Shown here in pieces: positions 1-64,000 of a DNA stretch of 64,000 bases; positions within the stretch are counted from its first letter, which is position 1, and each line of letters begins with the position of its first letter. The notes below the pieces were generated by a model. It searched no databases. It was not told where the DNA came from and saw only the letters and a list, made by a program, of their open reading frames with translations. The position numbers and the translations under genes were made by a program. This DNA comes from Pseudogemmobacter bohemicus (GTDB lineage: Bacteria > Pseudomonadota > Alphaproteobacteria > Rhodobacterales > Rhodobacteraceae): NCBI RefSeq assembly GCF_003290025.1, contig NZ_QNHG01000002.1, positions 1,310,976-1,374,975 on the forward strand, in the 5' to 3' direction.

Positions 1-131
1 TTTCTCCGCCCTGGGTTCCCTATCGCATTATGGGGGGCGGCATGGGATCGCCCCTGTCCAGCGATTCAGGGCGGGAGCGGGACCATATTCATGGCCCCGG
101 GGGAAACCGCCCCGGCAAGGGAGGAAATGTC

Positions 132-2087
132 ATGTCAGCTCCGGTAGTAAGCCGCGCGCCGTCATCGGAATTTGCGCTGGGAGCGCATGTTGATGCGGCG
201 GGTTACGCGCGTCTTTATGGGGAATCGGTTGTCTCGCCCGAGGGGTTCTGGGGTCGTGAGGGTCTTCGTCTGGACTGGATCGCGCCTTACACGGTGGTGA
301 AGGAGACGAGCTTCGCGCCCGGGAATATCTCGATCCGCTGGTTCGGCGACGGCTCGCTGAATGTGGCGGCGAATTGCATCGACCGCCATCTGATCGACCG
401 CGCGGACCAGGTCGCGATCATCTGGGAGCCGGATGATCCCGCCACCGATGCCGCCCGCCACATCACTTACCGCGAGCTGCTGGAGCAGGTCTCGCGCATG
501 GCCAATGTGCTGAAGGCGCATGGCGTCAAAAAGGGCGACCGGGTTGTTCTTTACCTGCCGATGATCCCCGAGGCGGCCTATGCGATGCTGGCCTGCGCCC
601 GGATCGGCGCGGTGCATTCCGTTGTTTTCGGTGGCTTTTCTCCAGATGCTCTGGCGAACCGCATCAATGATTCCGAGGCGAAGCTTGTCATCACCGCCGA
701 CTGGGCGCCGCGCGCCGGCAAGAAGACCGGGCTCAAGGACAATACCGACAAGGCGCTTTTGCACTGTTCGGACCGCGTCAAATGTCTGGTCGTCAAGCGC
801 ACCGGCGAGCAGACCTCCTGGGTCTCGGGGCGCGATTTCGATCTGCTGGCCGAGATGGCCGAGGCCCGTCCCTATTGCCCCTATGTCGAGGTGGGCGCCG
901 AGGATCCGCTGTTCATCCTCTACACCTCCGGCTCGACCGGCAAGCCGAAGGGGGTCGTTCATACCTCGGGCGGCTACCTCGTCTATGCCGCGATGACGCA
1001 TCAATATACGTTCGATTACCATGATGGCGATGTCTATTGGTGCACGGCGGATGTCGGCTGGGTCACCGGCCACTCCTATATCGTCTATGGGCCGCTGGCG
1101 AATGGCGGCACCACGCTGATGTTCGAAGGTGTTCCGACCTTCCCCGATGCCGGCCGTTTCTGGGAGGTCTGCGCCAAACACAAGGTCAACCAGTTCTACA
1201 CCGCGCCGACCGCGATCCGGTCGCTGATGGGGATGGGGCCGGATTTCGTCGAGAAGCATGATCTGAGCAGCCTGAAGCTGCTTGGTTCGGTTGGTGAACC
1301 TATCAACCCCGAAGCATGGGCCTGGTACGACAAATATGTTGGAAAAGGGAAACTGCCGATCGTCGACACCTTCTGGCAGACCGAGACCGGCGGCCATATG
1401 CTGACGCCCCTGCCGGGGGCTACGGCGACGAAGCCGGGCTCGGCGACCTTCCCCTTCTTCGGGGTGAAGCCGGTGGTGCTGGACCCGCAAACGGCGGCCG
1501 TTCAGGAAGAGACCGAATGCGAGGGCGTGCTGTGTATCGCCGACAGCTGGCCGGGTCAGATGCGCACCCTCTGGGGCGATCATGCGCGGTTCGAAGAGGC
1601 CTATTTCAGCCAGTATAAGGGCTATTATTTCACCGGCGACGGCTGCCGCCGCGACGCGGATGGCTATTACTGGATCACCGGCCGGGTCGATGACGTGATC
1701 AATGTTTCGGGCCATAGGATGGGCACGGCCGAGGTCGAATCTGCCCTGGTCGCGCATGAGAAAGTCGCCGAGGCGGCGGTGGTGGGCTATCCGCATGACC
1801 TGAAAGGCCAGGGCATCTACGCCTATGTCACGCTGATGAACGGCGTCCAGCCCTCGCCGGAATTGCGCAAGGAGCTGGAGGCCTGGGTCCGCACCGAGAT
1901 CGGCCCGATCGCCAAACCCGACCTGATCCAGTTCGCCCCCGGCCTCCCGAAAACCCGCTCCGGCAAGATCATGCGCCGCATCCTCAGAAAAATCGCCGAA
2001 AACGACTTCGCAGCCCTCGGTGACACCTCAACCCTCGCTGACCCAACCGTCGTCGATGACATCATCCAAAACAGGATGAATAAGTAA
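132..2087 (+). CDS. acs: Acetyl-coenzyme A synthetase
   Basis: Cytosolic ligase converting acetate, ATP and CoA to acetyl-CoA through acetyl-AMP. The 651-residue product has the usual family length. Visible are the P-loop [11 protein letters not shown] near residue 263, TFWQTETGG near 412, and the C-terminal [11 protein letters not shown] near 606, whose last lysine is the acetylation-controlled catalytic residue in this family. The frame is open further upstream, but the ATG at 132 follows a GAGGAA ribosome site and gives the normal N-terminus. It stands alone; the next gene downstream is convergent and broken. Confidence 0.97.
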
Positions 2088-2132
2088 GGGGAGGCGCCGC
2101 CCGGCCCGGGATCCGGGCGGCGCCTGGCCAGC

Positions 2133-2563
2133 TTACGTCACCTGATCCAGCGCCGCATCCATCCGCTCGCGCGCGTTCTTCGGCATTTTCATCGCCTTGA
2201 GTGTCTCGATCTGCGCCGACAGGTCCGCGGGCGCCTCGCCGATCTGGATCACCATTTCCATCGCGAAATGCGGCGTGCATTTGACGCCGTAAATGCCGGG
2301 TTCGGTGATGGTCACGTCGAGATCTTCGTTGATCTTGCCTTTGAACACCGCCGCGCCGGCGCGGCAGCATATCCTTGATCGCCTAGACAGTATGGCTCTT
2401 GTCGGTCGGGCGGAATTTGATCACGTCCCCCCGGCTCGGACACCATGGTGCCGGCGGCGCCTTTGTTAAGCATATGCATCTCGAATTCGGCGGCCAGCCC
2501 TGGCGAGGCGAGGCGAGGCGAGGCCGCAGGCGATCAGGCGGCGAGTAGGATGCGGGATTTCAT
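2133..2563 (-). pseudogene. Pseudoazurin (cupredoxin electron carrier), multiply broken
   Basis: The last 71 codons read cleanly and include [12 protein letters not shown], the copper-ligand Cys/His/Met loop of pseudoazurin. Upstream, other frames give EFEMHMLNKG and [11 protein letters not shown], the expected N-terminal half. Between them lie several lesions: a one-base loss after about codon 9; a GGCGA repeat (2502-2521) that shifts the signal-peptide frame and would read LASPGLAAEFE with two units fewer; an extra base in the C-run at 2427-2432; a TAG at 2383-2385; and an indel near 2352-2358. Pseudoazurin normally passes electrons to copper nitrite or N2O reductase in the periplasm. No denitrification gene is in this window. 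A frame-restored protein would be about 140 residues. Confidence 0.85.
2502..2521. repeat. Four-copy GGCGA microsatellite
   Basis: Four perfect copies of a 5-bp unit lie in the signal-peptide region of the pseudoazurin relic. Removing two units restores the reading frame, so slipped-strand expansion is the likely cause of one of its frameshifts. Confidence 0.85.
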
Positions 2564-2727
2564 GGACAGATCCGGTGTCACGGCAAAGACCGGCACGCGG
2601 CCTTTGCGACCCGATAGGCCGCGTGCCCGCGCCCGATCTTGAGCGAGGCCAAATCAGCCCTGGGCGGGGCGCCGCAACCCTGGTTGCCGCGGGATGGAAA
2701 TCGCCCTAATGTCAGAAAAATTCCCAG

Positions 2728-3939
2728 ATGCTGAAAGCCCCGATGCAGACTGAATTCGACAGGCTCCTGGCCCAGGCGGGCTGGTCCGTTCCTGATGCGG
2801 CGAAACGGCTTGGCTATTCCGAGGGTCATATCTACCGCTGGAAGCGCGGCGAGGAAGCCCCGCGTGAGGCGGTGCTGACCGTGCTGCGCGCCGAGGCAGG
2901 GCGGCATCCGGCATCCGAGGGCTCGTTCACCTTTATCGACCTTTTCGCCGGCATCGGGGGCTTGCGCCGCGCCATGGAAGCAGCGGGCGGGCGCTGCGTC
3001 TTTACCTCGGAATGGGATCAGTTCGCGCAGAAGACCTATCACGCCAATTACCCTGATAACCGCCCGATTGCCGGCGATATCCGCCAGGTGGCCGAGGCGG
3101 ATGTGCCCGGGCATGACGTGCTGGTCGCGGGCTTTCCCTGTCAGCCGTTTTCCATCGCCGGAGTGTCGAAGAAAAACGCGCTTGGCCGCTCGCATGGCTT
3201 TGCTGATGAAACCCAGGGTACGTTGTTTTTTGACGTGGCACGGCTGATAAAACACCATCGTCCGGTGGCGTTTCTGTTGGAAAATGTCAAGAACCTGCAA
3301 AGCCATGACAAGGGCAACACCTTTGCTGTGATCCATCGGGTGCTGACCCAAGACCTCGGCTACCAGCTGTTTACGAAGGTAATTGATGCCGGCCATTTCG
3401 TGCCGCAGCATCGCGAGCGGATCGTGATGGTGGGCTTTCGCGAGGCCAGCCCTTTCAGCTGGGATGATCTTGAGCTGCCCTCCTATGGCACCCGCCGGCT
3501 GGGCACTATCCTGCATCCCGAGAACGGCACCGAGCGGCCCGAGGGCCATTTCACCACCGGCCCCGATGCGGTTGTCAGCGAGAAATATACGCTGACCGAC
3601 AAGCTCTGGCGCTATCTCCAGGATTATGCGGCCAAGCACCGGGCAAAGGGCAATGGCTTTGGTTTCGGCCTGTTCGGCGAGGGGGATATCGCCCGCACCC
3701 TCTCGGCGCGCTATTACAAGGATGGCTCGGAAATCCTGATCCGCCAGCGTGAGGGCGAGAATCCGCGCCGGCTGACGCCCAGGGAATGCGCGCGGCTGAT
3801 GGGCTATGATGACAGCTTCCGCATCCCGGTTTCCGATACCCAGGCGTATCGGCAATTCGGCAATTCGGTTGCGGTGCCGGTTTTTGCCGAGGTGGCGCAG
3901 AAGATGCGGCCGCATATCCTGTCGCTGATCCATGGCTGA
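2728..3939 (+). CDS. dcm: DNA (cytosine-5) methyltransferase, Dcm type
   Basis: Transfers methyl from SAM to C5 of cytosine in DNA. The 403-residue product carries motif I FIDLFAGIGG (about 69), the catalytic GFPCQPFS (about 134), motif VI ENVKNL (about 184), motif VIII PQHRERIVMVGF and motif X RQFGNSV (about 374). The recognition-domain stretch (LWRYLQDYAAKH, GNGFGFG, TLSARYYKDG) closely resembles what I remember of E. coli Dcm, so CCWGG is the likely target. The first 60 residues look like a short helix-turn-helix (DAAKRLGYSEGHIYRWKRG), replacing the different E. coli N-terminal extension. It overlaps vsr by 8 bp, and no restriction enzyme gene is near. Confidence 0.95.
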   Translation: MLKAPMQTEFDRLLAQAGWSVPDAAKRLGYSEGHIYRWKRGEEAPREAVLTVLRAEAGRHPASEGSFTFIDLFAGIGGLRRAMEAAGGRCVFTSEWDQFAQKTYHANYPDNRPIAGDIRQVAEADVPGHDVLVAGFPCQPFSIAGVSKKNALGRSHGFADETQGTLFFDVARLIKHHRPVAFLLENVKNLQSHDKGNTFAVIHRVLTQDLGYQLFTKVIDAGHFVPQHRERIVMVGFREASPFSWDDLELPSYGTRRLGTILHPENGTERPEGHFTTGPDAVVSEKYTLTDKLWRYLQDYAAKHRAKGNGFGFGLFGEGDIARTLSARYYKDGSEILIRQREGENPRRLTPRECARLMGYDDSFRIPVSDTQAYRQFGNSVAVPVFAEVAQKMRPHILSLIHG

Positions 3940-4444
3940 CGTGCATCCGCCTGCCGCGAGGCGGCGTAATATGCAGGCGATCCGGGGGGCCGATACCGGA
4001 CCCGAGATGCTGCTGCGCCGTGGGCTGCATGGGCTGGGGTTTCGCTATCGGCTTCAGGCGCGCGATCTGCCCGGGCGGCCTGATCTGGTGCTGCCAAAGC
4101 ACCGGGTGGTTATCTTTGCCAATGGCTGTTTCTGGCACGGCCATGGCTGCGCTCTCTTCCGCTGGCCCGCCACGCGCGAGGCGTTCTGGCGCACCAAGAT
4201 TGGCGGCAATGTTGCCCGCGATGCCCGAAATCTTGCGGCGCTGGAGGCGCAGGGCTGGCGCATCGCCATCATCTGGGAATGCGCGCTGAAAGGGCGCGGT
4301 CGCCTGCCCGAGGGCGCGGCTGTGGCGCGGCTGGCCGCCTGGATCACCGAAGGCGGCCAGCGTATCGAGATCGCGGCTCAGGCGGCGACCATGTCTCCGG
4401 CCTTGACCGCATCGGCCAGCCCGTCCAGCAGCTCGACCGTCTGA
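3932..4444 (+). CDS. vsr: Very short patch repair endonuclease Vsr
   Basis: Nicks next to T in T:G mismatches produced by deamination of Dcm-methylated cytosine, starting short-patch repair. The start MADVH, NMQAI, LPGRPDLVL (catalytic Asp near residue 49), NGCFWHGHGC (His/Cys metal and catalytic region) and WECALKGR match the family in order. The start codon lies inside the dcm 3' end, implying translational coupling. The product is 170 residues against roughly 150 for relatives. The extra tail of about 21 residues is encoded antisense to the last codons of aroG, so the two convergent genes overlap by 67 bp. Confidence 0.95.
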   Translation: MADVHPPAARRRNMQAIRGADTGPEMLLRRGLHGLGFRYRLQARDLPGRPDLVLPKHRVVIFANGCFWHGHGCALFRWPATREAFWRTKIGGNVARDARNLAALEAQGWRIAIIWECALKGRGRLPEGAAVARLAAWITEGGQRIEIAAQAATMSPALTASASPSSSSTV

Positions 4445-5442
4445 TCCCAGGAGATGCAGCCGTCGGTGATCGACTGGCCATAGACAAGCGGCTGACCCGG
4501 AACGACTTTTTGCGCACCGGCGACCAGATTGCTCTCGACCATCAGCGCGCGGATGCGGCGCTCGCCTGCACGGATGCGGTCGGCGATATCCGCGACGACA
4601 CCGGGCTGGCGGGCCGGGTCCTTGCCGCTGTTCGCGTGGCTCGCGTCGATCATAATGCCCGGATCAATGCCGGCTTTTGCGGCCGCGAGCGCCACCGCAT
4701 CGACATCGGCCGCGCTGTAATTCGGCCCTTTCGAGCCGCCGCGCAGCACGACATGGCAATCCTGATTGCCGAGCGTCCGGGCAATCGCCGCCCGCCCGTC
4801 TGCGGTGATCGCCGGGAAACTGTGCTGCCCGCGCGCCGAGAGGATCGCATCCAGCGCCATCTGGACCGAGCCATCGGTGCCGTTCTTGAACCCCACCGGA
4901 CAGGACAGCCCCGAGGCCAGCTGGCGATGGATCTGGCTTTCCGTGGTGCGCGCGCCGATGGCGCCCCAGGCGATCAGATCGGCGAAATATTGCGGCATGA
5001 TCGGGTCAAGGAATTCGGTCGAAGCCGGCAGGCCCATGCGGTTGATGTCGAGGAGCAGCTTCCGCGCCAGCGGCAGCCCGTCTTCGATCCGGTCGGAGCC
5101 GTCGAGATGCGGGTCGTTGATCAGGCCCTTCCAGCCAACCGTGGTGCGCGGCTTTTCGAAATAGACCCGCATCACGATTTCCAGCTTGTCCTGGTGGCGT
5201 TTGCGCTCGGCCGCGAGGCGGCGGGCGTAATCCATCGCGGCCTCGGGGTCATGGATCGAACAGGGGCCGATCACCAGCAGCAGGCGCTCATCGCGCCCGG
5301 CCAGGATCTCGCGGATGGCGCTCCGGCTTTGCGCCACGGTCTCGGAGACGGCGGCATCACGGGGGATCGCGACCGCCAGCTCCAGCGGCGAGGGCAGGGG
5401 GCGCAACTCCTGGATACGCAGATTATTGGTCTCGGTCGGCAT
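4378..5442 (-). CDS. aroG: 3-deoxy-7-phosphoheptulonate (DAHP) synthase, class I
   Basis: Condenses phosphoenolpyruvate and erythrose 4-phosphate in the first step of the shikimate pathway. At 354 residues it has the length and motifs of the E. coli AroF/G/H family: VIGPCSIHD near 58, EKPRTTVGWKGLINDP near 96, VGFKNGTDGS, and MIDASHANSGKDP with metal-ligand residues. Which aromatic acid inhibits the enzyme cannot be read from sequence by eye. Expression is probably set by the leader at 5488-5626, which encodes a peptide with Trp, Phe and Tyr codons ahead of an intrinsic terminator. The 3' end overlaps convergent vsr. The isozyme label is approximate. Confidence 0.95.
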   Translation of the reverse strand: MPTETNNLRIQELRPLPSPLELAVAIPRDAAVSETVAQSRSAIREILAGRDERLLLVIGPCSIHDPEAAMDYARRLAAERKRHQDKLEIVMRVYFEKPRTTVGWKGLINDPHLDGSDRIEDGLPLARKLLLDINRMGLPASTEFLDPIMPQYFADLIAWGAIGARTTESQIHRQLASGLSCPVGFKNGTDGSVQMALDAILSARGQHSFPAITADGRAAIARTLGNQDCHVVLRGGSKGPNYSAADVDAVALAAAKAGIDPGIMIDASHANSGKDPARQPGVVADIADRIRAGERRIRALMVESNLVAGAQKVVPGQPLVYGQSITDGCISWDQTVELLDGLADAVKAGDMVAA

Positions 5443-5487
5443 TTCGGTCTTCCTGTTCTTTGTGCCCCAGGTTCTGACCGGCCCCCC

Positions 5488-5522
5488 CGAAAACGGAAAG
5501 CCGCCGGTCGGACCAGCGGCTT
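5488..5522 (-). terminator. Intrinsic terminator in the aroG leader (attenuator)
   Basis: On the minus strand AAGCCGCTGG and CCGGCGGCTT form a 10-bp stem (one G-U pair) around a TCCGA loop, followed by the T-rich TTTCCGTTTTC. It lies about 45 nt before the aroG start with no minus-strand gene upstream other than the leader peptide, so it should control read-through into aroG. Confidence 0.8.
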
Positions 5523-5588
5523 GAGGGTTCTTGGTGAGTATCGCCTGTCTCGCGTTACACAGCCGCCCGCATCCGCTGGCATGAGCGG
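5513..5588 (-). promoter_or_regulatory. Antiterminator and protector segments of the aroG attenuator
   Basis: Read on the minus strand, CCGCT (5584-5588), immediately after the aromatic codons, can pair with AGCGG (5573-5577). Alternatively CCAGCGG (5573-5579) can pair perfectly with CCGCTGG (5513-5519), the 5' arm of the terminator. The two pairings exclude each other. A ribosome stalled on the aromatic codons would cover the first segment and favour the antiterminator. The pairings are seen by eye; no folding energies were computed. Confidence 0.7.
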
Positions 5589-5626
5589 AAGTAATAAAAC
5601 CAGACGGGGGCGCAGGACATCGACAT
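5555..5626 (-). CDS. aroG leader peptide (23 residues, aromatic-rich)
   Basis: A 23-codon frame with ATG at 5626 (second ATG at 5620) and TAA at 5555-5557. Residues 9-13 are Trp-Phe-Tyr-Tyr-Phe, five consecutive aromatic codons (TGG TTT TAT TAC TTC). Such a run just ahead of a terminator is characteristic of leader peptides that sense charged tRNA supply; here all three aromatic tRNAs would be sensed, fitting the first enzyme of the common pathway. I see no strong ribosome site before either ATG, which is the main weakness. The peptide is not expected to act after synthesis. Confidence 0.75.
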   Translation of the reverse strand: MSMSCAPVWFYYFRSCQRMRAAV

Positions 5627-5772
5627 GCCGGAAAAGCTAAGCGTGAAAATCCGCTTTGTCACCCGGAAAATATCGCGGAATTTCAGGATCATGGGAAAAT
5701 ACTGGAGGCTCTTCCGCTGGTGTTCAGGCATATATTCAGAGTTTGTTAACCCTGTTCGCCGAAGGTTGGGCC

Positions 5773-6069
5773 ATGCGTATGCCCTTCATCCTTCCCCTCT
5801 TTCTTGCCGCCTGCGGCGCCCAGCCCGCGCCGCATATGTTCGGCGCCGAGCGGTTTGAGGCCAGCCGCGGTGGCCATGATTATGTGGTCTTTCTGAAAGG
5901 CGGCAGTGTCGAGGTGATCCGCCTCGGCTATGCGCGGCGCGGTGAACACCAGGAGATCCGTGCCACCATGATCGAACTGGTCCCGGAGCTTACCGGCTGC
6001 ACACTGCGCGAAAGCTCGTTACAGGGCGATTCGGGTGAGATGCGGGGGCTGGTCAGCTGCCCGCGTTAA
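5773..6069 (+). CDS. Small outer-envelope lipoprotein, unknown function
   Basis: 98 residues beginning with a very short lipoprotein signal, PFILPLFLAACGAQ, with the lipobox LAAC placing the modified cysteine at about residue 14. The rest (FEASRGGHDYVVFLKGGSVEVIRLGYARRGEHQEIRATM is seen in part) looks like a small mixed alpha/beta domain, and a second cysteine pair occurs near the C-terminus. The ATG at 5773 was chosen over upstream codons because it alone gives a signal peptide. Divergent from the aroG leader. I do not recognise a family. Confidence 0.75.
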   Translation: MRMPFILPLFLAACGAQPAPHMFGAERFEASRGGHDYVVFLKGGSVEVIRLGYARRGEHQEIRATMIELVPELTGCTLRESSLQGDSGEMRGLVSCPR

Positions 6070-6114
6070 CCTTTCGTCCCGCTAATCCTTTGCCCGGTTA
6101 ATTCTTTGTCCCGG
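6066..6114. repeat. Three imperfect 16-17 bp tandem copies across convergent stop codons
   Basis: Units begin TTAACCTTTCGTCCCG, CTAATCCTTTGCCCGG and TTAATTCTTTGTCCCGG. The first holds the stop codon of the lipoprotein gene, the third the stop codon of the membrane-protein gene on the other strand. Confidence 0.7.
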
Positions 6115-6301
6115 GTCCCTTCGGCCTGATGATGAACAGCATATAGCCGATGTAAAGCCCCGCCGCGAGGAAGGCGAACCCCCAGAGCGGCGCCTGGAAG
6201 ACAAAGAACTCCAGCCCTGACCACAGGATCGGCAGGATCGTGCACAATAACCGCGAGACTGGGCGTTCGAACATCGGGTGGTGCGGGTCGAGAAGTTGCA
6301 T
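6098..6301 (-). CDS. Small two-helix membrane protein, unknown function
   Basis: 67 residues with two hydrophobic segments (SRLLCTILPILWSGLEFFVF and a second around WGFAFLAAGLYIGYMLFII) separated by a short polar turn, and a basic C-terminal tail. The ATG at 6301 gives MQLLDPHHPMFERP, an N-terminus like other small conserved Rhodobacteraceae proteins I recall. The frame is open further upstream without a sensible protein. Function unknown; probably inner membrane. Confidence 0.65.
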   Translation of the reverse strand: MQLLDPHHPMFERPVSRLLCTILPILWSGLEFFVFQAPLWGFAFLAAGLYIGYMLFIIRPKGPGTKN

Positions 6302-6531
6302 GGGCCGGGTCCGGGTTGCATTGCGGGGAGGCCCAGCATCGGTGCATGCGCGGTCGAGGTCAATCATCCTCCTGATCCGCCGGGGGCCTTGCAGCACCGG
6401 CGAGGGAACCAGAAGCGCCCTGCTGCGTTAACCCTGCGGCCCCCGAGGCCCTGCAACCGAACCGCCATGCCAGTCGTAAGTGGCACTTCGCTCCGGACGC
6501 TGGCGGCGTTTCGCTAAAGTGAGGGAAAGAA

Positions 6532-6789
6532 ATGGGTATCGAAAGCATTCTGATCCTGCTGATCATCGGCGCGATCGCCGGCTGGCTGGCTGGCCAGCTG
6601 GTCAAAGGTTACGGATTTGGTCTTGTCGGCAATATCGTGGTAGGGATTGTCGGTGCCTTTATCGCCGGGCTGATCCTGCCCTATACCGGCCTGACTTTCG
6701 GCGGTAATGCGATCATCGCCGCGATCATCCATGCGACGATCGGTGCCGTGATCCTGCTTTTGCTGATCCGCCTCGTGCGGACGGCGTAA
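6532..6789 (+). CDS. GlsB/YeaQ/YmgE family (transglycosylase-associated) membrane protein
   Basis: 85 residues with three hydrophobic helices and the glycine-rich pattern of this family: IIGAIAGWLAGQLVKG at the start, then GLVGNIVVGIVGAFIAG and a C-terminal helix ending LLLIRLVRTA. A GAGGGAAAG ribosome site precedes the ATG. Family members are small inner-membrane proteins linked to stress responses in enterobacteria; their biochemical role is unclear. Confidence 0.9.
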   Translation: MGIESILILLIIGAIAGWLAGQLVKGYGFGLVGNIVVGIVGAFIAGLILPYTGLTFGGNAIIAAIIHATIGAVILLLLIRLVRTA

Positions 6790-6805
6790 ATCCTGGCGGG
6801 CGGGG

Positions 6806-7054
6806 TCAGCTGTCGCAGCCGATCCCGTCGCCATCGCGGTCCAGGTCGTAAATGTCTGACCCGACCACCCTGACCGGGCCCTCGACATAAGCGGGGCCGT
6901 TGCCGCTGCCACCGGCGCAATCCACATCGGATGCGACCGGGACGCAGGCGCCTGAGTAGTTCTGATCGCATTCGCTGGCGGCGGCTGCTTCGGGCAGAAG
7001 GGCGCAAAGCGGCGCGAGAACGGCAAAAACCTTGTAAAATGTCACGATACTCAA
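6806..7054 (-). CDS. Secreted excalibur-type calcium-binding domain protein
   Basis: 82 residues: a signal peptide of about 26 residues (hydrophobic core FAVLAPLCALL, cleavage near AAA-S), a linker with cysteines, and the C-terminal DLDRDGDGIGCDS, the excalibur Ca-binding loop (DxDxDGxxCE/D-like). Probably periplasmic or surface located. It is convergent with the GlsB-like gene. No partner is evident. Confidence 0.85.
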   Translation of the reverse strand: MSIVTFYKVFAVLAPLCALLPEAAAASECDQNYSGACVPVASDVDCAGGSGNGPAYVEGPVRVVGSDIYDLDRDGDGIGCDS

Positions 7055-7107
7055 CCCTTCCGTTAAGGAAGGTTAACAGAGTTAGCCACTGTCAGGAATA
7101 CCCTTTG

Positions 7108-7143
7108 GCGCCGCTTGCTCTTCTAGCGCCGCTTGCTCTTCTT
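7108..7143. repeat. 18-bp direct duplication across the uvrB stop codon
   Basis: Two adjacent 18-bp copies (17 of 18 bases identical), GCGCCGCTTGCTCTTCTA and the same ending in TT. The uvrB stop codon is at the junction (7123-7125), so the C-terminal coding repeat is copied just after the stop. Confidence 0.9.
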
Positions 7144-9312
7144 ATTGCCGCCGCGTTGCCCCGCGCGCCCGGCGGTCGAGCGGCCCGAGGCTTTCACCGC
7201 CTCTTCGACCGCCTCATCCACCGCAGATTGCCGCGCCAGCGGGTCATCGGCAACGGCAAGCTCCACCGCTTCCAGCCGTTTCACCTCATCGCGCAGCCGC
7301 GCGGCCTCTTCGAATTCGAGATTCTCCGCCGCCTTGCGCATCGCTGTCCTGAGCGCGTCGAGATGCGCGGCGAGGTTCTGCCCCACCGCCGGGCGCTCGA
7401 TCTTTGCTGTCACCCGGCTCTGATCGGTATCGCCGGACCACAGCCCCGCCAGCACATCATCGACATTCTTCTTCACCGTCTGCGGCGTGATCCCATGTTC
7501 GCGGTTATAGGCCTTTTGCTTCTCGCGCCGCCGGTCCGTCTCGGCCATGGCGCGGGTCATCGAGCCGGTGATCTTGTCGGCATACATGATCACCCGGCCC
7601 TCGGCATTCCGGGCCGCCCGGCCGATGGTCTGGATCAGCGAGGTTTCCGAGCGCAGGAACCCTTCTTTATCGGCATCAAGAATCGCCACCAGGCCGCATT
7701 CCGGAATATCCAGCCCCTCGCGCAACAGGTTGATGCCCACCAGCACGTCAAACGCGCCCAGCCGCAGGTCGCGCAGGATCTCGATCCGCTCGATGGTGTC
7801 GATATCGGAATGCATATAGCGGATGCGGATGCCCTGTTCATGCATGTATTCGGTCAGGTCTTCGGCCATGCGTTTCGTCAGCGTGGTGACCAGCACCCGC
7901 AGCCCCCGTGCCGCAACCCGCCGCACCTCATCAAGCAGATCATCGACCTGCATCTCGACCGGGCGGATTTCGACCACCGGATCGAGAAGGCCGGTCGGGC
8001 GGATCACCTGTTCGGTGAAAACACCGCCCGCCTGTTCCATCTCCCAGGCCGCCGGGGTGGCCGAGACAAAGACCGATTGCGGCCGCATCGCATCCCATTC
8101 CTCGAATTTCAGCGGCCGGTTATCCATGCAGGACGGCAGGCGGAACCCATGTTCCGCCAGCACCGATTTCCTGCGGAAGTCGCCCCGGTACATACCGCCG
8201 ATCTGCGGTACCGAGACGTGGGATTCATCTGCAAAAACAATGGCATTATCAGGGATGAATTCGAAAAGCGTCGGCGGCGGCTCGCCAGGGGCGCGGCCTG
8301 TCAGATAGCGCGAGTAATTCTCGATCCCGTTGCAGACGCCGGTGGCCTCCAGCATCTCAAGGTCGAACCGGGTGCGCTGTTCCAGCCTTTGCGCCTCCAG
8401 CAGCTTCCCCTCATCGTTGAAGCGTTTCAGCTGCTGATGCAGCTCCGCCCTGATGCCCTGGATCGCCTGGGCCATGGTCGGGCGCGGCGTCACATAATGG
8501 CTGTTCGCATAGATGCGAATCTGGTTGTAGCTGCCGCTTTTTGCCCCGGTCAGCGGGTCGAATTCGGTGATACTCTCCAGCTCTTCACCGAAGAACGAAA
8601 ACCGCCAGGCGCGGTCTTCAAGGTGGGCGGGCCAGAGCTCGATCACATCACCGCGCACGCGGAAGCCGCCACGCTGGAACCCGACATCCGAGCGGCGATA
8701 TTGCTGTGCCACCAGCTCGGCAATGAATTTGCGCTGATCGTAGAACTGGCCCTGGACCATGTCCTGGGTCATCGCAGAATAGGTTTCGACCGAGCCGATG
8801 CCGTAGATGCACGACACCGAGGCGACGATGATCACATCATCCCGCTCCAGCAGGGCGCGGGTGGCCGAATGGCGCATCCGGTCGATGGCCTCGTTGATCT
8901 GGCTTTCCTTTTCGATAAAGGTGTCGGTGCGCGCGACATAGGCCTCCGGCTGGTAATAATCGTAGTAGCTTACGAAATACTCAACGGCGTTATCAGGGAA
9001 GAAGCCTTTGAATTCCCCGTATAATTGCGCAGCCAGCGTTTTGTTCGGCGCGAGAATGATCGCCGGGCGCTGCGTCTCCTCGATCACTTTCGCCATGGTA
9101 AAGGTCTTGCCGGTGCCCGTCGCCCCCAGCAGCACCTGATCATGCTCTCCCGCCTTCACCCCCCCGGTAAGCTCGGCAATGGCGGCGGGCTGGTCGCCTG
9201 CCGCCGTGAAGGGCGTCTGCATGACAAAGCGCTGCCCGCCTTCCAGCTTTTCGCGCCGGGTGGGCTGGATATGGGAAATGTCAGGCAGCTGGTCGGGCGC
9301 GTTGTTATGCAT
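7123..9312 (-). CDS. uvrB: UvrABC system protein B
   Basis: DNA-damage-binding helicase-like subunit of nucleotide excision repair. The 729-residue product shows Walker A GATGTGKT near 63, the [11 protein letters not shown] beta-hairpin region, the helicase motif region around [10 protein letters not shown], and a C-terminal UVR motif ([18 protein letters not shown]) that contacts UvrC. The ATG at 9312 follows GAGG at good spacing; upstream in-frame codons lack one. The tail is lysine/arginine-rich (KKSKRR), and the stop codon sits inside an 18-bp duplication. No uvrA or uvrC is in the window. Confidence 0.97.
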
Positions 9313-9503
9313 ATCGGGCCTCGGGAGGGGCAGGGGGCAGATCGGACAGGTCTCCGCTAATTTGATCTGTTTTTGTTCCAGTTCAACCCCGGTTGCACGC
9401 TTGCCTGTGGGATGGTTCGGCGCAATGGTCTGGAGTGCCGGCATCGCTTGCACTTTCACGGCATTTCCGCCAGAACGGACCTGCACATCCGGAGGTCAGC
9501 CCT

Positions 9504-9815
9504 ATGCGAGCCCGCATCTACCAGCCCAGCCGCAATGCCATGCAATCCGGCATGGGGAAAACCCATCAATGGCTGCTGGAATTCGCGCAGGACTCGGCGC
9601 GCGAGGTGGACCCGCTGATGGGCTGGACCTCGTCTTCCGACACCCAGACCCAGGTGCGGCTGCGCTTTGAATCCCGCGAAGAGGCCGAGGCCTATGCGCA
9701 ACAGCACGGCATCGCCTATACCGTGGTCGAGCCGACGCCCCGCAAAGCCAATATCCGCCTGCGCGGCTATGGCGAGAATTTCGCCACCGACCGCCGCAGC
9801 CCCTGGACGCATTAA
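9504..9815 (+). CDS. NADH dehydrogenase accessory subunit, NDUFS4-like (ETC complex I subunit)
   Basis: 103 residues, start ATG at 9504 after GGAGGT. The order [50 protein letters not shown] and the C-terminal [15 protein letters not shown] matches the ETC_C1 (NDUFS4) family of alphaproteobacteria and mitochondria. It is a peripheral subunit stabilising the NADH-binding arm of complex I. It stands outside the nuo operon, as is usual. The frame extends upstream without a ribosome site. Confidence 0.93.
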
Positions 9816-10799
9816 GTGTTTGTAAATCGGGATCAATTTGGGGCGGAATCGGAGTCAAGATCCGGCGAGGCACCTCCAGGGATCAACGTGTAGGGCTTCG
9901 ATCGGGCGCCATCTCTACATTTTGATTTGCGCCGCAGCGGTGCTCGCAGAGTTCGCCAGCTACCGCGGCGAAGTCAGGCAACTCAAACATTCTTGGTCTC
10001 GGCGCCGGGATATGTGCCCAGATACCAAACCAATTTGCCGCATTTCGGCTCTTAGGCCCTATGGCCGCCGCCCCCAGCCATGAGGCAGCCGAAAGCGACA
10101 ACCACAAAGAGGCCCTATCGTCGAACCCGGCCCTTTGCTGCCCTTCGAGCGATCACGAATGCCGCATGCAGCTTCTCCGAAGCGGACGTTCGACGGGTGC
10201 CGCAGCAAACCCTGAGCAGATATGGTAGCGATGCGGAAGAAGCTGCCGCTCGTTACCGTGGAAACGATTGTCTGCTTTTGGCAGGATTCCTTCCCGACCG
10301 CTTTTGGGTTCCGATGTTGCGAAATCAGCCATTCAAATACCGCTCTTCTTCGACTGCAATGCCCTTAATCCAGGTCGTTCCGGTGACGCTCGACAGTAAG
10401 CCGACGTTACTCGAGATGATGAGCCCAGGGTTCATCCTGGAAGTCTGCATGCGGCTGCGCAAAAGCGCAGCCCCTCGCTTCTCTCCCCGCTCGGCACAGC
10501 GGCGCCTCGCTGAAGGGTAGAGAGCAGTGGCAGGTGTCCCCCGCGCTTGCCCGGCAGAGCGGATTTCCGGGCATCGAGGGATAGAAACAGATCGTCCGCG
10601 CCTGCGATGTCTGAGCGCTTCATTGTCTCCGGCCCGGTTACGGGCCTTCTAAGCCGGTGGGGATGATCTGCAGATACCAGCCAGCTAAAAGTCGGATTCC
10701 AAAACTGAATCCACCATGACCATATGTTGACAAAGCCCTTCTGGCCCAATCCTCCACATGCCTCGCGGCTTGCCATATCAGGTGCGTCGACCCACCGGC
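9816..10799. other. 984-bp stretch with no recognisable gene
   Basis: No open frame here has family motifs, a good start and typical codon use. Base composition looks lower in GC than the flanks and both strands carry short, unconvincing frames. It separates housekeeping genes from the glycan region and could be a decayed insertion or repeat element. I saw no terminal inverted repeats or transposase motif. Confidence 0.6.
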
Positions 10800-11978
10800 T
10801 CAGCGCTTTTTGCAGCCTTGCAGGTTCCCCGCGAAAGTCTCGCAAATATAGGCGACGCTTGCCTCATCCAGCCCATAGCCCGAGGGGAGATTGATCCCCG
10901 CATGGATGATGCGCGCGGTTTCAGGGCGGGGTGTGGCCAGCTTGCGGCAGTCGGTTTCCGCATAGGCCTTCAGCGCGGAGAGGCTGGAGAAGAACGGCCG
11001 GGAATCGATCCCGTGATCCGAAAGCGCGCTTTGCAGCGCGAATTTATCGGTCTCGTAACGCGCATCGGGGATGGCGGTGACCATCCAGAACGAGTTCTTC
11101 ACCTGCTGCGGCTCGGCATTGAGGCTCAGCCCCGGCACATCGCGCAGCCGGTCCGCATACCAGCCGAACAGCTGGCGCTTGTAACGGATCAGATCATCGA
11201 CCCGCTCCATCTGCGCAATGCCAAGCGCGGCCTGGACGGCGCTCATCTTATATTTGAACGCCACTTCGTCATTGAGGAAAAAGCGGTCTCCCGGCGGGCG
11301 GCCGTGATCGCGTAGTTTCTGCACCCTGGCGTGCAAGCCCGGATTATTGGTCACCAGCGCGCCACCCTCGCCGGTGGTGATGGTTTTCGAGCCGTGGAAG
11401 GAAAACACCGCCACATCGCCGAGGCTGCCGGCAGGCCGGTCGCAATAGGTCGAGCCAAGCGCCTCGGCCGCATCCTCGATCAGCGCGAGCCCGTGGCGGT
11501 CGGCAATGGCGCGCAGCGCCTCCCAGTCGCACATCGAGCCATAGAGATCGACGCCGATGATCGCTTTGGTCCGGGGCGTGATCGCCGCCTCGACCGCCGC
11601 CGGATCAAGGCACCAGGTATCGGGCAGGATATCGACGAAAACCGGCACCGCGCCCATGTAAGAGACCGGCGCCATCGAGGCGATCCAGGTCACATCCGGC
11701 CCGATCACCTCATCGCCAGGCCTGATCCCCAGAGCCGCCAGCGCCAGATGCAGACCAGAGGTCGCATGGGGCAGGCTGACCGCATGGGCGACACCGCAAT
11801 GGGCGGCCAGCATTTCCTCGAACTGGCGGTTGTAGCGGTAGTGATCCGCGCCCCAGGCATTCAGCGCCGCCTCGCGCGCGAGTTCGCCCTCGCGTTCGGT
11901 GATCGAGGGGGCAGCGACGGGAATCCTCAGGCTGGGTTTTCCGGCGGGAACGCGGCGTGACGGCCGATCAGATGTCAT
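10800..11978 (-). CDS. DegT/DnrJ/EryC1/StrS-family sugar aminotransferase
   Basis: PLP-dependent enzyme that aminates a nucleotide 4-keto (or 3-keto) sugar. 392 residues, fold-type I; the PLP-binding lysine is in SFHGSKTITTGEGG (K198), with the DAAEALGS motif at about 169 and DVTWIASM near 95. Overall pattern recalls GDP-perosamine synthase and PglE-like 4-aminotransferases; the substrate cannot be fixed from sequence. The divergent neighbours are a methyltransferase and a NeuD/PglD-like acyltransferase, which would act on the amino product. It is the first gene after the gene-free stretch. Confidence 0.93.
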   Translation of the reverse strand: MTSDRPSRRVPAGKPSLRIPVAAPSITEREGELAREAALNAWGADHYRYNRQFEEMLAAHCGVAHAVSLPHATSGLHLALAALGIRPGDEVIGPDVTWIASMAPVSYMGAVPVFVDILPDTWCLDPAAVEAAITPRTKAIIGVDLYGSMCDWEALRAIADRHGLALIEDAAEALGSTYCDRPAGSLGDVAVFSFHGSKTITTGEGGALVTNNPGLHARVQKLRDHGRPPGDRFFLNDEVAFKYKMSAVQAALGIAQMERVDDLIRYKRQLFGWYADRLRDVPGLSLNAEPQQVKNSFWMVTAIPDARYETDKFALQSALSDHGIDSRPFFSSLSALKAYAETDCRKLATPRPETARIIHAGINLPSGYGLDEASVAYICETFAGNLQGCKKR

Positions 11979-12057
11979 TCGACTTTTCTCCCTGGCCGCT
12001 TTCCTCTAGACCGGAGCTGATCCCAGATAAACTGATCCCAGTCGTGCCGAGGCCAAA

Positions 12058-12810
12058 GTGACCACACAAGACGACCGTTTAGAGTTCGAAGCCCATAAAC
12101 GCAAGCAAGCGCTGGCGCTTGGAGAGGATAAGGCGGTTTTCACCCAATCGCTTGAGATGCTCACCGCGCTGGACCGTTATGACTATTCTTATCTCTGGAG
12201 CTGGATGGGCGTGCCGATCATCCAGATGCCGGCCGATATCATGGCCACGCAAGAGGTGATCTGGGCGACGAAGCCCGATGTGATCATCGAGACCGGCGTG
12301 GCACGGGGGGGCTCGGTGCTGTTCATGGCCTCGCTGCTTGAGGTGATGGGCAAGGGCAAGGTGATCGGGGTCGATATCGACATCCGCGCCCATAACCGCG
12401 ACGCGATCGAGAGCCATCCGATGTCGAAACGGGTGGTGCTGATCGAGGGCGGCTCGGCCGATGCGGACACGCTGGCGAAGGTGCGCGCCGAGATCCCGCC
12501 GGGCGCGCGGGTGATGGTGGTGCTCGACAGCGACCATTCGCGCGATCATGTGCTGGCGGAATGCCGCGCCTATGCCGATCTGGTGACCGAAGGCTGCTAT
12601 CTGGTGGTCGCGGATACGGTGATCGGCTTTATGACGCCGGATCAGACACCGAAGAAACGGTCGCATGTTTGGCTTGCCGGCGATGAGCCGCTGAGTGCGG
12701 TCAGGGATTTTCTGGCCGGGACCGAGAGATTCGAGCCGGATCCGGTCATAAATGGCAAATTGCAGCTCGCCTCGTCTCCGGGCGGTTATCTGCGTTGTGT
12801 GAAGGGGTGA
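12058..12810 (+). CDS. CmcI-like (cephalosporin hydroxylase family) SAM methyltransferase
   Basis: 250 residues from a GTG start. The central Rossmann motif IIETGVARGGSVLF (about 77-89), GVDIDIRAHN (about 104-113) and VVLDSDHS mark the CmcI/rhamnosyl O-methyltransferase family, which despite the name are SAM-dependent O-methyltransferases with Mg ligands in the DSDH region. In glycan clusters such enzymes methylate sugar hydroxyls. Divergent from the aminotransferase with 79 bp between, and followed by an acyltransferase gene 93 bp on. Acceptor unknown. Confidence 0.87.
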   Translation: MTTQDDRLEFEAHKRKQALALGEDKAVFTQSLEMLTALDRYDYSYLWSWMGVPIIQMPADIMATQEVIWATKPDVIIETGVARGGSVLFMASLLEVMGKGKVIGVDIDIRAHNRDAIESHPMSKRVVLIEGGSADADTLAKVRAEIPPGARVMVVLDSDHSRDHVLAECRAYADLVTEGCYLVVADTVIGFMTPDQTPKKRSHVWLAGDEPLSAVRDFLAGTERFEPDPVINGKLQLASSPGGYLRCVKG

Positions 12811-12903
12811 TGGCAGACAGGCCTCAGCGCTGGCAGAAAGGATCCCCTGTTGCTGTCGGTCGCGGCAGGGAATACCAGATCCGATAAGGTATGGAGGACC
12901 GTT

Positions 12904-13581
12904 GTGAAGCTTTGTTTTCTTGGTGCATCCAACCCCGAGACGATACGCATGCTGCGCGCCCTTGAACGCGCAGGCCAGGGCTGCGATGTGCTGGGGTTCA
13001 TCGACAATGACCCCGCCCGGCAGGGCAGTGATTTCTACGGCTATCCAGTGCTGGGCGGCTCGGACATGGTGGCCGGGCTGGCGGCGCAGGGCGTGTATTT
13101 TGTGAACCTGATCACCGGCAGTGCAGTGACGCGCTATGAGACCAGCCGCGAGATCATCCGGCTCGGTGGCAGGCTGGCGAATTTCCTGCACCCCTCCGTC
13201 GATCTGGACATGGTCAGCCTTGGCTGCGGGAATTACATCCAGGAGGCTGTGATCTTGCAGGCCGGTGTTGTCATCGGGGACAATTCAAGTCTGCATATGG
13301 GCGCGAAAGTCGGGCATGAGACCGTGATCGGCTCTTCGACCTTCATCGCGCATGAGGTCAGCGTCTCGGGTTGCTGCAGCATCGGGGATGGTGTTTTTGT
13401 CGGCACCAATGCGACCGTTCTGCCCCGGGTGCGGATTGGCAATTTCGTGATGATCGGGGCCGGGGCGGTGGTAACGAAAGACGTGCCCGATGGGGCGGTC
13501 GTGGTCGGCAATCCGGGGCGGGTGCTGCGGATCGACGAGGGGAACGCTGCGCGTCAGCATGATCTGGGTTTGCTGGATTAG
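12904..13581 (+). CDS. NeuD/PglD-like sugar O- or N-acyltransferase
   Basis: 225 residues, GTG start at 12904 preceded by GGAGG. An N-terminal nucleotide-sugar-binding half (KLCFLGASNPETIRML, VLGFIDNDP) is followed from about residue 85 by a left-handed beta-helix of hexapeptide repeats (GDNSSLHMGAKVGHETVIGS, VSVSGCCSIGDGVFVGTNA), ending GAVVTKDVPDGAVVVGNPGR. This is the architecture of PglD, which N-acetylates UDP-4-amino sugars, and of NeuD. Next to a DegT aminotransferase, N-acylation of its product is the natural guess. Confidence 0.88.
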   Translation: MKLCFLGASNPETIRMLRALERAGQGCDVLGFIDNDPARQGSDFYGYPVLGGSDMVAGLAAQGVYFVNLITGSAVTRYETSREIIRLGGRLANFLHPSVDLDMVSLGCGNYIQEAVILQAGVVIGDNSSLHMGAKVGHETVIGSSTFIAHEVSVSGCCSIGDGVFVGTNATVLPRVRIGNFVMIGAGAVVTKDVPDGAVVVGNPGRVLRIDEGNAARQHDLGLLD

Positions 13582-13674
13582 ATCGGTTATTACGGCCCGG
13601 ATCGCATCGCGAGGAAATGGCAGGGCCGCGAGAATTTCAAAGGCGCGTAAGTGCCACAACTGCCCGGAACGCGT

Positions 13675-14937
13675 ATGACCGTGAAAATCAGCCTCATCAT
13701 CCCGACCCGGGAGCGCCTCGACTATCTGCCTTGTGCGCTGAACTCGGCGCAGTTGGCTGCAGATCGCGCCGGGGCAGAGGTCGAGATCCTGGTGGCCGAC
13801 AACGCCTCTGCCGATGGCACTGCCGATTGGCTTGCAACGCAGCGCGACCCGCGCCTGAAAGTGATCCGCAGCGAGCGGCGGCTTTCCATGCGTGAGAATT
13901 TCCAGTTCGCGCTGGAGAATTCCACCGGCTCGCATCTGATCTATATCGGCGATGATGACGCCGTGCTGCCGCATGGCCTTGCGCTGGCGCGGCGGATGAT
14001 CGACGCGGCGGATGTCGATATTTTCAAATGGCGGGTCGAGAATTACCACTGGCCCGATCCGGCCAGCGGAGCCGGGGGCTGGGTCAAGATCCGGCCGCAG
14101 CATCTGGATGGTCAGCGACAGATGATTGATCCGGGCGCTGTGCTCGACAGCTTTTGCAAGGCCAGCTTCCGCACCTATCACGATGGTGGCATGATCTATC
14201 ATGGCATGATCAGCCGCCGCCTGATCGATCGTGTGGTAGCGCGGACGGGCGGGCCCTATTTCCGGGGGTCATCACCGGATCTCTACACCTCGATGCAGGC
14301 GCTGGTGATGTCGGATCGCCCGATTATGAAGGTCAGCCTGCCTTTGACCATGGGAGGTACTTCACCGCGCTCGAACGGCGCGGCGGCGCAGCGGCATGCG
14401 AAGGTCGCCAGCAGCGCAGAACTGCCGGAATTCGCGAAATTCATCCGTGAAAGCGCCGAAGACCCCCACCAGTGCCGGTTGCCGGCCCGGGCCGGATCGC
14501 TGAACCTTGTGACGCTGGACGGGTTGACCGAGGCGGCACGGGTCTGCGGACACAAGCTGGATCTGGATATGACTGCCTGGCGGGCTCGGGTCGCTGGCGA
14601 GATTTCAGGATTCATCGAACCGGACCGTTCCGATTGCATTGAGCTGGCGCGGATTTTCTTCGGGCCGGATTTCGACATCCCGCCGGCGGATCTGTCGCCT
14701 CAGCCAGAGGCACCGCCCGGGAAAGACAGGATGCGCCGCAGCAATGCGCCGGGCCGGATCAGGGCGGTTGGCGGGCCTGCGATGCGCGACGCGCTGGCGG
14801 CGGCGGATTTCCTTGACCGTCTGACCCGGCTGGAGGTCACCGCCGCGCGGCCGGCGGGGCGGCTGACCGGTTTTGCGCGGATGCTGCGGATGCATGGCGC
14901 GGCGGCGCGGCTTTTCGACAGCCCGCCCCGTTTCTGA
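13675..14937 (+). CDS. Glycosyltransferase family 2
   Basis: 420 residues, GT-A fold. The start MTVKISLIIPTRERLDYLPC, EILVADNASADGTADW near 40 and the metal-binding IGDDDAVLPHG near 93 are canonical GT2 features. The C-terminal 150 residues, with a proline-rich linker (LSPQPEAPPGKD), are not recognised and may hold a fold peculiar to this protein. I take the ATG at 13675 over the GTG at 13651. Acceptor and donor unknown; part of the surface-glycan set. No membrane segments seen. Confidence 0.9.
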   Translation: MTVKISLIIPTRERLDYLPCALNSAQLAADRAGAEVEILVADNASADGTADWLATQRDPRLKVIRSERRLSMRENFQFALENSTGSHLIYIGDDDAVLPHGLALARRMIDAADVDIFKWRVENYHWPDPASGAGGWVKIRPQHLDGQRQMIDPGAVLDSFCKASFRTYHDGGMIYHGMISRRLIDRVVARTGGPYFRGSSPDLYTSMQALVMSDRPIMKVSLPLTMGGTSPRSNGAAAQRHAKVASSAELPEFAKFIRESAEDPHQCRLPARAGSLNLVTLDGLTEAARVCGHKLDLDMTAWRARVAGEISGFIEPDRSDCIELARIFFGPDFDIPPADLSPQPEAPPGKDRMRRSNAPGRIRAVGGPAMRDALAAADFLDRLTRLEVTAARPAGRLTGFARMLRMHGAAARLFDSPPRF

Positions 14938-14946
14938 CCCGGAAAT

Positions 14947-15852
14947 TCAGCCCCTGCGGGATTTCGACGCCATAAGCTTCACCGCGCCAAAGATCCGGAA
15001 GGCGAGGGCCATGCTCAGGGGGCTTGCCCCGGCGGTGAAATCCCGGATGCGGGACCTGGCCCCCAGCTTTGCCGCCCGGCGCAGATAGCGCGCGCCGAGG
15101 AACCAGCGCGCCTCGGACCTGGGCGGGAAACTGGCCTGATGGCGGGTCCATGTTCTCAGGTAGCACTCAAGCACCAGTTCCGGGTTCGAGCCTTGCGTCA
15201 GCTGTGCCCCCGCCGCATCGGCGGCGCTGTGGAGGATATGGATGCGCATGCCGGGTTCCGCCTCATACCAGGGCAGGCTGCCGCTTGCGACCAGGGCGCA
15301 GCAAAGGCTGGTATCCTCATCGACCCGCTGCGCGGGATCGAGCCCGCCAAGCGCCAGAAACCGATCACGGCGGATCCAGAAACCGGTGCCGAGCCCGGCG
15401 ATCTTGTGGCGCAGCGCCGATTTTGCCGGTACCGTTCCGGTCGCGAAACGGCGGGAGATCTGCTCTTCCCGCCCCGAGGCATCGCGCCGCAGCACCGCGC
15501 TGAAACCGTAAGCAACCGCTTCGCGGGCGGCGACCTCCAGCACACGCGCCGCATATCCCGGCAAAACTTCGTCATCATCATCGAGGAAAAGAATGACCGC
15601 GCCCCGCGCCTGGGCGGCCCCGAAATTCCGCGCCCCGGCTGCGCCGCGCGGACCTTCATTGCGCAAGACCCTGAGCCGGTCCTCCATCCCCGCCAGCAGC
15701 TCTGCCGCCGGGATGCTGGAGGCATCGTCGATCACCAGCACCTCCGCCGACCGGGGCAGATCCGCCAGCGCCGAGGCAACCGCGCGCTGCAACAGCTCTG
15801 GCCGGTTATGGGTCGGGATCAGCACCGTCAGCGCCGCCTCTGTTGCCGTCAT
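14947..15852 (-). CDS. Glycosyltransferase family 2
   Basis: 301 residues. ALTVLIPTHNRPELLQRAV at the start, VLVIDDASSIPAAE near 40 and ILFLDDDDEVLPGYA near 90 give nucleotide- and metal-binding motifs of GT2 enzymes. The ATG at 15852 begins exactly where the GT2 domain begins; the longer open frame upstream lies antisense to the next glycosyltransferase gene and is not real. Convergent with the preceding GT2 gene, leaving only 9 bp between stop codons. Cytosolic, substrate unknown. Confidence 0.9.
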   Translation of the reverse strand: MTATEAALTVLIPTHNRPELLQRAVASALADLPRSAEVLVIDDASSIPAAELLAGMEDRLRVLRNEGPRGAAGARNFGAAQARGAVILFLDDDDEVLPGYAARVLEVAAREAVAYGFSAVLRRDASGREEQISRRFATGTVPAKSALRHKIAGLGTGFWIRRDRFLALGGLDPAQRVDEDTSLCCALVASGSLPWYEAEPGMRIHILHSAADAAGAQLTQGSNPELVLECYLRTWTRHQASFPPRSEARWFLGARYLRRAAKLGARSRIRDFTAGASPLSMALAFRIFGAVKLMASKSRRG

Positions 15853-15969
15853 GCTCCCCCCTGGCCCAATCTCTGGTCCAACCCCTGGTTCAGCGCCCAT
15901 CCTTAGCGCAAGGCGCGGCGGATGGCGAGGTGGCGGCTCCTCTGGCAGGCCTGGCGAAATGGTGACACT

Positions 15970-16803
15970 ATGACAGCCGAACAGAGATCCGAGGCGAATA
16001 TGGTCCCCCATCCGAAAAGCGGCCCAGAAGACCGCGTTGTGCTGAGTATGAAATGGGGCAAGCTTTATCCCGCCAGCTATGTGAATGTGCTTTACAATGC
16101 CTGTCGCCGCAACATCACCGGCGATTTCCGTTTTGTCTGCCTGACCGATGATGCGGCCGGGCTTGGCCCCGATATCGAGGCCTGTCCGATCCCCGATCTG
16201 GGCCTGACACCAGGCATGTGGAAAAGCGGCGCCTGGGCCAAGCTGGGCGTGTTCGCGCAGGATCTTTACGGGATCCGGGGGCGGGCGCTGTTCATCGACC
16301 TGGATATGGTGATCTGTGGCTCGCTGGATCCGTTTTTCGATCACCCTTCCGCCTTTCTCACAACCGATATGGGCGAGGGCTGGGGGCGGCCTTCCCGCGC
16401 CTCGGCCCCGCGCGAGGCGGGGACCTGTATCTTTGCCTTCACCCTGGGCGCCGAAGGCCAGATCGTCGACCGCTTTACCGCTGACCGCGAAAAGGCTGTG
16501 CGCGACCACGTCATCGAGCAGAACTGGGTCGGCGCCGAGGCCAGTGCGATGGATTACTGGCCGGATGGCTGGGTGATCAGCTTCAAACGGCATCTGCGCC
16601 GGCCAATCGGGCTGGATCTGTTCCTCGCTCCCAAAGCGCCGCCCGCTTCGGCCAAGGTGCTGGCCTTCCACGGCACGCCGCGCCCGATTGACCTTTTGCG
16701 CCCGGGCAACCGGCTATGGGACAGGCTACCGCATATGGGCCATGGCCAGGTGCGCTGGATGGTGGATTACTGGCTGGAAAACGGCGGCGACCTGCCGGGC
16801 TGA
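15970..16803 (+). CDS. GT-A type glycosyltransferase
   Basis: 277 residues starting MTAEQRSEANM at 15970. VVLSMKWGKLYPASYVN opens the nucleotide-sugar domain and ALFIDLDMVICGSL (DxD at about 110-112) is the metal-binding motif. HGTPRP near the C-terminus resembles the donor-site HGxxKP-like motif of GT8-type enzymes. It is divergent from the GT2 gene at 15852 and convergent with the GT25 gene, only 3 bp apart. Acceptor unknown. Confidence 0.85.
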   Translation: MTAEQRSEANMVPHPKSGPEDRVVLSMKWGKLYPASYVNVLYNACRRNITGDFRFVCLTDDAAGLGPDIEACPIPDLGLTPGMWKSGAWAKLGVFAQDLYGIRGRALFIDLDMVICGSLDPFFDHPSAFLTTDMGEGWGRPSRASAPREAGTCIFAFTLGAEGQIVDRFTADREKAVRDHVIEQNWVGAEASAMDYWPDGWVISFKRHLRRPIGLDLFLAPKAPPASAKVLAFHGTPRPIDLLRPGNRLWDRLPHMGHGQVRWMVDYWLENGGDLPG

Positions 16804-16806
16804 GCC

Positions 16807-17628
16807 TCAGTCTCCCCCTTTGGTGCCGGCTCCCCCTTTGGTGCCGGGCGCCGGAAAGCGCCCTTTGCGGGTCAGATAGACCAGCTTGCCGATCATATTG
16901 CGAAAGCGCAGGCCATAAAGCGGCAGCCGCCGATACCAGGGGAATTTCCGCACATCGGAAAAGGCCTGGCCGGTAATGGTGCTTTTGCTGCCGTCATCGA
17001 CATGGCTGGGGAAGGGCTCCAGCCCGTAATGGCGAAAATCGTGGATATGGACGCGGTCAAGCTCGTGGTCGATGGGGCGGGTGACCGGCAACATCGCAGG
17101 CAAGAGCCGCGCCGCCAGATCACGGCGGATCAGATAGGCGCCAAGCCCCGTCGCGGGGCCGAGATAGGCGTTCAGATCCCATTGCCCAAGCCGCCTTTGC
17201 CTCAGCGGCTGTTTGGCGCGGATCTTGTTGAGCTTGAGGAAATCCCAACCGGTTTTCGCCGCCAGCGCGGTTTGCAGCGCGGCGCGGAATTCGGGGTGGA
17301 AGACGACATCATCCTCCATCACCAGCGCCACATCCTTGCCTGAGGCCAGAAATTCCTGCCAGACCGCGATATGGGAATGGTAGCAACCGATCTCTCCGGG
17401 CAGTTCGTCGCGCCCGGTATTGCGGCGGAAGGCCGACAGATCGACATTTTGCACCAGCCGGTCCCATTCGGCGCGACCGTCGGTGGCCTGATGCAGGATG
17501 TAAGGCAGGTTCAGCGCGGAAAGCTGCGCCTCCATCGCCGCGCGGCGCTGTTCTGATCGCGGCAGGTTGATCAGCCAGGCGCCGAAATCCGGCAGAGCTT
17601 GCAGGTCCTGTCCGGTTTCTGCTGTCAT
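16807..17628 (-). CDS. LPS glycosyltransferase, family 25
   Basis: 273 residues. WLINLPRSEQRR near 18, GEIGCYHSHIAVW near 78 and VMEDDVVFHPEF (about 103) are the family-25 signature used by LPS beta-galactosyltransferases. Two ATGs are possible: 17643 and 17628; I choose 17628 because AGGAG lies 6 nt before it. Last gene of the rfbF-rfbG-methyltransferase-rfbC operon. The C-terminus (GTKGGAGTKGGD) results from an exact 18-bp tandem duplication. Confidence 0.88.
   Translation of the reverse strand: MTAETGQDLQALPDFGAWLINLPRSEQRRAAMEAQLSALNLPYILHQATDGRAEWDRLVQNVDLSAFRRNTGRDELPGEIGCYHSHIAVWQEFLASGKDVALVMEDDVVFHPEFRAALQTALAAKTGWDFLKLNKIRAKQPLRQRRLGQWDLNAYLGPATGLGAYLIRRDLAARLLPAMLPVTRPIDHELDRVHIHDFRHYGLEPFPSHVDDGSKSTITGQAFSDVRKFPWYRRLPLYGLRFRNMIGKLVYLTRKGRFPAPGTKGGAGTKGGD
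16812..16847. repeat. Exact 18-bp tandem duplication at the GT25 3' end
   Basis: CTCCCCCTTTGGTGCCGG occurs twice back to back, adding six residues just before the stop codon of the family-25 glycosyltransferase gene. Confidence 0.95.
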
Positions 17629-17645
17629 GGTCGCTCCTGTCATGG

Positions 17646-18179
17646 TCAGGTCAGGCTGGCAAAGGGCGGCAGGGCGGCATCCGTGTCAGAGATCACCGCC
17701 GGGCGCGCGGGCCAGGTGATGGCAAGATCGGGGTCATCCCAGGCGATGCCGCGCCCATGGCCGGGAATATAGGCGGGCGCCATCATATATTGAACCACTG
17801 CGCCAGGGGTCAGGCTGAGAAAGCCATGCGCAAAGCCCCTGGGGATATAGATGCCGTTCATCCGCTCTGCATCCAGCTCGACTGCATGCCATTTTCCGCG
17901 CATCGGGCCGGGGCGCAGATCGACCGCCACGTCCCAGACCCGTCCGGCGACGCAGCGCACGAGTTTCTCCTCGGCGAAGTCACCCGCCTGGTAATGCAGG
18001 CCCCGCAGCGTATGGGCATGGATATTGGTCGAGAGATTGACCTGAACCGGCTGAAAATCCACCCCCGCCGTCAGAAAGCTGTCCCGGCAGAACACCCGCG
18101 CAAACTGGCCGCGCGCATCCTGATGCGGTTGGGCCCCGACCTCGATCAGGCCGGGCAGCGGGGTGGGGCTCAGCCTCAT
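17646..18179 (-). CDS. dTDP-4-dehydrorhamnose 3,5-epimerase-like protein (RfbC family)
   Basis: 177 residues of the RmlC cupin fold. ARGQFARVFCRDSF near 23, HTLRGLHYQ near 56 (catalytic His62) and GIYIPRGFAHGFLSL near 109 are present, with a tyrosine at VVQYMM as the likely acid. Placed behind rfbF, rfbG and a C-methyltransferase gene, it probably epimerises a CDP-4-keto-6-deoxy sugar (C3 and/or C5) rather than dTDP-4-keto-rhamnose; no rmlA, rmlB or rmlD is here. The start overlaps the previous stop by 4 bp. Confidence 0.9.
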   Translation of the reverse strand: MRLSPTPLPGLIEVGAQPHQDARGQFARVFCRDSFLTAGVDFQPVQVNLSTNIHAHTLRGLHYQAGDFAEEKLVRCVAGRVWDVAVDLRPGPMRGKWHAVELDAERMNGIYIPRGFAHGFLSLTPGAVVQYMMAPAYIPGHGRGIAWDDPDLAITWPARPAVISDTDAALPPFASLT

Positions 18180-19408
18180 CCGATGGTCAGCGAAGGGATG
18201 GCGGTCACGAATTCGCCGCCCCAGTCGCGGATCTGTGCCTGTTGCGCGCGCACTTCGGCCGCGATGTTCCAGGGCAGGATCACCAGGTAATCCGGGCGGC
18301 GCGCGGCGATTTCCCCGGGGGCGAAGACCGGGATATGGCTGCCGGGCAGCAGGGTCGCCTGTTTCTCGGGGTTGCGGTCGACGACGAAAGCGATGTCATC
18401 CGCGCCGATGCCGGCCACATTGAGGAAGGTGTTCCCCTTGGCCGCCGCGCCATAGCCGGCGATGGTCTTGCCCCCGGCCCGCGCTTTCGCGACGAAGGCG
18501 CGGAAGGCGGTGGTGATTGCCGCGACTTTGCCGGCAAGATCGCCGTAACCCGCTGCCTGATCCAGCTTCAGCGCCGCCTCTTCCGCCGCAACATCCGCGA
18601 GGCCCGGCCCGGGCTGATGCGCGCCCTTATGGCCGACAAAGACCCTGAGCGAGCCGCCATGGGTCGGCAGGCGTTCAACATCAAAGACCTCAAGCCCGGC
18701 CTCATCCATCAGCCGGCGCACGAAGGTCAGCGAGAGGTAGGAGTAATGTTCGTGATAGATGGTATCGAACTGCACCTGTTCGATCAGCCGCGCCAGATGC
18801 GGGAATTCAAACGTGGCGACGCCTGCGGGGTTCAGAAGCTCGCGGAAACCGGCGGCGAAGTCGCGGATATCGGGCACATGGGCCAACACGTTATTCGCGG
18901 CCATCAGGTCGGCGCCATGGCCGTCCTTGCGCAGCTGCCGGGCGGTCTCCTCGCCAAAAAACGCGACCAGGCTGGGGACACCTTTGGCCTCGGCAAGGCT
19001 TGCGGCATGGCCGGCGGGTTCGACACCCCGCACCGGAATGCCGTCGGCGACGAAATGCTGCAGCAGATAGCCGTCATTCGAGGCGATCTCGACCACTTTC
19101 GACTGCGGGCCAAGCCCGAACCGCGCCGTCACTGCGGTGGCATAGCGGCGCGCGTGATCGACCCAGCCCTGGGAAAACGAGGAAAGATAGGCATAGCCAT
19201 GCGAGAAAATCGCATCCGCAGGCACGGTTTCGGTGGTTTGGGCCAGCCAGCAGCCGTTGCAGACCATGACATGCAGCGGAAAGCGCCGTTCGGCAGCCAG
19301 GGCGCCCGCGTCACCTGCGGGAAGATAGCTGTTTGCAAGCGGGGTTGCGCCCAGATCAACCAGGGTCTGGGTCAGGGGCGCGTTGCAATAGCGGCAGGAG
19401 CGGGTCAC
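18176..19408 (-). CDS. NDP-4-keto-6-deoxyhexose C-methyltransferase (TylCIII/Methyltransf_13-11-14 type)
   Basis: 410 residues. An N-terminal zinc site uses C5/C8 (SCRYCNAPL) and C50/C53 (VCNGC); the SAM domain has VVEIASNDGYLL near 104; the catalytic IYHEHYSYLS near 216 keeps the Tyr/Glu/His that deprotonate C3 in TylC3. The C-terminal Rossmann-like Methyltransf_14 domain starts about 300 (KTIAGYGAAAKGNTFLN). Expected to put a methyl branch on C3 of the 4-keto sugar made by RfbG. Overlaps both neighbours by 4 bp, so tightly coupled. Confidence 0.92.
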   Translation of the reverse strand: MTRSCRYCNAPLTQTLVDLGATPLANSYLPAGDAGALAAERRFPLHVMVCNGCWLAQTTETVPADAIFSHGYAYLSSFSQGWVDHARRYATAVTARFGLGPQSKVVEIASNDGYLLQHFVADGIPVRGVEPAGHAASLAEAKGVPSLVAFFGEETARQLRKDGHGADLMAANNVLAHVPDIRDFAAGFRELLNPAGVATFEFPHLARLIEQVQFDTIYHEHYSYLSLTFVRRLMDEAGLEVFDVERLPTHGGSLRVFVGHKGAHQPGPGLADVAAEEAALKLDQAAGYGDLAGKVAAITTAFRAFVAKARAGGKTIAGYGAAAKGNTFLNVAGIGADDIAFVVDRNPEKQATLLPGSHIPVFAPGEIAARRPDYLVILPWNIAAEVRAQQAQIRDWGGEFVTAIPSLTIG

Positions 19409-20454
19409 GGGTGGATATCCTCGTAAAGGGCAATCTGGTGATCGGTGACGGCGGCCATATCCTGGCCGCGCGCCCAGGCGGCATACCAGTCGGCGGTGAG
19501 GCCGATGGTCTGGCCGGCATCAAGGCGGGGCTGCCAGCCCAGCACATCGCGCGCCAGCTCTGAGCTGATACCAAGCAACGCCATCTCATGCGGGCCGGTC
19601 TCTGTTCCTTTGGCAAAGGCGGGCGTGCGGCCCATGGCAGAGAGCAGGCAATTGGTCAGAGTACCGACCGAAACCGGCTCTGCGCCCTCGGCAGGGCCGA
19701 AATTCAGCGCATCGGGCAGCGGGGTATCGCCCGCCATCGCCTGCAAAAGCGTCAGATAGCCGTCAAGGCATTCCAGCACATGCTGCCAGGGCCGGGTCGA
19801 GGCTGGGTTGCGCAGGACAGGCAGCTCACCCGCAGTCAGCGCGCGGATGATATCGGGGATCAGCCGGTCTTTGGACCAGTCGCCGCCGCCGATCACATTG
19901 CCGCCCCGCGCGGTCATCAGCCGGGGGATCCCGTCTGCGCAGAAAGACCGCCGCCAGGAGGCAACCGCGATCTCGGTCGCGGCCTTTGACGCCGAATAGG
20001 GATCATGCCCGCCCAGCCGGTCGCCCTCGGTATAGGCGCGGCCGGAGCCGTCATTCTCATAGACCTTGTCGGAGGTGATCACGAGCACCGCCCGGGGCCG
20101 GGCCAGCCGCTGCAAAGCATCCAGCAGATGCAGCGTGCCCATCACATTGGTGGCGAAAGTCGCGACCGGCTCGGCGTAAGACCGGCGCACCAGCGGCTGC
20201 GCGGCCATATGCAGCACGAATTCCGGCTCTGCCGCTGCCACCACCCTATCCACCGCCAACGGGTCGCGCAGATCGGCCAGATGCGAGGTCAGATGCGCCT
20301 CACCCAGCAGCATCGAGAGGTTCGGCCCCGGCTCGGGCGGCAGCGCAAGGCCGGTCACCAGGGCGCCGCGCTGCGCCAGCCAGCGCGCGGCCCAGGCGCC
20401 CTTGAACCCGGTATGGCCGGTCAGGAGGACGCGTTTTCCGGTCCAGAAGCTCAC
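19405..20454 (-). CDS. rfbG: CDP-glucose 4,6-dehydratase
   Basis: Extended SDR that turns CDP-glucose into CDP-4-keto-6-deoxyglucose. 349 residues; NAD motif VLLTGHTGFKGAW near 9 (the FKG form is characteristic), HMAAQPLVRRSY near 82, active-site ITSDKVYEN near 126 and YxxxK at Y153/K157 (DPYSASKAAT). Start overlaps rfbF's stop by 4 bp. Product feeds the C-methyltransferase and RfbC-like epimerase downstream. No E1/E3 deoxygenase pair (ddhC/ddhD) is here, so a 3,6-dideoxy sugar is unlikely. Confidence 0.95.
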   Translation of the reverse strand: MSFWTGKRVLLTGHTGFKGAWAARWLAQRGALVTGLALPPEPGPNLSMLLGEAHLTSHLADLRDPLAVDRVVAAAEPEFVLHMAAQPLVRRSYAEPVATFATNVMGTLHLLDALQRLARPRAVLVITSDKVYENDGSGRAYTEGDRLGGHDPYSASKAATEIAVASWRRSFCADGIPRLMTARGGNVIGGGDWSKDRLIPDIIRALTAGELPVLRNPASTRPWQHVLECLDGYLTLLQAMAGDTPLPDALNFGPAEGAEPVSVGTLTNCLLSAMGRTPAFAKGTETGPHEMALLGISSELARDVLGWQPRLDAGQTIGLTADWYAAWARGQDMAAVTDHQIALYEDIHP

Positions 20455-21221
20455 GACCAGATTTTCCAGGGCGCCGCGCCACCGGCCCAGAGCCTTTCAA
20501 GATGGTTGCGGTCGCGCAAAGTGTCCATCGCATGCCAGAAGCCGGGATGGCGCCAGGCCACCAGCTCGCCGTCGCGGGCAAGGCCCTCCAGCGGATCGCC
20601 CTCGAACGGGGTCGGATCACCCTCGATCCGGTCCAGCACCTCACGCTCCAGCACGAAAAAGCCGCCATTGATGCGACCCTCATCGCCGGGGGGCTTTTCG
20701 ATGAACCGCTCCACCTGGCCGGTATCAGAAATCTCCAGCGCGCCGTAGCGGCCCGGAGGCGTCACCGCCGCGATGGTGGCAAGCTTGCCATGGGTACGGT
20801 GAAAGGCGAGTTCGGCGGCGATGTCGATATCGGAAACCCCGTCGCCATAGGTCATGCAGAAGGTCTGTTCCAGCCAGGGCTTCGCCCGTTTCAGCCGGCC
20901 GCCGGTCATCGAATTCTCGCCGGTGTCGATAAGGGTGATGCGCCATGGCTCGGCGACCGAATTGTGATAGGTGATCTCTCCGGTCCGGGCATCGACCGTC
21001 ATGTCAGAGCTGTGCATCACATAATTCGCGAAATATTCCTTGATCATATGGCCGCGATAGCCAAGGCAGATCACGAAATCGGTGATGCCGTGATGGGCAT
21101 AGAGCTTCATTATGTGCCACAGGATCGGGCGGCCGCCGATTTCGATCATCGGCTTGGGTTTGAGATGGCTCTCTTCAGAGATCCGGGTGCCAAAGCCCCC
21201 CGCCAGGATAACAGCCTGCAT
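20451..21221 (-). CDS. rfbF: Glucose-1-phosphate cytidylyltransferase
   Basis: Makes CDP-glucose from CTP and glucose 1-phosphate. 256 residues from the ATG at 21221, which follows GAGG (an upstream ATG at 21233 adds four residues). AVILAGGFGTRISEES with LKPKPMIEIGGRPILWHIM is the nucleotidyltransferase signature, and MTYGDGVSDIDI near 124 holds the metal-binding Asp. First gene of the operon, so it commits glucose to the branched-sugar route. Confidence 0.95.
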   Translation of the reverse strand: MQAVILAGGFGTRISEESHLKPKPMIEIGGRPILWHIMKLYAHHGITDFVICLGYRGHMIKEYFANYVMHSSDMTVDARTGEITYHNSVAEPWRITLIDTGENSMTGGRLKRAKPWLEQTFCMTYGDGVSDIDIAAELAFHRTHGKLATIAAVTPPGRYGALEISDTGQVERFIEKPPGDEGRINGGFFVLEREVLDRIEGDPTPFEGDPLEGLARDGELVAWRHPGFWHAMDTLRDRNHLERLWAGGAAPWKIWS

Positions 21222-21396
21222 GTCCACCCTCATGTCGGATACCCGTTTCGGGCATCCCGGTGTTTACCGTATCGCGGGCAGGGATGACAACCTCCCGCCC
21301 TGTCCTCAGCTTTCCTGAGGGCGGTGCCCGGGTCTTTCGATTGGTAAGCCCTGGCAGATCGGTGCAAAAGGGGCGGGCAGGACAGCGGAGGATCGC

Positions 21397-22782
21397 ATGG
21401 CGGGGGCAGGGAAGCAGGGGGTTGCCGGGCTGATAGCGCTGCTTGCCCTTGCGCTGGCGGTGCTGCTGACGCCCTGGCAGCCCTGGGCGATTGCCGGCAC
21501 GGCGGGCCTCGGTCTTTTTTGCATCCTGATGTGGGCCAGCGGCGCAGTGCCCGAGCATCTGACCGGGCTGATCTTTTTTGCGGTCGCGATCCTTGGCGGG
21601 CTGGCGGCGCCCGAAGTGGTGCTGGGGGGATTCCAGTCCTCGACCTTCTGGCTGTTGTTCGGGGGGATGGTGATGGCGGCGGCGATCCGCTTTACCGGGC
21701 TGGGGCGGCGACTGGCGCCGCTGCTGGCGCGGCTGACCGGGCAAAGCTATGCCGGGGTGATCGGTGCCATTGTGGCGGTGGGCGTGGCACTTTCCTTCGT
21801 GCTGCCCTCCTCCATGGGGCGGATCGCGCTGTTGCTGCCGGTGGTGGCGGCGCTGGCCGATCATCTCGGATATGGGCCGGGGCGACCGGGGCGGATCGGC
21901 ATGCTGATGGCTTCGGCCTTTGGCGCCTGCCTGCCGGCCTATGCGATCCTGCCCGCCAATCTGCCCAATATGATCCTTGCGGGCAGTGCCGGGAGCCTCT
22001 GGCAGTATCATATCGGCTATTTTGCCTATCTCTGGCTGCATTTCCCGGTGCTGGGGGCGCTGAAGGCGGTGCTGCTGGTCATTGTGATCCTGCGCCTTTA
22101 CCCCGATCAGCCGCCGGTGCGGCCCGAGGTCCAGGCGCTGCCGGCCGCGATGAGCCGGGCCGAGATCGCGCTGATGCTGATCATCCTTGCCATGCTGGGC
22201 TTCTGGCTGACCGATGCGCTGCACCATATCTCGCCGGGCTGGATCGCGTTGGCGGGGGCGATCATCTGCCTCTGGCCCGGTGCCGGGCTGACCGGGCCAG
22301 GATGCCTGAACGAGGAAATCGGCTATGGCACGCTGTTCTTCGTGGCGGCGATCATGGGGCTTGCGGCGGTGATTTCCGAGAGCGGACTGGGCGGGATGAT
22401 TGTCGATCAGGCGGCGGCGCTGGCCGGGCTGACCCCGGGGCAGCCTTTGCGCAACACGCTGGCGCTTGGCGGTATCGCGACGCTGGTGGCGCTGGTCACC
22501 AATCAGCCCGGCGTGCCGGCGGTGATGACGCCTGGCGCCGGGCAACTCGCGCAGATGACCGGCCTGCCGCTGGCCACGGTCCTGATGACCCAGGTGCTGG
22601 CTTTCTCCAATGTGATGCTGCCCTTTCAGGCGCCGCCTCTGGTCATGGCGGCGCAGACCGGCAACCTGGCCATGCGCGACATGACCCGCATCTGCCTGAT
22701 CATGTTCGGGCTTTCGCTGTTCATCCTGTTGCCACTTGACCTTGTCTGGTGGTGGCTTCTGGATATGTTTCCGGTGTCGTGA
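21397..22782 (+). CDS. DASS/SLC13-type anion transporter
   Basis: 461 residues with about 11 to 12 hydrophobic segments, inner membrane. Two pseudo-symmetric halves are suggested by the hairpin-like LPANLPNMILAG near 185 and VTNQPGVPAVMTPGAG near 370, in the positions where SLC13/ArsB-like carriers bind Na+ and substrate. Likely substrate is a dicarboxylate, sulfate or similar anion; sequence alone cannot choose. A LysR regulator gene follows after 12 bp on the same strand and probably controls it. Confidence 0.8.
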   Translation: MAGAGKQGVAGLIALLALALAVLLTPWQPWAIAGTAGLGLFCILMWASGAVPEHLTGLIFFAVAILGGLAAPEVVLGGFQSSTFWLLFGGMVMAAAIRFTGLGRRLAPLLARLTGQSYAGVIGAIVAVGVALSFVLPSSMGRIALLLPVVAALADHLGYGPGRPGRIGMLMASAFGACLPAYAILPANLPNMILAGSAGSLWQYHIGYFAYLWLHFPVLGALKAVLLVIVILRLYPDQPPVRPEVQALPAAMSRAEIALMLIILAMLGFWLTDALHHISPGWIALAGAIICLWPGAGLTGPGCLNEEIGYGTLFFVAAIMGLAAVISESGLGGMIVDQAAALAGLTPGQPLRNTLALGGIATLVALVTNQPGVPAVMTPGAGQLAQMTGLPLATVLMTQVLAFSNVMLPFQAPPLVMAAQTGNLAMRDMTRICLIMFGLSLFILLPLDLVWWWLLDMFPVS

Positions 22783-22794
22783 CCGGAACCCGCC

Positions 22795-23715
22795 ATGGAA
22801 ATCCACCAGCTGCGCAGCTTTGTCGCCGTGGCGCGCGAGGGCAGCATCACCCGCGCCTCGGAGCGGCTTTGCCTGAGCCAGCCGGCGGTCAGCGCCCATA
22901 TCCGGGCGATCGAAGAGCGGCTGGGGCTGGTGCTGTTCCACCGCCTGCCGCGCGGCATGGTGCTGACCGGCGAGGGAGCGCTGCTGCTGGACGAGGCCGA
23001 GGCGGTGCTTATGGCGCAGCGCGCCTTTCTGACTGCCGCGCAGCGGCTGAGCGGGAGGCCTGGCGGCAGGCTGCGAATCGGCGGTGGCGGCAATTCACCG
23101 CTGGCGGCGCCGGGGCGGCTTTTGCAGGCGCTGACGGGACAGTATCCGGAAATCGAGGTCACATTGCAGGATGCCGATTCCGGCGCGGTGCTGGCCGGGC
23201 TGCGCGATGGCAGCCTCGATGCCGGGTTTCTGAACGAATCGGGCCAGGACCGGGCGGATCTTGACTGCCTTGTCGTGGCGCGGTTCCGCATCTGGCTTGC
23301 CGCGCCGAAAGGGATGATCGAGCGGCCCGGGGATCCCGACTGGCAGACTTTGGCCGGTCTGCCCTGGATCCTGCCGGGCAAGGCTCCTTCCTGCTGCGGT
23401 CACGCGGCCGAAAACCTGTTCCTGCGGCATCAGTTCCGCCCGCGCCAGCGGGTTGCCATCGACCGCGAATCCGCCACCCGCGCGCTGATCGCCGGCGGGA
23501 CTGGGCTGGGGCTGCTGCATGAGTGGACCGCCTTTGACGCGCGCGACCGGGGCGAGGTGGAGCTGATCTGCGAGGCGGGGCAGGCCGTCGATGTGCTGTT
23601 CGCCACTCTGGCCAGCCGCGCGGATGAGCCGCTGATCGCCATCGCCCGCGATCTCTGTGCCGGCCTCACAGCCCCCGAGTTCACAGTTCCGGGCCTCACA
23701 GATCCCGAAAACTGA
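22795..23715 (+). CDS. LysR-family transcriptional regulator
   Basis: 306 residues: N-terminal winged helix (MEIHQLRSFVAVAREGSITR, ERLCLSQPAVSAHIRAIEERLG) and a substrate-binding effector domain from about 90. Co-transcribed with the transporter gene just upstream rather than divergent from it, so it may act elsewhere as well as on its own operon. The C-terminal end GLTAPEFTVPGLTDPEN shows a 30-bp-period duplication. Effector unknown. Confidence 0.93.
   Translation: MEIHQLRSFVAVAREGSITRASERLCLSQPAVSAHIRAIEERLGLVLFHRLPRGMVLTGEGALLLDEAEAVLMAQRAFLTAAQRLSGRPGGRLRIGGGGNSPLAAPGRLLQALTGQYPEIEVTLQDADSGAVLAGLRDGSLDAGFLNESGQDRADLDCLVVARFRIWLAAPKGMIERPGDPDWQTLAGLPWILPGKAPSCCGHAAENLFLRHQFRPRQRVAIDRESATRALIAGGTGLGLLHEWTAFDARDRGEVELICEAGQAVDVLFATLASRADEPLIAIARDLCAGLTAPEFTVPGLTDPEN
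23661..23708. repeat. Imperfect 18-bp direct repeat at the lysR 3' end
   Basis: CGGCCTCACAGCCCCCGA and GGGCCTCACAGATCCCGA begin 30 bp apart in frame, so the last residues of the regulator are a degenerate ten-residue repeat. Confidence 0.75.
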
Positions 23716-23723
23716 GAAAAACG

Positions 23724-23753
23724 AAAAAAGGCCGGGACACTGTCCCGGCCTTT
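23724..23753 (-). terminator. Intrinsic terminator shared by infB and lysR
   Basis: AAAGGCCGGGACA and TGTCCCGGCCTTT form a nearly perfect palindrome. On the minus strand it is followed by T6 and a further T-rich stretch, ending the infB operon. The plus-strand tail is shorter, giving weaker termination of lysR. Confidence 0.9.
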
Positions 23754-23791
23754 CCGAATTTCATCTGGCGGGCGCAGAGGCGCCCGTCGTC

Positions 23792-26389
23792 TCAGAGGCT
23801 GCGCTGGACTTCTTCGCGCTCGAAGATCTCGATCACGTCGCCCTGACGGATATCCTCGTAACGCTCGAAAGCCATACCGCATTCGGTGCCGGACTGGACT
23901 TCTTTGACCTCGTCCTTGTGGCGCTTCAGCGTCTTCAGCGTGCCTTCGTGGATCACCACATTGTCACGCAGCAGGCGCACGCCAGCCGAGCGGCGGGCCA
24001 CGCCTTCGGTGACCAGACAGCCCGCGACATTGCCGGTGCCGGTGATGCGGAAGACTTCGAGGATCTTCGCATAGCCGATGAAATGCTCGCGGATCTCGGC
24101 CTTGAGCATACCCGAGGCCGCCTGTTTCATGTCGTCCAGCAGATCGTAGATGATCGAGTAATACCGGATCTCCACGCCTTTTTGCTGGGCCGAAGCCCGG
24201 GCGGTCGCATTGGGACGCACGTTGAACGCGAGGATCGGCGCGCCCGAGGCATCGGCCAGACCCACATCCGAATCGGTGATGGCACCGACGCCGTAATGCA
24301 GGATCCGCACGCGGACCTCATCATTGCCGATCTTTTCAAGCGCCTGGACGATTGCCTCGGCCGAGCCCTGAACGTCTGCCTTCACGATCACCGGCAGCAC
24401 GGCCACATCCTTGTCAGCCTTGGCTTTCGCCATCAGCTGTTCCAGCGTGGTCGCGGCACCAGCGGCCGCACGTTTGTCCTTGGTCGCTTTCTCGCGGTAA
24501 TCGGCAATCTCGCGGGCCTGTGCTTCCGAGCTGACGACGTCGAGCGTGTCACCCGCCGAAGGTGTGCCATCAAGGCCAAGCACCTCGACCGGAACCGACG
24601 GGCCGGCCTCGGTGATGGTCTCGCCCTTGTCATTCACAAGCGCGCGGACCTTACCCCATTTCTCGCCGACGACGAAGATATCGCCCTTCTTCAGCGTGCC
24701 GTTCTGCACGAGGACGGTGGCAACCGGGCCACGGCCGACATCCAGCTTTGCCTCGACCACGGCCGCACGGGCGGCACGGTTCGGGTTGGCCTTCAGGTCA
24801 AGCACTTCGGCCTGGATCGCGATGGCTTCGAGCAGATCGTCAATGCCCTGGCCGGTATGGGCCGAGACCTCGACATCCTGCACGTCGCCTGACATCGCCT
24901 CGACGACGATCTCGTGCTGCAGAAGATCGGTGCGCACCTTGGTCGGGTTCGCCGAATGCTTGTCGATCTTGTTGATCGCCACGATGATCGGGACACCCGC
25001 CGCTTTCGCGTGGGAGATTGCCTCGATCGTCTGCGGCATGACCGCATCATCCGCCGCGACCACCAGCACCACGATATCCGTGACCTGAGCACCGCGCGCC
25101 CGCATCGACGTGAACGCGGCGTGGCCGGGCGTGTCGAGGAAGGTGATCAGCTGGCCCGAAGGGGCTTTGACCTGATAGGCGCCGATATGCTGCGTGATGC
25201 CGCCGGCTTCGCCGCTTGCCACGGTGGCCTTGCGGATCTTGTCCAGCAGCGAGGTCTTGCCGTGGTCGACATGGCCCATGATCGTCACAACCGGCGGGCG
25301 GGTGATCAGGTCTTCGGCCTTGTCCTCGACAGTGTCGATCGACTGTTCAACATCGGCATCCGAGACGCGGACCGCACGGTGGCCGAATTCCTCGATCACC
25401 AGTTCCGCCGTATCGGCGTCGATCACCTGGTTCATGGTGACCATCATGCCCATTTTCATCAGCGATTTGACGACATCGGCGGCACGTTCGGCCATCCGGT
25501 TCGCCAGTTCAGAGACGACAATGGTTTCCGGCAGTTGCACATCGCGCACCTGCTTTTCGGCCTTCTGACCGAAGCCGAGCGCTTTCTGACGCGCTTTTTC
25601 CTGCTTGCGCTTCATCGCAGCAAGGCTGCGCTGGCGTCCGCCTTCCTCGTTGGTGGCGGCCGAAAGCGTCAGCTTGCCGGCACGGCGGTCGCCCTCTCCA
25701 CGGCGCGCGGCGCCGCGGTCGGTGTCGCGATTCTCGCGCTCGCGTTCGGTTTTGCGCGGCGTGGTGGCCGGGCGCGGGCCGGTGGCATCGGTTGCACCCG
25801 GACGCGGACGGCTCTGGCCGGCGCCGCGATCAGCGGGCACACCCGGATCGGCTTCGGCGGCGGTTTTCGCCGGGGCTTCGGGCGCAGCCGGCTGGCGGCG
25901 CTGCGTGCCCAGCACATCGGCCTTGCGGGCGGCGGCTTTCGCCTTCGCCTCTTCCTCGGCCTCGCGCTTGACGCGCTCTTCCTCTTCGGCCTTCGCCCGG
26001 AGCGCGGCCTCGCGCTGGCGATCCTCGCGCTCTTTCGCCTCGATCTCCTCGCGGCGGCGCTGGCGTTCCTCTTCGCGTTCTTTCTCTACGGCCGCGCGTT
26101 TGGCAGCCTCTTCCTGCTCGCGCGCTTTCGCAAGGCGCAGAGCGTCGAGGCGGCGCTGCATTTCGGCATCGGTGATGCCGGCGGGCCGTTTCGACGGGTC
26201 ACCAAGATGCGAGGCGCCGGTCCCGCCGGCAGCCGCACCCGGCTTTGCCTGGGCAGGCACCACAACGCGCTTGCGCTTGGTCTCAACGACCACCGCATGG
26301 GTCCGTCCGTGCGAGAAGCTTTGCTTCACCGAACCGGAACGGGGGCCAGCTCCAAGCCCGAGGGGTTTCTTGCCGTCAGTATCGCTCAT
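23792..26389 (-). CDS. infB: Translation initiation factor IF-2
   Basis: GTPase that places initiator tRNA on the 30S subunit. 865 residues from [13 protein letters not shown] at 26389; an upstream in-frame ATG at 26434 would overlap the preceding gene and adds an atypical N-terminus. The first 300 residues are charged, with long Glu/Arg/Lys-rich helix (about 85-160), as in other IF-2s. [12 protein letters not shown] near 370 is G1, followed by DTPGHAAF and NKIDK. Last gene of the rimP operon. Confidence 0.97.
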
Positions 26390-26393
26390 CCGT

Positions 26394-27041
26394 CTACATA
26401 TCCTTCCCGGCGGATATTCCGCCGACCTGCTCACCGTCCGGTTCGCCCATTTGCGCCCTGAAGCCGGAAAGCCTTGCCGCTTCCTCTACAATGCGCGGAC
26501 TGAGTCCACCAGCGGCAAGCGCCGCGTGTATTGCACGTTCACGACCGAATGCCAAACCCAATTCCCCGGCAGAAAGCCAGGAAATCAGGGTGTTTTTGCC
26601 TTCGGGGGGGCGCAGCTTGCTTTTGCCGCGTTCCGAGCCGTCTTCTGCCTGGATCAGCACGCGTGCCGTGCCCTTCACCAGCCATTCTTTTACCTTCTCA
26701 TAGCCGGTCACCGCATCGCCGGATTTCCGGGCCAGCGAGATCAGCTCGATCACCCGTCGCGCCAGCAGGGCCTGGACCGTATCGGCCAGATCTTCCGGCG
26801 CTTTGACCGGCATCCGCGCGGCCCGGGCAAACAGCCCCTTCTTTGCCGCCTTCGTCACCAGATCCCGGTCGGCCGAGACCCAGATCCCCCGCCCGGGCAG
26901 GCGCTCCAGAATATCCGGAACGATCTGCCCGTCAGGCCCGACGACGAAACGGACGAGGCCGCATTTCGGCCCCGCCTCACCAGAGGCAATGCATTTGCGC
27001 TCTGGCTCGTCTCTTGATTTGTCCCGGCCGCCGCGCGTCAT
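26394..27041 (-). CDS. YlxR-family RNA-binding protein with L7Ae-like C-terminal domain
   Basis: 215 residues. The N-terminal YlxR (DUF448) domain shows [20 protein letters not shown] and [13 protein letters not shown]; the second half ([29 protein letters not shown]) resembles an L7Ae/L30e-like domain. Both bind RNA. The nusA-ylxR-infB position is conserved in most bacteria. Only 4 bp separate it from infB and 24 bp from nusA. Exact role unclear; relatives have been tied to RNase P and to transcription control. Confidence 0.92.
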
Positions 27042-27065
27042 CGCGGGATCCCCCGAGGCCTGAGA

Positions 27066-28688
27066 TCAGGCCCCGGCCTCCTCTTCGCCGGCGTCTTCCT
27101 CTTCGGCTTCGTCCTCAGCCGGCATCATTTCGGTCGGATCGACCCAGCCCAGCATGACGCGCGCGGTCATAATCAGGTTCTGCGCTTCATCCAGTGACAT
27201 GCCGAATTTTTCCAGCAGCCCGTCATCCTTCTTGCGCTGGCCGTTTTCCGTGGTCCAGCCGCCGGCCAGTTCCCAATCGGCGCAGGTGGCGAAATCTTCC
27301 AGCGTCTTCACGCCGTCTTTGCCCAGCACTTCCAGCATCTGGGGAGTGAGTCCCTCGAATTCAATGAGGCTTTCCTCGACACCCATGGCGCGGGCCGCTT
27401 CGAGAGCCTTTTTCGCCTGCTCTTCGAGATAATCGCGGGCGCGGGCCTGCAATTCATCTGCGGTGCCTTCGTCGAAGCCGTCGATGGACAGAAGTTCGTC
27501 CTGATCGACGTAAGCGACTTCTTCCAGATTGGTGAAGCCTTCGGCCACCAGCAGCTGCGCCATCATCTCGTCCACATCCAGCGTCTCCATGAAGAGCGCG
27601 GTGCGGGCGGCGAATTCGGCCTGGCGGCGGGTCGATTCTTCGGCCTCGGTCAGGATGTCGATATCCAGAGCCGTCAGCTGCGAGGCGAGACGGACGTTCT
27701 GACCGCGGCGGCCAATGGCGAGCGAGAGTTGCTCATCGGGCACCACGACCTCGATCTTGCCGCCCTCTTCGTCGAACACGACTTTCGACACCTGGGCCGG
27801 TTGCAACGCGTTCACGAGGAAGGTCGCCTGGTCCTGGTTCCACGGAATGATGTCGATCTTCTCGCCTTGCAGCTCGTTCACCACTGCCTGGACGCGGCTG
27901 CCGCGCATGCCGACGCAGGCGCCGACCGGGTCGATGGAATTGTCATAGGAGATGACGGCGATCTTGGCGCGCGAGCCGGGGTCACGGGCCACGGCCTTGA
28001 TCTCGATGATGCCATCATAGATTTCCGGCACTTCCATCTTGAAGAGTTCGGCCATGAATTGCGGGTCGGTGCGCGACAGGAAAACCTGCGGGCCCCTGAC
28101 TTCGCGGCGCACATCCTTGATATAGCAGCGGATGCGGTCGCCGATGCGATAGGCTTCGCGGCCGATCTTCTCGTTGCGGCGGAGAATGCCTTCGCCACGG
28201 CCGATATCGACGATGACGTTGCCATATTCCTCGCGTTTGACGGCGCCGTTGATGATGGTGCCCTTGCGGTCCTTGAATTCGTCGAACTGACGGTCGCGCT
28301 CGGCCTCACGGACCTTTTGCAGGATCACCTGTTTCGCCGATTGTGCGGCGATGCGGCCCAGATCAACGGGGGGGACCTCGTCAACGATCTCATCGCCGAT
28401 TTGTGGGTCTTTCAGATAGTCTTTCGCCTGTTTGACAGTCAGTTCGGCGTGGTAATTCTCGACGGCATCATCCTCGACCACGGTGCGGACGCGGGTGAAA
28501 GACGCCCGGCCGGTTTTGCGGTCGATGGCAACGCGGATGTCCATATCGGCGCCGTAGCGCGACTTGGCCGCGCGGGCGAGGCTGTCTTCCATCGCCTGGA
28601 TCACCAGATCCGGATCAATCATCTTCTCGCGCGCAACGGCCTCTGCGGTCTGCAAAAGCTCAAGCTGGTTGGCCGAGGTAATCGCCAT
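27066..28688 (-). CDS. nusA: Transcription termination/antitermination protein NusA
   Basis: RNA polymerase-binding elongation factor. 540 residues: N-terminal RNAP-binding domain, S1 domain (about 130-200), two KH domains with [18 protein letters not shown] and [13 protein letters not shown], then two helix-hairpin-helix-like acidic repeats and a strongly acidic tail ([16 protein letters not shown]), as in alphaproteobacterial NusA. Sits 60 bp after rimP. In other bacteria NusA regulates its own operon through leader termination, which makes the terminator upstream of rimP noteworthy. Confidence 0.97.
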
Positions 28689-28748
28689 TGGGGTCTCTCC
28701 CGCTTTGTGTCCGGTGGTGTTTGGGCCGGTCTTAACCGGATAAAGGGT

Positions 28749-29381
28749 TCAGTGTTTCGTTTCGGGCGTATTGCCGGAGTCTTCCCCGTCGGAATCCTCC
28801 TCGTCGCCCTCAAGTTCTTCGATCTCGTCAAAGCCGCCCTCTTCGGGCAGCGCGACCTTGCGCTGGCGCAGCATCTCGGCAATCAGCTCATCGGTCAGGA
28901 CCAGTTTCGCATCGGCCAGCCAGTCGAATTGCAGGCCGATGATCACAGGCGCGCCATGCTGGTCGATCTCGATCAGGATCTCGCCATCCTCGACGCCTTT
29001 CAGCTCCCCCTTGAAGCGGCGCTGGCCCTCGATCAGTTCCGAGGTTTCGATCCGCGCCTCCCAGCCGGCCCAGGCATCAAAGTCTTTCAGCCGGGTCAGC
29101 GGGCGGTCGATGCCGGGGGAGGATACCTCCAGCGTGTAGTTGTCCTCGATCGGGTCTTCCACATCGAGCACTGCCGAAACGGCGGTGGAAATCTTCGAGC
29201 AATCCTCGACCCCGATGCCGCCTTCGGGGCGGTCGGCCATGATCTGCAGCGTCTTTTGCACCTTGCCATGGCCACCCATCAGGCGGATGCGCACCAGCTC
29301 ATAGCCGAGCCCCTCGATCACCGGGGCGGTGATTTCCGCAAGGCGGCGGTCAATGGCGGTTTTTGCGATCAGATCGGACAT
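28749..29381 (-). CDS. rimP: Ribosome maturation factor RimP
   Basis: Assists 30S assembly. 210 residues from [14 protein letters not shown] at 29381; the frame stays open upstream but that part carries the promoter and leader. [37 protein letters not shown] and [17 protein letters not shown] are the family's conserved blocks. An acidic C-terminal extension ([19 protein letters not shown]) of about 25 residues is longer than in E. coli. First gene of the rimP-nusA-ylxR-infB operon. Confidence 0.96.
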
Positions 29382-29443
29382 GGCGGGCTCGGACGTGCCT
29401 TTCGGGCAATAGGGCTTTGCGGCGAGGGGAAGGGGCGCGAAAC

Positions 29444-29468
29444 AAAAAAGCGGGCTCAGCGGCCCGCT
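29444..29468 (-). terminator. Intrinsic terminator in the rimP-nusA-infB leader
   Basis: Minus strand: AGCGGGC and GCCCGCT make a 7-bp GC stem around a 6-nt loop, followed at once by T6. It lies about 65 nt before the rimP start and about 50 nt after the predicted transcription start. No other minus-strand gene ends here, so it can only act on the operon's own leader or on antisense transcription from tamA. Confidence 0.85.
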
Positions 29469-29518
29469 CATCCATCCGGTAGCCCCGGGTTTGGACCCCG
29501 ACGCAGCTGTTGGACCCT

Positions 29519-29547
29519 TATATAGGCCTCTGCGCGGCTTCATGCAA
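29519..29547 (-). promoter_or_regulatory. Sigma-70-type promoter of the rimP operon
   Basis: Minus strand TTGCAT (29542-29547), exactly 17 bp, then TATATA (29519-29524). Predicted start near 29512 gives a leader of about 130 nt containing a terminator. Strong match for a GC-rich genome; not tested. Confidence 0.75.
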
Positions 29548-29780
29548 GCGCTGTGTTTCGGGGTGGTGGAAGGGGTCGGCGGGGCAGTAAAGTCAGGGCC
29601 TTAGCGGATCCCTCCCGCGCGCCGGTCGCGCGCCGGGTCCGGACGAATCGATGCGCCGCCGGCCCGGGCTGGCCCCGGGGCAAATGGGAACAGATTGGGG
29701 AAAGCCCGCCGAGACACGCTAAATCTGTGGTTCTGCGGTTGCTCTTAACCGGAAATTTGCGGATAGTTGCACGGCTGGCA

Positions 29781-31613
29781 ATGGGTGGTGTTTTGCGCAG
29801 GTTTCTTCCAGTTTTTACCGGGCGCCGGCTGGCGCATGTCACGCTGATCGCGGGGGCGATGAGTTTCATCGCCTTGCAGCCCGGCCAGGCGCTGGACGCA
29901 GTCGCCTTTGATGTGGTGGGTGAGGATAAGGATCTCACCAAAACCCTGCGGCAATCCTCGCTGCTGGTGGCCCAGGTCGCGGAAAAGCAAACCGAGGCCG
30001 AGGATATGGTTACCGCCGCGCGCGCCGATTACGGTCGCATCCTTGCGGCGCTTTATGCCGAGGGGTATTATTCGGCGGTGATCCGCATCACCATCGACGG
30101 GCGCGAAGTGGCGAATATTCCGCCGCTTGATGCGCCCTCGGCCGTGGGTGCGATCCGGGTCTGGGTCGATCCGGGGCCAAGATTTGAATTCGCCGACACG
30201 GTGATCGACCCGCTGGCCAGCGACACCGTCCTGCCCGAGGGCTTTGCCCGTGGCGAGGTGGCGCGTGCCGGTGTGGTCGAAGAGGCGGTCGCGGCCTCGA
30301 TCCTGCAATGGCGCGAGCGCAGCTATGCAAAGGCAAAGGTTGATCGCGAGGATATCACCGCCGATCACCGCAACAACACGCTCTCGGCGCGGATCGGCAT
30401 CCTGCCCGGCCCGTCATTGCGATTCGGCACCGTCACCGTCAAAGGCGCCGAGCGGATGCGGGTGCAACGCATCCTGAAAATCGCGGGCCTGCGCGAGGGC
30501 GAGAAATTCAGCCAGTCCGAGCTGGACCGCGCCGCCAACCGGCTGCGCCGCTCGGGCGTTTTCTCCTCGGTGACGCTGACCGAGGGCGAGGCGCTGCAAA
30601 ATGGTGGTCTCCTGCCCATCGAGATCTCGGTGACCGAACAGAAGACCCGCCGCTATTCCGTCGGGGCCGAACTCTCCTCGGTCGATGGCGTCTCGCTGAC
30701 CGGCAGCTGGATGCACAGGAACCTGATGGGCGGCGGAGAGCGGCTGAAGATCGAGGGCTCGATCAGCAATATCGGGGCCGGCGACAGTGGGGTGGATTAC
30801 GAGCTGGGGGTGAGCATTGATCGCCCCGCCACGCTGACACCCGACACCACCGCCGGGCTGATGGCAAAGGTCGGCCATCTCGATGAGGTGGATTATTACG
30901 CCGATTACGCCGAATTCGGTCTGACCTTCACCCAGTATTTCTCGGAACAGGTGACCTTCCGGGGCGGGCTGTCTTACGAATATGTCCAGGGCGCCGACCC
31001 GACCGGCGATTTCCGCTACCGCAACCTCGCGCTGCCGCTGGGCGTGACCTGGGATCGCCGCGACAGCAGTACGGATGCGAAAAAGGGCTTCTATATCGAC
31101 GCCACCGCCAAGCCGTTTTACGGGTTGGGCACCACAGGATCGGGGGTGCGGATGACCGCCGATCTGCGCGGCTATCGCAGCTTTTCCGATAAGAAATACA
31201 CCATTGCCGCGCGCATCCAGGGCGGCGCGATTGTCGGCAGCGACTTGCTGGAAACGCCGCGTGACGATCTGTTCTTCTCGGGTGGCGGCGGCACGGTGCG
31301 CGGTCAGCCCTATCGCTCGCTCGGGGTTGATATCCCCGACGGCTCGGGCGGCACCTATCTGATCGGCGGCACCGAATTCGCGGCGGCCTCGCTGGAGCTG
31401 CGCGCGCGCTTTGGCGAAAGCTGGGGCGGCGTGGCTTTCATTGATGCGGGCTATGTCGGAGCCGATGGCGACAGCGAATCCCATGCCGGCGCCGGGATCG
31501 GGGTGCGTTATGAGACGGGCTTCGGCCCGATCCGCTTTGACATAGCGGCGCCGGTCAGCGGCAAGAGCGGCGACGGCGTGCAGATTTACATCGGTCTCGG
31601 GCAGGCATTCTGA
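29781..31613 (+). CDS. tamA: Outer-membrane translocation/assembly protein TamA (Omp85/BamA superfamily)
   Basis: Outer-membrane barrel partner of TamB. About 610 residues: a signal-like segment (LAHVTLIAGAMSFIALQPGQA), POTRA domains from about 40 to 260 (ARADYGRILAALYAEGYYSA, MRVQRILKIAGLREGEKFS), and a 16-strand barrel ending in a terminal aromatic residue (YIGLGQAF) as expected for BAM-inserted proteins. The start is uncertain: ATG 29781 has a poor ribosome site and the frame is open upstream to 29553. Stop overlaps the tamB start by one base. Confidence 0.9.
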   Translation: MGGVLRRFLPVFTGRRLAHVTLIAGAMSFIALQPGQALDAVAFDVVGEDKDLTKTLRQSSLLVAQVAEKQTEAEDMVTAARADYGRILAALYAEGYYSAVIRITIDGREVANIPPLDAPSAVGAIRVWVDPGPRFEFADTVIDPLASDTVLPEGFARGEVARAGVVEEAVAASILQWRERSYAKAKVDREDITADHRNNTLSARIGILPGPSLRFGTVTVKGAERMRVQRILKIAGLREGEKFSQSELDRAANRLRRSGVFSSVTLTEGEALQNGGLLPIEISVTEQKTRRYSVGAELSSVDGVSLTGSWMHRNLMGGGERLKIEGSISNIGAGDSGVDYELGVSIDRPATLTPDTTAGLMAKVGHLDEVDYYADYAEFGLTFTQYFSEQVTFRGGLSYEYVQGADPTGDFRYRNLALPLGVTWDRRDSSTDAKKGFYIDATAKPFYGLGTTGSGVRMTADLRGYRSFSDKKYTIAARIQGGAIVGSDLLETPRDDLFFSGGGGTVRGQPYRSLGVDIPDGSGGTYLIGGTEFAAASLELRARFGESWGGVAFIDAGYVGADGDSESHAGAGIGVRYETGFGPIRFDIAAPVSGKSGDGVQIYIGLGQAF

Positions 31614-34600
31614 TGCGCTATATTCCTCTGATCCTTCCGGTCGTTGCCTTCACGGTGCTGCCGGGGACACCGATTCACGCGCAGGACAGCGCCGAGGATG
31701 ATCGCGGCTGGCTGACCGCCATGCTGGAGGACAGTCTCTCGGGTGCCGGGCGCAAGGTCACGGTGACCGGTTTCGCCGGCGCGCTGTCGTCGCGCGCGAC
31801 GATCCAGAAGCTGACCATCGCCGATGATGACGGGGTCTGGCTGACCATCGACAATGCCGCGCTGGACTGGAGCCGCACCGCGCTTTTGTCGGGCGAGGTG
31901 ATCGTCAACGAGCTGTCCGCCACCTCGATCGTGCTGGAACGCATCCCGGCGGGTGACCCCGAGGCGGTCTCGCCCGAGGCGGGAACCTTTGACTTCGCGC
32001 TGCCCGACCTGCCGGTCTCGATTGATATCGGCAAGGTCCAGGCGGATTCCATCGTGCTGGGCGAAAGCGTGCTGGGGCAGCCTCTGAGCGGTACGCTCTC
32101 GGCCGAGCTGCATCTGGCAGGGGGCGCCGGGACCGCCGATTTCCTGATCGAGCGTACCGATGACGGACCCGAGGCGAAGATCGCGCTGAATGGCAGCTAT
32201 TCGAATGAGACGAAACAGCTGGTGCTGGATCTGGACGCCCAGGAAGGCGCCGGCGGGCTGGTGGCCACGGCGCTGGACCTGCCCGGGAAACCCGCCGCTG
32301 GGCTGAGCATCAAGGGGCAGGGCACATTCGACGATTTCGCCGCCGATTTCCGGCTGGAAAGCGATGGCGAGGAACGTCTGGCCGGTCCGGTCACGGTGAA
32401 GACCGTCGAGACCGGAACCGGGTTCGAGGCGCGGCTGACCGGCAATCCGGCACCGCTTTTCCTGCCGGAATATGCCGAATTCCTCGGCAATACGCTGTCT
32501 TTGGATGTGGCGGGCACCAGTCTGACGGGGGGCGGGCTGCAGCTGGACGAGATGGCGCTGAAGGCGCGCTCGCTTGATCTCAGCGGCAGGCTGACACTGG
32601 CCCCGGGCGGGATGCCCGCGCTGATCAATGTCACCGGCACTCTGGCCAGCCCCGATGGTGCGCCGGTCCTGTTGCCGATCTCGGGCCCGGTGCCGACGCG
32701 GGTGCAGGATGCCGCGCTCGGGCTGCAATTCGATGCCGCGCAAGGCTCTGGCTGGACCATGCAGCTGAGCATGACCGGCCTCGACCGTTCCGACCTCACG
32801 CTCACGCGCACCGGGCTGATCGGCGGCGGTACGCTGGACCGCCAGGGCGGCAAGCCGGGGATCGAAGGCACGCTGCTCTTTGACGCCGAAGGGTTCGGCA
32901 GGCTTGATCCGGCGCTGATCGCGGCGCTTGGCCCGAAGGTCACCGGGCGCACTTCTTTTACTTGGCGCGAGGGCGACAAGGCGTTCAGCCTGCCCGAAAT
33001 CACCCTGAACGGTGCCGATTACGGGCTGACCGGCGCGGTTGATATTGCCGGGATCGGCGAGGCGCTGCTGACCAGGCTGGACATGACGGTGAAGGCTGCC
33101 GATCTGGGGCGCTTCTCGGGTCTTGCCGGGCGGCCGCTGGCCGGGGTGGCGGAGGTCGGGCTGAAAGGCACGGTGACGCCGCTGACCGGCGCCTTTGATC
33201 TTGACCTGAACGTGTTGGGCCAGGGGCTGAAATCGGGGATCGCCGAGGCCGACCGGCTTCTGGCGGGGCGCTCGGTCATCACCGCATCCGCGCTGCGCGA
33301 CACCACCGGCACCACCTTGCGCAGCTTCTCGGCGCAGGCGGCGACGCTGAATGTCACCGGATCGGGCAAGCTGACCAGCCAGGGCGCTGATATCAAAGCC
33401 GATATCGACTGGAAAAATCTCGCCGATATCGGCGCGAATTACGCGGGAGCGTTGCTGCTGAGCGGCACTTTCACCGGCGATGCGGCCAATGGCACCGCGC
33501 AGTTCGGCGGCCAGAGCCAGGGTCTCAGGATCGGCCAGGCCGAGGTGGACCGGCTGATCTCGGGCCGCTCGGATCTGAGGGCGACGGTGGCGCTGGTCGG
33601 GGGCGCACCGGTTCTCAGGGCGCTGAACCTGGCCTCGCCCTATGTCACCGCCGAAGTGGTGGGTGAGGGCGATCAGGGCGCGATGCGGGTCTCGGGCCGG
33701 CTGAGCGATCTGGGCCTGCTGGTCTCGGAATTTCCTGGGCCGGTGACCCTGTCGGGGCGGCTGACGCCTGCGGGCGGCGCGGATTTCGACACCGATCTGC
33801 GGGTCCAGGGCCCGGCGGGCATTGACGCGCGGCTGAGCGGACGCATCGGTGCGGTGCCCGATCTGACCGTCACCGGCAGCGGCGAGGCGGCGGTGGCGAA
33901 CCCGTTCACCGACCCTGTCACCGTGGCGGGGCGGCTGGGCTATGATATCCGCCTCTCGGGCGGCTGGGCGCCGGCCAATGCCTCGGGGCGGGTGACGCTG
34001 GCCAATGGCCAGCTGGCGGTGCCGGCACGGGGGATCTCATTCGAGCGGATGGCGGCGACGGCGGATCTTGCGGGCGGCTCGGTGCGGCTTGCCTTTACCG
34101 CCGATGTGACGCGGGGCGGCCGGATCCGGGTGGATGGGCCGCTTTCCATCGCCGCGCCCTTCAACGCCGATCTGACCATCCAGGCCGACCGTGTTCATCT
34201 GCGCGATGCCGAGCTTTATGACACCACCCTTGATGCGGCGCTGGCGCTGAACGGGCCGCTGATGGGGGCGGCGCGGCTTTCCGGCACCGTGCGGATCGGC
34301 GAGACCGAGCTGCGCGTGCCCTCGACCGGCTTCGCCTCGGCCGCCGATATGGAGAAGATCCAGCATGTCGGTGACAGCAGCGCGGTGCGGGCTACCCGGG
34401 CCAAAGCGGGGCTTGGCGCGGTGCCGCCGGGCGGCGCTGCGGCCGAGGCCAGCCCGGGCATGCCGCCCTGGGCGCTTGATCTGCTGATCCAGGCGCCGAA
34501 CCGCATCTTCGTGCGCGGCCGTGGCCTTGATGCCGAGCTGGGCGGAGAGCTGCGAGTCGGGGGCACGCTGAACAATATCGTGCCCGCCGGCAGTTTCGAT

Positions 34601-35161
34601 CTGATCCGGGGGCGGCTGGATATCCTCGGCAAGCGGCTCGTGCTGGATGTGGCGAGCCTGACGATGGAGGGGAGCCTTATCCCCTCGATCAACTTCCAGG
34701 CCAGCAATGTCTCGGATGAGGTGACCAGCACCGTCACGGTCTCGGGGCCGGCCAATGACCCGGAGGTGACCTTCTCCTCGGACCCGGAGAAGCCGCAGGA
34801 AGAGGTGCTGGCCTGGCTGTTGTTCGGGCGTGGCCTTGATACGATCTCGGCCTTCCAGGCGGCGCAGCTGGCCAATGCGGTGGCGACGCTGGCCGGACGC
34901 GGCGGCGAGGGGATCGTCAACAAATTGCGGCGAGGCTTCGGCTTTGATGATCTGGATGTTTCGACCTCTGCCGACGGCAATACCTCGGTCAGCGCCGGGA
35001 AATATATTTCCGAGAAGGTTTATACCGAGGTCGGCGTTGATCAGTCCGGCAATACGCGGGTCAATCTCAACCTGAACCTCAAGCCCGGCGTCACCGTCAA
35101 GGGCCGGGTCGACAGCGATGGCAGCAGCGGCATCGGTATTTTCATGGAACGTGATTACTGA
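31613..35161 (+). CDS. tamB: Translocation and assembly module protein TamB
   Basis: Large periplasm-spanning AsmA-like/DUF490 protein, 1182 residues, anchored by an N-terminal hydrophobic segment (LILPVVAFTVLPGTPIHA). Long runs of short beta-strand repeats (SGRLTLAPGG, LSGRLTPAGG, GRIRVDGP) match the groove-forming architecture thought to move lipids or assist barrel insertion. The C-terminal DUF490 domain shows LAWLLFGRGLDTISAFQAAQ, GFDDLDVS and the final YISEKVYTEVGVD. Coupled to tamA by an ATGA-type overlap. Confidence 0.95.
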   Translation: MRYIPLILPVVAFTVLPGTPIHAQDSAEDDRGWLTAMLEDSLSGAGRKVTVTGFAGALSSRATIQKLTIADDDGVWLTIDNAALDWSRTALLSGEVIVNELSATSIVLERIPAGDPEAVSPEAGTFDFALPDLPVSIDIGKVQADSIVLGESVLGQPLSGTLSAELHLAGGAGTADFLIERTDDGPEAKIALNGSYSNETKQLVLDLDAQEGAGGLVATALDLPGKPAAGLSIKGQGTFDDFAADFRLESDGEERLAGPVTVKTVETGTGFEARLTGNPAPLFLPEYAEFLGNTLSLDVAGTSLTGGGLQLDEMALKARSLDLSGRLTLAPGGMPALINVTGTLASPDGAPVLLPISGPVPTRVQDAALGLQFDAAQGSGWTMQLSMTGLDRSDLTLTRTGLIGGGTLDRQGGKPGIEGTLLFDAEGFGRLDPALIAALGPKVTGRTSFTWREGDKAFSLPEITLNGADYGLTGAVDIAGIGEALLTRLDMTVKAADLGRFSGLAGRPLAGVAEVGLKGTVTPLTGAFDLDLNVLGQGLKSGIAEADRLLAGRSVITASALRDTTGTTLRSFSAQAATLNVTGSGKLTSQGADIKADIDWKNLADIGANYAGALLLSGTFTGDAANGTAQFGGQSQGLRIGQAEVDRLISGRSDLRATVALVGGAPVLRALNLASPYVTAEVVGEGDQGAMRVSGRLSDLGLLVSEFPGPVTLSGRLTPAGGADFDTDLRVQGPAGIDARLSGRIGAVPDLTVTGSGEAAVANPFTDPVTVAGRLGYDIRLSGGWAPANASGRVTLANGQLAVPARGISFERMAATADLAGGSVRLAFTADVTRGGRIRVDGPLSIAAPFNADLTIQADRVHLRDAELYDTTLDAALALNGPLMGAARLSGTVRIGETELRVPSTGFASAADMEKIQHVGDSSAVRATRAKAGLGAVPPGGAAAEASPGMPPWALDLLIQAPNRIFVRGRGLDAELGGELRVGGTLNNIVPAGSFDLIRGRLDILGKRLVLDVASLTMEGSLIPSINFQASNVSDEVTSTVTVSGPANDPEVTFSSDPEKPQEEVLAWLLFGRGLDTISAFQAAQLANAVATLAGRGGEGIVNKLRRGFGFDDLDVSTSADGNTSVSAGKYISEKVYTEVGVDQSGNTRVNLNLNLKPGVTVKGRVDSDGSSGIGIFMERDY

Positions 35162-35220
35162 GGGCGCCAGTCTTTTCGGCAGTCTTGTTCGCCTGCCTGA
35201 TGCGGCGCGGAGAAAAGAGA

Positions 35221-35251
35221 AAAGGGCCGCCCCGCCGGGGTGGCCCTTTTT
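35221..35251 (+). terminator. Intrinsic terminator after tamB
   Basis: AAAGGGCC-G-CCCC and GGGG-T-GGCCCTTT form a strong stem with a short CGCC-type loop and a T5 tail 60 bp after the tamB stop. Confidence 0.9.
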
Positions 35252-35268
35252 CGGTCTGTCACGGCCCG

Positions 35269-35292
35269 CAGGGGGGCTGACAGGGGGGCTGA
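35269..35292. repeat. 12-bp exact tandem duplication after tamB
   Basis: CAGGGGGGCTGA occurs twice back to back between the tamB terminator and the next, convergent gene's terminator. Confidence 0.9.
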
Positions 35293-35306
35293 CATGGGGG
35301 CAGAAA

Positions 35307-35338
35307 CGGAAAAGGGCCAGCCCGAAAGCTGACCCCTT
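35307..35338 (-). terminator. Intrinsic terminator of the small secreted-protein gene
   Basis: Minus strand GGGTCAGC and GCTGGCCC form an 8-bp stem (one G-U) around a pyrimidine-rich loop, followed by TTTTCCGTTT. It lies 30 bp after the stop codon of the 65-residue gene. Confidence 0.7.
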
Positions 35339-35367
35339 TGAGTATATACGCGTGATGCGTAGCTGGC

Positions 35368-35565
35368 TCAGCTGTCGCTGCCGCAAGCAACGGCGCAGAG
35401 AACTGCAGCGCCGATGAGCAGCGGAACGAGAACGCCACCGGTGCTCGAGGTGCGCTCGGTGACAACAACCGGGTCAGCTTCGTCGACGACGACAACCGGA
35501 CCACCAGCGAAAGCAGCCGAGCCCACGAGGGACAGAGCGACTGCAGCAGTCATAACTTTCTTCAT
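35368..35565 (-). CDS. Tiny secreted/envelope protein, paralogue of the one at 48318
   Basis: 65 residues with a clear signal peptide (MKKVMTAAVALSLVGSAAFA, cleavage near A20-G21), a Val/Asp/Glu-rich linker, then TSSTGGVLVPLLIGAAVLCA and a polar tail ending ACGSDS. Start codon ATG 35565 follows GGAGG. The signal-acidic linker-SSGG-VPLL plan is shared with the 58-residue protein at 48318-48494. Function unknown. Its position next to yjbF recalls the small secreted YjbE/GfcA of enterobacterial capsule loci, but similarity is only in general layout. Confidence 0.8.
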   Translation of the reverse strand: MKKVMTAAVALSLVGSAAFAGGPVVVVDEADPVVVTERTSSTGGVLVPLLIGAAVLCAVACGSDS

Positions 35566-36069
35566 TGGAAACCTCCAGAACGACTCCAACTCCCGGATAG
35601 CATTTTTCTGTTCAGGACAAAAGCGAAACTCACTCGGTGAGCGGAAACTGTGGCAGGGACGCAATAAATTCGCTTCGCACGTGCAGAAATTGGGAAATCC
35701 TGTCGGCACTGACACAGAAAATGACGCTTTTTGCAGCCAGATCGCGATGCCTGCCGCAGGGTTTCAGCAAAAACCGGCATCCTGGCGGCCTATCAGCCCG
35801 GCGGCGCATCGGAAAAGCAGCGGATTTATGCCTGGTTTTCCAGGGCCGAGCCGGTGGTGGCCGCCTGGTTCGCGGCGCCTGGATGCTGCGGATGCATGGT
35901 TTTGTCCGGTGGCGAGTCAGGCAGGGCGGAATTCCTTACCCGGGAATAACAGCCCCGGCGTGTGGCAGGGAAGCCTTCAAAGCGCCAAGCAGACTCAGCC
36001 GGGTAACTCCGGTCGAATGTCCTTGCCGACAAGCCTCGCCGTTACAGTTGCATCGCAATGCGGCAGGGC
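35566..36069. other. 504-bp gene-free stretch
   Basis: Upstream region of the small secreted-protein gene on one side and downstream of yjbF on the other. Several short frames run through it on the plus strand, none with a ribosome site or known motifs. I see no convincing gene or RNA structure. Confidence 0.5.
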
Positions 36070-36699
36070 TCAGTCGACCACGCGTTCGAATTCGATCTGG
36101 CCGATGCCCGGGCTGACCCATTCGCGGGATTTGCGGACCTTGCCGCCTTCCAGCCAGTAATGGTTGGTAAGCCGGCCGCCCTCGCGTTCACAGGTCTCGC
36201 TGATCTTGCGGGTATTGTGACCGCGCCCGTAGATCGTCACCGTTTCCGACCCGTCGGTGCTGGTGACGCAGGTATAATCCCGCCGCCCGGTCTGATCATC
36301 GGCATCCATGAAGAAATAGGACCGCCGGTAGCCACCGCCCGAGGCGATCTGGCCCGCCTGCGGCGCTGCCGAGGACATCAGATCGGCACCAAGGCCGCGT
36401 GTCTCGATCAGCACGTCACCGCGGAACGAGAACAGCATCCCATCGGCCGAGAACCATTGCACAACATCGCCGCGACGGTCGCGGATGGTGAGGAAGGTCT
36501 CGATCCCGCGCGAGGGGACGCGCAGCTTCATCACCGGCTCGTTCGATTTCTCGATATCGGCGCGGCTGACATTGCCGATCGGAGCCAGCTGGCCACCGGC
36601 CTGGCCGCCGCTGAGCTGCGGCACCAGCTTTTCCAGCTTTGCGCAGCCCGCAAGCGTGGCCAGCAGCACGAGCAGGGCAGAGGTGGTTTTCAACGCCAT
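36070..36699 (-). CDS. YjbF-family lipoprotein of an exopolysaccharide locus
   Basis: 209 residues. Lipoprotein signal TTSALLVLLATLAGCAKLE with lipobox LAGC. GDVVQWFSADGMLFSFRGDVLIETRGLGADL and RRSYFFMDADDQTGRRDYTC are features of the YjbF/GfcB-type family found in group-4 capsule and yjb operons. I choose the ATG at 36699, which follows GGAG; another lies at 36711. It overlaps the yjbH stop by 10 bp, so the pair is coupled. Probably outer-membrane lipoprotein in polysaccharide assembly. Confidence 0.85.
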   Translation of the reverse strand: MALKTTSALLVLLATLAGCAKLEKLVPQLSGGQAGGQLAPIGNVSRADIEKSNEPVMKLRVPSRGIETFLTIRDRRGDVVQWFSADGMLFSFRGDVLIETRGLGADLMSSAAPQAGQIASGGGYRRSYFFMDADDQTGRRDYTCVTSTDGSETVTIYGRGHNTRKISETCEREGGRLTNHYWLEGGKVRKSREWVSPGIGQIEFERVVD

Positions 36700-38849
36700 A
36701 CGCGGCTCCATTGGTCATCGACCCGGTCGGTGTGATAGTCGCGGATCGTGTCATAGAGCCGGCCTTCGACATCGACACGCGCGCCGCCATCGCGTTGCAG
36801 CGGGCGAATGGTCTGGTTGATCTCTTGCCGGGTCGGGTTGCTCAGCATCCAGTTCATCGGGATGGTGATGCGGATGCCTTTGTCGAACCGGCCCTCGCCG
36901 ACCTCTGCGGCGCTGGCATCGGTCAGGGTGGCGAAGGCCCCCACTTTCCAGCCATTGGCGAATTCGCGGTCCAGTGTCAGCGTCGCGCCGACATCGCCCG
37001 CGAGGTAGCGCCCGACATCCAGCTGGCCCAGATAGCCATTGCCGAAATCGTAATAGGCCGACAGATAGCCGGTCGTGATGGCATAATCATACTCGCCAAA
37101 GCCGAACATGCCATCGGTGTCGCGCTGTTTGGTGTAGTTCACCTCGACGCCCAGAGCGAGCGGGCTGTCGGCCGGTTTCCACAGCACCTCGCCCGAGACG
37201 CCGCCATGCATCCGCTCCAGATATCCGACGGTGACGCGGCTGTAGACGTTCGGGGCAGGGCGGGCATACCAGGCAAGCGTTGCACGTTCAAAGGCGAAAT
37301 CCGAGCCCTCGTTATACTCGCGCGTGTCCGAGCGGACATGGGGCAGGGTGCCGCCCTTGTCGACCAGTTTCGCCTTTTCGGAATTGCCGGCGATCTTCTG
37401 GTAGACCGTGCCCGAGGCGATCCAGCCCGGGGCGAAATCATAGCTGGCCGAGGCGCGGATACCGATATCGCCGCGCGCCGGCGCGGTGACACGGAAGCCG
37501 GGCAGGATGCGCCAGCGGAATTTCTGATAAAGCCCCTCTTCGGGGCCGAGGCCCCCCGGAATCATCGCCCCGGCATCGGACCAGGTGACACGCTCACGCA
37601 AAGTGGCGGCATTGTTGGGCGTATGTTCCAGCCGTTCGAGATCCGAGCGGCGGATGGTGACTTTCGAGACGCCCATCCCCTTGACCACCGGCACGATGTC
37701 GAAAAATTCGACCGAAGCCGGCATCACGATGGAAAGTGCGCGCGCGGTGCGGCCGATGGCCTGGGCCGGCGCGTCGATCTTGTCATTGCGGATGCGGATC
37801 TGCACACGATCGGCCGTATAGGCGAAATCCTCGATCCGGATGCCGTCTTTTTCCAGATAGCGCGTCAGGTTCTTGCGCAGGACCGCATTGGCATCGGCCT
37901 GGGTGACCCAGCCGCCATCATAAGCATCCGGGTCCGAGGCGCGCGACGGCCGCGTGACCACCGGAACCGGGCCCGAACCCAGCACGCCGATGGTGCCGGG
38001 GCGGTTTTTCGGATCCATGACCAGATGGAAGGACAGCCCGAATTCCGAGCCGTAAAGCGAATAGGCGCCGACGCGGACATTGTCGCCCCAGGCATATTCG
38101 ACGCCGATATTATAGGGGTTCTTCCGCTCGAACACCTTCTTGTTGCCGGCTTCCAGATCGTAATTATCGCTGGAATATTCGGCCTTCACCGTCCATTTGT
38201 CGTTGATCTTGTACTCAAACCCGCCAAAGAGCGAGGCCGGGCCGCGAAACCAGTTGCCCGCGTTCAGCTCTGACCCGAGGCCCGATGGGTCCCAGGTGTC
38301 GCGTATGCCGCTGAACGGGTTGCCAAAGGACTGATAGCTGCCATAGCGGCCCCAGCCGATGCCGGCGGTGACTTTCAGCCGGTCGTTGAAGGTCTTGGTT
38401 GCGACCAGATATTCCGCCGAATTGAAGCCGGTGCCGAGGAAATCCTGCAGGCCAAGGGTGACGGCGGGCATCCAGATGCCCTCTTCCGCCAGGCGGAAGC
38501 GCAGGTCAAAACTGCGGTCATTATAGGTCGTATAGGGTTCGTTCGGCAGCGCGGGCTGAAGATCGGTGTTGTTGTCCCATTTGCCGGTGCTTTGCAGCCG
38601 GAAGCTCGCCGCCATCCAGGAGGTGATCTGGAAGCTGATCGTCGCGCGCGCGACCTCGCCGAATTTCGACACTGACAGGTTGAAGGTGCCATCCGGCATC
38701 GTATCGCCCGAGGGCATGTCGATAAGGCCGGGCACGCCGCTGAAGCTCAGCGTCGGTTTCATTTCCGCATTCGACCGATCTGCAAGGGAAACCGTGATTA
38801 CCGATGCACAAACCGTCGCAAGCAGCAGGCTACGAGTCTTGCTTGCCAA
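36690..38849 (-). CDS. YjbH-domain outer-membrane protein
   Basis: About 719 residues, with beta-barrel-like repeating strands throughout. TTG at 38849 is the best start: GGAGG lies 7 nt before it and it directly begins a signal peptide (SKTRSLLLATVCASVITVSL, cleavage near SNA-E). Motifs such as PTLSFSGVPGLIDMPSGDTM, GRYGSYQSFGNPF, RLAEEGIWMPAVTLGLQDFLGT and RGDIGIRASASYDF are typical of the YjbH family, which are thought to form outer-membrane pores or scaffolds for exopolysaccharide. Followed by yjbF. Confidence 0.87.
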   Translation of the reverse strand: MASKTRSLLLATVCASVITVSLADRSNAEMKPTLSFSGVPGLIDMPSGDTMPDGTFNLSVSKFGEVARATISFQITSWMAASFRLQSTGKWDNNTDLQPALPNEPYTTYNDRSFDLRFRLAEEGIWMPAVTLGLQDFLGTGFNSAEYLVATKTFNDRLKVTAGIGWGRYGSYQSFGNPFSGIRDTWDPSGLGSELNAGNWFRGPASLFGGFEYKINDKWTVKAEYSSDNYDLEAGNKKVFERKNPYNIGVEYAWGDNVRVGAYSLYGSEFGLSFHLVMDPKNRPGTIGVLGSGPVPVVTRPSRASDPDAYDGGWVTQADANAVLRKNLTRYLEKDGIRIEDFAYTADRVQIRIRNDKIDAPAQAIGRTARALSIVMPASVEFFDIVPVVKGMGVSKVTIRRSDLERLEHTPNNAATLRERVTWSDAGAMIPGGLGPEEGLYQKFRWRILPGFRVTAPARGDIGIRASASYDFAPGWIASGTVYQKIAGNSEKAKLVDKGGTLPHVRSDTREYNEGSDFAFERATLAWYARPAPNVYSRVTVGYLERMHGGVSGEVLWKPADSPLALGVEVNYTKQRDTDGMFGFGEYDYAITTGYLSAYYDFGNGYLGQLDVGRYLAGDVGATLTLDREFANGWKVGAFATLTDASAAEVGEGRFDKGIRITIPMNWMLSNPTRQEINQTIRPLQRDGGARVDVEGRLYDTIRDYHTDRVDDQWSRVWR

Positions 38850-38942
38850 AACTGACCCTCCGTTCGCCCCATCTATGCGAAAGCCCGCAGAGAACGGCAA
38901 GCCCCGGAGTGCAGCAAGCCCCAATCATGCGCGGGAACCGCG

Positions 38943-40865
38943 TCACTGCGACATCACTGCCGCTTTGGATGCAAGCTCTGGCTGGCCATTGCCGCAGGCG
39001 ATTCCGATGGCGAGTTCGCGGGCCTCTTCCGCATCGCCCGAAGCGGCAATCCGCCCAAGCCGTTGCAGCAAAAGCGGAATTTCCAGCCGGGTTTCATCTT
39101 CCTCGCTGGCGCGCAGGATTTTCGGATGCGGCGTGCGCAAAAGCCCGTCGCCGATCAGCAATTCCTCATGCATTTTTTCGCCGGGGCGCAGCCCGATAAC
39201 GGTGATTTCAATATCGCCCGAGGGGTTGTCCTCATCGCGCAAAGTATAGCCAGCAGCCTCGATCAGCTGGGTGGCGAGGTCGCGGATCCGGACCGGCTTG
39301 CCCATATCCAGCACGAAGACATTGGCGCGGCCTTTGCTTGAGGCATCCTCGAAAGACCCGGCCAGCAGCACCAGCCGCGTCGCCTCGGAAATGGTCATAA
39401 AGTAGCGGGTGACATCCTCATGGGTCAGCGTGACCGGCCCGCCGCGGGCGATCTGCTCTTTGAACAGCGGGATCACCGAACCCGAGGAACCCAGCACATT
39501 GCCAAAGCGCACGATCGAGAAATGGGTGCCCGGATGGCGGTGGGCCATGTCCTGGATCACCAGTTCCGCCAGCCGTTTCGAGGCCCCCATCACATTGGTG
39601 GGCCGCACCGCCTTGTCGGTCGAGACCAGCAGGAAGCGCGTCACCCCGGCCTCGACACAGGCATCGGCCAGCGTCCGTGTCCCCAGCACATTGTTGACCA
39701 GGCCCGAGATCGGATTGGCCTCGACCAGCGGCACATGTTTATAGGCGGCGGCATGCAGCACCACCTCGACGCCGTTTTCCTGGATGGTGCGCCGCAAAGA
39801 GCGGGCATCGGTCACCGAACCCAGCACCGGCTCGATCCGGATGCCGCGCGCGGCTGGCAGGGCGGCCAGCTCGCGCTCGATGGTGTAAAGCGCCAGTTCC
39901 GACATCTCGAACAGCACCAGCCGCTGTGGCGCGCAGGCGATCAGCTGGCGGCAGAGCTCTGACCCGACCGAGCCGCCGGCGCCGGAGACCATGACGACAC
40001 GCCCGTGATAGGCATCCGATCCGTCGGGCAGGCTGACATCCAGCCGGTCACGGTTGAGAAAATGGCCGGGCGAGACCGATTTCAGCGTGTCGACCCGCAT
40101 CTCGGCGCCGGCAAGCTGCTCGAACGAGGGCAGCACCTGCACCTCAAGCCCAAGCGCCTGCATCCGTCGCCCGATCCGCATCTGTTTCGGCGCCGAAAGC
40201 GAGGGAATCGCGAGGATCACGCGGTTGATCTCGTGATTGCGGGCAATATCTTCGATCCGATCGGGGGAATGGATGCGCAGCCCGGCAATGCGCTGGCTGG
40301 ACAGGTTCGGATCATCGTCAAGGAAAGCGACGACGCGGATCGTCTCATGCGCCTTCAGCGCCGAGGCGAGGCGCAGCCCGGTGGTGCCGGCGCCATAGAT
40401 CAGCACCCTGACCGGCACCTTGTTGTAGCGCAGCGCCGACAGGTAGATCTGCAGCAGGAACACGCGCGAACCGATGGCGGCCAGAAACAGGATCAGCGTG
40501 AAGGCCAGAGTGCCCACGGCGGGGAAATACAGCCCCGGCAGATTGGTGACGAAGAAGGCCCCCGCCGCCACCACCGCCGCATAGGGGAAGATGCCGATGG
40601 TGCCAAAGGTCTGATAGCTTTTCAGCTTGACCCGCATCAGCCCGAAGGCAACCGAGGCAAAGCCGCCAAACACCGCCAGCAGCGGAAAGACCAGCCCCAG
40701 CCGCGAGATCTGCCCCGCCGGCCAGAGCGAATTATAGGTGAACATGCAGGCCAGCAGAAAGCTGAGCGGCGCCAGGGCGACATCGAGAAGCCAGATGGCC
40801 AGTTGCTTGTGCTGCCTGGTCAGGGATTGCGAGATCCAAAACAGCGTCTTGCGGAAAGATGTCAT
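38943..40865 (-). CDS. CapD/WbpM/PglF-type membrane nucleotide-sugar dehydratase
   Basis: 640 residues. Four N-terminal membrane helices (about 25-150), a Rossmann linker domain with LIYGAGTTGLRLASAL near 170, and a catalytic SDR domain with VMVSGAGGSVGSEL near 292 and VSTDKAVRPTNVMGASKR near 410. The Thr-Asp-Lys replaces the usual Tyr-Lys couple, as in PglF and WbpM, which are UDP-GlcNAc C4,C6-dehydratases. The 4-keto sugar would suit a DegT aminotransferase. Start is the second ATG (40865), just before the first helix. In the same operon as a sugar transferase. Confidence 0.92.
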   Translation of the reverse strand: MTSFRKTLFWISQSLTRQHKQLAIWLLDVALAPLSFLLACMFTYNSLWPAGQISRLGLVFPLLAVFGGFASVAFGLMRVKLKSYQTFGTIGIFPYAAVVAAGAFFVTNLPGLYFPAVGTLAFTLILFLAAIGSRVFLLQIYLSALRYNKVPVRVLIYGAGTTGLRLASALKAHETIRVVAFLDDDPNLSSQRIAGLRIHSPDRIEDIARNHEINRVILAIPSLSAPKQMRIGRRMQALGLEVQVLPSFEQLAGAEMRVDTLKSVSPGHFLNRDRLDVSLPDGSDAYHGRVVMVSGAGGSVGSELCRQLIACAPQRLVLFEMSELALYTIERELAALPAARGIRIEPVLGSVTDARSLRRTIQENGVEVVLHAAAYKHVPLVEANPISGLVNNVLGTRTLADACVEAGVTRFLLVSTDKAVRPTNVMGASKRLAELVIQDMAHRHPGTHFSIVRFGNVLGSSGSVIPLFKEQIARGGPVTLTHEDVTRYFMTISEATRLVLLAGSFEDASSKGRANVFVLDMGKPVRIRDLATQLIEAAGYTLRDEDNPSGDIEITVIGLRPGEKMHEELLIGDGLLRTPHPKILRASEEDETRLEIPLLLQRLGRIAASGDAEEARELAIGIACGNGQPELASKAAVMSQ

Positions 40866-40966
40866 TGTCAGGGGGGTCACTGGAAAAACTGTCCGCAGAA
40901 TGGGCATTTGCCGCGCTCAGGGCAAGCAGAACCATGCCGCGATTCGCTGAACCGGCGCCTCCTGGC

Positions 40967-41578
40967 CTATTTTCGCCGCAAAACCTGCCCGATGGTCTGG
41001 CCAAGGATGACCGCATCGTAGCAAAGACTGCGTTTGTCGCGGTAAATCAGGTCGAGATGCGCCTTTCGCGGCACGCAGCGGTGGCGGTAGACCTGATCGG
41101 TTTCTGCCGCATCGGCACATTGTGCCAGCAGCCAGGCCTCATGGCGGTGGAAATGCAGGGTGGCAAGGCCGGTGAGGCCGGGGCGGCAGTGCAGCACCTC
41201 GCGGTAAAGCGCGGGAAAGGCATCGGTATATTGCCTGAGCGGCGGGCGCGGGCCGACGATGCTCATATCGCCTTTCAGGATGTTCCAGATCTGCGGGATC
41301 TCATCCAGACGGTAGCGGCGCAGGATGCGGCCCTCGGGCGTGATGCGGGCGCGTTTATCGCCACCCGAGACGCCGGTATCCGCGCGCTCGACCGTCATGG
41401 TGCGGAATTTCCACAGTGCGAAGGGCCGGTCGGGGGTCTTCATCCGCTCGGCCACATAAAAGACCGGCCGGCCCGAGCGGATCAGGATCCAGAGCGTGAT
41501 GATCAGCGCGGGCAGGGCCAGCAGGAGCGCCGCCAGCAGCGCGAGGATCAGGTCGAAGAGGCGTTTGCCGGGGGTCAT
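40967..41578 (-). CDS. Undecaprenyl-phosphate sugar-1-phosphate transferase (PglC/WcaJ family)
   Basis: 203 residues. One N-terminal re-entrant hydrophobic helix (LFDLILALLAALLLALPALI), then FALWKFRTM, LRRYRLDEIPQIWNILKGDMSIVGPRPP, the bacterial sugar transferase core with catalytic Asp-Glu. It loads the first sugar phosphate onto lipid carrier to start a repeat unit. Compact PglC-like size rather than WcaJ length. 3 bp after the SDR gene and 101 bp before the dehydratase gene, same strand. Confidence 0.95.
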   Translation of the reverse strand: MTPGKRLFDLILALLAALLLALPALIITLWILIRSGRPVFYVAERMKTPDRPFALWKFRTMTVERADTGVSGGDKRARITPEGRILRRYRLDEIPQIWNILKGDMSIVGPRPPLRQYTDAFPALYREVLHCRPGLTGLATLHFHRHEAWLLAQCADAAETDQVYRHRCVPRKAHLDLIYRDKRSLCYDAVILGQTIGQVLRRK

Positions 41579-41580
41579 GG

Positions 41581-42549
41581 TCAGGCCTCCGGCAAAGCGC
41601 GGAGCGCGCGGATTTCGGCGATGATCTGCCCGGGCCGGGCAAGGGGCAGCGGGATCAGCTTTGCCAGTGCGGTATTATCCAGCATGGCCGCCGGCACCAC
41701 CGCCGGATTGGGGGCGGCCCAGTCCCAGGCCAGATCCGAGGCGGCAAGCAGTTCGGCCATCCCCAGTGGCGGCGCCTGGGAGAGGTTGAGGATAGGGGGC
41801 AGCGCCTCGCCTCCCGATTTGCCCCCCGGATTGCCTGCCGCAATCTCCCCGGCGATGCGTGTCAGCAGCGCGGCGATGGTCCGCGCGAAGGTGAGCGGGC
41901 CGATCCAGGACCGCATCGGCCCGCGCGGCTCGCCGGGGATCGGGTCCAGACGGATCACCGACCCGGGGTCACGCGGGGCCAGCAGCGCATCGGCGCCGGC
42001 CAGGTTGCCCAGCCGCAAAATGGTCAGCGCAAGGCCGGAGCCTGCCAGCAGGTGCTCGGCCTCCAGCTTGGCCGCACCATAGGGATTGGCAGGGGCGGGC
42101 GGGTCGGTCTCGCGGGCGGGCAGCGGCCCCGGCGCATAGATCGCGGCCGTCGACAGAAAGACCAGATGGGCAAGCCGGTTCCGGCGGCAGGCCTCGGCCA
42201 GGGCCGGGATCAGCGCCGGATTGGCGCCTGGATCGCGCGCGCCGGTGGTGCCCGCCAGATGCAGGAGGATCGCGTCAGCCGGCCAGTCCGGCGCGGCGCC
42301 GGCGCCGATATCCCAGGCCAGATCGCCCGGCGTGCTGTCATCCGACGCCCTGTCGTCCGCTGCTCGGTCGCCCGCCGCCTTGCCGCGCGAGGACCACAGG
42401 ATCCGCAACCCCGGCGGTGGTTCTGCCGCCCAGGCCCGGGCCAGGATGCGGCCGACCCGCCCCCTGGCGCCGGTGACGATGATCGTGTGTTCGGACAGAG
42501 TTATGCGTTCCGACAGAGTTGCCCCCAGGTTTTTGCGCCGGAATCCCAC
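41581..42549 (-). CDS. NAD-dependent epimerase/dehydratase (extended SDR)
   Basis: About 322 residues. TIIVTGARGRVGRILAR gives the nucleotide motif, LVFLSTAAIYAPG and NPYGAAKLEAEHLL the Tyr-Lys active site; the C-terminal substrate domain follows. No ATG precedes the domain at a useful distance; GTG at 42549 after AGGG is my choice, with TTG or others possible. A low-complexity insert (AAGDRAADDRASDDSTPGD) lies after the first strands. A 14-bp repeat with 18-bp period lies in the first codons. First gene of the polysaccharide operon; substrate unknown. Confidence 0.85.
   Translation of the reverse strand: MGFRRKNLGATLSERITLSEHTIIVTGARGRVGRILARAWAAEPPPGLRILWSSRGKAAGDRAADDRASDDSTPGDLAWDIGAGAAPDWPADAILLHLAGTTGARDPGANPALIPALAEACRRNRLAHLVFLSTAAIYAPGPLPARETDPPAPANPYGAAKLEAEHLLAGSGLALTILRLGNLAGADALLAPRDPGSVIRLDPIPGEPRGPMRSWIGPLTFARTIAALLTRIAGEIAAGNPGGKSGGEALPPILNLSQAPPLGMAELLAASDLAWDWAAPNPAVVPAAMLDNTALAKLIPLPLARPGQIIAEIRALRALPEA
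42489..42520. repeat. 14-bp direct repeat with 18-bp period in the SDR gene 5' end
   Basis: GTTCGGACAGAGTT and GTTCCGACAGAGTT start 18 bp apart, encoding two copies of a TLSE-type tetrapeptide near the N-terminus. Confidence 0.85.
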
Positions 42550-42687
42550 CAAATCGGCCCTGCCGGCGCCACAGGCGATTGACCGCAGCGGGCCAGAGAT
42601 TATGGTCCCCCGGGTCGATCTGTCCATATATGGGGATATGCGGGCAGGAGCGACACCGGAATTCCAGGGCTGCCGCCGGAGATATAT

Positions 42688-43830
42688 ATGCTTTCCTCGC
42701 CTGTCGTGAGGCTGCTGGTCGCAGCCACCGTTTCCGTGTCGCTTGTCGGCTGCAATGCGCCGAGGGGTGCCGGAAAGGCGAGTGAGATCCTGCGCGGCGC
42801 CGATGCGGAGGACGCCGATTTCCAGGTGGTGCATGTCTCGCGCGACAGCGTGGCGCAGGTCTCGGGCTGGCCCGGCATGGGCGGCGGCGCCGCGACCTCG
42901 GGCTGGCTGGCCAGAAAACGCGGGCCCTCGGGCAATACGATCCAGGCCGGCGACAAGATTGATCTCACGATCTGGGAGACCGGGGATGTCACGCTTTTGT
43001 CGCAGCCGGGGCAGAAAGTGGTGGCTCTGCCGGGGCTTACCGTCTCGCCCGACGGCACGATCTATCTGCCCTTCGCCGACAATGTCTATATCGGCAATAT
43101 GACCCCCGATCAGGCGCGCCAGGCGGTGCAGCAGAAGATCGAGACGATCATGCCGGCCTCGCAGGTGCTGGTCGCGCATCAGCCAGGGCATAAATCGACC
43201 GTCGATCTGGTCTCGGGCGTCAATGCGCCCGGCAGCTATCCGATGCCGTCTAGGGATTTCACCGTGCTGGGCCTGATCGCGATGGGCGGCGGCATCCCGC
43301 CCGCGATGAAGAACCCCTATGTGCGGCTGATGCGCGATGGCAAGCTGTACGGCATCTCGGCCGACCGGCTGCTGAAAGACCCTGCCCAGGACACGACGCT
43401 GCGCGGCGGTGACAAGGTCTATGTCGAATCGGATGAGCGCTATTTCATCGCGCTCGGCGCCTCGGGGGCCGAATCGCAGGTGCCTTTCCCGCAGGACCGC
43501 GTCACCGCACTTGAGGCGCTGTCGCTTTCGGGCGGCCTGAACGATGCGCGCGCCGATGCGAAATCGGTGCTGGTCTTGCGCAATTATCCCGGCACTGCGT
43601 TGCGCAACCCGGGCAGCGCCGAGGGCTCGGGCCCCGACAGGCAACGGGTGATCTTTGCCATCGACCTGACCTCGGCCGACGGGCTCTTCTCGGCGGGGCA
43701 GTTCTATATCCAGAACAAGGATGTGGTTGTGGTGGCGGAAAGCCCGATCGGCTCGGCGGCCTCGGTGATCGGGCTGGCGGCGGGTCTGATGGGGATCGGG
43801 CGTTCGGCCCAGGCGATCGGCAATAACTGA
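42688..43830 (+). CDS. Wza-type polysaccharide export lipoprotein
   Basis: 380 residues. Lipoprotein signal RLLVAATVSVSLVGCNAP (LVGC lipobox), then the PES domain (IQAGDKIDLTIWETGDVTLL, GLTVSPDGTIYLPF, TPDQARQAVQQKIE), two SLBB-like repeats (VSGVNAPGSYPM, SLSGGLNDARADAK), and a hydrophobic C-terminal helix (SAASVIGLAAGLMGIG). Wza homologues form the outer-membrane exit channel. Divergent from the SDR-sugar transferase operon. A Wzc/ExoP-type co-polymerase is not in this window. Confidence 0.92.
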   Translation: MLSSPVVRLLVAATVSVSLVGCNAPRGAGKASEILRGADAEDADFQVVHVSRDSVAQVSGWPGMGGGAATSGWLARKRGPSGNTIQAGDKIDLTIWETGDVTLLSQPGQKVVALPGLTVSPDGTIYLPFADNVYIGNMTPDQARQAVQQKIETIMPASQVLVAHQPGHKSTVDLVSGVNAPGSYPMPSRDFTVLGLIAMGGGIPPAMKNPYVRLMRDGKLYGISADRLLKDPAQDTTLRGGDKVYVESDERYFIALGASGAESQVPFPQDRVTALEALSLSGGLNDARADAKSVLVLRNYPGTALRNPGSAEGSGPDRQRVIFAIDLTSADGLFSAGQFYIQNKDVVVVAESPIGSAASVIGLAAGLMGIGRSAQAIGNN

Positions 43831-43847
43831 TCGGGGAAGGAGGGCGC

Positions 43848-44294
43848 TCAGCCCTCCTGTTCCAGCCTTGCGCGCATCTCGCGCAAAACCGGCAGGACCG
43901 AGCGCACCCGGTCCTGGCCAAGCGCCTCGACCACTTCGGCAATCATCGGCGTCACCGCCTGGACGGCGGCATCGCGGGCGGCGCGGCCGGCGGGGCTGAT
44001 CGCCACGAATTTGCGGCGCGCATCATCCCAGTCGGGGCGGATATGGATATGGCCGGCCCATTCCAGCCGTGACAGCGTATTTGTCATCGCGCCGCGCGTG
44101 ACATGGAAGGCGCGTGCCAGCTGCGCGGGGGTGCGTTCATCCTGCACCCGCGCCAGATGGTTCAGCACCGAAAACTGCGACAGCTCCATGCCTTTAGGCA
44201 GGGCTTTCGAGATGCGGTTGCGGGCCAGCTGATCGGTCATAAACAGCTCGCCAAACAGCGCGACGGCAATGTCTTCGGTGCGGTCCTGGCTCAT
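43848..44294 (-). CDS. MarR-family transcriptional regulator
   Basis: 148 residues: winged helix with LARVQDERTPAQLARAFHVT and RGAMTNTLSRLEWAGHIHIR, flanked by dimerisation helices. Relatives in this family respond to phenolic or oxidant signals. Start overlaps the nitrilase stop by 4 bp and it ends the grxC-nitrilase-marR run, so it may respond to redox or thiol stress. Effector unknown. Confidence 0.92.
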   Translation of the reverse strand: MSQDRTEDIAVALFGELFMTDQLARNRISKALPKGMELSQFSVLNHLARVQDERTPAQLARAFHVTRGAMTNTLSRLEWAGHIHIRPDWDDARRKFVAISPAGRAARDAAVQAVTPMIAEVVEALGQDRVRSVLPVLREMRARLEQEG

Positions 44295-45136
44295 GCGGGG
44301 CCACTCGACGGGCCGCCGAAATCGCGGTCATGGGTCAATGCCGGCACCCGGCCCCGCGCGCGGTCGATCTGGGAAAGGTCAAGATCGGCGAGGGTGACGC
44401 CCGGCTCGGTGCCGCCATCGGCGATCACCTCGCCCCAGGGCGCGATGGCCAGCGAATGGCCCCAGGTGCGCCGGCCCCGGCCATGCGCCTCGCGGTGGAA
44501 CCCGGTCTGGGCCGGAGCGAGGACGAAACAGCCGTTTTCGATGGCGCGGGCGCGAAGCAGGGTTTCCCAATGCGCGCGGCCGGTGGTGTCGTTGAAGGCC
44601 GCCGGCACGGTCAGGATCCCGGCGCCGGCCTGCGCCAGGCGGCGGAAGAGATGCGGGAAACGCAGATCATAGCAGACCGCCATGCCGACTTTGCCAAAGG
44701 GCGTCTCTGACACCACCGCGCGCGCGCCCGGCCGGTAGCCGGCGCTTTCGCGGTAAACCTCTGTTTCCGAGACAGTGACGTCGAACATATGGATCTTGTC
44801 ATAGCGCGCGAGGATGCCGCCATCCGGCCCGATCAGGAAAGAGCGGTTGGCGAATCGCCCATCGGCATCATGGGTCAACAGACCCAGCGAGCCGATCAGC
44901 AGATATTTTCCCGACGCCGCCGCCATGTCGCGCAAGGCGGCGAGTGTCGGGTCGTCTTCCTCATGGTGGTAGACACTGCGCTGATGGTCGCGCGACGAGG
45001 ACAGGCAATTGGTCATCTCGGGCGTCAGGATGAAATCTGCGCCCGAGGCGACCGAAGTGCGGATCATGCCCTGGACCGAGGCGAGATTCTCGCCCGGATC
45101 ATCGGTGACAGTCAGCTGGATCAGGGCCGCACGCAT
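44291..45136 (-). CDS. Nitrilase-superfamily amidase (Nit1-like, deaminated-glutathione amidase)
   Basis: 281 residues. The catalytic triad E40 (ILTPEMTN), K114 (ARYDKIHMFDV) and C155 (VGMAVCYDLRFP) is intact. Residues around FDVTVSETEVYRES match the Nit1/Nit2 branch, which hydrolyses alpha-ketoglutaramate or deaminated glutathione in metabolite repair. Coupling with glutaredoxin upstream by a one-base stop/start overlap suggests glutathione-related housekeeping. Confidence 0.9.
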   Translation of the reverse strand: MRAALIQLTVTDDPGENLASVQGMIRTSVASGADFILTPEMTNCLSSSRDHQRSVYHHEEDDPTLAALRDMAAASGKYLLIGSLGLLTHDADGRFANRSFLIGPDGGILARYDKIHMFDVTVSETEVYRESAGYRPGARAVVSETPFGKVGMAVCYDLRFPHLFRRLAQAGAGILTVPAAFNDTTGRAHWETLLRARAIENGCFVLAPAQTGFHREAHGRGRRTWGHSLAIAPWGEVIADGGTEPGVTLADLDLSQIDRARGRVPALTHDRDFGGPSSGPA

Positions 45137-45393
45137 CAGCCGGCCAGCAGGGGGTCAAGCCTGCCCTCATGTTCCAGCGCATGCAGATCGTCCGAGCCGC
45201 CAACATGGATGTCGCCGATGAAAATCTGCGGCACCGAGCGCCGCCCGCCGGCGCGGTTGGTCATCGCCAGCCGCAGATCGGGGTCGCGGCTGACATCGAT
45301 CTCGGTAAAATCCACGCCCTTTTTCGTCAAAAGCCGCTTGGCCGCAAGGCAATAGGGGCAGGTGGGGGTGGTGTAGATTTCGACTTTGCGCAT
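45136..45393 (-). CDS. grxC: Glutaredoxin 3
   Basis: 85 residues, thioredoxin fold. The active site CPYC (12-15), the cis-proline in RRSVPQIFIGD and the GSH-binding GGSDDL are present. Reduces protein disulfides and glutathione mixed disulfides. Adjacent to the nitrilase gene with overlapping stop and start. Confidence 0.95.
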   Translation of the reverse strand: MRKVEIYTTPTCPYCLAAKRLLTKKGVDFTEIDVSRDPDLRLAMTNRAGGRRSVPQIFIGDIHVGGSDDLHALEHEGRLDPLLAG

Positions 45394-45428
45394 GGCTGGT
45401 CCCTTATTCCGGGTGGAACTATAGGGAT

Positions 45429-46217
45429 TTAACCATTGCGTGCAACGCGTGCGAGGGCGAGAACGGATACCGGCCCTGCACCGGCGGCATGGCAGGCCCC
45501 GGTGGCGGCAGAAAATGTGGCGCCCGAGGTCATCACATCATCGACCAGCAGCACCGGCCGGCCTTTGACCCTTGCGGCCCGGGCTGGCGGGATGCGGAGC
45601 GCGCCATCCAGCGCCGCGAAGCGTGCCTCGCGCGAGCGGCCCTCCTGGCTGCCGGTGGCGCGGGGGCGGGTCAAGAGGTCGGGCAGGTGGTCCAGCCCGG
45701 TCAGCCGTGCCAGTTCCGCCGACAAAAGCGCCGCCTGATTGTATTGCCGCCGGAACAGCCGCCAGCGATGCAGCGGCACCGGCGCGATCACCATATTCTC
45801 GGTCAAAAGGGGGCGCGCCGCGCGGGCCAGCCATTCCCCCATCGGGCGCGCCAGATCCAGCCGGTCGCCATGTTTCAGCGCCAGCACGAGGTTGCGCGCG
45901 GTCCCCCGATACAGCATCGCCGAGCGACCCGCAGCCCAGGGGCGGGGCGAGGCATGGCATTCCTCGCAAAGGATGCGCCCGGCGCTTTCCGATCCCGGCG
46001 CATCGGGCGCCAGATCCGCCGGCACGCCGAGGCCGCAGGCATCGCAACAGGCGCCGGTGATGAAAGGCGTCTCCCGCCAGCAGCTGCCGCAAAGCCCGAA
46101 ATCGGACGAGACCAGCCCGCCACAGGCAATGCATTGCGGCGGAAACACCGCGCGGATCAGCCCCAGGCCCAATGTCTTTGCCAGCACGACCGCATGGCCC
46201 CGACCGGCCGGGATCAC
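45429..46217 (-). CDS. ComF-family double-zinc-ribbon phosphoribosyltransferase-like protein
   Basis: 262 residues. Cysteine pairs in QCIACGG, LCGSCW, ACCDACG and LCEECH make the zinc-ribbon N-terminus; the C-terminal PRTase domain has FRRQYNQAALLS and VLLVDDVMTSGAT, the PRPP loop. ComF relatives (gntX/comF) act in DNA uptake or phosphonate metabolism, with no settled activity here. Same strand as grxC with a 36-bp gap; divergent from the NDUFAF5-like gene. Confidence 0.93.
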   Translation of the reverse strand: MIPAGRGHAVVLAKTLGLGLIRAVFPPQCIACGGLVSSDFGLCGSCWRETPFITGACCDACGLGVPADLAPDAPGSESAGRILCEECHASPRPWAAGRSAMLYRGTARNLVLALKHGDRLDLARPMGEWLARAARPLLTENMVIAPVPLHRWRLFRRQYNQAALLSAELARLTGLDHLPDLLTRPRATGSQEGRSREARFAALDGALRIPPARAARVKGRPVLLVDDVMTSGATFSAATGACHAAGAGPVSVLALARVARNG

Positions 46218-46267
46218 CTTATCTGCGCTTGCATCTTCGCAACCGCCCCCTATTTTCCGCCCTCATC

Positions 46268-47089
46268 ATGTCCGCACCGCTCCTGACCGATCGCCACGCC
46301 CTTGACCTTCACCGCCGCCGCGCGGTGAGCGCGCCGGATCCGGCTTTCTTCCTGCTTGAAGAAGCCGCAGATGAGATCAAGGAAAGGCTGCTTTCGGTTA
46401 ACAGGAGGTTTACAGCCCCCGTCCTTGTCAGCGGTTTTCCCGGATTCTGGTCTGCGGTGCTGCCCGAAACGGCTCAGATCGCCGATCAGCCGCTGCTGGA
46501 TCTGGTGCCTGGTGCCCAGGATGCGGTGATCCATGCCATGAGCCTTCACTGGGCCGATGACCCGGTCGGGCAGATGGTGCAGGGCTTTCGCGCGCTGAAA
46601 CCCGACGGGCTGTTCCTTGCGCTGCTGTTCGGTGGTCAGACGCTGCATGAGCTGCGCGCCTGCCTTGCCGAGGCCGAGGCCGGGATCACCGGCGGCCTCT
46701 CGCCCCGGATCCTGCCGATGGCGGAGATCCGTGACCTTGGCGCGCTGCTGCAACGCGCCGGATTCGCGCTGCCGGTGGCCGACAGCTTTACCCGCAAAGT
46801 GGCTTACCGGGACATCTTCCACCTGATGGGCGATCTGCGCGCCATGGGCGAGACCAATGCGCTGGCGGCCCGGCTGAGGCGCCCGACCAGCCGGGCGCTT
46901 TTCCTGCGTGCGGGCCAGATCTACCAGCAGAATTTCCCCGCCGCCGGCGGCCGTATCGAAGCCACCTTTGAGGTGATTTGCCTGACCGGCTGGACACCCC
47001 ATGAAAGCCAGCAGAAACCGCTGCGCCCCGGATCGGCCTCGGCCCGGCTGGCGGATGTGCTGAATGCGACGGAACACCGCTTGCCATAA
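46268..47089 (+). CDS. NDUFAF5-like complex I assembly factor (methyltransferase fold)
   Basis: 273 residues. IHAMSLHWADDP, FRALKPDGLFLALLFGGQTL, LRACLAEAEAGITGGLSP, LMGDLRAMGETNA and WTPHESQQKPLRPGSA follow human NDUFAF5 as I remember it. NDUFAF5 modifies an arginine of the NDUFS7/NuoB subunit. Motif I of the SAM site, normally DLGCGxG, is instead LVSGFPGFW here, so SAM binding may be altered or lost. ATG 46268 is the first plausible start. Upstream of hemH by 72 bp. Confidence 0.85.
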   Translation: MSAPLLTDRHALDLHRRRAVSAPDPAFFLLEEAADEIKERLLSVNRRFTAPVLVSGFPGFWSAVLPETAQIADQPLLDLVPGAQDAVIHAMSLHWADDPVGQMVQGFRALKPDGLFLALLFGGQTLHELRACLAEAEAGITGGLSPRILPMAEIRDLGALLQRAGFALPVADSFTRKVAYRDIFHLMGDLRAMGETNALAARLRRPTSRALFLRAGQIYQQNFPAAGGRIEATFEVICLTGWTPHESQQKPLRPGSASARLADVLNATEHRLP

Positions 47090-47161
47090 CGCGCCCTGGC
47101 GCTTGACCCCCGCCGCCAAGCCTGTATCCCGGGGCCGCAACCAGAAGAGGGAGCGGCAGCT

Positions 47162-48202
47162 ATGACCGACAGGATCCAGGACCTTCCCGAGGGCCATCCG
47201 GTAACGGGGACCAGGAAGATCGGCGTGCTGATCGCCAATCTCGGCACGCCCGACGGCTATGATTACTGGTCGATGCGGCGCTATCTGAACGAGTTCCTCT
47301 CGGATAAGCGGGTGATCGACATTCCCGACTGGAAATGGCAGCCGCTTTTGCAGACGGTGATCCTGACGAAACGCCCCTTCACCTCGGGCGCGAATTACAA
47401 GCTGATCTGGAATGAAAAGCTGAACGAGTCGCCCTTGATGACGATCACCAGGGCGCAGACGGCGGCACTGGCCGCCAGCCTGAAGGCGCGGTTCGGCGAC
47501 CGGATCGTGGTCGATTTCTGCATGCGCTACGGCAATCCCTCGACCGGCGAGAAGCTGCGCGGCCTGATCGCGCAGGGCTGCACGAAGATCGTTTTCCTGC
47601 CGCTTTACCCGCAATATGCCGGCGCTACGGTGGCGACCGCGAATGACCAGCTCTTTCGCGAGCTGATGAAGGAAAAGCGCCAGCCCACGGTGCGGATCGT
47701 GCCGGAATATTACGACAATCCGCTTTATATCGAGGCGCTGGCAGGCTCGGTCACCCGCGCCTATGCGGGCCTTGACCACAAGCCCGATCTGCTGGTCGCA
47801 AGTTACCACGGCATGCCCAAACGCTATATCGAAGAGGGCGATCCCTATTACTGCCAGTGCCGCAAGACCTCACGCCTCTTGCGCGAGAAGCTGGGCTGGA
47901 ACGAGGATGATCTGCACACCTCCTTCCAGTCGGTTTTCGGCACCGAGGAATGGCTGCGCCCCTATACGGTCGACTATGTGGCCGAGCTGGCGAAACAGGG
48001 GAAAAAGCGCATCGCAGTGATCGCGCCGGCCTTTTCCGCCGATTGTATCGAGACGCTTGAGGAGATCCAGGGCGAGATCCAGGAGGCCTTCCTCCATGCC
48101 GGGGGCGAGCGCTTCACCTATATCCCCTGCCTGAATGACGATCCTGCCCATATCGCGGCGCTGACTGCAGTGATCGCCGACACTCTGGCCGGCTGGGTCT
48201 GA
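47162..48202 (+). CDS. hemH: Ferrochelatase
   Basis: Inserts Fe2+ into protoporphyrin IX, the last step of haem synthesis. 346 residues. GVLIANLGTPDGYDY near the start, YGNPSTG, VFLPLYPQYAGAT and the catalytic-His motif SYHGMPKRY near 213, with CIETLEEI near the C-terminus. A GGGAGCGGCAGCT stretch precedes the ATG. Cytosolic or membrane-associated. A bidirectional terminator follows. Confidence 0.97.
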   Translation: MTDRIQDLPEGHPVTGTRKIGVLIANLGTPDGYDYWSMRRYLNEFLSDKRVIDIPDWKWQPLLQTVILTKRPFTSGANYKLIWNEKLNESPLMTITRAQTAALAASLKARFGDRIVVDFCMRYGNPSTGEKLRGLIAQGCTKIVFLPLYPQYAGATVATANDQLFRELMKEKRQPTVRIVPEYYDNPLYIEALAGSVTRAYAGLDHKPDLLVASYHGMPKRYIEEGDPYYCQCRKTSRLLREKLGWNEDDLHTSFQSVFGTEEWLRPYTVDYVAELAKQGKKRIAVIAPAFSADCIETLEEIQGEIQEAFLHAGGERFTYIPCLNDDPAHIAALTAVIADTLAGWV

Positions 48203-48267
48203 ACGGCGTCCGGGCGGCTCTGGCGATCAGGGGCAACCGGGCGGGGTCAACCGCGACCGCCCAAATG

Positions 48268-48300
48268 AAAAGGGACGGCAGAAGCTCTGCCGTCCCTTTC
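48268..48300. terminator. Bidirectional intrinsic terminator between hemH and the small secreted-protein gene
   Basis: GGGACGGCAGA and TCTGCCGTCCC form an 11-bp perfect stem with an AGC loop, flanked by A4 on one side and TTTCT on the other, serving the two convergent genes. Confidence 0.9.
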
Positions 48301-48317
48301 TATAAATCCGTCTGTGA

Positions 48318-48494
48318 TCAGCTCGCGGCAGCAGCAGCGATCACGACCAGCAGCAGCAGCGGAACGACGATGCCACCCGAAGACGAAGTCGTTTGCTTCA
48401 CAACTTCCGGCTCCATGTAGGGCTCAACGACGCCGCCAGCGAAAGCCGACGAAGCGGCAACCGAGAGAGCAGCGGCAAGCGCGATTTTTTTCAT
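48318..48494 (-). CDS. Tiny secreted/envelope protein, paralogue of the one at 35368
   Basis: 58 residues. Signal peptide MKKIALAAALSVAASSAFA, then an acidic linker (EPYMEPEVV), TTSSSGGIVVPLLLLVVI and a final alanine run. ATG 48494 follows GGAGATT. Same plan and near-identical SSGG-x-x-VPLL core as the 65-residue protein at 35368. Function unknown; the C-terminal hydrophobic segment could hold it in the membrane. Convergent with hemH. Confidence 0.8.
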   Translation of the reverse strand: MKKIALAAALSVAASSAFAGGVVEPYMEPEVVKQTTSSSGGIVVPLLLLVVIAAAAAS

Positions 48495-48638
48495 CTTAGA
48501 ATCTCCAGTTACAGCATGCCGTGGTATTGCAGAGGTCACGACATGCACCCAAGTGTCCTCGTAACCGACTGTTAATCAGTAGCCCCGGAAAAAAGCAATT
48601 CGCGCAGCGCTGACACTGTATGTGGGGCCATGGTGTCG

Positions 48639-49211
48639 TCAAATTAGCAACACTTGCGTGCCAATTTGTGCCATGTCGTAAAGTTCCTGAACGTGTTCAT
48701 TATACATGCCGATGCAGCCATTGGACGATTTCCGCCCGATCTTGCGGGTGTCATGGGTGCCGTGGATGCGGTAATAGGTCCAACTCAGATACAGTGCGCG
48801 GGTGCCCAGCGGATTGTCCGGCGCACCGCCCTCGACCACATCCGGCCAATCCGGATTGCGCTCTTTCATCGACGGCGTCGGGCGCCAGGACGGATTCACC
48901 ACCTTTTGCACCACCTCGGTCCGGCCCAGACGGGTCAGGTCATCCGAAAGCGGCACCGAGGTCGGGTAAAGCCGGTAAATCGACTGATCTTCCGACCAGT
49001 AATGCAGCGCGCGCGAGGTGATATCGACCAGAATCGCTCCTTTGCGGGTGTTTTCGAAATAGCCGCGCCAGTCCAGCATCCGGAAGCTGGAGGCATTGTT
49101 GCGCGGTGTTTCCTGCGCCATGGCCGGCAGCAGCCCCGCGCCCAGCGTGGCTGCCCCAAAGGCGGCGGCACTGCCAAGCACCCTGCGGCGATTCAGGTGG
49201 TCAGCGGACAT
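48639..49211 (-). CDS. L,D-transpeptidase (YkuD), Tat-exported
   Basis: 190 residues. The N-terminus NRRRVLGSAAAFGAATLGAG is a twin-arginine signal. The YkuD motif is present as IHGTHDTRKIG followed by SNGCIGM, giving catalytic His and Cys. Cross-links 3-3 in peptidoglycan or attaches proteins to it. Together with the CAP lipoprotein and a second L,D-transpeptidase it forms a 2-kb cell-wall cluster. Confidence 0.93.
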   Translation of the reverse strand: MSADHLNRRRVLGSAAAFGAATLGAGLLPAMAQETPRNNASSFRMLDWRGYFENTRKGAILVDITSRALHYWSEDQSIYRLYPTSVPLSDDLTRLGRTEVVQKVVNPSWRPTPSMKERNPDWPDVVEGGAPDNPLGTRALYLSWTYYRIHGTHDTRKIGRKSSNGCIGMYNEHVQELYDMAQIGTQVLLI

Positions 49212-49482
49212 CTCGTTACTCCTGCAATAGGTATTTTTGCGCGAAATCTAGTATTTCCTGAGACGATGCGCAAATCAAACGGTTGTAACGGGGGCGGCGC
49301 TGCGGCAGAGCCTCCTGCTGCCGGCGAAAGCGGGCGGGAAAGCGGGCAGCTCTGGTGCGGGTCCGTGCTGCGGCGGATGGTCTCTGCCCATAGGGCACGA
49401 TGCAAGCGCGTAGCATTTGCGCCCGCGTCACAGTTTGGATAAAAGGGGCAAAACACCGAAACGGGCAGTAGCTGGTGAGATC

Positions 49483-50001
49483 ATGAAAAGACGCGCATTC
49501 CTGGCCCTGGGCCCGGCGATTTTGCTGGCCGGTTGTGGAGGGGTGGGAACCGAACCGGTTCAGCTTGGCGCGGATGGCAAACCGCTGCCGCGCATATACC
49601 GCATCACTCCGGATATCGCCGGGCAGATTCCCTATCGCTTCCTTGATTCCGTCAACACGATGCGGCGGGCCAAGGGCGCACAGCCGCTGGCTTATAATGC
49701 CTCGCTGAACGCCGCCGCCGCGACTCATTCGCGCGATATGTCGGTGCAGAACCGGCCCTGGCATTTCGGCTCGGACGGCTCTTCGCCGCTGACGCGGGTG
49801 CAGCGCGCGGGCTATAGCGGGCGGCTCCTGGGCGAGAATATTTCCGAGACCTATCAGACCGAGCTGGAGACGCTGTCGGTCTGGATGGCCGCAAATGACC
49901 AGCGCGATGTGGTCATGGACCCGAATGCGCGCGAGATAGGCTTTGCCTGGTTCCAGGAAGAGAGCGGCAAGATCTGGTGGACGCTGGTGACCGGCGGCTG
50001 A
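49483..50001 (+). CDS. CAP/SCP-domain lipoprotein
   Basis: 172 residues from the ATG at 49483. Signal RRAFLALGPAILLAGCGG with LAGC lipobox, then a CAP domain: LDSVNTMRRAKGAQPLAYN, AAATHSRDMSVQN, GENISETYQTELETLSVWMA, REIGFAWFQEESGKIWWTLV. Bacterial CAP proteins are extracytoplasmic and some bind lipids, peptidoglycan or act as proteases. Lies between two L,D-transpeptidase genes, transcribed divergently from the first. Confidence 0.92.
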   Translation: MKRRAFLALGPAILLAGCGGVGTEPVQLGADGKPLPRIYRITPDIAGQIPYRFLDSVNTMRRAKGAQPLAYNASLNAAAATHSRDMSVQNRPWHFGSDGSSPLTRVQRAGYSGRLLGENISETYQTELETLSVWMAANDQRDVVMDPNAREIGFAWFQEESGKIWWTLVTGG

Positions 50002-50050
50002 TCCGGCCTGCTCTGACAGGGCTGGAATCAAAGCAAAACAGGCGGAAAGA

Positions 50051-50084
50051 AAAACGGGCGGCCTGTGCAGGGCCGCCCGTTTTT
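50051..50084. terminator. Bidirectional intrinsic terminator
   Basis: AAAACGGGCGGCC and GGCCGCCCGTTTT form a 13-bp stem with T runs on both strands, between the convergent CAP lipoprotein and second L,D-transpeptidase genes. Confidence 0.93.
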
Positions 50085-50140
50085 CTTGCTGTGTTGCTTT
50101 CTGTGGCCCGTCCCGAAGCAAAGGCTCCGGGGGCAAAGGC

Positions 50141-50641
50141 TCAGGGCAGGATATGGACGGGTGTGCCGAGATTGACCATCGAATAGACCTCTTCGATCTG
50201 GTCATCGGTCACTGCGATACAGCCCTCGGTCCAGTCGCGCACCGAGACCTTGTTGCGTGGCCCGCCATGGATGAAGATCTCGCCGCCGGGCGATTTATTC
50301 TGCGAACGCGCGAATTCCTTGTCGACGACATTGGGGTAATCCACATAGAGCGACAGGTGGTAGCGCGAATTCGGGTTCTTGAAGGTCATGTAATAGGTGC
50401 CTTCGGGCGTCTTGCCGTCGCCTTCGAACTGTTTGTGGCCCAGGGGCTGAAAGCCCAGACCCACATCATATTTCTTCAGAACCTTTTCATTGTTCAGCAG
50501 ATACATTTTCCGCTCACCCTTCTGGATGATCACCGAAGTCACCTCCGGTCCATTATAGGTGCGGAATTTGGTGTCTTTCCTGCCGCAGGCGGCCACCGTG
50601 ACCACCAGCGCCAGGATGAGAAGAAGTCTGAATGCCCGCAT
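50141..50641 (-). CDS. L,D-transpeptidase (YkuD), lipoprotein form
   Basis: 166 residues from ATG 50641. Lipoprotein signal LLLILALVVTVAACGRKD with VAAC lipobox. YkuD domain: YLLNNEKVLKKYDVGLGF, GDGKTPEGTYYMTFKN, FIHGGPRNKVSVRDW and EGCIAVTDDQI, with catalytic His and Cys in place. Different export route from the Tat-dependent copy 1.5 kb away, so it is likely anchored to the outer membrane. Confidence 0.93.
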   Translation of the reverse strand: MRAFRLLLILALVVTVAACGRKDTKFRTYNGPEVTSVIIQKGERKMYLLNNEKVLKKYDVGLGFQPLGHKQFEGDGKTPEGTYYMTFKNPNSRYHLSLYVDYPNVVDKEFARSQNKSPGGEIFIHGGPRNKVSVRDWTEGCIAVTDDQIEEVYSMVNLGTPVHILP

Positions 50642-50748
50642 GAGGTGGTTTCCGCCTGCCTGTTTTTGTTTACGCCCGTTTTCTTCCCGATAGCCGAATC
50701 GAACCTGTGACGCCAGCATTCGTGGTGGGATTGCGGCTCACGGATGCG

Positions 50749-51990
50749 TTATTTCACACGCGAAAAACGGGCCGCCAGTTCGATATGCACCGACCAGCGG
50801 AACTGGTCGACGACCTGGACAAGGTCCAGCCGGTAGCCGGCAGCGGTGAGGATCCTGGCGTCGCGGGCAAAGGTGACCGGGTTGCAGGAGACCATGGCGA
50901 TCACCGGCACATCCGAGACGGCCAGTCGCTGGCATTGCGCCTCGGCCCCGGCGCGGGGCGGGTCGATCACCACGGCGTCGAAGCTCTTCAGCTCGTCCGG
51001 TTCCAGCGGGCGGCGAAAGAGGTCGCGCGTCTCGGTGGTGATCTTCTTCAGCCCCGGAGTGTTGCGGGCGGCTTTTTCAAGCGCGCCGGTCAAAGCAGGG
51101 TGACCCTCGACCGCATGGATCGCGGCATCCGCCGCCAGAGGCAGCGCGAAAGTGCCAAGCCCGCAAAAGAGATCGGCGGCACGTTTCGCGCCGGTGATGG
51201 CGGTTTTCACCGCCCGGACCAGCGCCTCTTCGCCCTGGAAAGTCGCCTGGAGGAAGGCTCCCGGCGGGAATTCGACCCGCGCCGCGCCCAGCCGGATCAC
51301 CGGCGCCTCGCGTTGCGAGATGATCTCTTTCTCCCAGGTCAGCCGCGCGATCGAGAACCGCTCGGCGATCCGCGCCAGCTCCATCTGCGCGGGGCCGTCC
51401 AGCACCTTGCCGCCGGTCACCACCACATCGGGGCCCGCGAGGCTCAGCGTCACCTGGAGCTGCATCTCTGCCGTGCGTGAGCCGCCGAACTGCACCAGCG
51501 CCTCCAGCGCCGGGAAGCTGGCCATCAGATCGGGATGCAGCAGCTTGCAGCCCGGAACGGCGATGATCAGCTCTTGTCCCTTCGCATGGAAGCCCAGCTG
51601 CACGCCGCCTTTGGTCCGCCGCCCCGACAGGGTTGCGCGCCGTCGCGACGCAGCCGGCGAGGTTGCCACATCCGCGATCAGGGGCGCGTCGAGCCCCTGG
51701 AGGCGCAGCGACTGCGCCACGACCTCATGCTTCCAGCCGGCGACGAAATCATCCGAGGCATGTTGCAACTGGCAGCCGCCGCAGCTTTTGGCATGCTGGC
51801 AGGGTGGTTTCACCCGCGCGGGCGAGGGGGTCACGATCCGCGCAGCCGTCATGCGGTCGCCGGTCAGCGCGCCCTCGACCACCTCGCCGGGCAGCATGCC
51901 AGCGACAAATACCGTGCCCTGCGGGCCCTGCGCGATGGCATCCCCCAGATGCCCCAGCCGGTCGATGACCAGCCGCTGAACCTCACCCAT
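50749..51990 (-). CDS. TrmA/RlmD-type RNA 5-methyluridine methyltransferase
   Basis: 413 residues. A short N-terminal TRAM-like part, an iron-sulfur set (CQHAKSCGGCQLQ), SAM motif DLFCGLGTFALPLA, ASN-motif-like VIDPPRAGAEAQC and catalytic-Cys VSCNPVTFARD. Modifies uridine in rRNA or tRNA; the exact target is not predictable. ATG 51990 overlaps the ABC transporter stop by 8 bp. Downstream of the exporter genes. Confidence 0.92.
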   Translation of the reverse strand: MGEVQRLVIDRLGHLGDAIAQGPQGTVFVAGMLPGEVVEGALTGDRMTAARIVTPSPARVKPPCQHAKSCGGCQLQHASDDFVAGWKHEVVAQSLRLQGLDAPLIADVATSPAASRRRATLSGRRTKGGVQLGFHAKGQELIIAVPGCKLLHPDLMASFPALEALVQFGGSRTAEMQLQVTLSLAGPDVVVTGGKVLDGPAQMELARIAERFSIARLTWEKEIISQREAPVIRLGAARVEFPPGAFLQATFQGEEALVRAVKTAITGAKRAADLFCGLGTFALPLAADAAIHAVEGHPALTGALEKAARNTPGLKKITTETRDLFRRPLEPDELKSFDAVVIDPPRAGAEAQCQRLAVSDVPVIAMVSCNPVTFARDARILTAAGYRLDLVQVVDQFRWSVHIELAARFSRVK

Positions 51991-53845
51991 TGGCCTCTTC
52001 CTGTTCGGTGACGATGAAGCCGCCCGACTGGCGTTTCCAGTAGCGGGCATAAAGCCCGCCCCGCGCCAGCAGCGCCTCATGGCTGCCTTCTTCGACGATC
52101 TCGCCCTTTTCCATCACGATGATGCGGTCCATCGCCGCGATGGTCGACAGCCGGTGCGCGATGGCCAGCACGGTCTTGCCCTGCATCACCCGCTCCAGCG
52201 CCGCCTGGATCGAAGCCTCGACCTCGCTGTCCAGCGCCGAGGTTGCCTCGTCCAGCACCAGAATCGGGGCGTTTTTCAGGAAGGCCCGTGCCAGCGCGAT
52301 CCGCTGCCGCTGGCCGCCGGACAGCTTGACGCCGCGCTCGCCGAGATAGGCGTCATAGCCCTGCCGACCCTGGTGATCGACCATGGCCGCGACAAACTCA
52401 TGCGCTTCGGCAGCGCGGGCCGCCGCCTCGATCTCGGCCTGCGACGCCCCGGGATTGCCATAGGCGATATTGTCCCGGGCCGAGCGGTTGAAGGTCGCGG
52501 TTTCCTGGGTGACCATGCCGATCTGGCGGCGCAGGGATTCCTGCGTGACGCCGCGCAGGTCATGGCCGTCAATGGTGACCGAGCCCTTTTCCGGGTCATA
52601 AAGCCTGAGCAGCAGCGAAACCAAAGTCGATTTCCCGGCACCGCTTGCGCCGACGATACCGATCTTCTCGCCCGCCATGATGGTCAGGCGGATGTCACGC
52701 ACTCCGCCCCGGCCTTTGTCATCCTTGCGGCCATAGGCGAAGGTCACGCCATTATAGCCGATCTCGCCTCTGATCTGCGGCAGCTCTCCGGCATCCGGGG
52801 CATCGGCCAGCGTATGGGGGACAGAGAGCGTCTTCATCCCGTCCTCGACCTCGCCCACCGAGGTATAGATCCCCATCAGCGTGAACGAGACCCAGCCCGA
52901 CATCTGCGCGATGCGGATCGCCACTGCGCCGGCGGCGGCAATGTCGCCCGCCGTCGCGGCGCCCGCCTGCCATTGCAAGAGCGTGCCGCCGATCAGCATG
53001 ACCGGAAGCAGCCCCGACAGCGCCATCAGCGAAAGACGGAACCAGGTCGATATCTCGCCGAATTCCAGCGAGGCGTCACGGAAACTCTCCATCGCTTTCA
53101 GCGCCACCTCATCCTCAAAGCGGTGATGCGCGAACAGCTTCACCGTCTTGATATTGGTGATGGTGTCGACCACCTGGCCCGAGACCATGGCGCGGGTCGC
53201 GGCGCGGGCGGCAGAGTTCTTGCGCACCCTTGGCATGAAAAAGCGGATCATCAGGATATAGAGGATCAGCCAGACCAAAAGCGCCAGCGCCACGACCGGG
53301 TCGATCGCCAGCAGGAAGATCACCGAGCCGATCACCGAGGCCAGCGCGAAACAGACGGTATTGACGAATTCGCTGACGGTATCGGTGACGGCACGGGCGG
53401 CCTGCATCTGTTTGGTGGCGATGCGGCCCGCGAAGTCATTGTCGAAAAACGTCACCGGCTGGCCCAGCGTCCAGCGATGCAGCCTGGACAGCACCAGCGG
53501 CATCACATTCGGCCCGATCACCACCGAGTTCGATGCAGAACCAAGGCCAAAGGCCAGCGGGCGCAGCAGAAGGTAGAACAGCAGGAAGAACAGCAAAAGC
53601 CCGGCATTGGTCTGAAAGAACGCCTCTGGCCCGCCGGTCACCGCAGCATCGACCACCTGGCCGAGGATGATCGCACTCACCACCTCGGTCACGCCGGTCA
53701 TCGCCGAGATCAGCCCGGCGATCACCATCCAGGGCCAGGCGCCGCGCAGGCACCAGAGCATGAAGGCGCCCAGCGTCTGCGGCGGCGGGCCATCAGCCGG
53801 GCGAAAGGCGTCGATCCTTGCGCCGAGCCAGGCGAAGACGCTCAT
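51983..53845 (-). CDS. ABC exporter half-transporter (subunit 2 of pair)
   Basis: 620 residues: six membrane helices (about 35-340) and a nucleotide-binding domain with Walker A GASGAGKSTL near 402, signature LSGGQRQRIALARAF and Walker B LVLDEATSALDSE. All catalytic residues look intact. Fused permease-ATPase of MsbA/MDR type. Start overlaps the previous gene's stop by 4 bp, so the two probably form a heterodimer exporting lipid or drug; substrate unknown. Confidence 0.95.
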   Translation of the reverse strand: MSVFAWLGARIDAFRPADGPPPQTLGAFMLWCLRGAWPWMVIAGLISAMTGVTEVVSAIILGQVVDAAVTGGPEAFFQTNAGLLLFFLLFYLLLRPLAFGLGSASNSVVIGPNVMPLVLSRLHRWTLGQPVTFFDNDFAGRIATKQMQAARAVTDTVSEFVNTVCFALASVIGSVIFLLAIDPVVALALLVWLILYILMIRFFMPRVRKNSAARAATRAMVSGQVVDTITNIKTVKLFAHHRFEDEVALKAMESFRDASLEFGEISTWFRLSLMALSGLLPVMLIGGTLLQWQAGAATAGDIAAAGAVAIRIAQMSGWVSFTLMGIYTSVGEVEDGMKTLSVPHTLADAPDAGELPQIRGEIGYNGVTFAYGRKDDKGRGGVRDIRLTIMAGEKIGIVGASGAGKSTLVSLLLRLYDPEKGSVTIDGHDLRGVTQESLRRQIGMVTQETATFNRSARDNIAYGNPGASQAEIEAAARAAEAHEFVAAMVDHQGRQGYDAYLGERGVKLSGGQRQRIALARAFLKNAPILVLDEATSALDSEVEASIQAALERVMQGKTVLAIAHRLSTIAAMDRIIVMEKGEIVEEGSHEALLARGGLYARYWKRQSGGFIVTEQEEANG

Positions 53846-55710
53846 GCCGGGGTCTCCCCTGATGGGTCTGCGGGCTGGTCGTCCAGCCCGATAAAGCCGC
53901 CCGATTGCCGCGCCCAGAACCGGGCGTAAAGCCCGTTTTGCGCCAGCAGTTCCGCATGCGTGCCCTGCTCGGCCACGCGGCCATCATCCAGAACCACGAT
54001 CCGGTCCATCTCGGCGATGGTCGACAGTCTGTGGGCAATCGCGATCACGGTCTTGCCCTGCATGACGCCGTAAAGCGCGGCCTGGATCGCGGCCTCGGCC
54101 TCGGAATCCAGCGCCGAGGTCGCCTCGTCGAGGATCAGGATGGGCGCGTCTTTCAGGATCACCCGCGCCAGCGCCACCCGCTGCCGCTGGCCGCCGGAAA
54201 GCTTGACGCCACGCTCGCCGACATGAGCGTCATAACCCTTGCGGCCCTGCGGATCTTCCAGCCCCAGGATGAATTCATGCGCATCGGCGCGTTTCGCGGC
54301 CAGGATCATCTCGTCATCCGAGGCCTCGGGGCGCCCGTAAAGGATGTTGTCACGGACCGAACGGTGCATCAGCGAGCTGTCTTGCTGCACCATGCCGATC
54401 AGACGGCGCAGGCTGTCCTGCGTCACCTGCGTCACATCCTGGCCGTCGATCAGCACCTCTCCGCCCTCAGCGTCGTAGAAGCGCAGGATCAGTTTGACGA
54501 GCGAGCTCTTCCCGGCGCCCGACCGCCCCACCACGCCGATCTTCTCGCCCGGATGGATCACCAGGTCGATGCCCTGGATGCCGCCCGCCTCGCGCCCGTA
54601 ATGGTGGCGCAGATCCTTCAGCTCGATCAGCCCCTGGCGATATTCCAGCGGTTTCGCGCCTGTCACATCGGTCAGCTGGATCGGCTGGGTGATGGTCTGC
54701 ATGCCCTCCTGCACCACGCCCAAAGCCTGGACGAGGCCGGAAAAGGCCCACATGATCCAATAGGTCATATTGGTCAGCCGCAGAACCAGCGCCGAGGCGG
54801 CGGCCACGGTGCCGGTCGAGGCCTCGCCATTGGTCCATAGCCACACCGCCCAGGCGATGATCGCGACGATCATCAGCCCGTTCAGCACCGTCAGTGTGAC
54901 ATCCATCACCGTGATGATCCGCATTTCCTTCTGAAAGGTTGTGCGGGCGTTCTCGATGGCCTCTTTCGCGTAAAGGATTTCGCGGTTGTGATGGGCGAAA
55001 AGCTTCACCGAATGGATGTTGGAATAGGCGTCGACCACGCGGGCGGTCACCGCCGATCGCGCATCCGAGCTGGCAATCGCGGCAGGGCCCGCGCGGCGGA
55101 TCGTCCAGCGCACAAGGCACATGTAAAGGCCGAACCATATAAGAAGGGGCAAGAGCAGGCGCGGATCGGCCTCGGCCAGCATCAGCCCCGCACCGACAAT
55201 GGTGACCGAGGAAAACGCAACCGCATCAAAGGTCTGGAACACGGCATCACCCGCCGCAGGCGGCGTTTGCATGATGCGGTTCGCGATGCGTCCGGCGAAA
55301 TCGCTTTCAAACCAGCCGACGGGCTGGCGGATCACATGGCGATGCGCGCGCCAGCGGATCATGGTGCCGAAATTCGGCAGGATGGTGTTATGCAGCAAAG
55401 CGACCGAGCACAGTTCCAGTATCGGCCGGATGACCAGCAGCGCCAGCGCGACAGCGCCGGTCTCCAGCCCGTGCTGGGCGAAGAATTCTTTCGGCCCGGT
55501 TGCAACCATCAGGTCGATCAGCCGCCCCAGATACCAGATCAGCGCCACTTCGATGAATGCAGAGGCCACCGACAAAGTGCCGGTTACCGCAAAGACCTTG
55601 CGGAAGGGGCGGATATAGTCCCTCAGCCAGGGCCAGAGCCTCGTGGGCGGGGTATCCGTCTCGGTATAGGTGGCATAGGGGTCTACAAGCCCCTCGAAAA
55701 AGCGAAACAT
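53842..55710 (-). CDS. ABC exporter half-transporter (subunit 1 of pair)
   Basis: 622 residues, same plan as its partner: membrane domain to about 340, Walker A GRSGAGKSSLVKLIL near 400, LSGGQRQRVALARVIL and LILDEATSALDSE. The N-terminal 30 residues (FFEGLVDPYATYTETDTPP) are a cytosolic extension typical of this alphaproteobacterial pair. Both halves retain consensus ATP sites, so neither is an obvious degenerate partner. Confidence 0.95.
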   Translation of the reverse strand: MFRFFEGLVDPYATYTETDTPPTRLWPWLRDYIRPFRKVFAVTGTLSVASAFIEVALIWYLGRLIDLMVATGPKEFFAQHGLETGAVALALLVIRPILELCSVALLHNTILPNFGTMIRWRAHRHVIRQPVGWFESDFAGRIANRIMQTPPAAGDAVFQTFDAVAFSSVTIVGAGLMLAEADPRLLLPLLIWFGLYMCLVRWTIRRAGPAAIASSDARSAVTARVVDAYSNIHSVKLFAHHNREILYAKEAIENARTTFQKEMRIITVMDVTLTVLNGLMIVAIIAWAVWLWTNGEASTGTVAAASALVLRLTNMTYWIMWAFSGLVQALGVVQEGMQTITQPIQLTDVTGAKPLEYRQGLIELKDLRHHYGREAGGIQGIDLVIHPGEKIGVVGRSGAGKSSLVKLILRFYDAEGGEVLIDGQDVTQVTQDSLRRLIGMVQQDSSLMHRSVRDNILYGRPEASDDEMILAAKRADAHEFILGLEDPQGRKGYDAHVGERGVKLSGGQRQRVALARVILKDAPILILDEATSALDSEAEAAIQAALYGVMQGKTVIAIAHRLSTIAEMDRIVVLDDGRVAEQGTHAELLAQNGLYARFWARQSGGFIGLDDQPADPSGETPA

Positions 55711-55770
55711 TTTTGCACCCGGAATTGTCGGGGGTGTCTATACGCTTTTGGCGCGAAAGGGAACTGCGGC

Positions 55771-56937
55771 TCAGGGCAGAGCCAGCAGTGCGTCTCTGCC
55801 GAGGGTCAGATCCGAGGCGAGCCAGGCCTCTTTCAGCGCAGCCAGCCGCTGGCCAAGCGCGGGGCCGGCATGGTCGGCCATCAGATCGGCGGCGGTGACC
55901 GGAAAGCGGGCAGCGGCGCCGCGGGCGATCGCGGTCTCCCATCCCGGCGGGGGCGGGGTCCCGATAAGCGCCGCACGCGCGAGGACTGCATCCGTCGCGG
56001 TCTCCGCCCCCAGGACATGGCCGAGGCGCGAGGGGGCGCCGCCTTCCAGCGTGGCCTCACGCAGGCGGGTCATGCCGGCGGCCTCACTGCGCGACAGGCG
56101 CAGGGCGCGGCCCAGAGTGTCACCGCCGATGACCGCAAGGCGGCGGGGCCAGCGGGGCGGGCGGCCTGCCTCCAGATGCACCAGAAGCGCGATATGGCGG
56201 GCATCGGCCCCCGGCAGGGTTTCGCGCAAAACGCCTGACGCCTGCATCGCGGCCAGCGCCGGGGCGGGGTCGGGGGCGGAAAGCAGCTTCTTCATCTCGG
56301 TCCCGACGCGTTCGCGCGAAAGCGTCGCGATGCCCTCTGACAAAGCGGCGCAGGCGGAAAGGCTGTCCGGGTCAGGCCCCTGATCCGGATCACCATACCA
56401 GGCGTAAAAGCGGAAAAACCGCAGGATGCGCAGGTAATCCTCGCGGATGCGGGCCCCGGCCTCGCCGACGAAACGGATATGGCGGGCCAGCGCGTCGGCA
56501 AGGCCGCCGCCCAGCGGGTCGGTCACCGTGCCATCGGAACCGGCATAAAGCGCGTTCATGGTGAAATCGCGCCGCATGGCATCGTCTTCGATCCGGTCGG
56601 CAAAGGCCACCACGGCGCGGCGCCCATCGGTTTCGACATCGCGCCGCCATGTGGTGATCTCATAGGGTTCATCACCGATGATCACGGTGACGGTGCCATG
56701 GTCGATGCCGGTCGGCACGACGCGCAGCCCTGCCGCGCGGGCGAGTTCCATCACGCGCGCGGGCCGCGCATCGGTCGAGATGTCGATATCGGCAACCGGG
56801 GCACCGATCAGCGCGTTCCGGACGCAGCCCCCCACCGCCAGCGCCTGATGGCCGGCCGCTTGCAGCAGATGAAACATCTGCTGGCTTTCCGGACGGGTGA
56901 GCCACTCGCCCGCTATTCTGGTGCCGCTGACCTTCAT
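55771..56937 (-). CDS. cca: CCA tRNA nucleotidyltransferase / poly(A) polymerase family
   Basis: 388 residues. The class II nucleotidyltransferase head shows VGGCVRNALIGAPVADIDISTDA (seen in part), MRRDFTMNALYAG and the RNA-binding region following RILRFFRFYAWYG. Adds or repairs the 3' CCA of tRNA. Class II CCA enzymes and poly(A) polymerase cannot be separated without structure; a single-copy gene in alphaproteobacteria usually serves CCA addition. Start overlaps the Nudix stop by 4 bp. Confidence 0.9.
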   Translation of the reverse strand: MKVSGTRIAGEWLTRPESQQMFHLLQAAGHQALAVGGCVRNALIGAPVADIDISTDARPARVMELARAAGLRVVPTGIDHGTVTVIIGDEPYEITTWRRDVETDGRRAVVAFADRIEDDAMRRDFTMNALYAGSDGTVTDPLGGGLADALARHIRFVGEAGARIREDYLRILRFFRFYAWYGDPDQGPDPDSLSACAALSEGIATLSRERVGTEMKKLLSAPDPAPALAAMQASGVLRETLPGADARHIALLVHLEAGRPPRWPRRLAVIGGDTLGRALRLSRSEAAGMTRLREATLEGGAPSRLGHVLGAETATDAVLARAALIGTPPPPGWETAIARGAAARFPVTAADLMADHAGPALGQRLAALKEAWLASDLTLGRDALLALP

Positions 56938-57575
56938 GGCAGGTCCCGCTCGGCATAGCGCCCGGCAAGGCCGCGCAGGATGCGTGCAGTGGCGCCCCAG
57001 ATATACCACGGCCCCCAGGGCACGATGTAATAGCGCCGCCAGGTGCCGCGCCACATCCGCCGCTCGATCGAATAGCGCGGGATCGAGAGGAGATGCTCCA
57101 GCGGCACGGTGAAGATCTCATCGACCTCGCCGGCCTCCGGGCGCGGTGTGAAGGGGGCCTCGATCAGCCCCAGCACCGGGGTGACCTGGAAACCGGTCAC
57201 CGTCTCATGCTCGGGCAGGCGGCCGAGGACCCTGACCCGGGCGGGGTCAAGGCCGGTTTCCTCCCATGCCTCGCGCAAAGCGGTGGCCTCGGGGCTGGCA
57301 TCGCCCGCATCGGTCTTGCCGCCCGGAAAGGCGATCTGGCCGGGATGGTGTTTCAGCTGCGAGGACCGTTTCGTCAGCATGACCCGCGCGCCATCCGGGG
57401 CTGCAAGCCCGGGCATCAGTACGGGGATCAGCACGGCGGCCGGGCGCAGTTTGCGCCCCTCGGGCAGGCGGATGCCGGGATTGAGGTCGTAATCCGACGA
57501 AGCGGCCCCCGACGCGGCTGATCCGGGCCGGGTCAGGAGCTGGCGCAGGATTTCAGACGTCGGATCAGCCGGCAT
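56934..57575 (-). CDS. Nudix hydrolase, CoA pyrophosphatase-like
   Basis: 213 residues from ATG 57575. Nudix box GGKTDAGDASPEATALREAW followed by EETGL is intact, preceded by VMLTKRSSQLKHHPGQIAFP, the CoA-pyrophosphatase (NUDT7/YeaB) signature. Cleaves CoA to 3',5'-ADP and phosphopantetheine. The frame is open upstream from TTG 57602. Part of hslO-nudix-cca, each overlapping the next. Confidence 0.92.
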   Translation of the reverse strand: MPADPTSEILRQLLTRPGSAASGAASSDYDLNPGIRLPEGRKLRPAAVLIPVLMPGLAAPDGARVMLTKRSSQLKHHPGQIAFPGGKTDAGDASPEATALREAWEETGLDPARVRVLGRLPEHETVTGFQVTPVLGLIEAPFTPRPEAGEVDEIFTVPLEHLLSIPRYSIERRMWRGTWRRYYIVPWGPWYIWGATARILRGLAGRYAERDLP

Positions 57576-58578
57576 TGCCGTCGGCGGCGGCTGTGCCCTC
57601 AAACCCCAGCGTCGCCGGATCCATCTCGTAATGCGCGCCGCAGAACTGGCAATCGGCAGTGACGCGGCCTTCGGGCGTCGTCATATGCATGATGTCCTTC
57701 TGGCTGTAGATCGAGAGCGTGTTGCGCACCTTGTCTTCCGAGCAGGAGCAGCCGAAGCGCAAAGGTTGCGCGTCGAATACGCGGGGCTGTTCCTCATGGA
57801 AAAGCCGCACCAGCAGCTCGGTCGGGGCCACATTCGGGCCGATCAGTTCCAGCGCCTCGACGGTGTCGAGGAGGTGATTGGCGCGGTTCCAGTCCTCGGC
57901 CGGCGCGCCCGAGAGGATATCGGCATGGGTCAGAAGCCCGCCATCGCCCGAGCCCTCTGCCGCCGCCACGCCGCCGGTCTGCGGCATATGTTGCAGCATG
58001 ATGCCGCCGGCGCGCCAGCCGGTCTCGCGCCCCGGCTCGCGGCTTTTGCCGAAGCTGAGCGCGAAACGGGTCGGGATCTGTTCCGATTGCGCGAAATAGG
58101 TTTCGGCGCAGGATCTGAGGCTGCCGCCCGCGATGGGGGTAAAGCCCTGATAGGGCAGCATCCCCTCGCCCTGGTCGAGCATGACCGCAAAGAATCCTTC
58201 GCCGATCAGCGAAAAGGGGGCGTCGGTTTCCGTGACGCTGTCGGCATCATAGCTGGCATAGGCGCGGATGCGGGCCGGTTCGCCCTCTTCGGTCGGGCCG
58301 TAATAATCGGTGGCGATCAGCCGGGCCGGGCCCTTGCCACGGATCTGCAGCGAGAGTTTCCAGCGCAGTTTGATCGTCTGCCCGATCAGCGCGGTCAGCA
58401 GCGCACATTCCGCCACCAAAGCCTCGATGGCGGGCGGGTAATTGTGTTTCGACAGCACCTGGTCGAGCACGCCGTCCAGCCGCGCCACCCGGCCACGAAT
58501 GCCGCTGAGGTCAAGCTGGAACGGCAGGACGGTATCATCCCATGCGATTTTGGAGCCGATCTGGTTCCCGGTTGCCAT
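57565..58578 (-). CDS. hslO: Redox-regulated chaperone Hsp33
   Basis: 337 residues. N-terminal Hsp33 fold (LRGRVARLDGVLDQ-like region, GPTEEGEPARIRAYA) and C-terminal zinc switch with CSCSEDKV and ADCQFCGAHYEMD supplying four cysteines. Oxidation releases zinc and activates the holdase. The ATG at 58578 removes a basic, unlikely leader present in the longer frame. It overlaps the Nudix gene by 11 bp. Confidence 0.95.
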   Translation of the reverse strand: MATGNQIGSKIAWDDTVLPFQLDLSGIRGRVARLDGVLDQVLSKHNYPPAIEALVAECALLTALIGQTIKLRWKLSLQIRGKGPARLIATDYYGPTEEGEPARIRAYASYDADSVTETDAPFSLIGEGFFAVMLDQGEGMLPYQGFTPIAGGSLRSCAETYFAQSEQIPTRFALSFGKSREPGRETGWRAGGIMLQHMPQTGGVAAAEGSGDGGLLTHADILSGAPAEDWNRANHLLDTVEALELIGPNVAPTELLVRLFHEEQPRVFDAQPLRFGCSCSEDKVRNTLSIYSQKDIMHMTTPEGRVTADCQFCGAHYEMDPATLGFEGTAAADGNAG

Positions 58579-58832
58579 AAGTTTATCCTCGGGCGCGGAA
58601 GATGCGCTTTTCTGGGGGGCTGAGGCCCTGGCAGGGCTTGCGCTTCGCGCCCTCCGGATCAAAGCCTTGCCCATCGCAATGGGCTCTGGCAAGGCTTTGA
58701 CCAGATTTCGGGTCGAAGAACGAAGGACCAGGGGCGGAAAGTGGGTTCGGTGTTCGGATTCAGGGGCCTATATAGGGGCGAAGCGGCGGGCAACCAAGGG
58801 GCCTGCTCTTTGGACAGCCTGCTGGGGGCGTG

Positions 58833-59279
58833 ATGATCAGACGATATGGCGAAGCGGTGAGATCGGGGCAGAGCTATCGCCGCCGCCCCGGGGCCTATGC
58901 TGTTTTGTGGCGGGAGGGGCGGATTCTGACCACCTTCCAGCAAAGCCCGGTGCCGGAATTCCAGCTGCCGGGAGGCGGGATCGATCCGGGTGAGAACCCG
59001 CTGGCGGCGCTGCATCGCGAGGTATTCGAAGAGACCGGCTGGGCGATCAGCGCGCCGCGCCGGATCGGGGCTTACCGGCGGTTCACTTACATGCCGGACT
59101 ATGAGTTCTGGGCCGAGAAGGTCTGTACGGTCTGGCTGGCGCGCCCGATATTGCGGCATGGGCCGCCGACCGAGCCTGGCCATTCGGCGGTCTGGCTGGA
59201 ACCCGGCGAGGCGCTGGCGCTGTTGGGAGGCGAGGGAGATCGCGCGATGCTGGCGCGGGTGTTGTCGGGCCGGGGGTGA
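58833..59279 (+). CDS. Nudix hydrolase, unknown substrate
   Basis: 148 residues; GTG 58830 and ATG 58833 both follow GGGGG, and I pick the ATG. Nudix box GGGIDPGENPLAALHREVFE followed by ETGW is complete. YEFWAEKVCTVWLARP and HSAVWLEPGEAL surround it. Divergent from hslO. Substrate cannot be inferred; probably a nucleoside diphosphate derivative. Confidence 0.9.
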   Translation: MIRRYGEAVRSGQSYRRRPGAYAVLWREGRILTTFQQSPVPEFQLPGGGIDPGENPLAALHREVFEETGWAISAPRRIGAYRRFTYMPDYEFWAEKVCTVWLARPILRHGPPTEPGHSAVWLEPGEALALLGGEGDRAMLARVLSGRG

Positions 59280-59329
59280 GGCGGGGGCCAGGAGGGCGGG
59301 GACCAGGACAGCGGGGGCCAGCCCCCGCA

Positions 59330-59344
59330 CCCCCGGAGTATTTA
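59330..59344. repeat. Intergenic palindrome-associated motif CCCCCGGAGTATTTA
   Basis: It follows a GC-rich inverted repeat (GCGGGGGCCAGCCCCCGC). The reverse-orientation counterpart lies at 61559-61573. I recall similar GC-block plus AGTATTT units in many Rhodobacteraceae intergenic regions. Confidence 0.6.
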
Positions 59345-59395
59345 GATCAAGAGGAAGCAGGCGGGGCAGGGGCCGGGAGGCCAGAGGCTGGCGGA

Positions 59396-60019
59396 TCAGA
59401 GGCCGGCTTCCCCGGGGGTGAGCAGACCCTCGGCGACGAGGCGGCGCGCAAGGCCCTGCCAGGTCTCGACCTGGTGGGTGCGCCAGCCGCGGTTTGCGGC
59501 GGTCACGATATTCTCGGCGCGGTCATCGGCGAAGAGAAGGCGGTCGGGGGCGATGCCGCAATCCGCCTCGACATGGGCGTAGAGCACGGGGTCGGGCTTC
59601 ACCAGCCGCAGCCGGCCGGAAATATAAAGCCGGTCGAACTCTGCAAGAAAGCCGTAGCGCGTCAGGGCGTGGTCCCAGCTTTCATCCCCGAAATTTGTCA
59701 GGGCGAAGACCGGGATGCCTTTCGCGCGCAAGCAATCGCGCAGGCGGATGGCGCCTTCGATCGGCGGCGAGGCGATATCATGCCAGCGGTCGTACCAGAG
59801 CCGGATCGCGCCCGCATGGGCGGGATGGCGCCCGGCCAGGGCCTCGACGCTGGCGCGAAACGGTGCGCCGGCATCGACGGCCTCGTTCATCTGCGCAAGG
59901 CCGGTCTCGGCAAAGAGCGCGCGGCGGCGGTCCTCGCCGATCTCGCGGTCGTAGAAACCTTCGGGATCCCAGCGGAGCAGGACATTGCCGATGTCGAAGA
60001 TGACCGCTTCGGGTTTCAT
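59396..60019 (-). CDS. HAD-family hydrolase (subfamily IA, YihX-like)
   Basis: 207 residues. Motif I is IFDIGNVLLRWDP, motif II VFALTNFGDES, motif III region GRLRLVKPDPVLY and motif IV LLFADDRAENIV. The IGN variant resembles the YihX/epoxide-hydrolase N-terminal type of phosphatase. Shares a 4-bp overlap with the upstream transporter gene. Substrate unknown; cytosolic. Confidence 0.92.
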   Translation of the reverse strand: MKPEAVIFDIGNVLLRWDPEGFYDREIGEDRRRALFAETGLAQMNEAVDAGAPFRASVEALAGRHPAHAGAIRLWYDRWHDIASPPIEGAIRLRDCLRAKGIPVFALTNFGDESWDHALTRYGFLAEFDRLYISGRLRLVKPDPVLYAHVEADCGIAPDRLLFADDRAENIVTAANRGWRTHQVETWQGLARRLVAEGLLTPGEAGL

Positions 60020-60978
60020 GCTTTCTTCCGTTTGTTGAGGATCGCCTCGCGCCAGACGATATAGATGCCCGATCCGCAGATCAGGGCGATGCCGGCCCAG
60101 GAGGTGAGGTCGGGCCAGGTGCCGAAAATGGTGACGCCCCAGAAAATCGCCATCGGCATGCCGGTATAGTCGAAGGGGGCCAGAATTGCGGCCTCGGTGG
60201 TGCGATAGGCCTGGGCAACCATCAGCCCGCCGATCACCACGCAGCAGCCGGTCAGCAAAAGCCAGGGGATATCGGCGGCGGGCGGCCAGATCCAGGGGCG
60301 GAGCAGAAAGCTCCAGAGTTCATTACCGGTGTCGAACCTGCCATCGCCGCTGATCAGGCCCATGGTCAGAGACAGGATGATGAAGCCCGAGATGACATAG
60401 AAAGAGAAGGCCATCGCGGTCTCGGTCTCGCGCATCGACCGGGTCATCAGGTTGCCGATCGCATAGAGGAGCGAGGAGAGGAGGACGAGGAAGGCCGCGC
60501 CTTGCAACATGCCGGCGCCGGGCCGCAGGATCAGGAAGGTCCCGATCAGGCCCAGAAAGACCGCGAACCAGCGCCGGGGTCCGACCCGCTCATGCAAGGC
60601 GAGGACGGAGAGCGCGGTGACCATCAGCGGGCTAGTATAGGAAACCGCGGCGGCATCGGCCATCGGCATCACGGCAAGCCCGGTATAATAGGCCGAATTC
60701 GAGACGAGGATCACGAAAACCCGGGTCAGATGGCCGAGGGGCCTGCGCGTGCGCAGCTGCGCGAAGCCGCGCCGGGAGCGGGCGATCAGGAACAGCAGCA
60801 CCGTCATCCCGACCAGCGAGCGGATCAGAATGATCTGATGCAGCGCATAGCCGCCGGCGAGATGCTTGATCGCCATATCATTGACCGAAAAGAGCGCGGT
60901 TCCGCCTGCCGCGAGCAGGATACCGGTCAGAACCGGCGAGGGGCCGGACGGTCCGGCATGGGGTAAGGGCGTCGACAT
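60016..60978 (-). CDS. EamA/DMT-family transporter
   Basis: 320 residues with ten predicted hydrophobic helices in two EamA repeats (SVNDMAIKHLAGGYALHQII near the start; APFDYTGMPMAIFWGVTIFG in the second). Inner-membrane exporter or uptake carrier of metabolites such as amino acids or nucleobases; the specific substrate is unclear. ATG 60978 directly precedes the first helix region. In operon order DUF188-EamA-HAD. Confidence 0.9.
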   Translation of the reverse strand: MSTPLPHAGPSGPSPVLTGILLAAGGTALFSVNDMAIKHLAGGYALHQIILIRSLVGMTVLLFLIARSRRGFAQLRTRRPLGHLTRVFVILVSNSAYYTGLAVMPMADAAAVSYTSPLMVTALSVLALHERVGPRRWFAVFLGLIGTFLILRPGAGMLQGAAFLVLLSSLLYAIGNLMTRSMRETETAMAFSFYVISGFIILSLTMGLISGDGRFDTGNELWSFLLRPWIWPPAADIPWLLLTGCCVVIGGLMVAQAYRTTEAAILAPFDYTGMPMAIFWGVTIFGTWPDLTSWAGIALICGSGIYIVWREAILNKRKKA

Positions 60979-60991
60979 GATGACGGCAGGT

Positions 60992-61471
60992 TCAGCCCGA
61001 TTTTCCGCCCGCGTCTGTCCTGCCCGCGACATCGGCACGGCGCAAGACGCGATCCAGCGTTTCCAGAAACCGCGAACGGTCGGCTTTCGAGAATGCCCTC
61101 CCGCCCCCCTGCCGGAACGGATCGGCCGACCGCAGATCCGCCATCAGATCGCGGGTGGCGAGAACCGAGCCGATATTTCTCTCATGCAGCTCCTCGCCAT
61201 TGGGCTTGACCACAAAGGCGCCGCCCTCAATCACCCGCGCGGCAAGGGGGATGTCCGAGGTCACCACCACATCGCCGCGCCCGGCATGATCTGCAATCCA
61301 GCGATCGGCCTCATCCAGTCCCTGACCGACATAGACCGAAGAGACCAGCGGATTGGCCGAGGGTCGGATGCCGCCATTCGAGACGAGCACCATCGAAATG
61401 CGCAGCCGGCTCGCGACCTGTTCAGCCTCGGATTTGACCGGGCAGGCGTCGGCGTCGATGTAAAGCGTCAT
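60992..61471 (-). CDS. DUF188/YaiI family protein
   Basis: 159 residues. [40 protein letters not shown] and [13 protein letters not shown] are the DUF188 hallmarks (PIN-like fold with conserved Asp residues). Function is not established; the fold suggests a nuclease. First gene of a three-gene operon, 13 bp before the EamA gene. Confidence 0.93.
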
Positions 61472-61558
61472 TGCGGCCTCACTCTGGTCTTTTTGCTGAT
61501 GACCGAAGCCACCGGCGCGGACAGTCAGAGACAGATGAACAGCCCTTTCATCTGTCCT

Positions 61559-61573
61559 TAAATATCCCGGGGG
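61559..61573. repeat. Intergenic motif TAAATATCCCGGGGG
   Basis: Counterpart of the motif at 59330-59344 in the opposite orientation (consensus TAAATAYYCCGGGGG), followed by a GC-rich imperfect palindrome GGCCCTGAAAGGGCC. Confidence 0.6.
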
Positions 61574-61619
61574 AGAGGCCCTGAAAGGGCCGGGGGGGGG
61601 CGCGCCCCCTCTGTCGCGT

Positions 61620-62450
61620 TCAGCCCCTCAGCGCATCGACATGGAAGGAGATGTGGTCTTCTATGAAAGAAGACACGAAGAAATAGCTGTGATCATAGCC
61701 TTTCTGCATCCGGAAGGTCCCGCCCTGGCGGCGTTCGGTCATGGCGCCGGCAAGGGCTTCGGGTTTCAGCAGGTCGATGAACTGATCCGAGGTGCCCTGG
61801 TCGATCAGCACCGGCCCGTCAAAGCCGCGTTTGCGCATCAGGGCCGAGGCGTCATGCGGCGCCCAGCTGCTCTCATCCGCGCCGAGATAGGCGGTGAACT
61901 GTTTGCGGCCCCAGTCCGAGGCCATCGGGTTGCAGATCGGCGAGAAGGCCGAGACCGAAGAGAAGCGGCCCGGAAAGCTCATCGCGATGGTCAATGCGCC
62001 GTGGCCACCCATGGAATGGCCGGTGATCGCCTGCAGGCCTTCCTCCAGCGGGAAGGCGCGGAACACCAGATCTGGCAGCTCGTCCGTAACATAATCCCAC
62101 ATCTTGTAGTGTTTTGCCCAGGGGCCCTCGGTCGCATTCACATAGAAACCGGCGCCCTGGCCCAGATCATAGGCATCATCATTGGCGACTTCCGCGCCGC
62201 GCGGGCTGGTATCGGGGAAGATCAGCGCGATCCCCGCCTCGGCGGCCCAGCGTTGCGCGCCTGCCTTCACCATCGCATTCTCATGCGTGCAGGTCAGGCC
62301 CGAGAGATACCACAAAAGCGGCACCGGCCCATCCTCGGCCCCTTCGGGCAGGAAGAGGCCGAAGGTCATATCGGTCCGCGTGGTCTCGGATGCATGGGTG
62401 TAAACGCCCTGCACGCCGCCAAAGCACCGGTTCTCCGAAATCGTCTTCAT
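61620..62450 (-). CDS. fghA: S-formylglutathione hydrolase
   Basis: 276 residues, alpha/beta hydrolase. [16 protein letters not shown] near 142 has the Ser nucleophile; [11 protein letters not shown] supplies Asp and [11 protein letters not shown] the His. Hydrolyses S-formylglutathione to formate and GSH in glutathione-dependent formaldehyde detoxification. Relatives are often beside a zinc alcohol dehydrogenase, not seen here. Lies 30 bp after the broken mbfA. Confidence 0.96.
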
Positions 62451-62480
62451 GGTCGCTCCTCTTTCGTCTCCGGTCCGGTC

Positions 62481-63550
62481 TCAGGCCCGTATCCGGGTCT
62501 GATCCGGCATTGGCGCCACCATGGAGATATTGCCCTGCGGGGGCAAGAGGCGGGGCGCGCGGGCGCAAAGGGTCTGGCCGCCGCCGATCAGCACGCCCGC
62601 GGCAAAGACCAGCGCGCCGCCCGGCACGACCTGAAATACCGCGCGCAGGAAGGGCGTCTCCATATAGCGGTTCTGGATCCAGGCGATGGCCCAGAGCTCA
62701 ACAAACACCACGATCATCGCGATGGTGGTGGCAATGTGGAAATCCGGGATCAGATGGGGCAGCGCATGGCCCAGCCCGCCAAGTGCCGTCATCACGCCGG
62801 TCGCGATGCCGCGTTTGACCGGGCTGCCGCGCCCCGAAATCCGGCCGTCATCCGCTGCGGCCTCGGTGAACCCCATCGGGATCCCCGCGCCGACCGAGGC
62901 CGCCAGCCCCACCAGAAAGGCCGTATGGGTGTCTTGCGTCGTAAAAACCGTGGCGAAGATCGGCGCCAGCGTCGAGACCGATCCATCCGTCAGCCCCGCA
63001 AGCCCCGGCTACACCCAGGTCAGGATGAACTGGCGTTTCTCGGTCTGCGTCTCGGCGGCGGTCGCATCATCATCAAGATGGGCCTCGGCCAGCCGGTCCG
63101 CCGCGCGCTCATGCTGCGATTCCGCCTGGGCCAGATCGCCAGGCAGCTTGCGCGTCGCCGCATCGGTCGCGGTCAGGGCAGGCTTTCGTAAAAGGCGCCG
63201 GCCTCGCGCTCCATCTTCGCGGCCGCGCCGCGGATCTTTTCCAAAGACATCTGCGCGCTCAGCCAGACCGGCTTGCGCATATGGAACCCGGCTACATGCT
63301 CGCGCCGGATCAGCGGGATCGCCTGGCCGAAGCGGCTGGTGTAAAGGTCGATCAGCGCGCGGCGATGACCGTCTTCCTCGGTCGCCATGCCATCGAACAC
63401 CGCCGCACCGGCGGGATATTCCGCCCTGAGCCGGTCGGCATAATGGCGATAGATGCGGGCATCATCCTCTTCCGAGGAAATTGCCAGCGCGAGAATCTCG
63501 GCTTCTGACAGATCCCGGAGGCGGCGGCGGGAGGAGAGGGAGGCCAACAT
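62481..63550 (-). pseudogene. mbfA: Iron exporter MbfA (rubrerythrin domain plus VIT1 domain), broken
   Basis: Frame 1 (63550-63173) gives a ferritin-like domain with ExxH-type motifs (ISSEEDDARIYRHYADRL, GMATEEDGHRRALID). It ends at a TGA just after FYES. One base off, the frame continues LTATDAATRKL, then AEAHLDDDATAAETQ and RQFILTWV, where a TAG (63009-63011, likely from CAG) stops it. Beyond it, PGLAGLTDGSVSTLAPIFAT and GIPMGFTEAAADDG are the VIT1-type transporter. So one frameshift and one nonsense mutation separate two halves of a known membrane iron exporter. Confidence 0.88.
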
Positions 63551-63686
63551 TGCCGTGCTCCATTCTGTCCGGACCGGCGGCGCGCCTGCCCGTCTGCATA
63601 ATCAGCAGCTAAAATACCCTTCCAGAACGCAAATGAAACGCCTTATGGTTGCCAATATTCTGACCCGGAGCCATGATGCCCCTGTT

Positions 63687-64000
63687 ATGACATGTATTTC
63701 CGACTCCGAGGTCCGCAGGGGCCGAAAATTTGATCAGGTCCAGGCAGGCGCATTGCGTGTTTTTCTGCGCGATGGGTTCGAAGGCGCATCAGTGGATGAA
63801 ATCGCCCGCGAGGCGGGGGTTTCGAAGGCGACACTTTACTCTTATTTCCCAGATAAGCGGGTGATGTTCACCGAAGTGTTCAGCATCGAATGCCAGCGCC
63901 AGGCAAGCGAGGCCGAGACCGAGCTGGCCCAGACACCGCCCGCGCCGGAATTCCTGACCTATGCGGCACGGCGGGTGATCCGCTTTGCCCTGTCGGATTT
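63687..64000 (+). CDS. TetR/AcrR-family transcriptional regulator, truncated by window end
   Basis: N-terminal DNA-binding domain only: QAGALRVFLRDGFEGASVDE, IAREAGVSKATLYSYFPDKR is the helix-turn-helix. I start at ATG 63687; another in-frame ATG lies at 63633, without a clear ribosome site before either. Divergent from the mbfA relic, so it may once have controlled it. The effector domain lies outside the window. Confidence 0.88.
   Translation, partial: MTCISDSEVRRGRKFDQVQAGALRVFLRDGFEGASVDEIAREAGVSKATLYSYFPDKRVMFTEVFSIECQRQASEAETELAQTPPAPEFLTYAARRVIRFALSD

Follow-up and report, generated by a model that had tools for sequence, protein, structure and literature searches.

The window analysed here is a stretch of 64,000 nucleotides from Pseudogemmobacter bohemicus, and coordinates refer to it unless another locus is named. 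Its minus strand carries a gene, with a start at 5442, whose product is a class I DAHP synthase according to scores of 488.9 bits for TIGR00034 and 512.8 bits for NF009395, which bears out the earlier assignment of the gene behind the terminator; we refer to it as aroG. On the plus strand a dcm-type cytosine-5 DNA methyltransferase gene followed by a Vsr mismatch endonuclease gene (2728-4444) converges on aroG, and vsr has relatives in 10 loci, the window's own counted. Upstream of the leader a divergent small ORF (5656-6069, plus strand) has a lipoprotein-like start and no NCBIfam match; an ORF like it adjoins aroG in 8 loci, the window's own again counted. The leader and the gene consist of the following elements:

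5657..5662, minus strand: predicted -35 box GTGACA (promoter match; 17-nt spacer to the -10 box)
5634..5639, minus strand: predicted -10 box TAGCTT (promoter match), 7 nt ahead of the leader ATG
5555..5626, minus strand: leader ORF, MSMSCAPVWFYYFRSCQRMRAAV and a stop, as read in the window; aromatic run kept in relatives
5588..5602, minus strand: control codons Trp-Phe-Tyr-Tyr-Phe; four positions aromatic in 12/12 distinct leaders of the window's clade
5573..5588, minus strand: segments 1 and 2, protector hairpin CCGCT/AGCGG (folding; pairs counted in the alignment)
5573..5579, minus strand: segment 2, CCAGCGG, 5' strand of the antiterminator (pair counts, coordinates)
5512..5522, minus strand: segment 3, AAGCCGCTGGT, 5' arm of the terminator; CCGCTGG within it (5519..5513) partners segment 2
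5498..5508, minus strand: segment 4, ACCGGCGGCTT, 3' arm of the terminator (stem scan; pairs counted)
5489..5497, minus strand: interrupted U-tract of the terminator, TCCGTTTTC (stem scan)
5476..5482, minus strand: segment 5, GCCGGTC, the complement of GACCGGC in segment 4 and the terminator loop
5445..5454, minus strand: Shine-Dalgarno AGGAAG with GACCG, a possible segment 6 of uncertain function, able to pair with CGGTC in segment 5
4378..5442, minus strand: regulated gene, for a class I DAHP synthase of the aroF/G/H type (TIGR00034, NF009395)

The leader ORF (5626..5555) has 23 codons and ends with a stop codon at 5557..5555, and its aromatic run reads TGG TTT TAT TAC TTC (5602..5588); this is the frame that the first-pass annotation had proposed. 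Codons for the end products of the pathway thus stand in a run within a short ORF, in the window as in the 52 distinct leaders. Directly behind the aromatic codons, at 5588..5573, lies the hairpin 1:2, CCGCT/AGCGG (-7.0 kcal/mol when folded alone), at the place where leader-peptide attenuators carry their protector hairpin. CCAGCGG at 5579..5573 can instead pair with CCGCTGG at 5519..5513, in the 5' arm of the terminator, over 7 bp with no mismatch; both the hairpin and this perfect alternative pairing had been pointed out before, and their coordinates agree with that description. As expected of an attenuator, the intrinsic terminator sits between the leader ORF and the gene, its stem (5522..5498) ending 55 nt ahead of the aroG start. 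It had been described as a 10-bp stem with a T-rich tail; a terminator is indeed present, but the stem is 11 pairs long, including one G.U, and the T tail is broken up (TTTCCGTTTTC) and weaker than in most relatives. The single-sequence statistics are modest: fold energies of single RNAs beat shuffles modestly (z -1.76 and -1.49), 9 of 200 shuffles were as good as the window fold (z -1.76), and 2 terminator-like sites were found in the window alone where 1.2 were expected. It is the conservation of the element in relatives, and not these statistics, that excludes a chance origin.

Relatives were collected in a scan that used the AroG protein as query, in which the best 80 of 103 were kept, so that the sample was biased to close ones, and genus, family and class searches added more. 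A locus was accepted when a strong terminator followed a short ORF that has four or more aromatic residues within a stretch of eight; L081, in which no start was found, was dropped before the counts, and L078 (by hand) and the Nocardiaceae (by terminator score) were dropped before the set was formed. By this measure an aromatic leader and a terminator precede aroG in 58 loci, 52 of them distinct by leader and terminator (50 from Alphaproteobacteria and two from Betaproteobacteria). The alphaproteobacterial rows sampled grouped as one clade (95/87) in the tree built from 109 DAHP synthases, and leader and terminator were present in 50 of its 53 rows; L015, one of the three exceptions, begins inside the terminator at a contig end. 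L023, which shares its contig with L110, likewise begins inside the terminator, and the covariance model described below finds a leader at the end of another contig of the same genome. In L107 the leader was placed further upstream and has one Phe and one Tyr codon only; this leader (1059-1191) is degenerate, yet promoter-like boxes and a terminator are kept. Separate acquisitions within the Rhodobacteraceae, which fall into two clades of the tree, were considered and set aside, as a joint grouping was not rejected (p-AU 0.236). Among the gammaproteobacterial rows mostly no aromatic leader was found. Upstream of aroG in L078 (a Pseudomonadales MAG) there is a short ORF ending in AYWFFYR and a terminator-like stem with a T tail, a candidate gammaproteobacterial aromatic leader. 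Twenty rows of Nocardiaceae have a YFWF-type aromatic leader before aroG, and a strong U-tract terminator was not found in the 14 Nocardiaceae loci scanned; in L043-L074 (Nocardia, Rhodococcus, Prescottella) the conserved YFWF leader has a tail of Pro-Ala-Pro-Gly-Gly or similar.

The peptide carries a coding signal at the run itself. All 12 distinct leaders of the window's clade share aromatic codons at four positions, with Trp and Tyr at 7 to 5 in one of these positions, and the conservation of aromatic codons across aroG upstream regions, which had been suggested as a check, was therefore found. Of the 40 leaders outside this clade 39 were compared (L116 being left out), and at each of five positions 33 to 37 of them have an aromatic codon, with both TTT/TTC and TAT/TAC in use. 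Changes at the aromatic positions are TTT to TTC, TAT to TAC, or exchanges among Trp, Tyr and Phe, so that the positions mostly remain aromatic. Trp, Phe and Tyr all occur in the run in 44 of the 52 distinct leaders, and Phe and Tyr only in the other 8. Many leaders outside the window's clade (alignment A1) also have a G-rich stretch, approximately GGNGGNNGGNGGGG, inside the ORF and directly 3' of segment 2.

Pairing was counted over the 52 rows of alignment A1, in which L009 and L011 are slightly misaligned. In the antiterminator 2:3, 86.0% of 364 cells were paired and 23 cells had changed on both sides; none of 500 shuffles was as high on either measure, and slid registers reached at most 55.3%. 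Hairpin 1:2 and the terminator together were paired in 84.0% of cells, with 56 two-sided cells, and again 0/500 shuffles were as high, all of these shuffle controls ignoring relatedness. The covarying stems that had been called for are thus found in both competing structures. The third 2:3 pair in the window's clade, for example, passes from A-U to G-U (L004, L088, L089) and to G-C (L091). The outer two 2:3 pairs are each unformed in 23 of the 52 rows; most of these rows belong to the Roseobacter-like clade, in which 5-6 bp are left. Hairpin 1:2 taken alone, weaker outside the window's clade, is paired in 74.8% of cells over the alignment. When the window RNA was cut at 5582, with the 5' part hidden, and at 5505, before segment 4, it folded as 2:3 (-28.8 kcal/mol); longer RNA folded as the terminator instead. 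Both the pair counts for 2:3 and this fold of the stalled state point to an antiterminator that excludes the terminator, as in known attenuators. Synonymous recoding behind the aromatic run placed 2:3 above expectation (p 0.05) in 7 of 52 loci (median z 1.35; window 0.094), and by itself is weak as a proof of 2:3 in individual loci, probably because Ala, Gly and Arg codons in GC-rich genomes easily yield such pairing.

When the best promoter match was taken for each leader, with 18 spacings permitted and no shuffled comparison, 43 of the 52 distinct leaders had two boxes 17 nt apart, the second lying 6 or 7 nt ahead of the ATG; a promoter at this spacing was not seen in Sphingobium, Phenylobacterium and the two betaproteobacterial loci. 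Such a position leaves no space for a Shine-Dalgarno sequence ahead of the leader ORF, and in the window, where TTCCGGC fills the interval from the -10 box to the ATG, no purine-rich sequence of this kind precedes the ATG. This arrangement suggests that the leader ORF is translated from a leaderless mRNA. Since the conserved promoter ends 7 nt ahead of the ATG, transcription likely starts at about 5626; the spacing in the 43 leaders fits a start at the leader ATG of the Sinorhizobium meliloti trpL type, here predicted from spacing.

We searched genomes with a covariance model, R1. It matched all 17 aroG-bearing Rhodobacteraceae, which are its own training sequences, with E values of 9.2e-10 or better, and the next match in 394 genomes had 2.6e-4. 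In the class Alphaproteobacteria the gene was found in 16 of 385 genomes, two of these being weak partial matches, and all 14 genomes that truly bear the gene were matched at 1.3e-7 or better (next match 4.2e-5), including the leaders of G589 and G678, which lie outside the training set. Held-out Paracoccus plasmids were matched in 5/5 cases examined, of 11 listed, with E from 7.6e-16 to 4.1e-10, and the element is present in Paracoccus denitrificans PD1222, a strain used as a laboratory model, where on NC_008688.1 the leader ATG lies at 285644, the match extends to 285770 and aroG begins at 285813. In L156 (P. pantotrophus pPAN2, 431-558) the loop lacks two bases relative to L152 and the frame of the peptide end is shifted, with aromatic run, hairpin and terminator kept. 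Other genes under the same element were sought among 28 weaker matches (12 from the family and 16 from the class scan) and rejected: eight places were taken and six of them aligned, and these match mainly a generic ACCGCC/GGCGGT terminator. The weaker match in the genome of the window itself, L130, has an E value of 0.0168. The scans scored eight candidates per genome under strict filters, so that weak copies could be missed; at this depth of search the element tracks the aroG gene.

The conserved codons, the covarying stems and the tracking of the gene support the four-segment attenuator that the first-pass annotation had placed ahead of aroG. We regard a ribosome-mediated transcription attenuator that senses charged tRNA-Phe, tRNA-Tyr and tRNA-Trp as the best reading, with a probability of roughly 0.9. 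The parts are in place, conserved and linked to the gene, and the competing pairs covary; from them we infer the start site, the stalling, the termination and the response to starvation as follows. RNA polymerase would start at, or about 1 base from, the leader ATG, with a ribosome trailing on the leaderless mini-mRNA. When charged tRNA-Phe, -Tyr or -Trp is scarce, the ribosome would stall on the aromatic run and hide segment 1; segment 2 would then be exposed and pair with segment 3, no terminator would form and aroG would be transcribed. When the aromatic tRNAs are charged, the ribosome would move on and segment 2 would be covered or re-paired with segment 1; with segment 2 unavailable, the 3:4 terminator should form and transcription stop ahead of aroG. 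In 46 of 52 leaders segment 2 starts 10-14 nt past the point where the last aromatic codon begins, roughly at the expected position of a stalled ribosome's front edge; a ribosome held at this codon would therefore be expected to hide segment 1 and leave segment 2 exposed. If it stalled at the early Trp codon instead, segment 1 would be left free, and the last Tyr and Phe codons are therefore expected to weigh most. Less in keeping with this reading, and unlike in E. coli trp, the stop codon of the leader is found 3' of segment 2, and a ribosome waiting at the stop would hardly cover segment 2.

Other explanations account for less of the evidence. The modest single-sequence statistics are what a simple constitutive terminator beside a fortuitous ORF, or a terminator that belongs to something else, would give, but the aromatic codons, the promoter spacing and the antiterminator covariation are conserved over 52 distinct leaders, by which this explanation is in essence refuted. 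Scarcely more credible is a leader that binds a protein or a ligand (a riboswitch or a repressor-bound RNA) and whose ORF has no part in the control. Conservation of segment 5 and the Shine-Dalgarno region beyond the four classical segments would suit it, whereas the control codons change in the way expected of coding sequence and no Rfam family reached the gathering threshold in the window; the Rfam 15 search returned two chance-like sub-threshold matches, found only when E values up to 10 were allowed.

It is also conceivable, and we think unlikely, that the leader is mainly trans-acting, with the terminated RNA of about 130 nt or the peptide regulating other genes besides or instead of attenuating aroG. 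The build, a leaderless ORF with an attenuator RNA, is like that of S. meliloti trpL/rnTrpL as described in the available parts of PMC7298713 and PMC10117765. Against a main function in trans, the peptide varies freely over its N-terminal half, its end is frameshifted in L156, and strong matches were found only in aroG-holding genomes, beside aroG or at a fitting contig end. Comparative sequence evidence indicates that the element ahead of aroG is a real and widely conserved attenuator of known kind.

A fifth segment follows the four classical ones. The terminator loop and 3' arm complement a stretch behind the U-tract in 31 of 52 loci at p 0.05 and in 14 at 0.01 (median z 2.12 against shuffles), a cruder test giving 18/52; a locus's own 4:5 pairs outdo those with other loci, with a mean rank of 0.294 against 0.5 expected and relatedness uncontrolled. 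This complementarity is absent from both betaproteobacterial loci, and in the held-out Paracoccus it reached p 0.04 to 0.12 (1/5 below 0.05). RNAalifold drew GGTC:GACC around the aroG Shine-Dalgarno in the window's clade, with 4/4 pairs in 10 of 12 rows. Segment 5 might act as a relay: once segments 2 and 3 are paired it would bind segment 4 and the terminator loop, and in the other state the Shine-Dalgarno region of aroG. In that case a single stalled ribosome would turn on transcription and unlock translation, and leaked read-through mRNA would be silent; dual control of transcription and translation within one leader is named, for vmlR, in the title of PMC9226507. We consider this relay doubtful. 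Masking segment 5 raised mean Shine-Dalgarno accessibility from 0.44 to 0.53, with 0.475 for shuffled segment 5 (51 loci, without L010). Pairs across the Shine-Dalgarno exceed those with the preceding stretch shuffled (mean rank 0.229; 51 loci, without L108). Tested against the start region, segment 5 reached p 0.05 in 5/48 loci, with L010, L096, L101 and L108 left out (median z 0.54; 1/5000 permutations as low, relatedness uncontrolled). Over the whole set, freed segment 4 dissolves the Shine-Dalgarno pairs barely better than shuffled segments do (mean rank 0.443 against 0.5 expected; 51 loci, without L108), and the relay fails there; only in the window's clade, a split chosen after the fact, is it suggested, with a mean rank of 0.17 (12 loci). 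It also failed in five held-out Paracoccus, with ranks of 0.39-0.75 for the relay and 0.20-0.74 for the hairpin.

The gene behind the attenuator acts in the synthesis of the very amino acids that would be sensed, as expected for a class I DAHP synthase. The same genome also carries a class II DAHP synthase (PF01474), an enzyme present in 12/12 genus genomes looked at and 18/20 relatives, and upstream of this class II gene no short ORF with an aromatic run was found (the best, a 57-codon ORF, has 3 of 8). The class I gene is patchy, occurring in 7/13 genus genomes and 17/394 family genomes. With a second DAHP synthase that lacks an aromatic leader, the attenuator would govern only an accessory, patchy enzyme. 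The suggestion that a single enzyme senses all three aromatic amino acids for the whole pathway consequently stands in its first part, as Trp, Phe and Tyr usually share one run, but not in its second, since the class II enzyme coexists and the attenuator alone does not make the pathway respond. In Escherichia coli the TyrR and TrpR repressors have the role that the attenuator would hold here. With it, many Alphaproteobacteria would have an accessory class I DAHP synthase equipped with a built-in sensor of aromatic tRNA charging.

The attenuators of trp, pheA and his in E. coli consist of a short ORF with codons for the end product, a hairpin 1:2, an antiterminator 2:3 and a terminator 3:4, all of which are shared by the aroG leader. 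It differs from them in its target, a DAHP synthase, and in that all three aromatic amino acids usually occur in one run; its ORF also appears to be leaderless, a fifth segment follows the U-tract and, compared with trp, the stop codon sits behind segment 2. Both the apparently leaderless ORF and segment 5 are relevant to the loading of ribosomes onto leaderless attenuator RNAs and to the fate of the mRNA after read-through. A literature search by titles and the beginnings of abstracts, a scope outside which the older surveys most likely to hold such a description lie, found no description of an aroG leader in Alphaproteobacteria, and aroG, aroF and DAHP were not found in the text available of PMC2965389 and PMC1262725; its novelty is thus provisional. 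In Corynebacterium glutamicum, as far as the available part of PMC4046766 describes it, aroF (cg1129), one of two DAHP synthase genes, is preceded by a leader with Phe-Tyr-Phe. An aromatic-codon leader peptide ahead of one of two DAHP synthases is common to both systems, although C. glutamicum belongs to another phylum and our comparison of terminators covers the 14 Nocardiaceae loci. The uORFC-13-1 motif before aroF of Acholeplasma has, in the accessible description in PMC8632094, an RBS, a uORF, a promoter, a terminator and at least one Phe codon; it resembles the aroG leader in having a uORF, a promoter and a terminator ahead of a DAHP synthase gene, and by that description is set apart from it by the RBS, which the aroG leader lacks, and by the mixed Trp/Phe/Tyr run of the latter. 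Within the Rhodobacterales, the same available text presents uORFC-8-2 before cysS, also a conserved uORF attenuator, which differs by its Cys codons and its tRNA synthetase gene. S. meliloti trpL combines, in the available parts of PMC7298713 and PMC10117765, a leaderless leader ORF with Trp codons before trpE, and the trans-acting rnTrpL RNA and peTrpL peptide were demonstrated there. The aroG leader is like it in being an alphaproteobacterial attenuator with a leader ORF predicted to be leaderless; it has a mixed aromatic run and aroG as its target in place of consecutive Trp codons and trpE.
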